Assembly (NCBI GenBank): GCA_033220425.1 | Contig: CM065652.1 | Span: 2,294,001 to 2,358,000, forward strand | Length of the DNA: 64,000 nt | Reading direction: 5' to 3' | DNA from: Lepraria neglecta | Taxonomy: Eukaryota; Ascomycota; Lecanoromycetes; Lecanorales; Stereocaulaceae | Notes under the pieces: generated by a model | Told to the model about the DNA's origin: nothing | Database searches by the model: none | The model's input: the letters and a program-made list of their open reading frames with translations, nothing else | Translations under genes and position numbers: made by a program | Part shown: positions 1 through 64,000 of the stretch, one piece after another | How positions within the stretch are numbered: position 1 is the stretch's first letter | Layout: the number at the start of each line of letters is the position of its first letter

Positions 1-242
1 GCACCGTGAAGGAGTGGCTTGAATGGAAAGTAAATGGGTTGAGCAAAGGTGTACTTCAATTTCTTTGTTCTCTAAGAACATCGTGATTATAGCTTTAGAC
101 AGGCTCATTCAATAATATCGACGTCAACGAGGTATCATTCTGTATGCATGAATCGTGAAAAGAATCGCTATGCCACTGCAAGGCCCAAGCTCTTGTAGGA
201 TGTCCCCGCGCCTCGTAAATGCAAGCAACGTATCTCTAAAAC

Positions 243-3200
243 TCAGTATCTCTTGTATTTCTATCAATAAGTCAGCAAAGGCAACCTGAACGTCATTACA
301 GATTCGACTTACATCCTCAGTCCTCCTCCGATTCCCAGGATCCAGACTATTCGTCGCACCCATCAAAGTCTGCCCCACAGCCTTACTAACACCCATAGCA
401 GGCCTAAGAATCACAGTAGGAGCATTCCGCAACACAGCCCTCGCAGCGCCCCCAGCCGTCCCACTCTCCAATATCTCTCCAGGCATAGCGATGACAGCAT
501 CCTTGGCAGTAAGCAGATCCCGCTCAAGACTCGCATAGCCGCCACGAAGGCCTTGCACCAAGCCTAGAGGCTGGTCTGCGTAGTGGCTGATCTGTTTCTT
601 TTCCTCCTCTTCAGAGTCCGCATCTTCCCAACCACTCGAAATGTCTGCTCTTGGTGGAGGTGGTGGATTCAAGAGATCTTCGGCACCTTGTAGGATAGTC
701 TGGGTACCGATCGCTAATTTTGCTCCGAGCTTGACGAGCTCGCTTGTCGTGGTTTTTGCGAAGGCTACAGCGCCTTTTTGGAAGCTGCGGACCACTCTGC
801 CATCCTTTTTGTATTCTCGTATCGGTATAACGATCAGGTCGCGAACGCCTCCTCCGACATTGACGAGCGAGCGGAAGGGAGATAGACCTGCAAGGACACC
901 TGGTAGCTGGTTTTGTGTGACATCGGGCATCCATATATTATTGAGGGTCTTTCCAAGTTTGTCAAAACCTGAAACCCCGTAGATGATGACATGTCGTAGC
1001 ACCATGTCCGATTCCTGGAGTATGAAGAAGTTCATGAATTCGTTGGTGTGGCCAGAACGTATGCCCGCGTAGTCGACACGTTTTGGTTTGAAGTCGAGCC
1101 TGACTCGAATAGAGTTGACTTCGACACGCTGGATGAAGGGAGGTTCAGACCTTGAAGTTTCAGCCGGAGTAGAATCGTCCTTGAACTCGAAGAAACGTGT
1201 TATGAAGTCAAGAGCATCTTGATCGACGTGTAGCCGTAGAGGGAGGATGGTTGCCTGACCATCAATTAGCTTGAACGTCGTCTGTCATATCAAGAAAATA
1301 CCTTCAGTATTATCTCAGAGGCTGCGAGGTTAGGCACTGGCTTGACATTCAGGATTTCAAGATGGACCATGCAGGTTCCGCTTTCTCGCTCTCCAGCATC
1401 ATGCATGTATGTCGCAAACTTCTTCCAAGTAGATGTCGGAACGTGGTCGAATATCTCGAGATCTTGCACTCGAACATCGATCGAGCTTTGAGTTTCACCT
1501 GAGTCTGGAGGAAAAACCACCACGTCTGCGGATATACCTTTGAGCTCGAAAGCCATCTTGTGGTGTTTACTACGCCGTAGTCGTAGCTTGCTGGTCTTTG
1601 GTCGTGGAATATGCCCTTGCCGGCTTGGAGAGCCTGACGTTGTAGAAGTGGCATAGCTTCCTGTTTCACTGGCAAGTTCATCGAGGTTATGATTCACTTG
1701 TCGGGCCAGCTCATTAGGATCGCGATTGGCTGGGATGCCGATGTAGATTGAATTGAAGAGAAAGTCGCCAATCACAGATTCTTCCTCCTCTCCAGGATCG
1801 AGAGATTTGCGTATGTCTTTCCGGGACAAGCGCTCTGCAGCTTTGTTCTGAACCTCTTCGACAGCGTGGCTGATTACATCTCGTGTGTGTTGCCAATCAT
1901 ATCCATCAAAGAGATTCCATATGATGTGTACATCGCGTACACGGACTCGGAGGGGACTGGTACGCAACTTAGTGTCGTTGCTCAATTCGTAGGTGTTGTG
2001 CTGGGTATTCGGCCTATGAGCGGTGCCCCCAATAGTTGATTTAGATCCAAAGTGATCGTCTTGATACTCCAGTGGCATGTTTCCAGGTGCAACCTGGGCT
2101 TGTTCTTCGAAGCTTTCCAGCAGGTTCTTATCCCCGATCTCTCGTATCACTGATGGGCTTGCTAAAGATTCCAAATTTTCTTCGAGCATACTGTCTGCGA
2201 TTCCTTCGTATGCTGCTTCGGGGTCGGGGTTGTAGAAACTACTGACGAATTCCAAGTTCTGTGGGACTTCGTCATCTACCATGTCGCCCTCATCAAGCCC
2301 CAATGGTAAGTCGCTGTCGCTTCCATAGTCTCCTTTCGCTGTGGCAAAAGCGTCGCCTGTGAACGAAGCTAACATATCCTCAACTGGAACAACCTCTGTC
2401 CGATATTTCAGCTCTTTACTTGGCGGCATGGGTGGACTTAACCCGTTCATGATACCTAGCAATGTCTGGGTGGAGTCAGCGCAAGACTCAAGCACAAAAA
2501 GCTCGTCCCTGATCTCTATGTCAATCGACTTGCTGCGGTCGCCCTCTGCTTTGACAATCTGCATTGTAGCTTTGGCTGCCGAGATAGTGCTGACAGAAAC
2601 ATAGCCAGTAGCTGATAGAGTTTCAATTTGGCTTCTCCGACCGTCAAGAGATCGACGTTTCGAAGCTGGGTTGGATTGAGTGACATTGCCAATGTCATCG
2701 ATGACCATTATTGAGGCTTTTCTAAGCTCCAATGTTGCGTTGGCCACGCCCTCTCTGGGCATCACGCCAATGAAATGAGTATCTGTCAAGACAACGAGAC
2801 CTTTGGCAGGGGAGCTGCGAGGATTGAGGCCTATGATCGAGTCCCGTAAAGCAATATCGAATCTCAGAGCTTTAGAGCTGGCGGAAGCGTCACTGTTCGC
2901 AGAGACTTGGGCTGAGAGCCTGGGTGGTGAATTCCTGGCAGAGTCGCGACCTGTGAGTGTAGCAACAGAGCTCACCATATCGGCAACAATATTTGCACCA
3001 TCCATGGTTTCTTTGTATCCCATCATGGCCATGATAGTAGAGACATGGTACTCTACACGCGCGTTGTGAAGCTTGATCTTTGCTGTTGGCTCCATCTCGT
3101 TACCAATGAAGCGAGCCATAACCATTGGTAGATGCGCATCTTGGCTGATGTCCTCTGACACTACCTCTCCAACCAATTCTTCGACTTGATTTCGAAGGAG

Positions 3201-6200
3201 GTGTAGAGTTTTGATACCAAGAGCCATCAGGCTTGGGAGAGTGACGTAAGCAAATTCGAGGTCTTGAGAAGACAAGCTGGCCACACCGAACCGGCCGCCA
3301 ACTGTAGCTTCGAGTTTGAATTCGTGAACCAAAGCCAACGTTAACATGCCAGGGCGGTCATCTTCAGGCAGGTATTTTGCGACGGTTGAAAGTTTCTTGA
3401 GGTCTTCGGCGAATGATGGAAAATACTGGAGATCCTCTATGTTTGATATACGACTTTCCAAGCTTTTGACTGTCCCTCGAAGAACGCCGCCTTTACGGCG
3501 TTGACTCAACAGGGTATCCACTAGAATATCGTCATCGCGTTCATACTTGTCTTTTGAGGGAGAGAGTAGAGCGAGCAGCCGGTCTAGATCCCCCTCTTTA
3601 GGCTCTGAGAGATATTCGATCCTCAAATTTGCCACTTTTATTCCAATCGAAGGTTCATATTGAATTCGCTGTAGATACGGTCCGCTGAGATTCATGCGGT
3701 CGACCACAAGACCCAGGCCTTCCGACCGGTTAACGATTTTCATGGCTGTGCTCTCGAGACGTAAAGAGGCTTGTGATCCCCGTAGATCAAATAGAAGGCC
3801 TCCAATCCTCACTGTTACTTTATCTTGCGGCTCGTCTTGGCGAGGTTGTACCGGTTTGCTTGGCTTTGGGGCCTCGAAGTGCACTCCACGAGAGGGCTTG
3901 CTGGGGTGGGAGGTTCTTGCAACGGCCTCTTTGACGGTGACAGTTGACATCATTGAGCTGCCAAGATCAAGCATGCTGCTCAGACCGCCAAACCAGCTGA
4001 AAGTCTCGTCTAGTCGTCGCAGATCGAGGTCGACGTGGAGAGGTAGCGTTGTCAAGTGGATCTCCGTAGTACCGCCAAGTTGCTTGACGGTTACAGCCAT
4101 ATCGTTATCAATAGGGGCGAGGATGTCTCGAGTGGATTCTCTCATCTTCAAGCCGGAGTCAAATGACAGAATGTCATCCGAGGCGTATCCAAAACGAAAT
4201 TTGCCAGCCGACAATTTCAATATAGAAGAACTCCTCGGGTCGCAATGCACAGCCCGAAGGTTCTCAACCTCGGCTCTCAGGAGAACCTCTGAGTCGCTTG
4301 AGAATGTGTGTGTAGGTGTCGTACGCTGCTTGGAACGGGGAGATCTGATTGAGACGCCTTTGACCACATCCAGGAACTTCCAGCATATCTCCTTTATTCT
4401 CAGTCTAAGGTGTTGCTTCTTGGTCAAAGATGATTTTGCGACGTCTATTTTCTTGTTTTCTGGAGGAGAGTCTTTGCGCATAGCGTTCAGTTGTTGGACT
4501 ATTAAGACCGTTATTCTGGTAAGGGCCATATCCCCTAGGACTTGGATTTTCCCTATGTCTATGACTGATGGCTGACCAGAATGCTGAAAGTCATCGATAT
4601 TTGCGGGTTTGGATGCGATGCTTGAAGGCTCGACAAGACTGACGTGTGGGACTCGGCTCGAATTCCTTGGTGGACTTTGATTACTTGTGAACGGTCGTGA
4701 GGTCTCGGATTCAGTGGAGTCGGTGGTTGTATGTGGATTTCCTTGGGGAAGTTCGAGTGAAATGTTCTCGATGGTCATTATTCGTTTCTCCATGATGAAA
4801 GAACTCTTGAAATTTGCCGAAGAGGACTCAGAAGCTTGAGATGAGGTGTTCCCCTGCTTTGTAGACTGAAAAGCTGATTCTGACTCTGTTTGGTTGTCAG
4901 TGGTGGGATTAGATGGACTTGTAGCCACATGCTCTGCTGGAGAATCCATCTCCCCAGGACGCTCACTGGCTGGTCTATCATGTCTGTCAATTCCAAGTCC
5001 ACTTTTTTGTGTGGACCTGCTACCATGATTTTGCGATAAAGAATGGTCCTCAAGAAAGGATGCAATTTGTCCCTCGCCCTCACTTTCTGAGTCAGATTGT
5101 TCCCACTTGCCAGGTAGAGAAATACTCTTATCTTTCCTGTCCGAACCATGGCTTATAGCGCTCATATACATGCTTTCAGCTTCTTCATGACTGAATATTT
5201 TTGATAGTGTGAGATCTTCAGAAGGCGAGATACGATCACTGGCTGGGCTCGAGGAATTCGAGGCTCTCCGGGCGCTGACATATAATCGTGGGCTAGAATC
5301 TGGAGATTCATTTGAAGCTGCATTGTTGTACGTATCGCTCAAATTGTCGGTGCCGAGTCTATGGTCGGAGTTGTCAAGTCCAGAGGATTCTGGCCTATCG
5401 AAATGTGCCGCAAATGTCTCTGGAGGACTTTCGTCACGATATGACGATCCTTGAACAGCGTGGTCATTTGAAAACGACGGCCCAGCATTCGCTGTACCAC
5501 TGTGCGAAGGTGATCCAGGTAAAAAAGCAGAATCTGCTATGGCTCCTTGCGCATCCTGGCTGCGTCCACTGCCTGAATAGAATGAATCTGTAAGCGAGCT
5601 CTTACTGTAGCGGCTGTCCCCAAGAGCGTATCGGTACGCCGAAGCTGCCAAAGCCTCATCATCTTCACCGCTCGTAACATCCTCGAACGATTGGCTAAGC
5701 CCGTTGTTAGGTGACGATTCTAGATCCCTTTGGTTTCGTCGAGGAGAGCTCGTAGAATGGGCACTAGTGGAGGACATCGTTTCTGTGTTCGAGGTCGAAG
5801 ACCTGCTAGGTTTGCTAGCTGACCTGCCCATAGTACTGGCATGTGTTGCCTCAGGAGAGGCTGGCCCAGTCGAACGTGCAAGATTCGCAAACATAGAAGC
5901 TTCAGAGATTAGCATGGCTTGGAGATTGTTGATTGTAACGCGACGGATTTTGTGCACGTTCGCCCCTGAGGTTAATGGGATCTTGTCTCCACTTCTTGTT
6001 GCTGGAAGGCTAGTGACTCCATTCAAGGCTATATCCTCGACAATAAGTCGTATTGTCACAAGCTCCGATCCATCAGAGGAATCACTGCCTGCGGAGCTTT
6101 GAGAAGGCAGGTCCACCTTCAGATTCAGATCTAAAGCCACATCCTGGATCTTCACTTGGATACGGTCTCCAACGCCTTTCAAAAAATCTGCCAGGAATCC

Positions 6201-6950
6201 TGGTAAGGAGATGGCGTTCCCAACACCTAGATCCGACGAGTCGTCGCTGTATTCGCTGGCCGTCTGCGACTGATCCAGATATTGAGATTGTGCAATAGCG
6301 GCCTCTAACTCGGCTTTCTTCTCCTTAGGCTCGGCTTGTAAGAACGACTTCGCCAGATCATCTGTGGTTGGCAAGTGCTCGGAGAGCTCTTCATCATCGT
6401 TGATATCTTTATTCGAAGGGCGATACGGGGGTGACCCTCCAGGATCATGTACACGCGTTTGCGTACTCCTTTGCGGCTCTGCTTTGATGCCCTTGGAGTG
6501 TCTTCCATGGTGAGTTTTGCTCGCTTTGTGTCCGCTCTTTCCTCTTCTCTGCTCCTCGAGGTCTGCATTCACACGCACCTCCACCCCTTGCGCCTCGACC
6601 AATATTCCACTCTGGTACAGGTCCGCAGGAACTGTCAGTCGCAGAAACAGGATCTGAGCTGAAACAATCGCGAGGCTGGAAGGTAGTTGAAGTAAGGCGG
6701 CGAGTTTCTAGAAAGCTGTTCAGTCCTCGATACTAGGAAGCCTGCTTCTGCTGCTTGCAGGACTATGACAAATGCAGAAATCGCTCACCCTTGTATGGAC
6801 GGGTATGTCCCTCAGTTCGACCGTACTCCTCTTGCCCCACGTAATGTCCAGCTTATCAAGATCCAAGGCATCTGTATCCAATAGATCGAGTCGAGATAGC
6901 GCATAGCGCAAGATCCGCTTCTGAAAAAACGAAGGGATAAAGTAGGTCAT
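243..6950 (-). CDS. ATG2: Autophagy-related protein 2 (lipid transfer protein)
   Basis: ATG2 is a rod-shaped bridge protein that moves lipid from the ER to the growing phagophore, working with ATG9 and ATG18. The N-terminus ([20 protein letters not shown]) is the chorein-type start of the family. The C-terminus holds the conserved block around [16 protein letters not shown] and ends [27 protein letters not shown] place exons at 6789-6950, 1302-6707, 313-1254 and 243-260. The three introns are 81, 47 and 52 bp and all GT-AG. Splicing at 1255-1301 restores [17 protein letters not shown]. Total is about 2175 aa, normal for filamentous fungi. Roughly the first third of the large exon beyond the N-terminus is Ser-rich and looks disordered. 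The last exon codes only five residues plus stop and is easily missed. Long open frames on the opposite strand are shadows. Confidence 0.95.
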
Positions 6951-7608
6951 ATTGACTATAGAGAGTCACAAGAAAGAGCGACTATCGAGACTACATAGCC
7001 ATCTCCTTTCTTAACCAAGCACCTTCTATTATGTGGGGGAGTGGGACTGGCGCGTGTTGTTCAAGGATGTCTTGCTGGAGCGGTCTTATAGAAGTAGCGT
7101 GGCTCATATTGGGCAAACGTGTTATGGTTTGGCAAAGATGTGATTCGAGAGCATTTTGTATATACGATAACACAGATGCTGGCTCACAACAAGCAACACA
7201 TGATTGCCTTTACCTCACTTACCTCGACGCCCTAAATCAATGTGACCCAAGAACGTCACTCAAACGGACCGGGCCGAAACTTGCCCCCCACTAGCCAATC
7301 CGGAGATGACACTTTATCCTACCCGAATCAACAACAAGAGAGGAGGATTTAAAGGTAAGATACTACTACATATTTCAGAAAGACTTTTTAGAAATGCAAG
7401 TTCACATGCCACATAAAATTGGCCTGTGGAAGGCATGGTAGCGACTCAAAAGCAGCAAGCGCTCAAAATTGCGGTGATGAGAACATCTGCAAACAGCCTT
7501 CTAAGATGCAAGCATCTTTCCAACGCCAGCTTATGAGTAACAAGGATAATTCAAGATCATAAATGGCATGAGTAATATTGTGCAAGTCGCTAACATCTCC
7601 AAATGCTC
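6951..7608. other. Intergenic: ATG2 upstream region and deaminase 3' side
   Basis: No credible coding sequence or RNA gene seen. It should contain the ATG2 promoter next to 6951 and the 3' UTR of the deaminase next to 7608. Short open frames here have no coding character. Confidence 0.5.
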
Positions 7609-9360
7609 TCATTCCTCGTCACCACCATAATCCACAGCATACTCAAAAACAACCCACTCGCAAAACTTATTCCATTCAGCCGTCCATTCCCTTAACCGCG
7701 AGCCACGTATCCCATCACCATGGATGCCATCCTTGATATCCTTGGTCCAATCCTTCGCCGTTTGATCCTCATATGCTGCCCACCGTACGCTATTCTCCGC
7801 TAGAGATCCGAGTCCAGCCAAGCCAAGGTTCTCCCAACCTTGCAGCGCCTGCCAGAAATCATGGGTCACGCCGTTTTCTCGATGGCCTAGTATAGCTGGA
7901 TCATCGTTTGAAAGACTGCAGGGTACTCCGCGTGCCAAAAGAGCAGGTAAAGGATGAGCTTTGATCGAGCTTGTGAGACGTAGCACCTCGTTTGAAATTG
8001 GACACGACTCGATCAGTATCTTCTTCGTCTTGACCATCTCCAAGAGCAATGGGTGTTTGAACAGCGAAAAGCCGTGGCCGATTCGTCGAGTCCCGAGGAG
8101 GATGGCGTCGAATAGATTTTGGTCTGTCTCGTCGCCATCTCCAAGGCATTCACCTGCGTGGAAGAAGAAGGGCAGATCAACCCCGTTTTCCATGCAGCGT
8201 TTCTTGAACCAGAACAATTCAGGCGTCATGTCCACAAGAGGCCTGCCCTTGTCTTCCTGTCCGACGAGGTCATATCCAGCAATGAGATGAGGGTATTTCA
8301 GCTTCATAGCTATACATTCCTTCATGTGTTCCACGAGTGCTTTCTTCCCCCAGAATCGTAGAGTGGTCCATATGAATCGACATCCCCAGAAGTCATTACC
8401 CTCCTCCGAGGCCTTGAACTTCTTAACTTCCTCATCAAAGACGCGTAGCATATCACTACAGCCTTTCGACGGCTCTTCGCAACCTTCAAGGTAGAAGTCA
8501 TTGTAGAACGTCGATCGAAAGTCTACCCATCTAACCCCGTCCTCCACCAATTGGCGGAGCATACGTTGTATTGAAGCCCGGAATATCGGCTCATAACATT
8601 CCATCGAGTTCAAAGATGGGAAACAGCTCGTAAATTTTCGCCAGATGTCATTGACGCCGCGGTGATGCTGAAGAGATTCTTCGGGGGTGATAGTACACCT
8701 GCTGATTAACCAATTCTTGAAACCCTCTATTCCCCCACTAGGAAAGGCCTCCGCGGCTTCTTTGACCGAGACGAGACTCGTTTGCGCGTAATCTTTACTC
8801 CATATCGAGGCCACGTTTGATGGCAGCGTTTTCGTGTATTGAAATAGCACGAAAGCTTTCTGCCTTCCTTGAGCATCCGATAACGCCTGGTCAGCCTTCA
8901 TTGCCATTCCCTCTACTGCGAGAACCTGGTCGATGAGCCAATCTACATCAATCATGGCATCCTGATGTGCATGTAGCAAAGCTCCCTTTGGCATCTTCTT
9001 CACGATCTGCCATGACTTGGTCTTCTTAATGGTCTCTCGAGCAAGTGTGAACATCATGCCAGGATAAAGGTCCACGCCTCCTTGCTCCGCCAAAACATCC
9101 TGTTGTTGGCTGTTCCATATCGTCTCCCGTTCTTCGGCCAAGATTCGTGAGACTATTGTACATGCTTCTGTAGCCATTGGATTGAGAGATTGACGGAAGA
9201 CATTGTCACTGCGTTGGGACGCTTCTTGCTCTATCAACTGCTCACGACCTTGCAGATATTTCTGTATGAATTGATCCTCGAATTGAGGGAGACCTTCTTC
9301 AATCTCCCAATCCGAAATCTCTGACCCGATCTCAGCCTCCTGGTCCGGATTGGAGGCCAT
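7609..9360 (-). CDS. Adenosine deaminase, ADGF/CECR1-like
   Basis: Predicted to hydrolyse (deoxy)adenosine to inosine plus ammonia. The 583-aa single-exon protein has the metal-site motif LLHAHQDA (HAH at residues 130-132), a later HAGE motif for the catalytic Glu region, and SNDDPAI for the distal Asp pair. It also has ESCPISNEVL, typical of the ADGF branch rather than classical short ADA. There is no signal peptide: the N-terminus is acidic (DQEAEIGSEISDWEIEEG). It is therefore probably intracellular, unlike secreted animal ADGF/ADA2. The next gene upstream, on the opposite strand, is a nucleoside transporter, which suggests uptake and deamination are co-expressed. The family call is strong; the exact substrate is inferred. 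Confidence 0.9.
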   Translation of the reverse strand: MASNPDQEAEIGSEISDWEIEEGLPQFEDQFIQKYLQGREQLIEQEASQRSDNVFRQSLNPMATEACTIVSRILAEERETIWNSQQQDVLAEQGGVDLYPGMMFTLARETIKKTKSWQIVKKMPKGALLHAHQDAMIDVDWLIDQVLAVEGMAMKADQALSDAQGRQKAFVLFQYTKTLPSNVASIWSKDYAQTSLVSVKEAAEAFPSGGIEGFKNWLISRCTITPEESLQHHRGVNDIWRKFTSCFPSLNSMECYEPIFRASIQRMLRQLVEDGVRWVDFRSTFYNDFYLEGCEEPSKGCSDMLRVFDEEVKKFKASEEGNDFWGCRFIWTTLRFWGKKALVEHMKECIAMKLKYPHLIAGYDLVGQEDKGRPLVDMTPELFWFKKRCMENGVDLPFFFHAGECLGDGDETDQNLFDAILLGTRRIGHGFSLFKHPLLLEMVKTKKILIESCPISNEVLRLTSSIKAHPLPALLARGVPCSLSNDDPAILGHRENGVTHDFWQALQGWENLGLAGLGSLAENSVRWAAYEDQTAKDWTKDIKDGIHGDGIRGSRLREWTAEWNKFCEWVVFEYAVDYGGDEE

Positions 9361-9938
9361 GCTTCAGACCAGGGTAGCTGCGCAAGCAAAGCTTAAAGAG
9401 ACAGCTTCAATCTCGTAATACGCCTTTAGTCTCTCCAAACAGTCAACTTAGATCTGGAATATCTAGCATACACCAAAACCTATACCGACGCTTACTATAC
9501 GTGAGATTTTAGACGTAAGGTTTTGAAAGAATCATGGAGAAAAGCCCGATTAGGCAGGTCAAGAGCTCTTATACTTACGAGCAGCGAAACAAAACAGCAG
9601 GGGGGTTATGATGGGATGTACAACCCGGTTGCCGATAAGAGCCAGACTCTTGACCTGCAGTTTGATCGGCAGACCGACTGGCCAACGGTGGTCCCTACGT
9701 AGTAGTTACTCCGCTCAAGGTGATCGTCGGGCTTGGCCGCTGTTGGATACGCTCGCTATCGCCGAAGAGAGTGGGGATCTCAGTTAGAGCTTGATAAAAA
9801 GTGCCTCGTCTCGCAGGATGCTTGAAAATGTTCTGACTTGTTTATGATATTTCGAGGTCTGCCCCGCTGAACACATAAGCGTCCTCTGATTGGGGACCAC
9901 GGACATTGGCTGAAGGATTTCTTAACACCGAAACAATT
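9361..9938. promoter_or_regulatory. Shared divergent promoter region of deaminase and nucleoside transporter
   Basis: About 580 bp separate the two start codons, which face away from each other, so this stretch must hold both promoters. I do not recognise a specific binding site. Confidence 0.55.
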
Positions 9939-12182
9939 ATGGCACCAACAGCAGATTATGTCGATGTGACAGCCACAGACGAGAGCCATAATGCTTCTAC
10001 ACAGCGTCACGTAATCGCAAACGATGACCCAACCCTGGACAAATCCCATGAGCATCATCATATCCACCTCCACCACGATGCGCACGCAGAGAAGGGCAGG
10101 GAAGATGAAGTGGTCTATTCTAAAGGCACAACCTTCGAGAGGAGTACAGTACCGCACCAGGACCCACAAGACCATGACATCCACAGAAGAAAACATGGAG
10201 AGATCGCTGCGGGAGGGCTTCCTGGGATTGAGGATCCCGAGAAGAATGGCTTGAGCCCAATTCTCTCTGAGGAGGATCCCCAGACACACAGCTTTTCGAA
10301 TTTCTACAGAAGATACCGATTGTTCTTCCACCTGTTCATATGGCTGGTCTTTACGGGCTGGTGGATTGCAGGGCTCGTCCTCCACGGCATACACGACCCA
10401 TTGAGCTCGAGGACCGGCTGGCTGAAACCCTTCGTATTTTGGCTTGCTATTACCTTGAGGATTCTATTCTTCCACGTCCCGATCACCATCGTTACGAAGC
10501 CTATGCATTGGGTGTGGAACAAGACCGGTGTGAGGTTTGCAGAACTTTTTCCAGACCGGTATAAGTTACCGCTGGGTGCTTGTCTGGTCGTAGCTGTGAT
10601 ACTCATTGGGGCGTTTGCCAGCCCTGAGTCACTGGACAATTTTCGTGCTGTAATTGGACCCATTGTCTCACTGGAGGACGAACACTGATACCGTGTAGAA
10701 CAGAGCTGTGTCCCTCTTCGGCCTCCTTGTTATAATCGGCGTAATGTGGGCTACCTCGAAAAACCGCAAGGTCAATTACCCGCTATCTAGATGGAGTTCC
10801 CTACTGATGGGTACTTCAGATGGTCAATTGGCATACTGTTATAGTTGGAATGTTTGTGCAATTTATCATAGCCCTCTTTGTTCTTCGATCAAGCGTCGGA
10901 TGTGAGAAAACCACAATCTCTTATGCCGAAAAGACTCGACTTACAACAGATACAGATGACATCTTCAATTTCATCTCCGAGCTAGCTCGAGATGTCTTAG
11001 GTTTCGCAAATCAGGTATTCGAAAGAACTTCCCTCGTTTGAGGCAAACGACTGATCGTCTTCTCAAGGGCACCATCTTCTTGACTGCTACCAGCGTGCCA
11101 TCATTGGGCTGGTTCCTGGTCTCGGTATTACCTGCAATCGTATTCTTCGTCGCCCTGGTCCAGCTACTTTTCTACAACGGCATCCTTCAATGGTTCATCG
11201 AAAAATCCGCTGTCTTCTTCTGGTGGTCTATGCGAGTTTCTGGAGGAGAGGCCGTGGTTGCAGCAGCCTCCCCATTCATCGGACAGGGAGAGTCGGCGAT
11301 GCTGATCAGACCCTTCGTCGCGCATCTCACCCAGGCTGAGCTCCATCAAGTGATGTGTTCAGGATTTGCTACTATCTCAGGTTTGTGACAGGGGGATTCC
11401 TGTCCCCAGAGGAGCCATTATCTCACGTATTAACTTGGCTAACAGGCTCCGTACTCATCGCATACATCTCGCTCGGAGTCAATGCACAAGCTCTCGTCAG
11501 CTCCTGCGTCATGTCCATCCCGGCTTCCCTCGCTATTTCTAAGCTCCGCTACCCAGAAACCGAAGAAACGCTAACGACTGGCCGTGTTGTAATACCGGAC
11601 GACGATGAGCACAAAGCTGCTAACAGTCTGCACGCCTTCGCGAACGGAGCCTGGCTCGGTCTGAAAATCGCAGGAATGATTCTCGCGACCTTGCTTTGTA
11701 TCATTGCCCTGCTAGCACTCGCCAACGGTTTCCTTACCTGGTGGGGGAGGTACCTCAACATTAACAACCCGCCTCTGACCGTCGAGCTCATCGTAGGCTA
11801 CATATGCTATCCTATCGCCTTCCTCCTAGGCGTCCCTCGCAACGGCGATCTCCTGAAGGTCGCGCAACTCATCGGAACGAAATTGATTGCCAACGAGTTC
11901 GTGGCTTACACCGCATTGCAGACAGACCCGGCATATGCCGATTTGTCTCCAAGAAGCCGACTGATTGCTACATACGCACTGTGTGGCTTTGCGAACATTG
12001 GAAGTCTAGGTACCCAGATTGGCGTGCTGAGCCAGATTGCACCTGGAAGAAGCGGAGACGTGTCTAGGCTGGCGCTCAGCGCATTGATTGCTGGGGCACT
12101 CAGTACTTTTACGAGTGCGAGTATCGCGGGATTGTTGATTCAAGATCAGGCGGCCTACTTTACACCCAGTAAAGCAAGTTAA
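9939..12182 (+). CDS. Concentrative nucleoside transporter (CNT/SLC28 family)
   Basis: An integral membrane importer of nucleosides driven by an ion gradient. I read six exons: 9939-10649, 10699-10770, 10820-10901, 10956-11014, 11068-11380 and 11446-12182, giving about 657 aa. The splices restore family blocks NRAVSLFGLL, RSSVGYDIFNFISELARDVLGFANQ and GFATISGSVLIAYISLGVNA. Other CNT hallmarks are GESAMLIRPF in the core and ALCGFANIGSLGTQIG near the C-terminus. The N-terminal 120 or so residues are hydrophilic, His-rich and cytosolic. The start is the ATG at 9939; upstream in-frame codons lack an ATG. The second intron has an unusual GTCAAT donor. It diverges from an adenosine deaminase gene. 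Confidence 0.92.
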
Positions 12183-12748
12183 CGAGGATCTTGGAACCGA
12201 TATATAGAGATGTATGGTCGCAATGAAGGTTCATGATGGGATTGTACCCCATAGTTTTGGAGTAACTGCTTTGAAGACGCCACGGCCATGTTGAACTTTG
12301 AGCCAGAGAGTGCAAATTTTGCAATTTGAACACTACGTAGAGCGGCAGCTTTGCGTTTTTGAGATGATGTTGAGCTCTATCTTCCAATTTCCATTGGCGG
12401 TAGTCCTTTCATGCTTGGAATATCCAGATAAGTAGAGCTTCGTTGTTCGTTCTCAGAGGCAGCAAACCTTGTTGTCTGCCCCATGCAAGAGGGAGTATTT
12501 CCTACATGCAGCGACAAGGAAAAACCGCGGAGAATGAACCCTCAAGGTAAGAATTGAAATGGGAATGACAGTCCAGGGACATCGCATTGCCTTATTCTAC
12601 ATTAATCATCCGCAGCATTCGCTTGAATCACACTACCATCAACGATAACATTATGGCTCCACCCACGCAATGCAACAAAAATGCTCCCTATCCACCTCAG
12701 TGAGACAAAAACGCTCGATTACAGACACAACTCTCCACCAGTGGTTCC
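12183..12748. other. Convergent intergenic region
   Basis: Lies between the stop codons of the transporter (plus) and the E2 gene (minus). It should be 3' UTR and terminator sequence for both. No gene seen. Confidence 0.5.
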
Positions 12749-13446
12749 CTACTCCTCTTCAAGTTCCTGGTGGCGTGCCAGCACCAATCGCTTGAATTCC
12801 GCTGGGTCTGAGTCCCACAGCTCCGCCGCTTGACCGTTGAGAGGACTCGCACTGCAAGTAGAACGGCGTCAGCAAACATCATTCCTAGCGTCATTGCCAT
12901 GGGGATACGACGAAGACATACTTATTCGGTTCCCCCAACAAACTCTGCAAACTCAGCAGCACGCTCTGCACGTTATACACCGCACTCCACTTATCCTTCA
13001 GGATATCCAGGCAAATTCGTCCACTAAAATCCACATTCGGATGATATATAGGTGTCTTGAACAGCAGCGTCGGTGGCGCATATGGATAATTCGCTGGGAA
13101 CTGGAAGGAGAGTTTGAATGTTAGGTTGGCGTAGGGCGTGTCGCTGGGGCCGGCGATGGTGGCGGTCCAGTTGAGGAGGTTCTCGGGGGAGGAGGGGAAG
13201 GCGGAGACGCCGGGGGTGGAGGAGAGCATTAGTTGGCGGAGTTCGGTTTGGAGGCTGGAAGCTGTCAGTACGATACTGGAAATGATATTGGGAAATGAAG
13301 GTCGGCTGAGATTGAAGGAATTCGTACCGTTTGGTGACGCTCTGGGCGTCTTGACGGCGGGATGTGGATGAGAGCTTGGCAGCTTCATGGGCGGTCGGCT
13401 GGCCTGGAGCGGAGTTCTGAGTATCTTCCATAGCGAATTCTGCCAT
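12749..13446 (-). CDS. UBC11: Ubiquitin-conjugating enzyme E2-C (APC/C-type)
   Basis: An E2 of the UBE2C/UbcH10 class, which primes ubiquitin on anaphase-promoting-complex substrates. Exons are 13328-13446, 12922-13254 and 12749-12851, with introns of 73 and 70 bp; the product is 184 aa. The UBC fold has the HPN motif at residues 111-113 and the active Cys at 121 in [14 protein letters not shown]. The block [12 protein letters not shown] followed by [11 protein letters not shown] after splicing is typical of this class. The N-terminal ~40 residues form the extension characteristic of E2-C. The start is the ATG at 13446; a second in-frame Met lies five codons later. It diverges from CHK1. Confidence 0.92.
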
Positions 13447-13927
13447 GACTGAAGACAAAAATATCGCCTCAGGTACTGGTGGGGTAGGGAGTTCGAATAG
13501 AGGAATGCTTAAGTTGATAATGCACCGAAAGAGTACCAAAAGCTCTAGACCACTGCGGAATGTAGTGATGCACTTCGAGTACTTATGCAGCTTAAAGAAA
13601 TGAAGCAGGAAAGCGGAAGAGCGACAATGGGCTTTTTAGAATGGCTTTGTTTACCGTTGTCATGCAGAACGGCGACGCTAACGAACTGTGGGAACCAATG
13701 TTGAAGGGTCTTTTTCGCGGGGTCTTTCTCGGGCTTAACCGCCGCCATCGAAGATTCGCTGCAGGGCGATGTTTGAAACGACACCCGCGTCGGGCACGCG
13801 ACTGACAGGCTGCAGTTTGCTGAAGATTCGTGATGGACCGGCTTGACGCCTTTACTGCAGCTGTTTGCGAGCTCCGTTACTTACACACTCTGGACGTGTA
13901 ATTTGGCCATCGATCCCCTCATCCAAA
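13447..13927. promoter_or_regulatory. Shared divergent promoter region of E2-C and CHK1
   Basis: 481 bp between two outward-facing start codons of cell-cycle genes. No specific motif is claimed. Confidence 0.5.
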
Positions 13928-15636
13928 ATGATAGCTCATTCGCAATTGGCGCCGCTGCCCAGCGAGCTGCCTTTTCGAATCGTTTCTAAGACTATTGGGC
14001 AAGGTGCTTATGCATGGTTGGTTGGGATTGCCACTTTCTGAATCTCCTTGCACAGAGCTGACATGCCCATGTCAGCATCAAGAAAGCAGCACCACTCCAT
14101 TCCCCCAAACCTCTCTTCGCTGTCAAATTCATCCACAAAGACTTTGCTGTCCGTCATGGCCGTCTAACGAAGAAGCAATTGGATCTAGAGATCAGTCTCC
14201 ACAAACATCTCGAGCAACATGTGAATATTGTTCAATTCTTTCAGGCTGGCGAGGATACGACATGGAGGTGGATTGCTATGGAGCTTGCTGAAGGAGGAGA
14301 CCTGTTCGACAAGATCGAGTCCGATGTGGGAGTTGGCGAAGACATTGCACACTTCTACTTCACTCAGCTGATTAGTGCTGTGGGATACATGCATTCGAAG
14401 GGGATTGGACACCGGGACATAAAGCCGGAGAACATCCTATTATCAGCCGACGGAAACCTAAAGATTGCTGATTTTGGCCTTGCTACGCTGTTCGAATACA
14501 AGGGAGTTCGAAAGCTCTGCCAGACGAGCTGCGGAAGTCCACCGTATACCGCACCAGAGGTGGTAACCTGCGATACTAGGTCAAGACAGAAGCTCGAGTA
14601 TGGATACAGTGGGGACTACGTCGATATGTGGTCCTGCGGAGTGGTTCTTTTCGTGCTCTTGGTGGGTAATACGCCATGGGATGAGCCATTAGAGCGAAGC
14701 TACGAGTTTGATCAATATGTCAAGACCAATGGCCGGCCTGACGATGAGCTTTGGCACAATTTACCAGCGGAGACCTTGTCCCTTCTTCGAGGAATCATGC
14801 GTGTAGATCCAAAGGAGCGATTTTCACTCGCAGAGATCCGCCGCCATCCTTGGTTTACCAGAAAGAACAGGTATCTCACTCCAGACGGGAAGCTCGAGAA
14901 CCCTATAGCTATGGCAACACAAATGTTCGAGAGCATGAAGATCGACTTCTCCCAAGATCCAATGGCTTCACAAACGCAAACGCAGCGCAGCCAGCGCTCT
15001 GAAGACGCCATGGAAATTGACAGCCAGGATCTAGCGACAAAGATCTCCTCAACTCAGCCAGAAACTCCAACCAACGATATCATGTTCGACTGGGAGAGAC
15101 CGCCACGCCTTGCAGCTACAGATGGTGTCTCTGCAAGCCAGCCAAATACCATGGATGGCATTCCCATCAATGAAAGTAGCTGGGACGACCGCTTAGCCGA
15201 GGAGCCATCTTTCTCACAGTTCTCAGCAACTCCTCAAGTCCCTCTCACCAAAACACAATACGCACGCGCATTCCACGAAATCCTACCCTCGCACTCCCTA
15301 ACCCGCTTCTTCTCGCTCTGGTCCCTGGCTCTGCTCCATTCTCACATCACCGAGGCCCTACACAGACTCGGAGTCCCAACGCTCCCCGCCAACCATCCAG
15401 CAACTAGCTCGTCAGTGTGGATCAAAGTCAGGGCAACGGATACACGGAATTGTCTGATGACTGGGGATGTGGTGATTGAGACTATGATGGGTACGGATGG
15501 GCACATGCTGGAGATTAACTTTGTGAAAGCCAAGGGGGATCCGGTGGAGTGGAGGAGGCTGTTTAAGAAGATTGTGGTGCTTTGTAAGGATGCTGTTTAT
15601 AAGCCTGATGAGCAGAGGGGAATGTTCTCGCAATGA
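13928..15636 (+). CDS. CHK1: Checkpoint kinase Chk1
   Basis: Serine/threonine kinase that transmits the DNA-damage and replication checkpoint from ATR-type kinases. Exon 1 is 13928-14016; a 59-bp intron is followed by exon 2 at 14076-15636, giving about 549 aa. Splicing joins GQGAYA to CIKKAAPLHS. Visible kinase parts are the glycine loop (GQGAYA), the Lys in FAVKFIHKDF, HRDIKPEN (His at residue 142), DFGLA (Asp at 162) and TAPEV. Behind the kinase domain lies an SQ/TQ cluster (ASQTQTQRSQ, DSQD, SSTQPE), the kind of site phosphorylated by ATR-family kinases. The C-terminus resembles the Chk1 KA1-like regulatory domain. Confidence 0.94.
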
Positions 15637-15905
15637 GGAGGATGGAAGGAGACCGGCTGTAATGTTGAACGATCATGTATCATTGCAAGGCGTTTATGAC
15701 CCAGAAGAAGGAAAATACCCACTAAATTGATTAGATGAATGAAGTAGCCATCACTGGTCTCCAAGAAACTTGCCACAGATAACCAATGAATCAAGAACCA
15801 CGTTGCACAATTGAGGTCTTCAAAACAGATTTGACATTCTTCATTTGACCTAGCTATGCCATATGCTCAGCCTAGCTACCACGTCTCCCCAATCTCATCA
15901 TCCGC

Positions 15906-16511
15906 CTAAGCATCCTCCACAACAACCGTAGTCAACCCCCTCGGATTCTTTACATTAACGGCCTGCACATAAGAGTACAGCTTCTCCTTCGCCCCCTCCT
16001 CATCATTTCGCTTCCTCGATATCCTAACCCTCAACCGATAAGGCACGCCCTTGATACCGGCCTCCCATACTTTCTTGTTGAGTTGGGGATCGAGGCGGAC
16101 GTCTTTGGTGCCCTGATATCACACGAAGTATACGTCAGCACAAACATTCCTTGGCTGTGATGTGGGGATGAGGGAGGGATAGGGGAGGGGAGGGAAGGTC
16201 TAGGGGATGAAGTACTCACCATAGCCTTTACAGCAAACCCCCTAATCTCCTTAATCGCCCTCGGCGCCCTCTTCTTAAAACTCACTCCATGCACCTACAA
16301 ACCCCCAAAAATATTTCATCAGTCTTCCGTCCTAAATACCACACGCGTATAGCGGGGCCATAAGGTGGACTTCATAAAACTAATGTGTAGAGTATAGACG
16401 TACGCGCTTGTGTAGATGGATAGTGTATTCGCGGGCAACCACATCTGCGATGGCGGAGCGGGTGGTTGTGGGTTTTTTGGGAACTTTGGGCTGGGTTTTT
16501 GGGGTGGGCAT
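15906..16511 (-). CDS. RPL31: 60S ribosomal protein eL31
   Basis: Component of the large ribosomal subunit near the exit tunnel. Exons are 16404-16511, 16220-16294 and 15906-16112; introns are 109 and 107 bp, longer than most here, as is common for ribosomal protein genes. The 129-aa product contains [34 protein letters not shown] and [20 protein letters not shown], which align along the whole family length. The N-terminal extension is rich in Lys and Pro. A CAACAG just before the ATG could be the acceptor of a 5' UTR intron. Confidence 0.93.
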
Positions 16512-17644
16512 TTTGCCTGTTGTTTGAGAGGGGAAGTTAGCTGGAGCGTGTGGGATGAGGTGGAGGAGGAGAGGGAGAGGGAGGTACCTAGTATCCTCCT
16601 CTACGGAGAGGATTGAAAGATTTGAATGGGAGGGAGGTAGATGAGGGGTTCGAGGTGCTGGATGTTGTCGCCCGAACCTCGAATTTGTGAATCTCGCTTA
16701 ATTTGATCATAGGGCTGAGTCACGTGTCGGTATCAAAATCTGATTCGCTATTAGAATCAAAAACTTGCCTGATCTTTGCGATAAAGTAGCAAGACCTTCT
16801 AGTAGATAATAATTGCTTCGTACCCATACATATAATTGCAGCTCTTCAATTCCCTTTTGATATGAGCCAGCGAGTGAGTCGTTGAGGGACTTCTGGAGAG
16901 TCCAGGCTGAGGCAAAAATTATGATAGCCCTTTATCTTTCGCAATATGATACGATCCCAAACATCAGGGGCCTGACACTAGCAAGAATCCGTGGCTCAAT
17001 ACCCTCGGAGTGTAATGATATCAACACCAACTATACCAAAGTCGACCAAGAGACCAGGAGATTTATCCTGAGGGGACTGGAGAAAGAGATCTTTCCCAAG
17101 TTCAAGCGAGAGATCAAGCCATTTACAATCGACAAGCGTAGGGAAAGCGACAGTTGTACACCGGAAATTAGAAGGAAAAATGCAATCTTCGTTTGGACTA
17201 TGTAAGAGTACAGGTAGTAACGAAAGACATGTAAGTACAGGAGCAAAGTAATAACACAAGGAACCCGCTTCCATCTCTAAAGGCCAAAAATTCCATTCCG
17301 CTTTTATTCCATCTATGCTTTGCTCCATCTATGGTTTGTATCGTCTATGCTCTGCTTCTAGTAACAGCCCTTGTCAGTCTTCAAGCACCTTGTATTGTAG
17401 CATCGAACTGACCGTGTTGTTTGGCTGATTGCCAGGATCGTTGTCAATATCATTAATCATCGAGGTAGAAGTCTTCCAAGTCATCGAAGAGAAAGTCATA
17501 TGCCGAGTCAAAGGCAGGCTCCAAGCGGTTGCATCTTCTTTCTTCTTCTTTTTTCACATGCCTGTCTGGTTCGAGATGGTCTGGTGTGCTTCGTTTGGTC
17601 TCAGGCTGGAGGTCGGTAAGCCGGCCGTTGCTGAAGCCCGGTTT
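16512..17644. other. Intergenic, no recognised gene
   Basis: Includes the eL31 promoter on its left side. An open frame at about 16882-17205 (plus, no ATG start, 107 codons) has no family resemblance and is not called. A pyrimidine-rich stretch lies near 17530-17560. Confidence 0.4.
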
Positions 17645-18169
17645 TCATTGTTGTTGTTCCAGCAGATTTACGAAATCAATGCCTTTCTCCCAGTTGTCGA
17701 CGGTGGGCTCGAGGTCGAAGTTGTCGTTGAAGAAGTCGGAGTCATTGAAGCTATTTTTGAAGCCTTGATAGTCGTAGTGGCGTTGCTGGATATCTCCGGA
17801 TGAGTTGGTAGGGATGGTGCTGGTCAAGCCTTGATATTCGAGGTGGGGTCGTTGGTCGTCTCCGGATAAGGTGGTAGGGATGGTGCTGGTCTGCAAATAC
17901 GACTCCAGTTGTGACAGCTCGTCCTGGAGATCCTTTCGCCGGCGTAGTTCCTTATCCGCATCTACAGCAAATGCTTCCAAGATTCGGGTCTGATGCTTCT
18001 CCATTCCGTCTTCGTTGAAACCTGGCAATAATACTTTGAATTTTTTCATCGCGGTTTCGATGTTAGCCAGTCGAGCATTCTCTGCGTCACTGTGTTTCTT
18101 CTTCTTCGTTGCTGCGTCCATTGGTTGACGTTTGCGTTGAGCTTTTGGTTTAGGTTGTTGCGGAGCCAT
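17645..18169 (-). CDS. Hypothetical basic protein with an internal duplicate
   Basis: A 174-aa open frame with a clean ATG and no recognised family. The N-terminus is strongly basic (QPKPKAQRKRQP, TKKKKH) and could act as a nuclear signal. The middle looks helical (RLANIETAMKKFK; RRRKDLQDELSQLESYL). An imperfect direct repeat of about 22 residues follows: STIPTTLSGDDQRPHLEYQG, then STIPTNSSGDIQQRHYDYQG. It could be a lineage-specific gene or the remains of a larger one; there is no neighbour in the same orientation to help. Confidence 0.45.
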   Translation of the reverse strand: MAPQQPKPKAQRKRQPMDAATKKKKHSDAENARLANIETAMKKFKVLLPGFNEDGMEKHQTRILEAFAVDADKELRRRKDLQDELSQLESYLQTSTIPTTLSGDDQRPHLEYQGLTSTIPTNSSGDIQQRHYDYQGFKNSFNDSDFFNDNFDLEPTVDNWEKGIDFVNLLEQQQ

Positions 18170-20096
18170 GATGCTGAAGGAAGATTGTCTTGTGCGTTTG
18201 CCGGACTTTGTGACTCGGACGGTAGTCTTTGTTGAAGGAAGGTGTGGTTTTACTAATGAGTCTGTGGGGTGTGGTATGTTCTGCGTGTAGAAGCTAAGAG
18301 GTTCCTCATGTGGGAGCGTGCTAATGATGATGATATGTGTGGCACGTTCTGTCTGAAGGCTCTAGGGGGGAAGAAAGACGGATGAATTCAAGAGCGAGGA
18401 ATCCATTTTATAACCTTTTTAATCAGAATTAAATGATTTTAATCGAATTTCTGCTTTACTAGCTCAAAAGGCGCTGGATGTTCTTTATTTCATGAGTCAA
18501 TGCATGTGACATAGAGGCTTGGCTCTAGGCTAAGAGCAAAAGAATAGTCCTTTTCTTTTGAAGCCTGCAAGACCATGCAGCGCGTAGTGTTGAGGTGGCG
18601 AGGTCAGACCAAAGGTCCATTGTGGTCGTTGGTGACAAGAAACGGGCAGGCACGAAAACTCTATGAGTTCAAACTAGTGGCATGAACCCAGCAGCCGGAT
18701 AGATGCGTGGGTTCCACTGGATAAAGATATGCGGTACTTTGTTCTAGTTGTTTGAGATGCAGATGGGCGGCCATTCGCTCTGAATAGTGCGGCAAGCTGT
18801 CCGAGGCAAGAGCCATGTTCGAAGCAGTACGATGTAGGAAGGTGCTATTTCCACGCAGCACTAGCCATAAGCCATGATCTGACGCCCTTACCCTTCGTGA
18901 ACTCTGCCCCTTCCACATGTTTCATCGTCTTTTCCGGCTACGCCCACTGCTATGGTATGGAAGGCATTTAGTAAAGTGGTTGGGAAAACCTCTCAAACTG
19001 ACTCCCAGGGCTGGCGCCGCTAATCCTAATTGAGGCTATGACTTCCGGTTTTGGGCGTCCTGTGGAAGGTAGTACGTTAGCATAAATCACCTCTCAGCCC
19101 TAGTCAGCCCTACTGCCTGGTGCGCATGAATATCCCGTAGTTAGTGTTCTCACTCCTGAAGCTATACACACCGGCACAAGTGGATATGTAAATAGATGCT
19201 TGGGCGGTCTAACGCCAGGGCTAGCAGGCCTAGAAAGGCTACAACAGGTGCCCCAGCGCTAGAAAACTCCCATGCCTAGGCGGCATAGACCTGGAGTGTA
19301 GATAGGCTATATATAGGCTATGTATAAGGTGCGGGTGGGCGGGAAAGAACTGCTATGGCTCTGAAAGAGATGAACTCGACTGAAGAGCCAACTGCTGGTG
19401 GGATGCTCATACAAATAGTGCTCTCAGGAAGCACGGATCTCTCGCTATGGCCCATGGTCATGGCGCATGGCTGAAACCGCATCTGATCATGAGACACACT
19501 AACCCACAGTCCCACTGTAGCGAAGAATCAATCAAGTCGTCTTCAATATGCTAAAGGGTTATGAGCCTGGGTTTAGCGATACAACGCTGCCAGACGACTC
19601 CTTCGTATAGGAAATATCATCCTTACGTCGTATACAGACCCTAGAATAGGCCCAGCCAAGGGGGTCAACGTTTACTTAGTCAACGCGTCCTACCTCCAAC
19701 GGCATCGACGCCGCTTCGACAGTACTTCTGTCTTTTTGTTTTCCAATATTTCGATCATAGCAACCCTGGTGGATGACTCTGCTCGATGGCTGCTGTCGAT
19801 ATGGACGAGTTACTGTTATGATGGAGCTGCCACCTGAGAATTCACACCGCTTGCCACCAGCATTTACACCGCTATAGAACGTGGCATATGCCTACCCGTA
19901 AGCTGGTCTACAGGCTGAGCCAATAATTTCCGTCAATTTTCCGCCCGACTTGAAGAATAATGTGCATCCGGTCTCGTTCTCAAAGTGAAAAAGGCACGCT
20001 CTACACGATTTCGAACAATACTTTTCCAGCAATGGCACTGGGAGAGGCTGACGAAGCTGGAGAGGCAATTTGGTCCTCGCCGCTCTTGCCACTCTG
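18170..20096. other. Gene-free stretch of about 1.9 kb
   Basis: Only short, stop-rich frames on both strands. I see no tRNA, rRNA, transposase motif or clear terminal repeat. Local GC-skewed segments near 19180-19320 look like repeat debris but have no recognisable family. Confidence 0.4.
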
Positions 20097-21413
20097 TCAT
20101 TCGTTTAAGACCTTCCCCCGAGTGTTTTCGCCTGCCTCGCCAGCATCATTCACGGCCGACGTGAAAGATATCTTACCCTGGGCATTCCAGTACGATCGAC
20201 GCGGCGTGAGTTTGATGATTGCCTTGTCAACCTCCTCAAATCTATCAACTATGGTATTGACGCTCATCACGGCACGCTCGCCCTGGCAATAAAGCCAGTG
20301 CTTTTCAATCTCGTTATGTCGATTGATTAATTCGAGCCTGAGAGCGAAACGTTTGGCAGGGTCGCTATCAAGGGCTCGACTGGCATGGCATTGAGGGTGT
20401 CGCTTGTCTCCTTCGCTCAGAAGCATGAAAACTTTTGCTTCTTTCACACCGGTGCATTCTATACCAGCTAGGATATGGACGGGGTAGCCAAATATGTTCA
20501 ACACATGTCCATAGTGAAAGGATCGAATTTGAGCAACGCCTTCAGCATAGTATGCAGAAGGCTTCATGCCCCTTAATTTGATGCGATCCCAATAATACGC
20601 TCTGACGGCCGGGTCCGGTGAGTTCCGCAGATCCGTTCCAAGACTTCACAACAGACCAGAAATGTTGCCGCTTAGTCAAGTCGTCTGAGAAGCGCAATTG
20701 CGCAAAGCCCTCGAGCTGCATGGCATGGTCGAGAGGGTTTCCTGCTACATTGCTCTGCCGAACGGGAAGTGCAATGTTAAGGTGCTGCCCTGGACTAGGA
20801 AGATGGACCCCAGCCGGTAGCCACTCCAAAAGGTCATTTCCACGGAGCGTCTGGAAGACTAATGATCCCCACATCTCCATGAGATTGAGAAGCAGCCAAT
20901 CGATCTTTGGATTCACCCCTGGAGGAGCTTCAGAGATCAAAACAAAGAAGTCGTTCATGATTCCGGGCTGAAATACAGAATAGTGAAGGCTAGGATGGGT
21001 TTGCCGGTATCTGGGACTGGAGTGCTGCTTTCTTGTCCTATGGTCCAAGTCCTTTGCCTGACCGACGTAAAGCCACCGTTTGGACACATTTTCCTTGAGC
21101 GAGATTACGTGAAGGTATACCCCGGCTTGACCTTTGTTCATGATGCCCCCAATACCCGCCAAGCTACACATCATGAACTCATTACCAGCAAGAGCAGATA
21201 TCGAGCGCAGTCATACCTGTGGAAGTCCCAAGGGCCTTCTTGACAAGCTTTCATCACTGAATCCCTCCCAGCTTTTTTCAAGAGACGGAAGATCCCTTCT
21301 TGCCCGAACATTTCGCGAACCTGCACGTACTCCGAAAAATGGGTCTCGTCTCTGAACACAATATTGAGCATGTTGGACAAAATGGTGTCTGGATCAACAT
21401 CCTTTGGCGCCAT
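20097..21413 (-). pseudogene. GIY-YIG-like nuclease-domain gene with a one-base frame break
   Basis: Exon 1 is 21217-21413; a 53-bp GT-AG intron is followed by a second exon at 20097-21163. After the splice the protein reads AGIGGIMNKGQAGVYLHV, then RWLYVGQAKDLDHRTRKQH, which fits the GVY...YVG...R pattern of a GIY-YIG fold. The later LLNLMEMW supplies a possible catalytic Glu. Near 20631 the frame shifts by one base: removing one base joins SWNG to LRNSPDPAVRAYYWDR, and the rest stays open to 20097. The corrected length would be about 420 aa. Stand-alone fungal GIY-YIG-like proteins are known but of unknown role. The domain call rests on the motif alone. Confidence 0.55.
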
Positions 21414-22305
21414 GGTGTGCTTCCCATCACTGAAGGTAGCCGCGTCGGGAATGTAGGCGCCAATGCCTTTTCAGCCACCGGCAAAGGATGCAATGGATCA
21501 GAGCGCCTCGCGAGACTCGTTTGTTTAGTAGCAGGCAGGTGCCTGGCAATTGGAATGTCATTCCCAAGGTTCCATTTCGCGGACTCTTCCTGTTCATGGC
21601 AGATCTCCCATTCCTGACTTGATATTAGCAGCGCGCATTTGAAGGACGGCCTACGTCAACAAGACATTACATCTGATGAGCCAGGATCGTCTATGATGCC
21701 CATTCTCCATGGATCGTTATTATCCACTCTGATAGGCGACCACTCTTTTATATCGAGTCCGTACGGATATGGCTTTCGACCCGGTATCGGAGCAGTGCGT
21801 GACTTAATGTGGTGACGTTCCTCATCATCAGGTGGCATCCTGGAGAACCTGGATCTATCGTCGATGACGGAGACCCCGATGAAGATAGATGTTGCAGGAA
21901 AAAAGTAGCTGAAAGAAGTGTTATAATTCAAAGTCCAAGGCTTATCAAATTTAAACAAAATATTCAAAGTGGTATGTTATCGGAAGATAGATATAATGAG
22001 CGGCTGCATTCAGAGAGATACGAAGGTATTGCCAAAAGCTCGAAGCGAGACATCATGGGAGTGGAGAGATCGTGCGAAAATGACAAAAGGCGTATTCATG
22101 ATTTTATGGATTTCTTGGCATTCCAATCCATTGCATCCCCCATACAAATTTACATGCAAAACACGACAATCAACCATATATCGACATATAAGCCATTCTG
22201 CCGTCCCAATTGAGTAAATATGAAGCCTTGGTTACTATTCATAGGCTAATCCATAGTGTTGCAGTCTCGACACGCCCCCACCGCCCCCCTCCCTACCTCA
22301 CCGCC
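21414..22305. other. Intergenic with one unassigned small open frame
   Basis: A 103-codon frame at 21656-21967 (minus) ends in a Pro/Asp-rich segment that looks somewhat protein-like (GRKPYPYGLDIKEWSPIRV). There is no known family, and it may be an exon of an unrecognised gene. Nothing else seen. Confidence 0.3.
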
Positions 22306-23210
22306 ATGCCCACATATATGATTGATACTGCCTCCAAGGCTTATGCGGATGGGCTTATACGCAACCATTGGAAGCCTACCGCTGTAGCTAAGAAGGTCTA
22401 CTACCACCCGAACACCGTCTATAAATGGGAGAAAAGGATCCAGATGTATGGGACTATAGATCTACTGAATCCTCTGCATGCGGACTTAATCTTTGCAGTA
22501 ATAGCAACATAGTCGCCTACTGCATGAACACTGTCTCTAGCATTGTCAAGCTCTAGGCGTAGAAAGTCCGTATTGAAATTATCCTTCAGCCAATCATCTT
22601 CTCCAATAGCATTCGTCCATTTAACCCTATTCCCTTATTCCTTAGTCTACATTATTAAGGAGGCTCTGACAGAATAAGTATATGGATTTTCCTGCCATTC
22701 TTCCAGGTTATCTTCTTCTTCTCGTAATCTTCTATCTTCTGGATCCGTTGAGGGTAAACTATCCCTATTATCTTGTTGTCCAGCCCCCTAACTAGCTTGA
22801 TTAACTGCTTCTCCTTCTCCTTCTGCCGGTCTTAGTCTACCTTCATAGCCTTGTTCCCTGAGTACCGCCACTTCCCTTCACTCCGCCGCAGCAGCCTGCT
22901 AGAGAAGAGTCTATCTTCGCTTCTCCTGACCAGCTTTCTTCTTCTCAGCCTTTTTGAGGGCCTAACTCATAGTAAGTCGCTGACTTGCTAACGGTGGACC
23001 CTAGGTTTTTCGTATGGGCTTGGGGGGCGCCTAGCGCCCTACCTTCTTTTTGCCTCCACCATTCCCACTGGCGGCAGTACTGTTCTCCGGCTGGTCGTCA
23101 GCGAATCGCACCGGCTTGGGGGGACGATTGCTCTTCCGCGCAGGTTGCTAGGGGGGCGGTAGGAGGGGTGGTCCCAGGTCGAGAGGAGCGCTGTTCAGGC
23201 ATTTAGTATC
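22306..23210. mobile_element. Decayed DNA-transposon fragments (Tc1/mariner-pogo type)
   Basis: At 22306-22512 (plus) a 68-residue frame reads like a transposase helix-turn-helix (KAYADGLIRNHWKPTAVAKK, then NTVYKWEKRIQMYG). From about 22990 down to 22650 the minus strand reads like a Lys/Ala/Glu-rich transposase tail (KKAEKKKAGQEKR, AVLREQ), interrupted by several stops of the TAG type expected from C-to-T change. The opposite orientations suggest two separate fragments or an internal inversion. Family assignment is tentative. Confidence 0.45.
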
Positions 23211-23715
23211 GCACGCCATAGTCAAAGGCAGGTGTTCAATGCGGATTTCAATGCATATAAATATGACAACACTTCATTGTGAATAATACAGTGCCTTACT
23301 ATCTGAACTGAGTCTAGAAGCCCTTGGAAATGTTAACCACAGCAGACAGATGAGATTGTCACGGTGCGGCCCAAGGGCTAGGTGCTTGGCGCATACCGCT
23401 GCACTATGATGGCAAAGAGCACAAACTAGATCCGCAGATCTAGTCCCTAAACCACTACATATAGTATACGGCCCCGACCCCCGGCCAGGCCCGTAATAGA
23501 TGACTGAAGACGTATGTCGGTGCGTTTGTAAAGTATCTTTGAAGGGGTACGCCCCCAGCACCCAGACGAAAACCACTCCGTTGTGGGAGACTTCAAATAT
23601 TATCTAAGATGTGGGAAAACATATTTGAATCAGCGATCCAAAAAAAGTTTTGGTTGTATGGCTTTGCCTCTACCAATCAATTAATCGAATTTCAAGATAA
23701 TCGATATGAATTTAC
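23211..23715. other. Intergenic, no recognised gene
   Basis: Mixed composition with only short frames. Nothing identified. Confidence 0.35.
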
Positions 23716-23851
23716 TCACCCACTCGGAATCGAACCGAGAATCTCGTCATGTTTCGATTTGGATATACTACTTTTACGGCCATCAGCGACTAGGCGAAAC
23801 GACGTTCCGATCCTACTTACGTGACGCGCTTTACCATTAAGCCATAGAGGC
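23716..23851 (-). tRNA. tRNA-like sequence, probably a relic (resembles tRNA-Thr)
   Basis: Read on the minus strand it has GCCTCTATGGCTTAATGG (acceptor, T8, D-stem GCTT/AAGC), an anticodon stem CGTCA/TGACG around a long insert that could be an intron, and a perfect T-arm CTCGG-TTCGATT-CCGAG. The acceptor stem pairs poorly (two mismatches plus wobbles) and U33 is not in place. I therefore treat it as a decayed or inactive copy. It lies about 110 bp outside the left end of the candidate Starship-like element. Confidence 0.4.
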
Positions 23852-23934
23852 ACTCCGTATATATAGTATATATGAGGCACCTTATTAGTTTATATAAAAG
23901 TAAGTGCCTATAATATTCTGTGAATATTACTAAA

Positions 23935-24000
23935 GTGAGCTGAGGGCAGATTTTTGTCGCCTTGAGATGCCAAGGTGACAAAAATCTGCCCCGGGCTCAC
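23935..24000. repeat. Palindrome: two 30-nt arms, 6-nt loop
   Basis: Arms at 23935-23964 and 23971-24000 are reverse complements at 26 of 30 positions, with loop AGATGC. The core GCAGATTTTTGTCGCCTT recurs at 36612-36629. It looks like a transposon end joined head-to-head with another copy of the same end. Confidence 0.8.
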
Positions 24001-24112
24001 CCTCCTCCGAGCCTAGGGTGAGCGCCGCTTTACGCTCGCGCGAGCCTGGGTGAATTAGCCCATCCCCGCGGGGGCTCTACGGGCAGAAAACCCATATATC
24101 ACGATCTGCTGC

Positions 24113-24153
24113 GCAGGAGGAGGAGGAGGAGGAGGAGGTGGTGGTGGTGGTGG
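24113..24153. repeat. Microsatellite (GGA)n then (GGT)n
   Basis: A run of AGG/GGA triplets changes into GGT triplets just inside the left end of the element, outside any called gene. Confidence 0.85.
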
Positions 24154-24305
24154 TTATTCAACCGGCTTGGATGGAGAAAGTCCCAACAATACAGATACAG
24201 ACACGCAGCTCCTTAAATAATTTTCATTTCATTGGCTCTCATGACTAGATTTCTATACGGGTGTCGTACAAACATAAACAAACATCCCAGGCAAAACGCA
24301 AACCA

Positions 24306-25685
<1,380 letters not shown>

Positions 25686-26182
25686 GTTGTTGAAGGCTCG
25701 AGTTTAGACTGAGCAGTTACAGAAGGACGATATCAAGAAAGATTCCGTGAGAATGGCAGCATGAGAAATAGCAAGACCCTCACTGCGCGAGCAAGAATAA
25801 TAAGGACAGCGTCACAGCTAATGTGACAGCAATACAGATAACAATACAGAGAGGGTTATTACTGCAGAAGTCCGAGGTCTTGAACCGGGCGCCGGTCGCT
25901 TCTGTTGGTGGTGTTCCGCAGACAGCAATGCAGATATAGACCAAGCCGGAGTGGCGGATGAACAGAGGAGGTTTGTGATGCTGAGAAACACAGAGGCACG
26001 CAAGAATCCTTCCATGCGGATTCAGCAAGGCGCACAGCCTGCAGCCTGCTGGGCTCAGCGGCGGTGCATAAGTTTCACTAAAAATCCTTCGGAGGATTCG
26101 AGCGCAGCACCATTCAGCTGTTGTTTCAACTACTTGAGCGCTCGGAGGCTGACTAAGTGGCGCAATTGGCTGTAGAGCTTTA
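25686..26182. other. Intergenic: Hsp70-like promoter and flank of the pogo element
   Basis: No gene recognised. The stretch up to 26182 ends at the TA dinucleotide next to the nested transposon. Confidence 0.4.
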
Positions 26183-27436
26183 CTCGTATTGCCCCCCCAA
26201 CCGCCAGTCCCCCCCCAAACCGCCAGCCGCTAAACCTAATTAGGCAAACTATCAAATGGTATGTCGAAAATCATACTCAAACTCCTCCATTCCACCCATT
26301 GCATGCCACCGTAATGGCTATATCAACGCTCCACGGCTCTGACGGCCCTGCCGACCTTCTACTAGAGCAAGAAGACCTCTAGATAGGCCCTCTGGAGCTC
26401 CCGAAAGAGTAAAGGATCCTGTTGGCTATAAACTATTATCACGAAACCATTGGAACACTATAAGCCGAATCGACTTGCCAGATCGCTACTCGGTTCCGAA
26501 TCAGTCGGACTACTCTACGAGATCGAATCAAAGGAGCCAGATCAAGGAATGAAGTCAGCCAGGAGTAACAATTACTATCACCAGCAGAAGAAGCCGTAAT
26601 CGCCAGATGGATAATATAACTCGGAAAATGGGGGTGGCCGGGTCATGCAATTGCGGTCTATAGCCTAGCAGATACTTCGAAAGAGAGGTTATATAAAAGA
26701 CCTAGGCAATTACTGGGTTGAGAAGTTCTTCAATCGCCATCCTGATCTAAAAACGAAATTCCTTTCGCCTATGGATAAAGACAGGAACAACATCGCCAGT
26801 GACCCTGAAACGATAGCTTATTAGTTCGAGCTCTACTATACAACGAAGCAGCAGTACAAGGTAGAAGACTAGGATACGTACAATATAGATGGGAAAGGCT
26901 TCCAATGCGACCCCTAGTAACACCAAGAGCACCCTGAATAACTGCAGCTATACCTCATCGAGCACACATATCAGATACATTAGCGAGGCCGGAGCAGCCA
27001 GTCCTTATGCGAGAGCTATCGCCCAATCCAGTGGCCATACAGGGAGGTCGAATTATCAGGAAGCCACGGCGACTCCTTGAATAGGCGCTATGCCTAATGA
27101 AGAAGGAGGTGCAGGCCGAGGAAAGCATTGCAATCGCGTTTTCAGGCCTGATTTCGAGTTCGAATTGGAATATGATATCGCAAGCAGAGTTATGTATTCG
27201 AGGATTCGGATGGATGTGCTGCACCAACCACATGAGATATGGCTTGTCTGAATAGCAGGGCCTCTTCCACCACTGCCTCCGGGCCTCTTGTAGAGCTCCA
27301 ATTGGGCCACATGGCCATGTAATGCAATGGAATGGAGGCATTGAATAGTGGCATTGATAAATCATTTATTAGCGCTCCCAATTAGGCTTAGCGGCTGGCG
27401 GTTTGGGGGGAGTGGCGGTTTGGGGGGCAATACGAG
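26183..27436 (+). mobile_element. Pogo/Fot-like Tc1-mariner element, internally decayed
   Basis: 1254 bp flanked by TA on both sides (26181-26182 and 27437-27438), the Tc1/mariner target-site duplication. The ends are inverted repeats of about 55 bp starting CTCGTATTGCCCCCC. They contain repeated blocks CCCCAAACCGCC and run into AGCCGCTAA(A/G)CCTAATT. The interior reads on plus like a transposase N-terminal half: TLRDRIKGA, then VIARWI.QLGKWGWP and NWVEKFFNRHPDLKTKF (Tc5/CENP-B type helix-turn-helix). Several stops interrupt it and the DDE catalytic half is missing, so it is a non-autonomous deletion derivative. Confidence 0.8.
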
Positions 27437-28071
27437 TAATTCCGCGATCGCTCCGAGCTTCTGCCGAGAAACCTTTTAAAGCAGGCAGGACTAATACTGC
27501 GACCCCAAGAGGAAGAGTTCCTTGTTATCCATTGTGTGATGGATTCAGTAACCCATTGCACGGCTGTGCGGGCGTTCAGACAGGAAGTGGGAATTTCGAA
27601 GCTGCACAAGCTATCCTCGTCACCGCGAAACACAGCGAATGGGAAATGGCGAAACAGACAGCTCTCTGATGCATCATGCTTCTTTCTGTGATTCCCCCCT
27701 TACCACAATAAACATGTTTCTAATTCAAAACTCGGATTATGCTTGGGTGCAATCCTTCATGCAGTGCATTTGCTGCGGTTCCTCATGTTTCAAGCTACTC
27801 CTTCTAACCTGCCAATGCCATGCTGCTCAAATTTCACGTTTGGTCAGTCTCCTACACACCAAGCAATCGCCTGGGAATTCCACAAGACTATTCTTGTCCA
27901 AAGCAAAACACTCCGCAAACCTGTTCGGTTCCGCAGTGACTACGCCGTACTCCAAGTGTCGAAGAATTGATCAAGTGCTTTCAGGTTAAGGGATCGGGAA
28001 CGATCAATATATCTTGGTGAGTCGTTGCCTTGGATGAATATCGTCCGTTCGAAACAACAAAGCTTTCCATC
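27437..28071. other. Intergenic upstream of the SGNH hydrolase
   Basis: No gene recognised. A frame at 27403-27669 begins inside the transposon terminal repeat and is not credible. Confidence 0.4.
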
Positions 28072-29387
28072 ATGATTACAATGTCTACTACCAGTTCGAT
28101 GCTGGCCCTGTTACTGTCTTTTCTCATTGATAAAACACATTCAAATCCCATTGCGCCGGCACCGGACGGTGAATCAGCTCTTGCACCTGGGACTGCGTTA
28201 GGTCCAACAAACACATCAGGTCCAGATGTGCGACTATGGGCGCCGAATACGCCCTGCAACGACGGAACTCCAGCGGAAGATGTAGTTTCTTGGGTGGCAC
28301 TAGGGGACTCCTATGCGTCAGGGTATGTCGTATACCATTATACCAAGTGTATAAATAGCTTATTGTCTTCAGGGTCACGTATAACAACTGGCCAAATGGA
28401 AATCTTGATTATGATCAGGGTGATCAAAAAGCAATCAATGCCTGCCGACGAATTGTCGACGCCTACTCCGTCCAATTGAAGAATGACGATGATACCAGCT
28501 GGGCAGCGAACAAATGTCCTTACCTTCAATTTCCTGCCTGCTCTGGCAGTAAATTCGATGCCATTGACGGACAACTGAACCAGGTCAACGACCGTTATGC
28601 GCCAAGATTCGCAACTATGAGCATGGGAGCCAATGAAGTTGGTTGGGTTCCTGTTGTTAAAAGCTGCATCTATCATGACGACCTAAATTTCGATTACGGC
28701 CCCGACTTCCCCGATCCGAACGGAGCCTGCGCTAAAGAGATTTCCAATGCCAACACCACTATCCTGAATGACGATGAATATAGCAACACTTTCAAGGATA
28801 ATTTCATCGGGGCATTTCGAAAGATTCGGGATTATAACTTATTCAGCCAGAATGACGACTTCCGTGTCTTTGTGACTGGCTACGCCCAGTTCTTCAATGA
28901 AGACGACCCTGCATGCGATAACTACTCGTTCCGGCCTGTCGGAGGGCCCAAGATCACGACGGCGCTCCGGCAGGCCATGAACACCCTCGTGAAGACTTTG
29001 AACCAGCGCTACAGCGGTCTTATTGCCGCCGAGAACGATCCAAAAGTAGTATTCGTCCCCATTGATGACGGCTTCCAAGGTCACCGTTTTTGCGAGCCCG
29101 CCGGGTCGTATAGGGATCAACGAATCAACAGCTGGTTCTGGGATCTGGCCGTCTTCGACAACTACGTGCCCAACATGGCGCAGCCTCAGCTGTGCGATCC
29201 CGACACCGATCCAAGCTGCCCGGATGTCGCGGCGGGCAACCCAAAGTACGGTGGTCCCGTGAACGTTGATGGCAGCGTCGGTGGCTCGCCTTCCCTGACG
29301 CGCATCTTCCATCCTAAACGGCCGGGCCACACGGCTATGGAACAGGCGCTCAAGTCTTCCATCAAGGCGAATCTGAAAGTGACGTGA
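28072..29387 (+). CDS. Secreted SGNH/GDSL-type hydrolase (esterase or lipase-like)
   Basis: Exon 1 is 28072-28322; a 50-bp intron and exon 2 (28373-29387) give about 421 aa. A signal peptide is likely (SSMLALLLSFLIDKTHS). Block I is ALGDSYASG with the nucleophile Ser near residue 80. Block III-like MGANEVGW carries the oxyanion Asn. FHPKRPGH near the C-terminus supplies the catalytic His. Several Cys residues fit secretion. Splicing produces SYASGVTYNNWPNGNLD across block I. The reaction would be hydrolysis of an ester in a lipid or cell-wall polymer; the substrate cannot be told. It lies within the candidate mobile element as cargo and looks intact. Confidence 0.85.
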
Positions 29388-29941
29388 GGGTTTAGCCGTG
29401 AGGATTACCGAGCGTTGAACTTGGGGGCGATGAAGCGGTGGTGAAGACGCTAATGGCACAGCGCTTTCATCACGGTGAGCATGACGGTGACAGCGGGGGC
29501 GTTACGGAGTGGGTAGAACTGCTTGGAGGAAAATGCTATAGCGATGAGGAAAGCAATAGTGATGGCGTTAATTTATAGCAATGGACATAGCGACGGCGTT
29601 TATATTGTGAACCGGGATGGGATGAGACACAGAGCAACAACTCATTTGCTCTGATACCTTGACTCGTTAAATCATTCCATGTACATCGTATCTCTGGACT
29701 TGCCTTGTGACTTAGATTGAGGAGAGCTTTTGCGGCACGACAAGCTCGAAGATCCCGAAGTCAAATAATGATCTCACCTGGAGTCAAAGCTTCTTTCCAT
29801 TCTCTCGAAGATATTTTTTTGTAGTGATATCAGGCATGTCTTGGTCGGCGATGAACTTCCCGGATCAAGAGAAAAGGATTTTGAATTCTATCCTAAAACT
29901 ACTAAAGACCTAATCGAGCGTTACAGGATAGTTGTGTTTTT
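29388..29941. other. Intergenic, no recognised gene
   Basis: 3' flank of the SGNH hydrolase, with imperfect short repeats of GCGATGG-type words near 29520-29600. A plus-strand frame at 29841-30293 is judged antisense noise. Confidence 0.35.
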
Positions 29942-30883
29942 TCAAGGTCGCCCGACACATATAACTCTTCGCTCAAAGACCAGGATTGTTCCAAAATCTA
30001 AAGCACGTAATGTTTCCCCAAATGTTGCAAGAAGTGGAAGTGCCAGCGAAATAGCTATCGGTGAAATTGCCGCAAGGGTCGCCGTTACTGGGATTCCTTG
30101 TGGAAATGTCGAGCTGCTCTTGGCCTTGGAGACCCCGGTGAAGAAACGCAAAACTGTAAATAGAAATAATTTTGGATGTATAGTACGTCATATTAGGAAA
30201 TTGAGTGAGGTCATCAAACTGCCACAAAACTCCGCTGCAATTCCTTTGGCGATAAGTCACAAGTCCGATCATCGAAGGCTGGTCCTGTCATAAGTTTTAG
30301 TCGTGATTGGTGGAAACAAGCGAGAGCGTACCTGTCGTGTATTTAATTGGCCGTCGGCATCACTCCTGACAAACGGGGTGTCGACATGCAGACCATTTGC
30401 AGCCTCTGTAGGGTGAGCAATGTCTGCTGTGTTGGGTCCTGTCAAAGCGGTACAGACCTGAACAAGGAGATAGGTGTGGTAGAGCAACGTCTTCGGTGAA
30501 TGCATTCTGTGTTTTCTGGTGAAGGTATGCTTCCAAGGTGTTGGTTTGGTCCAGTAGCCTGAAGGGTCGCCGCTGAATATCGAGCCCAGCATGACAGTGT
30601 CAGAAGGGATCTAAAATGGCTATGAACAAGGTGCAGGCCGAAGACAGCCTCAACATTGTAGCGAAGGAACAGCTGAGCTAGGCTCTCCAGGTGATATGAC
30701 GAGATATAAGGTTGCTCATGGTCGTGGATGAGACAGTTGTACCTGTGCGCCATGGGTATCAGCGGCTGCGCTGCGACAGGCGTAAGGAACATACGCATGG
30801 CAAGAGGCCTTTAGATCAGCATCTGTGGGGTTGTAAGATAAGCCTGGTACGAAATGAACTGGAGTCAATGCAACGTCTGCCAT
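29942..30883 (-). pseudogene. Disrupted hypothetical gene(s)
   Basis: The 5' part starts at the ATG at 30883. A 52-bp GT-AG intron (30743-30794) joins LKASCHA to YNCLIHDHEQPYISSYHLES, which continues to EAVFGLHLVHSHF. There the frame breaks by one base near 30612 and resumes as IPSDTVMLGSIFSGDPSG, then YWTKPTPW. Further on, TEAANGLHVDTPFVRSDADG joins by another intron-like step to SMIGLVTYRQRNCSGVLWQF. The last part contains a hydrophobic stretch (ATLAAISPIAISLALPLLAT). It may be one gene or two. No family is named with confidence. Confidence 0.35.
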
Positions 30884-31549
30884 GGTCGTAGTTTTGGTGC
30901 ACACTATTTATTCTAGCGTGCACAAATTGTGGTGCATACCATAGGTTTTGGCGCACACCATCTGGGAGTACTTACATACTATTAATAAATTATTTATTTA
31001 TATCTCCTGTGAACTTTCACAAAGTATTATGTGACGGTGCTTTTTTATATCTAGGGGAAAAAGTACCGTCACGTGCAGTAGTTGGGAAAGCATAAGACGG
31101 CGAGCAATTTCTGATACACATTCGGTACGTGCAGAGCTGTCTCAATCCGAGAGACGAAGATTGAGGCACCTAAGGTGGATATACAGATCAAATCGATCTC
31201 ACGATTATTCTAACAGAGTGCAACAGAGCGCTGCAAAGCGATCGTTTCACCGTCTTGGTTGGGCGAAGCAAGAAGGCCTTCAAAGTCGCGGAAGTTCTTC
31301 TGGCACATCCTTATACTATTTGCTTCTCATGTTTATAGCATCCTGATTGCCATGGGTCGTTCAAAGTGCGGTGCCCGAATTGGTGGGGGGGAGGTTGTTT
31401 TTGGGGGGGGGGGGGGGGGTGCCAGAACTGGTCCTCCTGAACTAATCTTAGACTTCACAGGTCGAACGCCCACTATACTCTCAAATGGACCTGCCTCACT
31501 TCTTTATTAAGATCCACAACCTTTTCCGCAGGTGGAAAGCGTTAATTAA
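30884..31549. other. Intergenic with palindrome and poly-G run
   Basis: No gene seen. It holds a short palindrome (31031-31072) and a run of about 17-18 G near 31404-31421, next to another G-rich run at 31385-31392. Confidence 0.5.
31031..31072. repeat. Short palindrome, 15-nt arms
   Basis: GTGACGGTGCTTTTT at 31031-31045 pairs with AAAAAGTACCGTCAC at 31058-31072, with one mismatch and a 12-nt loop. It resembles the two ends of a very small palindromic element. It also shares the general style (GTGAC... with an A/T run), but not the sequence, of the end repeats of the larger element. Confidence 0.7.
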
Positions 31550-32299
31550 ATGGCCGCATTTCGATCAAATAACTTGAATCGTGCTGCGTATCGAGCGAAG
31601 TGCCGTAACAAATTGTCCGAGCATATCCGTAAGATCTAACGACTCGTGGAGAATAGCTATCGCTCACAGAGTCTCCAGGAGCAAAGCTTGGAATACCAGT
31701 TGAGCCGGCAGAAGTACGGCTGTGCTGATGATCCGTACACCTGGAAAATTTTGCCCGAGAAAGAACACCTCTTCAAGAAACAACTCAGCAAGCATTCTAT
31801 CGGCGCTTACAGGGAATTGTGCCGAGGAGTAGGTGTATCGTTTGAAGCTTTTCTGGTACCTGGATCGAGTAATGCGGCGGAGAGTAAGCTGCGGGAGGAT
31901 AGCCGAGGAGATTCAGTAGGTGTCCTTCCATTACTCAAGCATAGCTGACGGAGTCAACAGAATCACCCCGAGATTAGCTTCACCACAGTAATCGAACAAT
32001 TACAAACTGAGAAGCTCACAATGGCCGCGGAGCTGGACAGGTTACACGGTCAGGCGATCAAGGCGACGGAATTGAAGCAGCTGGCCGAAGAAGAAGCAGC
32101 TCGATCGAAGTTGATGATCCAGGCAGCTGAGGCGGACAAACATATCCTGCAGCAAGAAGTGCAAACCCTTACAGCGATGGTGGAATACTTTAGACACACC
32201 ACAGCAACCTCCGTGAACGAGGTCCTCACGAGACTCAAGCTTGACCTTAGCCTTTTCGGTGGTGGATCATACACTGATTCGTTGTGTAGTGCAAGCTAG
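31550..32299 (+). pseudogene. bZIP-like / coiled-coil gene with one in-frame stop
   Basis: From the ATG at 31550 the frame reads FRSNNLNRAAYRAKCRNKL, similar to the NRAAxRAxRxR basic region of bZIP factors, then HIRKI, a TAA, and RLVENSYRSQSLQEQSL. A CAA-to-TAA change would explain the stop. A 45-bp intron (31916-31960) joins RGDS to NHPEISFTTVIEQLQTEKL. The second exon is a long helical coiled coil (ELDRLHGQAIKATELKQLAE). Without the stop the product would be about 234 aa. An alternative splice that avoids the stop was tried and broke the frame. It lies within the candidate element. Confidence 0.45.
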
Positions 32300-32944
32300 T
32301 CAGATTACTGCGAAGCTCCGTCAAATAAAATTATATAAGTAGGAGATGGAAAATCGATCATTGAGACTGTACACAGACCGAGAGCCATAGACAGAAGATA
32401 TGATATTAAATGCTCACGCGCCTTCTCTTCACGGAAGTTGATATATAAATATGAATAGTAGAACGACATCTGCTTGTGCCGCAACAGCAGGAGTGGTAGG
32501 CAAGCAGTAGAGATACACGAAAGGGAAGAAAATGGAAAGGACAGTGCGAGCACGGTTGACCCTGAAAAACACGACCTCTAATTCTGTGAGCAAAAAGTCG
32601 AGCGTCAGATATGAAACACGTTTCAGAGCTTTAGCTCACTATGCGGATTGTCGATCTCGAAGATTATAGAAGTCGAAGGAAAGACGCCACGACCTCGTCC
32701 TTACCTTCGAAGTGTTTGTGACAAGATAATCTGTGGAAGAATTCGTGAACCGACTCAAAGTTGAACTGAATTCTTTCAGTGGCGGAGCGCGAGTGGTTTC
32801 CAAAACTTCGTTCAATAGCTAGATGCTTAGACCACTCTCATTTAGCTGAATGTCCTGCCTGGCCAAATCACCAACTACGATCTCAATCGTGGCGAGGGAT
32901 AACCTCACTTTCAATACAGACGAGGTGATTGATAGATGACGCGG
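32300..32944. other. Spacer with no recognised gene
   Basis: Short stop-rich frames only. The segment near 32700-32840 reads like a diverged echo of the preceding coiled-coil exon (compare 32723-32770 with 32195-32290: GTGAACGA/GTGAACCGA, GACTCAA, TTCGGTGG/TTTCAGTGG), suggesting a decayed duplicate. Confidence 0.35.
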
Positions 32945-35900
32945 TTAAATTCGCTTTCTTCGGCGATTACGGGCACCTCGGCGGACAGGTGTCGGGGCCG
33001 GAGCCCTCTTTGGTCGACCCAATCGCAGGTTGACCTGAGGCTTGGGTGCAGGCTTAGGATGGCGGACATGGAGCGTGATGCGGGGCTTCTTGGCCTGGAT
33101 CTGGTTGGGTTTCGATTTGGAGGCAGCCTCATCGATTGGTCCTTTTCTCTCCGCGGAAAGGCAAATATCATTTGGGCGGAATGGTGGGTGGTGGTAGGCT
33201 GATGTGGGTGTTAATAGTACCTCCATCATCCTCCGCGTGGGAATATGGGGAAGGAGAGCGCAGGTACTGTGAGAATAAAGCTTCATCGTCGGGTGTTGGA
33301 GCGTCGCCTGTTTTAGATCCGAGCTCTTCCATTAGGTCTGTCGGCGAGATGTTGTCGTACGGGCAAATGCCATCTAGTGAGCAGGTCTCATTGGAATCTG
33401 GAGATGAAGTCGATTGGTCAGGACTCAGCTCCGGCAATCGATCGTCATCGAACGTCATGTCCATAAGGGAGACCTCGAACGGCTTTGACGAAACAGATAT
33501 CGGAAACGCGCCGAGATCTTTCGGATCGAGCGAGTGAGTGGGAGTCCATTCGGGTTGTCCATCGGTCATTACCGGTCGTGAAGAATGCTTCGACAGCCGT
33601 AGCTCTTGCTCGCCATTATCCTGCCTCTTCCGCTTCTGCCGCTTCTGGCTCGTGGGGTCAGACACCCAGTGGATGAGAGATTGCGAGTCGCGCCCGCTTT
33701 GCCAAGATATCTTCATGTGTGGGCTCATCTGTAAGCTGTGCACGTCGCTCAGGTGGTAGAGGAATGACGTTTCGTCTTGGAGCTGCAGGCTGTATGAGGG
33801 GTGAGGGTAGTCCATGGGCCATTGGGACGCTTTCAAGTGCGTGCCCAGGTGACTCCACAGTTTGGCTTCTCGGGTCCAGGAGGTCCATCGGGAGGACGCC
33901 GGGAGCCGGTCGTCACTCAGACAGAAAGGGCAGAAGGCAGGCCGGAAGAGTGTATTGCAATAGGTGATCGATGCGTACCGTTTAGAGGACATCGACTCGA
34001 GATGCGTTTGGTAATATTAATCCTATTCCTCTTCGACGACCCAATCGAAGTAAGCGAAGCAGTATTTCAATTCGGAGTCTAGACGCTCGAGCGTCTTAGC
34101 CAGCTCTTGTTGGCGACAGCGGTGGATGTGCGTGCTCCGTTGAGGTTTGCGTAAGCTGTAAACGTTAGACTTCTGGGGCCTGAATGGATCTGAAGGATGA
34201 ATACTTGTCCATAGATTGACCACAGCCCTCCACCGGACAGAGTCCCTGTACTGGCTTCTCACCATGCCGGTATAAGGTGGTGCAGTCCTAGGATGCGAGG
34301 GAGCAGAGGTCCTCGATGGCGCCTTTGCATTCCTCTTCCGATACGACTCGATCCGAAATCATCGTAATTGCGAGATGACTACGTTCGGGTATTACTCGTA
34401 ATAGAATGTCGAGAAGGTCTGTTTTTGTTTCGTCTTTAGGACGCTCCTTTCCGCGCGTCTTAACCTTCTAATCCCTCCGCTCCCGGACCTACTCGAGTTT
34501 ATATTACTATAATCTTTTCTTGGTCAGGCGGGCTTGATACCCCCGGGCTTTGCTTTCGACGGCTTTAACGTCGGCCATAGGGCTTTGTCGTCTTTTAAGC
34601 TGCTGGACTTCGGATTTCAGTTCCAGAAGCTGTGGATCTCGCCTAATCGCTTCCTCTTCTTCGGCAGGTAGTTTACTAGGAAGGCCCTTTTCGCGAAATT
34701 TGGCAAAGGATTAGAAATAGTCAACGTAATCATGTTGGGCGGTTTCACCTAAGAAAGCGGATTTCCTACAGATAGACGAGGTGTTCGCTACGTAGCTTTG
34801 GCCGTAGACACGAGGGTCGGTCTAGTTGATATATTGAGATCGTTCGACTTCGGTGTACCTCCCTATATAATTCTTCGTTAGCGAGACTACATCTCCTTTA
34901 CTATTTAAAACCACTTACTATTAACCTTCTTGCCGAGGTAACAGCGGATAGTATAAACTGTTGTATTCCCAAAATATCCTGAGAGGTTAAGTACCGATTT
35001 CAGGATACGATTAAAGGTTCTCTTTGGAAGCGGCTTATTGGTAATACCCTATTGTATAGTAGCGTTGCGCAGGATCGGAAGAGCTATAACAGAATCCTTC
35101 TATCGAAGAGGAAGCTCGTCCTCGCCGTCAGGGATTTATAACTACTATAAATCGTCGAGAGATTCGATACCCTAGATAGCGTTGTCTGCGAGAGCTAAAG
35201 CTAGTAGATACTGGGTATTATCGTAAAGCAGTGTGCTGTATTAACTTATAGACGCGCCGTATCTACCGAAGTAAGTTATTATCAATCTAATAGCTTAAAG
35301 ATAAGACAGGCAGGACTTATACACTATATTCTCCGGGTCGCGGTTATTCTTCACCCAGCGTTAGTCGAGTTAATATATTACTTTCCACCTACCACTGGGG
35401 ATACGTTTGAGGACGAGTTTAATATCCTTTCGATCGTCAGCGAAGCTTCTAATGGTTAGCTCTATCGGTACGTACCCGGTATTAAAGGCCCTTCTTACTG
35501 TCATCCTTCTTGTCGGGGAAAAAAGCGCCGATCCTTACGCTAGTCTAACAGAAGATAGTAATAATAAAGGGGATTTGAGCTTTATTGCGTGGATAGATGA
35601 ATTAACTATTATTGACGGTCCAGAACGTCTTTATAAATTGGACCAACTCCTTCTCGCCGAACAAATGCTTCGGCTTCTTCTTATTCACGACCAACCCTTT
35701 ATAGGTTAACGTATACCTTACCCACTAGTAGAGTTCTGTTTAGTAGGGACTTCGAATATTAGACCAGGTTACACTTATATCGTATACAGCATACCTATCT
35801 TCCTCTTCGATGCGATTGCCCGTTACCCCAGCAAATCTAGCAAAAAGCCACTCGCCAAATGTATTCATTGAATCTACGGTAACGAGCTCCTCCTTATCGT

Positions 35901-36360
35901 TGATAGTCCCTCGGCTAATAGTAGTGATAAAACGGAGGAAGTCTTTGATCGTGGCAAGATCGAGAGGAGGTAGCCCTTCACGAAGTCTCTGGGCTCCTAT
36001 AGTATGTATATAAGGTATCGACGGTGACCTGCTGATTCAAGACTGACTCTCCGGCGTCGCGCTTCCTTTCGACAGTAGCCACCTATCTGCTCGTCCTAGT
36101 CAGTAACGGTAATCAGAGGTATCGATCGGCAATGGCACTCACTTTTCATAGCGTTTCGAAGTAATGTTCTGATCTCTCAGAGTCTTTACTATATACCGCG
36201 TCCTATCCCTCTTGCTATCCTCCACGTAGTGTGCTCCCTGTTTGTAGCCGTTGGCAACGGCTTTCGCCAAAAGCTCTTCCGGTGGAACATCTTGCCGGCC
36301 TATAGTCGCAAGATAGAGACGGAGTAGCTGGGAAGGAGCGTGGTGGATAGAGATGGCAGT
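32945..36360 (-). pseudogene. DUF3435 (FluG-type) tyrosine recombinase relic, Starship captain-like
   Basis: Reading leftward, the N-terminal part gives GRQDVPPEELLAKAVANGYK. Then come PPLDLATIKDFLRFIT and VTVDSMNTFGEWLFARFAGVTGNRIEEEDRY, the SAM-like arm of DUF3435 proteins. The next block is NKKKPKHLFGEKELVQF, followed by a recombinase-core segment with several TAG/TGA/TAA codons of C-to-T type. A helical segment follows (FAKFREKGLPSKLPAEEEEAI). The C-terminus has Cys/His-rich LFRPAFCPFCLSDDRLPASSR with LWSHLGTHL and FLYHLSDVH. The tail is Pro/Lys-rich with an AT-hook-like GRPKRAP. Family recognition is by these blocks; the gene is clearly inactive. Its place at the right end of the element is the key context. 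Confidence 0.65.
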
Positions 36361-36608
36361 TGTAGTCTTTGGTTGATACGAGTAGGAACGGAAGACGCAA
36401 GATGATGGGGGGGACTGGCTCCCCTTTATGCCCCACCACGGCAGCCATCTTTCAGGACCACCTGAATGGGGCTGTGTGCAAGTGCGTGCCCATCTCTTTG
36501 TTCGAACGTGGGGGATTGGGTGAGTGGGAGGGTGAGGGTAGAGTGTGCATCACCCCTGCTCACCCGGCGCGCTCGCTAAAGCGGCAGCGCCCGGGCGAGC
36601 CTCGAGTG

Positions 36609-36629
36609 GGGGCAGATTTTTGTCGCCTT
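36609..36629. repeat. Right terminal inverted repeat of the candidate element
   Basis: Reverse complement of 23972-23992 with one difference (C/T). The flank continues CAGAGGCCAAG, which resembles the GAGATGCCAAG loop region at 23964-23974. Confidence 0.75.
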
Positions 36630-36731
36630 CAGAGGCCAAGCTGCACTAGCAAACCGCGAAATTTATGAAGTAGAACGCCGAACTTTCGACGTGCTTACAA
36701 TAATTCGCCTATATTGGACGACGTTGCAATA

Positions 36732-37619
36732 ATGTCTTCCATGAGAAATGCAACCCAGAGGAGAAACCATCGAGAGCGGGCGCAGCCAGCGAATCGCGAG
36801 AAATGGGGCCTTCTCGAGAAGCACAAAGTGCGCACACCTACCATTGTTAAGTCTGATGTGCCCACTTTCTGACAACTTATCTAGGACTACTCCCTAAGAG
36901 CCAAGGATTACAATGAGAAGAAAAAGCGGCTACAGATCCTACGGCAGAAAGCCAGCGAGCGAAACCCGGACGAATTCCACTATGGTATGCTCAGAAGCAA
37001 GTCGAAACAGGGAAAGAAAATTGCAGAAAGGGGCAATCCAGTGCTGAGCCAGGATGCTGTGAAGCTGTTAAAGACGCAAGATTCTGGGTATTTGAGAACA
37101 ATGCTACAGAAGACGAGGCGGGCGCTGGAGAAGCTTGAGCACGAGTTCGTTCTACGTGAAGGGCAAGGCGCGGAGGTGCTTGGGGACTCAGAGGATCGGA
37201 AGGAGGGGCAGCGTGTTGTATTCGTGAATAGCAGGGAGGAGCAGAAGCAGTACACTCTAGGTCAAAGGCTTGCTTTACGACCAAGCAATTCGAGCGAAGG
37301 ATCTGAAAATCTTTCGAGGCAAGACGCTGCAGACGAAGCCTATGGAGATTCGGAAATGGTGTCTACGACAAAGGCTTCCAAGTTACGTCGTGCACTGGAA
37401 CGGGAAGAATTGGCCCAGAAGGAAGAAAAACTTCTACGGAAACAGCATAAGAAGGAGCAGGATTCACGAAGAGCGAAACTAGCAGCACTCAAAGTTCGAG
37501 AAAAGGATCTCATCGATGCAGAGAACGAGCTTGAGCTTCAACGGGCTAAGATGAGTAATAGCGTTGGAGGAGTGACGAAGGCTGGAGTCAAGTGGAAAGT
37601 CAGGGAGAGAAAAAAATGA
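36732..37619 (+). CDS. UTP11: U3 snoRNP / SSU processome protein Utp11
   Basis: Nucleolar protein needed for 18S rRNA maturation in the small-subunit processome. Exon 1 is 36732-36827; a 57-bp intron and exon 2 (36885-37619) give 276 aa. Family blocks are MRNATQRRNHRERAQP, KWGLLEKHKDYSLRAKDYNEKK, NPDEFHYGML and the closing AGVKWKVRERKK. The protein is highly basic and helical, as usual for the family. The right end of the candidate mobile element lies only about 100 bp upstream of the ATG, so the native promoter has been replaced or truncated unless transcription starts very close by. Confidence 0.93.
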
Positions 37620-37931
37620 CTGGAAGCTTTTCATAATGATGTGTATCTACTTGAGCACTTTAGAGATACCCAAAATACTTCCATACTCTCGAATCAGGAT
37701 TGAGAACTCTGTACATGGCCATAACAAATCATGCACCGACATATGTGCCTTTGATCCTTGCTGCGATTTCCATATGTTAGGGCTACAAATTAGGGCACGG
37801 CTGAGATAGCCTCGGCTTCTTAGAAGACTCCTCGCGCTCATCCATAATATGCCGGCTGCATCAATCACTTCCTCTGCGTCTTTGAACTTGCTCTATGCAA
37901 AGGTAGTCAAAGAACTTCCTCCTCCGCGATC
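37620..37931. other. Intergenic, UTP11 3' side and SDR promoter
   Basis: Nothing recognised beyond expected flanking sequence. Confidence 0.4.
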
Positions 37932-38838
37932 ATGAAGATAGAAGGCCGAACGTTCGTGGTGTCCGGTGGGTGAGTTTCCACTCCTGCTCCTCGAAAGCAC
38001 TCCACTCCATACTAACAACCATACGTCTCCAGGGCATCTGGCCTCGGCCTTGCCACAATCCACAACATCATCTCCGCAGGAGCCTACATCTCCATCCTCG
38101 ACATATCCACCTCAGCCGGGCACTCCCTCGTCGCCTCCCTCCCCCCCAACCGCTCCATATTCTTCCAAGTCGACGTCTCGGACACCGACAGCATAGCGCA
38201 GGCCGTCAAAGGAACTTTATCCTGGGTGAAAGAAACAGGAAAAGAAATGGGAGGTGTCATAGCTGCTGCTGGTGTTTCTACGCCTGCGAAGATTGTAGAT
38301 AGGCATGGGGATATGTTTGATTTGAAGGGGTTTGATTTCGTTATGGGGACTAACGTTAGGGGATCGATTGATCTTGTTAGGCAGTTTTTGCCGCATATGG
38401 TTAAGGTTGAGCCGGTGGGGGAGGATGGGGAGAGGGGGGTTATTGTGCTTGTTTCGAGTTCTGCTGCGTGAGCACACAATCTGCGACCTACTACGTTGGT
38501 GTTCTGACCAGCTATATAGCTTCGATGGGCAACCGGGACAGGTGTCTTATGCAGCGTCTAAAGGAGCTATAGCATCTTTGACACTACCTTTGACTCGAGA
38601 TCTTGCGAGGTATGGGATCAGGGTTATTACTATAGCGCCAAGTCTGTTTGATAGTGGGATGACTGCTCTCATGAGTGACAAAGTCAGGGCAAGTCTAACA
38701 AGAGTCATGGAGTTTCCGCTAAGGCCGGGGAAGCCTGAGGAGTTTGCTAGGGTGGTTAGGGAGGGTGTGGAGAATTCTATGTTGAATGGGACGGTCATAC
38801 GGTTGGATGGAGGGATGCGGATGCCTTCGAAAATGTAG
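37932..38838 (+). CDS. Short-chain dehydrogenase/reductase (HSD10-like)
   Basis: NAD(P)-dependent oxidoreductase. Exons are 37932-37969, 38033-38467 and 38520-38838, introns 63 and 52 bp, giving 263 aa. After splicing the nucleotide loop reads VSGGASGLGLA (TGxxxGxG type with Ser for Thr). Then come Asp in LDIS at the end of beta-2 (favours NAD), AAAGV, and the catalytic YAASKGA (YxxxK). The tail LDGGMRMP is normal for the family. Overall layout resembles 3-hydroxyacyl-CoA dehydrogenase type 2, which would suggest fatty-acid or branched-chain amino-acid breakdown. No mitochondrial presequence is evident, so the physiological substrate is open. Confidence 0.88.
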
Positions 38839-38935
38839 ACGTAGACAGAATAATCAAATTTGGAATCAATACTTCATTCGCACCATCCACGTCCCAAAAA
38901 CCTGATATATACATGAAAGATGCATTGTCACCAGC

Positions 38936-39761
38936 TCAAGCGGTCCAAATCCTCTTGACTGCCTCTGTCAAGCCGACATCGTTCGTCTCGAATTCGTACA
39001 AACCCAAACCCACAGTCAGCGTTGCTGCTCGTAGTCCCCACCAAAACAACGCTCTCGTTTTTGGTACTCGCTTGTTCGGTAGGTAATCTATTATGAGGGC
39101 CCTAAGACATGTAAGCGAGGAAGTCCTCTCAGTACGAGGTTTTGGACATACTGGAATCCAATATGAGAGTGAATGAGGATTGTAGCGCAGAGAACGGCGT
39201 CTGTGATGGGGTTTAGAGTTCCTGCTGCGAATGGAGCGACGGTCAACGGGATGAGGGCGGCGGATATCAGTCTACAATTTCAGCGTCAGTAGCTATTCAA
39301 GCTGTATGATTTGGATACTCTTGCCGTTCGAATGCCCAGTGATAGCTCCCATGAGTTGGCGAAGGTTCGGGTACTGGTGCTGGATCGTTTGCTGAAGATG
39401 TCTTAGTATTCCAGAAGAGCAAAGCTCAGGTTCTGGGCTCAATTACCGGTTCCGTCAATCACCTCTAGCACAGGAAGTTAGCTTTCAATACCATAGATCT
39501 GGGCTGTAGGAGAAGGTGCTTACGCGGTCCTGCCGGAAGGATGTGTCTTCGGCCGCTGGCATGGAAGCCTGCAACTCGGAGTGTAGTAGGTTGAATGATT
39601 CTTAAGGTAGACGGTCCGAACGGAGAACATTGGGTCGCAATGGACTGGCTGTGGAAGTTGGAGGCCATTGACTTTAGCATAGCTTGCTTCGTGAAGGCGC
39701 GCCGTGCTGCCAGGGTAAGGCATTGCTGTCGCAACAGAGTGGGTCGTACGAGCGATGCCAT
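38936..39761 (-). CDS. SDH4: Succinate dehydrogenase membrane anchor subunit (CybS)
   Basis: Anchors complex II in the inner mitochondrial membrane and contributes to the quinone/heme site. Five exons: 39524-39761, 39447-39464 (18 nt only), 39325-39391, 39152-39271 and 38936-39101; 202 aa. A typical mitochondrial presequence is present (MASLVRPTLLRQQ, AARRAFTKQ). The mature part reads SYHWAFERLISAALIPL, then AVLCATILIHSHIGFQALIIDYLPNKR, with the conserved His residues of CybS. The intron at 39272-39324 uses a GC donor (GCAAGA) with a normal AG acceptor. It diverges from MAS1 across about 210 bp. Confidence 0.92.
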
Positions 39762-39970
39762 TCTGTAGGGCAATGGATACGTTCTCGGCTTTGTATGTCC
39801 TACACTCGAGGACGAGAAGTGGGTTGACGTTGAGATCGAGGCTCATGTAAGCGGATATGACGGGTTGTGATTGGCCGAAAGAGCCGCAACAAATTCAACC
39901 TCCGACTCCCAGATCTTGAGAGCTCCTCAAGCATACGGTCTCACTCACAAATTGCTTTATTTCAACAGCC
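39762..39970. promoter_or_regulatory. Short divergent promoter between SDH4 and MAS1
   Basis: 209 bp between outward-facing start codons of two nuclear genes for mitochondrial proteins. It must carry both promoters; no motif is claimed. Confidence 0.6.
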
Positions 39971-41612
39971 ATGGCCTCCCGGCGGCTGGCTCTCAATCTC
40001 AACCAGGCATTGCGAAGCCGCGCAGCCCTGAAATCGATTTCGCCAATAACAAGAGGTTTCGCGACCCCAATTCATCAAGGCATTAATACCGAGAGTACCA
40101 CTCTTTCAAATGGCTTGACTGTATGGACAATCAGCTCCGATGGCTGTTCATAGCTAATTGATGTTCAGATTGCAACCGAGCATTCGCCATGGGCACAAAC
40201 CTCGACTGTGGGTGTTTGGATCGATGCCGGCTCGAGGGCAGAGACCGACAAGACCAATGGCACAGCTCACTTCCTGGAGCACTTGGCGTTTAAGGTAAAA
40301 TCTGAAATCGCGAAGCGGTAGAGTCTAAGCAGCTAAAGAGGTCTTTCTAGGGTACCTCGAACCGGACGCAACAGCAATTGGAGCTCGAGATTGAAAACAT
40401 GGGAGGCCACCTGAATGCGTACACTTCAGTATGAAGCTCAAGCCATCATCCTTCTGTTCGGTACTGACTCTTCTGTTCAGCGCGAGAACACTGTCTACTA
40501 CGCCAAATCCTTCAACTCCGATGTCCCCGCTACTGTAAACATCCTCTCCGATATCCTACAAAACTCAAAACTGGAACCTCACGCCATTGAGCGCGAGCGG
40601 GATGTCATTCTTCGGGAACAAGAGGAGGTCGACAAGCAGCTCGAGGAAGTCGTGTTCGACCACTTGCATGCCACCGCTTTCCAGGGACAGCCACTAGGCC
40701 GGACTATTCTAGGACCAAAGGAGAACATTGCAAGCATACAACGGGATGATCTAGTTGGCTACATTAAGAAGAACTACACTGCAGACCGGATGGTCCTAGT
40801 CGGCGCGGGCGGCGTTCCTCACAAGCAGCTCGTAGAACTCGCAGAGAAGCACTTCTCTAATATACCCACGGAACCATCAACCTCCGCAGCTGCGCACAGT
40901 GCTGCTGCTCAGAAGCAAACCCCCGATTTCATCGGCTCCGAAGTCCGAATAAGAGATGACACCATTCCAACAGCGAACATCGCCATTGCGGTCGAGGGTG
41001 TCAGCTGGAAAGACGATGACTACTTTACAGCTCTAGTCACTCAAGCAATCGTTGGCAACTGGGATAGAGCTATGGGCAATTCACCATATCTAGGCAGCAA
41101 GCTCAGCACCTTCATACACGAGAACAAGCTCGCCAACAGCTTCATGAGCTTCTCCACCAGCTACAGTGACACTGGGTAAGTGACGGACACCCTCCCAAGT
41201 CAATCTTCGCTAACACTTCATCAGCCTTTGGGGCATCTACCTCGTCACGGAAAATAAAACCCAAATCGACGATCTCGTCCACTTCACCCTCCGCGAGTGG
41301 TCACGCCTCTCTTACAACGTCACTGAAGCGGAGACCGAGCGCGCCAAGGCCCAACTTAAAGCTTCCATTCTACTCTCTCTCGACGGGACCACGGCAGTAG
41401 CCGAGGACATTGGGCGCCAAATTGTCACTACTGGCCGTCGCATGAATCCTGAAGAGGTAGAGAGGGTTGTGGGAAGTATTAGCGAGAAGGATGTCATGGC
41501 CTTTGCGAGGAGGAAGCTGTGGGATCAGGATGTGGCTGTCAGTGCAGTGGGCAGTATCGAAGGGCTCTTGGACTACAACAGGATAAGGAACGATATGAGC
41601 CGGAATGCCTAG
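39971..41612 (+). CDS. MAS1: Mitochondrial processing peptidase beta subunit
   Basis: Zinc metallopeptidase (M16 family) that removes presequences from imported mitochondrial proteins. Exons are 39971-40120, 40169-40294, 40351-40428, 40481-41175 and 41225-41612, with four introns of 48-56 bp; 478 aa. The zinc motif HxxEH appears as HFLEH, with the distal Glu in the [20 protein letters not shown] region. Other blocks are [20 protein letters not shown] (joined by splicing), [21 protein letters not shown] and the glycine-containing region near the end of the first half. A presequence is visible ([17 protein letters not shown]). Presence of the zinc motif distinguishes it from the alpha subunit and most core proteins. 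Confidence 0.95.
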
Positions 41613-43338
41613 AGGGGTGTTGAGGGTTGTCTGATAGAGGGCTTGTTGATTGCGGAATGCGGCAAGTGTACAACTACTACAATAAACTTCTGGTGAAGGC
41701 TGTGTGGAGATCGAACTTCGTTGGCCACTGACCAATTGAAGGGTTGGGAGAAGGAGTGGCAAAGACATTCTTGCCCCCCACTGCTCGCAAATGACAAGTG
41801 ACACCCCAGCGGATTCACTGGTTTATCCTTTGTTATCGAACTTTTGACACCGAACATGTGAGTCGCAAGCGCTTCCCAGCAGCAGTGAAGACTTGCTGGC
41901 GCCTGGTCGATCAGCATCGACGAGTATATAAAGGCAGGATCTTCCCCCCTCCAAATATTCCTCTCCACACATCCATCCTCCTCTCTTCTTTTTCGCCTCC
42001 CATTCCTTCTTGTCTTTGAGCATGACACGCATCATTCTATAAATATGCATATCTACATACAGGGTACTGAGCAATCTCAATCTCGTACATGTGTCGATCT
42101 GAAAGGTACATCTACCATCCGCAGATAGGAATGGCTCTCAACATTGACGTTTTTTCCAGGACAAACGAGTGTCAAAGAGCTGTGGGAGGTACATGGGTTA
42201 CGTCTTCTAGACCCTTCTCGCCCAAAACTCCCCTCTTGACCACGATCCCTCCATACACCACCTCCGCGTAACGTCTGGGAAGAACATGAGCCTTCGATTC
42301 CGCTGCAAACTCACGAGGAAACCTTCCATGTAGATGCTCCCGTACATGCGCAACGCAAAGGGAGGAGAACTCCGCAAACTGGGAAGGGGACCAGTGATAC
42401 CTTGGCACCCTTAAAGAATGGCGCCTCTAGTGGATCCAAAACAATTCGTTCTCTCTAACAGGTACCATCTCATTCAGATACCAAGGGATTTTGAATGCTA
42501 TCACGGCCCCTTTTAAGTGGTCATCCGTGCCCCGGTGGAGCGTTTCCCGACCAATCCGACCTACTTCGTTCACTTCAAGAAGGATTCAGACGGCAATGAC
42601 ACCAACTCCATCTCTACGGCGAGAGGCTGCTTCGAACTTCTGGACGGCAGGGTAAAATAATGGCACAAGATCAATTCCTACCTCGACATGGACTCACGGA
42701 AGAATCTGACATTGTCAAATCACCGCATGTTGAATTACGTCAACCAGAACCTTGCTACCTGGAGGCCCAATCAAGGTATGGCCGGATCGACTTGGCCGAG
42801 TAGCAGGATCGTGCGGAACTTTTGAAGCTTCACGGAATCTACAATCTTTCCTCCCCCAGAGACTAAGGTGTCTAACATTCATACACGGCATGGACTGGGG
42901 TAAATTGCCCTTTGAGATCTTGACCTCAATCGCTGAACAATGCCATCTTACGGAGTTTGTGATTGCCTGCAGCTCCACCATTAGGAGTTTTGGGCGAACC
43001 TGGTCTTACGGCAATATGATCTTGGGCGTTCTGGAAGCTATCACCCCGCCCTAGCTCTTTGGAATCCATACCTCGAAGCACATTAACTACCACAAGTGCA
43101 GGCCGTTGGTGATGGATACACGCCCATTGCGCAAGCACCAGACCTAGTTTAAAATCCTGTGTAAACCCAGCAACCAACGCAATTGCCTCTCCCCACCCAA
43201 AGTCCTGTTGTCGCGGTACGGAAGTTCGAAAATCGGGGTATCACGAACATCACACCCGGTCATGTGACCTTGGTCGTCGTTAATTCGAGTTAACGTCGGG
43301 CCCTGCAGTCCTTTGGCCTTCTCAGAATACTACTGACT
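41613..43338. other. Intergenic with eroded hypothetical coding sequence
   Basis: Around 42540-42760 the plus strand reads protein-like (ERFPTNPTYFVHFKKDSDG, then CFELLDGRVK, a TAA, WHKINSYLDMDSRKN). Around 42890-42990 it reads MDWGKLPFEILTSIAEQC, which resembles an F-box start. These look like remains of one or two genes; I cannot build a complete model. No mobile element was recognised. Confidence 0.3.
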
Positions 43339-44145
43339 ATGACGCCGAAAAAGAAGACCGTCAAGAGCGCCGCTGACAAGCAGGATGCCTTGTCTCGCGC
43401 CGTCGCTGCGGGAAGCCAAGAGGCGGCCACCCCGGCCACCCCAGCCACCCCGGCCACCCCAGCCACCCCGGCCAAGTCCGGGAAGAAAGTGACCAAGAAA
43501 GCTGGGGCGGCAGGCGAGGACAGCGATGGGGAGACGGACCCGACGAAGTTGATCGGCTTGAAGATCGAGTGGTTTAACAAAGTGGCCAAGCCCGGAGGTT
43601 GGTTTCGGGAGATTCGCCTAACTCTGGGTGAGATACATACCACAATTGATGCAAATGAAATGTCCACTCAAGACAAATAGATCGTTCATATTCGCGGCTA
43701 CGAGCATTCCTATCGTACTCGCAATTATGGAGCACAGAAAATGCAAATTGCGAAAGCGATACTGGCAATGACCAAACTCAGTCACTTTTCTCGAATCACC
43801 GAAGTCAACTTTAGCTCATCGGCGAATCTCCCACCCCGGCTCATCTGCGACACAGCTGTGAAGGACCTGCCCTCTCTCCGCACATTGGGAATTTACGACT
43901 GTGAGTTCTTCAACATGGAAGTTGTCGGCTGTCCAGTCAATATACAAAACATCGCCTCCACCATCCTAAACTACCTTAAACCTATGCTCTCAAACACGGA
44001 ATCCGACGACCCCCAAATGCGAGCCTTAGACAGAAAAATGACAACGTCCCTCAAGATTTCCGGGACATGGTCGCAGACCACCTGTGGGACATTTAGTGCA
44101 CGACCGTCAGCAAATTCTCGATCTACACACATAGCTGCATACTGA
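43339..44145 (+). pseudogene. Hypothetical Lys/Thr/Pro-rich protein, split by an in-frame stop
   Basis: Opens with TPKKKTVKSAADKQDALSRA, then a Thr-Pro-Ala repeat encoded by GCCACCCCx units, then a basic linker and IGLKIEWFNKVAKPGGWFREI. A TAG at 43678-43680 is followed in the same frame by HIRGYEHSYRTRNYGAQKMQ and LPSLRTLGIYDCEFFNMEVV, which look coding. A CAG-to-TAG change would explain the break. The second half recalls fungal F-box/LRR-like hypotheticals (LRTLxIYDCEF) but no family is claimed. Confidence 0.4.
43429..43480. repeat. Minisatellite, 9/18-bp units (Ala-Thr-Pro)
   Basis: About five tandem units of GCCACCCCG/GCCACCCCA alternate within the hypothetical frame, encoding repeated Ala-Thr-Pro. 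Confidence 0.85.
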
Positions 44146-45060
44146 TAGCTAAGAGGAGGGCGAGGACTAGAAGGAGGTGGAAGACTGCTTGGAGGAAGAA
44201 GGGATAGGCTTGTGGAGTGAACGGGCTTTGAGGGTGGGTTTGTGCCAAGGGTCGAATGCGAGCTTGAACACAACTATATAAATAAAACCGCGGCAGAGGT
44301 ACGAGATGGCAGGGCGTGGCACTGACAATTCGCGTTCCTTATGAGCCTACGAAGGGACTAGGAACCCGTCCTCAAGCCCACGGTATTCATACGGCTTCCA
44401 TTCTACAACTCAATTAGCTTCTCCTTCTCTCCTTCAACCTAATTATTTCCACACTGTCGACCTACACCAATCCTCATTGCTTCGAATACATACCAACAGA
44501 CAGCTTCAGGATGGGTAGATTGACTCGCGCAACCTCGAGTCCAAAAATTGGCCAACTGCAGGTATCGATGACTCACTATTGGCCTTTGGCCGGTCAGCCT
44601 TTGCGCGATGTTGTGCTCAGTGTTTCATTTGGAAAGAACATCCCGTTTGGGCCACTTATGCGGCTACGGGAACATTTCTAAGCAATCCACTTTGTCAACC
44701 GAGGGCGTCGATACTGTGCTGTCGGCGTTGTCGGCTCAGCCATTCCCCAATGTTATGCTCAACCTAGGAGGCCCCACAGCCCAAGGTAAGCCATTTACAC
44801 CGCTGTCACTTACTCTAGCTAATGTCCATATAGCCACCAACGCAGAGGCAGCCGAAGTGCAAACGCTCCCATGACAACAGACCATAATCACATTCCCTCC
44901 TTTGTTAGCACAACTCCAGCAAGGCTTTTCCTAGACGAGTCTGGTTCAAGCGTGCAGAGCTCTCCCACAACGTCACCTTTCACTCATTCATCTAGACAGC
45001 GCTCTTGAGGTTAAGACAGCTCGTCCTTCGAGATCTAGCACTACACCGATACGAGATGCC
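44146..45060. other. Intergenic with a possible small 5' exon
   Basis: An ATG at 44511 opens MGRLTRATSSPKIGQLQ next to a GTATCG that could be a donor, and the following frames look partly coding (RDVVLSVSFGKNIPFG). No complete model or family. Confidence 0.3.
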
Positions 45061-45744
45061 AGTGCGGAAGTCTACAAGAACGGCATCCCTCTACCATCTA
45101 CGGTTGAAATACTACTAGATAACGGAGAGCCAACAGCAATTGAGTACAAGCAGTACCTTAGTAATTATTCCCAATCCGAAGGCTCGTCATCCAAAGCGCA
45201 AGTCCAGTATTCTCCGCAAGACGCTCGATCTGGTCAGTCTTATGTGTCCAGGAAAGCTCCCTCCAAGAATGTCTCCCAGTGGTTGGAGAAGTGTCCATAC
45301 AGTAGCACCATCGAACTGAACACCGCGCGACTGAGAATAAATCGAACCAGGAAAAGCCGTGTTCTAATGTTTGATACCAGGTGTGAACGATGCTCACAAT
45401 ACACTGTGCAAAGACAAATCCTAAGAAAATTGGACTGCCTCGCAGGCGACGCTGAGGGCCCTGAGTGCATGGATCAGGACTGCTATTATACTAGATGGAT
45501 GTTTTCCAAATACTGCGTTAGTCACCTTTTGAAGGCACGTCAGAGAGGCAATGTCTCGACGGCATCGAGTCCAAGATCTCGCGCGCGAAGCAACCAATGT
45601 GCTGTACAAAGTAAATACACTATACTTCATCATTGCAAACACAGACCCGATCAACAAGCTCGGCCATGCCCACAAAGTGGAATACCACCTACGCAAGATC
45701 TACAACCTGATCACTCGCCAAGTCATGATCCACTTATGAAGTAG
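45061..45744 (+). CDS. Hypothetical Cys-rich protein, partial model
   Basis: A continuous frame runs from about EVYKNGIPLPSTVEILLDNG through NVSQWLEKCPYSSTIELNTA to CERCSQYTVQRQILRKLDCL, then ECMDQDC and KYCVSHLLKARQ. The spacing CxxC...C...CxxxxC...C could bind zinc. After about 45540 a neighbouring frame (REATNVLYKVNTLYFIIANT) looks more protein-like, so an intron or a frame break near 45540-45560 is likely. The 5' end was not found; there is no ATG at the start of the open frame. Family unknown. Confidence 0.35.
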   Translation, partial: SAEVYKNGIPLPSTVEILLDNGEPTAIEYKQYLSNYSQSEGSSSKAQVQYSPQDARSGQSYVSRKAPSKNVSQWLEKCPYSSTIELNTARLRINRTRKSRVLMFDTRCERCSQYTVQRQILRKLDCLAGDAEGPECMDQDCYYTRWMFSKYCVSHLLKARQRGNVSTASSPRSRARSNQCAVQSKYTILHHCKHRPDQQARPCPQSGIPPTQDLQPDHSPSHDPLMK

Positions 45745-46390
45745 CACAAATCAAAGCAACAACAACAGATCAAGCTACACGGATCAAGCTCCTTGAGAAC
45801 CTTATCAAGGGTCTTAAAGCTCCGAAGAATGCGGGAAATTACAACACTATCGGAGTGAGGACTGCCTCAAGCCTTTATCCCAATCGGACTTGACGAGCGA
45901 GGGAATTGCTATTGTAAGATCAGGTGGCACCTTCGAGTACACTGAGCGCAAGCACAAGCGCGAAGACATTGGACAAAGAGCTGCCTACGTCCAGATATTA
46001 CACCCGACGATACCCAAAGCATAAATATATAATAACGAAAAGAGTGTGGAGTAAATCTTTCGACGTCCGGAGGGCCCATTCCGTTCGTCATGCTGCGAGA
46101 GGATAACAGCTTGGAGGAGGAAGGTACTATCAGTTGGCTATGACCGGGCGATAGGGACTCCTGCTATGCCGATGAGCGAAGAGTGGTCCTGGATATCCGA
46201 AAATCTACCACGACTATGGCTCGTCCTCCACCCAGTCATCAGCACTCCACTTTTCCACCTAGAAAATCTGTTAATATTACAGCTCCCCCACTACGCTGGC
46301 TAGATTAGCCTCGCGAAGACGGCAAAGCTATCCAGGGAGCTCTTCAAGAGATAAATTCGGAATTCAGGAGATTGACCGGAGTATACAGAC
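45745..46390. other. Intergenic, no recognised gene
   Basis: Short frames only. Between the two hypothetical remnants. Confidence 0.3.
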
Positions 46391-47395
46391 GCCTTCTTCC
46401 AGGGCAAATCCTATGCGTGCCAGTGGAACAAGATATACGTTCTGCTGATCGAACTCGTAGCCAATCTGCCAGATGGTCCAGTTCTCGAGCCGTTGGTGCG
46501 CGACAGCTGGATTGGTGAAATTCGAAATTGGAAGTCGGCTGGATGCATCTCTCGAAACGAAGATCTGCCTCTGTGGCTGACTGCGAATCCATACGATGTC
46601 AAGCGCAAGCGTCAAGACAGTGGCCAAAGCGCTGCATAGGTTCGAATTAAGGGGCTGAATCTCGAGGAAAGTGAAGGCATGGGACCAGCTTGATTTAGAA
46701 GAATTACGTGCGAATCGCCCGAACCATTGAAGCTGTTCGAGGCGGCCTATCCACGAAGGACTCAGCAGACAATAGGAGTCATGATGTACAGAGATGAAAA
46801 AGTTGCGGATTGCTATGGAAAACCGATCAGAGACTTTGCGGTCCTTCCTCGCATCACTTCGATCGATGTCGAAGGCTTCAGGATTGAGTTTTGGTTCCGA
46901 ATGGACCTGAGGGTCACGGCTCGACATGTCATAGCACATATGCCAGTCAAGACCGTGGATGGCCAGCTGGTGTCACGAATTCGGAGGAAGGGCAAGCCTT
47001 TCGATTCCTGGAACGTTCGCATATGACTGAATGCTGTCCGGAGATAAGGTCACACCTCCTCGTACTATTCTCGATATCGGATCACGTCTTGCTACAGGAA
47101 GTGCCGGCGATCTTGACCAGCTGAAAATCGCTAGCGACTCATGTCAGCCAGATATGCGCTATCAAGCTTCAAGGTCTCATGCGCAACTCGGAAGAACATG
47201 CGATGGCAGAACACCCTTGTCAACATCGATCGTGTCATCCCGGTCAGCAACAAGAAGGGAAGGATCAACGGGAAGAAGGATCTCACACAGGTAAATTTTC
47301 CTGAATACAACTGGATAGGATTGGACACCGAGGAAGAGGTCGTGCCATACAAGTTGATTGCCACCATGACAAGTTTGTTGTGTCGCTCTAGCTGA
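46391..47395 (+). pseudogene. Eroded hypothetical gene remnants
   Basis: Three protein-like plus-strand pieces in different frames: KSYACQWNKIYVLLIELVAN...DLPLWLTANPYDVKRKR (about 46402-46637), EKVADCYGKPIRDFAVLPRI...RVTARHVIAHMPVKTVDG (46790-47026) and NTLVNIDRVIPVSNKKGRI...FPEYNWIGLDTEEE (about 47200-47395). They could be exons of one gene whose splice sites I could not place, or debris. No family recognised. Confidence 0.3.
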
Positions 47396-47645
47396 GCTCC
47401 AGGCTCTGAACGGCTCCAACACTTGCCCGTACGCGCTGGAGTACTTCGAGAAGCAGAAGAAGAAAGCGGAGGAGGATTCCTACAATTGGATTATGAGGTG
47501 GATGATATATTGAAGGGAGGGCAGCCATGAATTTCTTACACCGAGGAGGATGGGCAAGACGGAATGGAGAAGGAACATATATGTAGCCCTCCTATGAAGC
47601 AGAATCATAGGATAATTGAATGAATCATTATACACCACCCAATTC

Positions 47646-64000: not shown

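What the first reader, a model, noticed from the sequence alone, without database searches (positions are those of the whole stretch)
23972..36629. Candidate miniature Starship: inverted repeats, inward-pointing DUF3435 captain relic and cargo in 12.7 kb
The sequence shows two ends, 20/21 identical in inverted orientation, with matching GC-rich subterminal words. The first gene inside the right end is a DUF3435-type recombinase pointing inward. Starships are known to have a DUF3435 tyrosine recombinase at one end in this orientation. The inference is that this is a small, RIP-inactivated member with cargo genes, some apparently intact (SGNH hydrolase, Hsp70-like). Most known Starships are larger, so a compact or internally deleted form would be noteworthy.
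Basis: partly seen in the sequence, partly recalled or inferred. Interest (0 to 1): 0.85.

Follow-up and report, generated by a model that had tools for sequence, protein, structure and literature searches.

The report
Compact captain-bearing Starship in a family
A 12.7 kb stretch of this fungal chromosome is a small gene-carrying jumping element with a damaged recombinase gene, and the genome holds many relatives of similar size that carry different genes between the same ends, although such elements are usually thought to be giant.

Summary
Window 23972-36629 is bounded by 20-bp termini in inverted orientation, and a broken DUF3435 recombinase ("captain") gene (36303-32948, -) is the first gene inside the right end, pointing inward. 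Within 3 mismatches the terminus occurs 87 times in the 42-Mb genome, as two classes, L and R, with different subterminal sequence. I catalogued 62 R and 76 L ends; 21 L-R pairs face each other within 15 kb, against 0.8 for random placement. Ten of ten pairs examined have the direct repeat TGCCAAG, at most one base off per copy. Five of 21 DUF3435 loci lie 1.2-1.4 kb inside an R end, none inside an L end; chance 0.05. Units carry different cargo. Best reading: a Starship-type tyrosine-recombinase element with a dead captain, in a multicopy family of 2-22 kb units; 2 of 23 paired units hold a Pfam-detectable captain. A published pipeline discards elements under 15 kb as never full-length Starships. 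The empty site could not be tested, and 53 L and 39 R ends have no partner within 25 kb.

The parts
23944..23963 (+). R-type terminus of a neighbouring element, abutting the left end (starts 28 bp apart); only about 9 bp of its subterminal sequence remains
23968..23974 (.). left copy of the direct repeat, TGCCAAG
23972..23991 (-). L terminus of the element
24014..24042 (-). L subterminal block (TAAAGCGGCGCTCACCC type), a zero-mismatch match to the pattern
   Evidence: C7:2318014-2318042; alignment A2
26181..27439 (.). nested terminal-inverted-repeat transposon, high copy, the eleven best full-length copies 93-98% identical
28021..29387 (+). cargo gene resembling SGNH/GDSL hydrolase (342-aa open stretch plus upstream part)
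31307..32471 (.). cargo segment shared (85%) with C1:4615529-4616688, beside an R end whose captain core is missing
32948..36303 (-). captain relic: DUF3435 tyrosine recombinase, many stops, RIP-type indices at 34-36 kb; C-terminal stretch (33168-34016) still open
34459..35234 (-). stretch matching Pfam PF11917 (two pieces)
36558..36587 (+). R subterminal block (CTCACCCGGCGCGCTCGCTAAAGCGGCAG type)
   Evidence: C7:2330558-2330587; alignment A1
36610..36629 (+). R terminus of the element
36630..36633 (+). 4-base stretch CAGA between R terminus and direct repeat; variable between copies and apparently element-borne
36634..36640 (.). right copy of the direct repeat, GGCCAAG (6 of 7 bases as on the left)

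Best explanation
The element is a compact Starship-type transposon. A DUF3435 tyrosine recombinase encoded just inside the R end would recognise the inverted termini and subterminal blocks, bring L and R together, and recombine at TGCCAAG; the excised unit then inserts at another TGCCAAG, leaving that repeat on both sides and a short element-borne NNNN between the R terminus and the right repeat. Shown here: two end classes, direct repeats, pairing, captain position, different cargo. Inferred: circular intermediate, strand exchange within the 7-bp repeat, mobilisation in trans. This copy sits at the repeat next to an R-type end of another copy. Its own captain is dead (stops, RIP-type indices). 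Most paired relatives have no Pfam-detectable captain and would have depended on one elsewhere; loss by internal deletion is seen at one R end (C1:4614023) and inferred for the rest. Whether any captain of the family is still intact is open.
For: Two classes of end with distinct subterminal sequence. 21 facing L-R pairs within 15 kb against mean 0.81, maximum 5, in 500 random placements. Direct repeat TGCC(AAG) on both sides in 10 of 10 pairs examined, of 23 within 25 kb. Host sequence left of TGCC looks random while NNNN on the right is restricted (36 L and 41 R ends): an asymmetry that fits a site-specific recombinase. Five of 21 DUF3435 loci lie 1,201-1,440 bp inside an R end, facing inward; none within 3 kb of an L end in that geometry; random mean 0.05, maximum 2 in 2000 trials. 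Homology to the window runs from the captain to the R terminus in the C4 and C8 copies (82% over 3.7 kb, 75% over 3.0 kb); the rest of the C4 element shares only the L end. R-L abutment 28 bp apart at three places. At C1:4614023 the captain core is missing but R end, captain C-terminal part and a cargo segment remain.
Against: No empty site: joined flanks of ten pairs match only their own loci and, for the window's left flank, R-end motifs; the one repeated flank gave a third locus at 74% that is not a clean empty site. The two repeat copies of the window differ at 1 of 7 bases. 53 L and 39 R ends have no facing partner within 25 kb at this sensitivity. Most ends were sorted into L and R with the help of the bases next to the terminus, so the repeat is not wholly independent of the sorting; the subterminal blocks are. 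No captain-less unit was seen with the same cargo at two places: the two units tested had one full copy each. Only 2 of 23 paired units hold a Pfam-detectable captain. The polarised C>T changes show no strong CpA preference.
Confidence: 0.78

Rival explanations
1. Each compact unit was once a normal large Starship that inserted at full size and later shrank in place by deletion; compactness is decay, not a transposition form.
For: Captain relics with stops opposite conserved residues in 5 of 7 copies read; many ends without partner; nested transposons and the captain deletion at C1:4614023; no captain-less unit found twice in two tests.
Against: Both termini and both repeats survive in the ten pairs read; 21 facing pairs lie within 15 kb and only 6 more, some of them alternatives, up to 50 kb, with no sign of the large forms from which they would have shrunk; long open frames (978-aa ankyrin, 539-aa HET) lie between close ends.
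Confidence: 0.25
2. The L/R units belong to a conventional terminal-inverted-repeat DNA transposon (DDE transposase, Pack-type gene capture) and DUF3435 genes are cargo.
For: Inverted termini, many copies, gene-bearing units, as in Pack-type elements (recalled knowledge); most paired units lack a Pfam-detectable captain.
Against: Constant TGCCAAG repeat instead of a random duplication, and NNNN on one side only; DUF3435 at the same place beside R ends at 5 loci, never at L ends; captain homology continuous to the R terminus.
Confidence: 0.06
3. Chance or ordinary repeats: unrelated low-copy repeats that happen to lie around a solo DUF3435 relic.
For: The terminus occurs 87 times, mostly away from DUF3435 genes; [quoted passage not shown]
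Against: Pairing and captain geometry far above random; the reversed-pattern control gave 1 match against 87.
Confidence: 0.03

Closest known systems
Starship superfamily (DUF3435 captain elements of Pezizomycotina)
   Same: DUF3435 gene first inside one end, pointing inward; direct repeats; terminal inverted repeats; variable cargo. In A. fumigatus, direct repeats of 2-12 bp in 19 of 20 Starships and TIRs in 18 of 20 (passages of PMC12153272).
   Different: 2-22 kb instead of about 20-700 kb; elements under 15 kb were discarded there as never full-length Starships; many copies with different cargo, where A. fumigatus Starships are mostly single-copy, although the same paper says that some other species accumulate copies; TGCCAAG is not among the target sites of that paper's Table 1.
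Cryptons (other tyrosine-recombinase transposons)
   Same: Tyrosine recombinase, direct repeats (general knowledge).
   Different: The passage of PMC12134995 calls their recombinases very distantly related to captains and contrasts Starships with them in having TIRs at times; here DUF3435 and 20-bp termini.
Pack-type elements and MITEs (recalled; no call)
   Same: Non-autonomous multicopy units that keep the ends and, in Pack-type elements, carry other genes.
   Different: Mobilised by DDE transposases with target duplications of varying sequence; here a fixed 7-bp site and a site-specific recombinase.

Membership tests
Starship | DUF3435 tyrosine recombinase (captain) | tested here: met
   PF11917 above cut-off in the window; relative P0004, 979 aa, carries PF11917 and aligns in pieces over its length. 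The window copy is broken.
Starship | captain is the first gene inside one end, pointing inward | tested here: met
   starts at about 36303, 0.3 kb from the R terminus, minus strand; same geometry at 5 of 21 DUF3435 loci
Starship | short direct repeats of the target at both ends | tested here: met
   TGCCAAG / GGCCAAG in the window; 10 of 10 pairs examined, at most one base off per copy
Starship | terminal inverted repeats (common, not universal) | tested here: met
   I5
Starship | variable cargo genes | tested here: met
Starship | empty insertion site in another strain | not testable with these tools
   no fungal genomes to compare; none found within the genome
Starship | large size (about 20-700 kb; under 15 kb discarded) | tested here: not met
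   12.7 kb; size is a customary criterion, not a mechanistic one, so I file it as a variant and not as a typical member
Starship | functional captain mobilises the element | tested here: not met
   captain relic has 22 stops opposite residues of relatives; autonomy excluded for this copy, past mobility not
Crypton | Crypton-type recombinase and absence of TIRs | tested here: not met
   DUF3435 and 20-bp TIRs
DDE TIR transposon | target-site duplication of fixed length whose sequence varies between copies | tested here: not met
   the repeat is the near-constant TGCCAAG

The most novel reading that the evidence does not exclude
The genome holds a swarm of miniature, mostly captain-less Starships: compact units with minimal L and R ends that were mobilised in trans by a divergent DUF3435 captain and repeatedly picked up different host genes, the Starship counterpart of Pack-type elements. 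Units may also insert next to existing R ends and so build tandem arrays.
Probability: 0.55. Interest if true: 0.85.

Novelty: new variant of a known kind. Interest (0 to 1): 0.72.

Why it matters
If compact units move, the size filter used in Starship searches hides a class of gene carriers, and captains can act in trans on short cargo units. The two end classes and the TGCCAAG site define a recombination substrate small enough to test directly, which bears on the open question of how Starships acquire cargo.

Tried and rejected
Empty site inside the genome: joined flanks of ten pairs and one repeated flank: none found. An open frame of 173 aa across the joined flanks of C1:1041689-1047525 had no significant Pfam match, so it is not used as evidence. 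ORFs of the higher-scoring DUF3435 loci gave a match only between one protein piece (loaded twice) and the C8 copy, 30% over 69 aa, E 8e-5, so this captain looks like a divergent lineage. No solved structure resembles the one DUF3435 piece tested, from another lineage. No paper holds the six phrases tried for miniature or captain-less Starships, nor the five end sequences; searches for non-autonomous or trans-mobilised Starships showed no such report in the titles and abstract starts listed. All this covers only the held library.

Limits of the counts: the 62 R and 76 L ends include sites found by pattern only and not read one by one, four doubtful ones, and one (C1:863177) that I had called 'other' and that came back through. 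DNA matches of the window element are a capped list: 39 of 169 candidates scored. Cargo was read in 9 units besides the window: seven with both ends read, one (C3:3563697-3573235) with the L end read and the R end known from its subterminal block, one (C2) with both ends known from subterminal blocks only. In one search stops are counted without regard to introns; one search was made for that.

Full report
What is in the window. The 20-bp terminus lies at 23972-23991 (minus) and 36610-36629 (plus); none of 100 shuffles of the window gave a match at 3 mismatches. A third copy at 23944-23963 (plus) abuts the left end. Pfam DUF3435 matches at 34459-34860 and 34917-35234, minus strand, 6 stops each. 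A protein search with the C-terminal part of the relic gave 4 proteins, two of them with PF11917; one of 979 aa from a Sarcosagium campestre assembly (Pezizomycotina) aligns in pieces from window 36303 down to 32957. So the captain gene is about 3.35 kb and begins 0.3 kb inside the right end. Of the 24 one-kb windows tested (18-42 kb), only 34001-36000 passes both RIP indices (TpA/ApT 1.18 and 1.35; (CpA+TpG)/(ApC+GpT) 0.75 and 0.61; the usual thresholds, about 0.89 and 1.03, are recalled). Against that, changes polarised with two other copies are C>T or G>A in 80 of 180 cases, without strong CpA preference (30 CpA, 25 CpG, 18 CpT, 7 CpC of 80), so RIP is likely but not proven.

The ends in the genome. 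With up to 3 mismatches there are 87 copies, the reversed control 1. All 87 were printed with flanks and sorted into R ends (40, and 2 doubtful), L ends (38, and 2 doubtful) and 5 others. The sorting used the bases next to the terminus, then my eye on the subterminal sequence. R: subterminal block, terminus, NNNN, TGCCAAG. L: a different subterminal block, terminus, TGCC on the host side. Host bases left of TGCC are close to random in 36 L ends, while NNNN is restricted in 41 R ends, with G or C first in 36 and A or T second in 40. Adding pattern searches for termini and, independently, for subterminal blocks gives 62 R and 76 L ends.

Pairing. 21 L-R pairs face each other within 15 kb, 23 within 25 kb (1.7-22.0 kb, median 9.5 kb), 27 within 50 kb with some alternatives. 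Other relative arrangements within 25 kb number 12, three of them exact 28-bp abutments. Random placement gives 0.81 facing pairs within 15 kb (500 trials, maximum 5). Without partner within 25 kb are 53 L and 39 R; their partners may be decayed, lost or distant. In the ten pairs whose flanks were compared, the left repeat is TGCC in 9 and CGCC in 1; the right is TGCCAAG in 8, TGCTAAG in 1, GGCCAAG in 1.

Captain and ends. The 36 DUF3435 matches form 21 loci. Five lie 1,201-1,440 bp inside an R end, pointing inward: C8:442763, C8:3626849, C4:499359, the window, C4:3767256; none within 3 kb of an L end in that geometry; random mean 0.05 (2000 trials, maximum 2). At C4:499359 the R terminus itself is missing. 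Homology to the window runs from the captain to the R terminus at C4:3763602-3767275 (82%) and C8:439745-442782 (75%); in the C4 element the rest shares only the L end. C4:1230976-1239870 keeps captain fragments. C1:4614023 keeps the R end, part of the captain C-terminus and a cargo segment at 85% but not the core. Of the 23 paired units, 2 contain a Pfam DUF3435 match. In 5 of 7 captain copies compared with relatives, 6 to 22 stops lie opposite residues and away from possible introns; in the other 2, in the stretches read, stops occur only at possible introns, so an intact captain in the family is not excluded. The lineage is divergent from the genome's higher-scoring DUF3435 genes.

Cargo. 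Units read: 2.0 kb with a kinase-like frame (APH, just under cut-off); 8.9 kb with P450 stretches, an O-methyltransferase stretch and a retrotransposon-type frame (name by eye); 5.1 kb, no Pfam match in the frame tested; 7.3 kb NACHT plus ankyrin repeats; 5.8 kb HET; 4.9 kb Nudix plus a frame that I call HET-like by eye (no Pfam match); 9.8 kb captain plus an 803-aa frame without Pfam match; 11.8 kb MFS transporter; 9.5 kb with a sub-threshold glycosyltransferase-like match. The kinase-like cargo has an 89-90% relative at C4:3911252-3913991, split by a 1.83-kb insert, with no terminus within 5 mismatches in the 4 kb read: a possible donor. Window cargo: SGNH-type hydrolase (55 homologues, many with PF13472) and an unnamed protein (4 homologues). 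For both, a 96% homologue comes from a contig of 333,462 bases, and a distant homologue from a contig of 96,181 bases, so the two genes probably travel together; that the contigs are the same is inferred from equal length.

Host. The named SGNH homologues are mostly fungi that I recall as lichen-forming; one was looked up (Teloschistaceae, Lecanoromycetes). The host may be a lichen fungus; its species is not known to me.

Literature. Seen: passages of PMC12506042, PMC12153272 and PMC12134995, and one whole section (6) of PMC12153272; PMC12289983 was opened but held none of the terms sought; all other papers only as search listings. A. fumigatus Starships are described as about 20-700 kb, mostly single-copy, with elements under 15 kb filtered out; the paper adds that some other species accumulate copies. 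None of its listed target sites is TGCCAAG.

Verdict. Observation confirmed; interpretation supported in kind and widened: a compact Starship-type element in a multicopy family of short units. The claim that short units themselves transpose is likely but unproven.

Noticed in passing
window 36732 onward (+): UTP11 (PF03998, an rRNA-processing factor by name) starts about 90 bp beyond the right direct repeat, so the element sits in its promoter or 5' leader.
   Followed up: partly
window 26181-27439: Nested transposon with inverted ends beginning TTACTCGTATTGCCCCCC, many copies genome-wide, the best at 93-98%.
   Followed up: no
window about 24330-24455: Long CAT/ATG triplet run that gives a poly-aspartate tail in the minus-strand ORF.
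   Followed up: no
L107:307-4551 (C3:2976250-2983750): NACHT-ankyrin gene with many near-identical ankyrin repeats inside a 7.3-kb unit.
   Followed up: no
C6:666870 (+) and C6:666915 (-): Two L-type ends back to back about 45 bp apart.
   Followed up: no
L116 (C4:3910600-3914600): Copy of the kinase-like gene split by a 1.83-kb insert with inverted ends ACGTAATCTACCCCCTAGTTGGCCA.
   Followed up: partly
C1:4646831-4648173: DUF3435 matches of another captain lineage, three pieces without stops, lying between an R end (C1:4614023) and an L end (C1:4660216) 46 kb apart.
   Followed up: no
window 22192-22512 (+): Helix-turn-helix frame upstream of the element, resembling a transposase start (weak Pfam matches).
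   Followed up: no
C5:2172601 and C6:3303062: Two L ends with the same flanking repeat (89% over 216 bases) and a third locus at 74%.
   Followed up: partly
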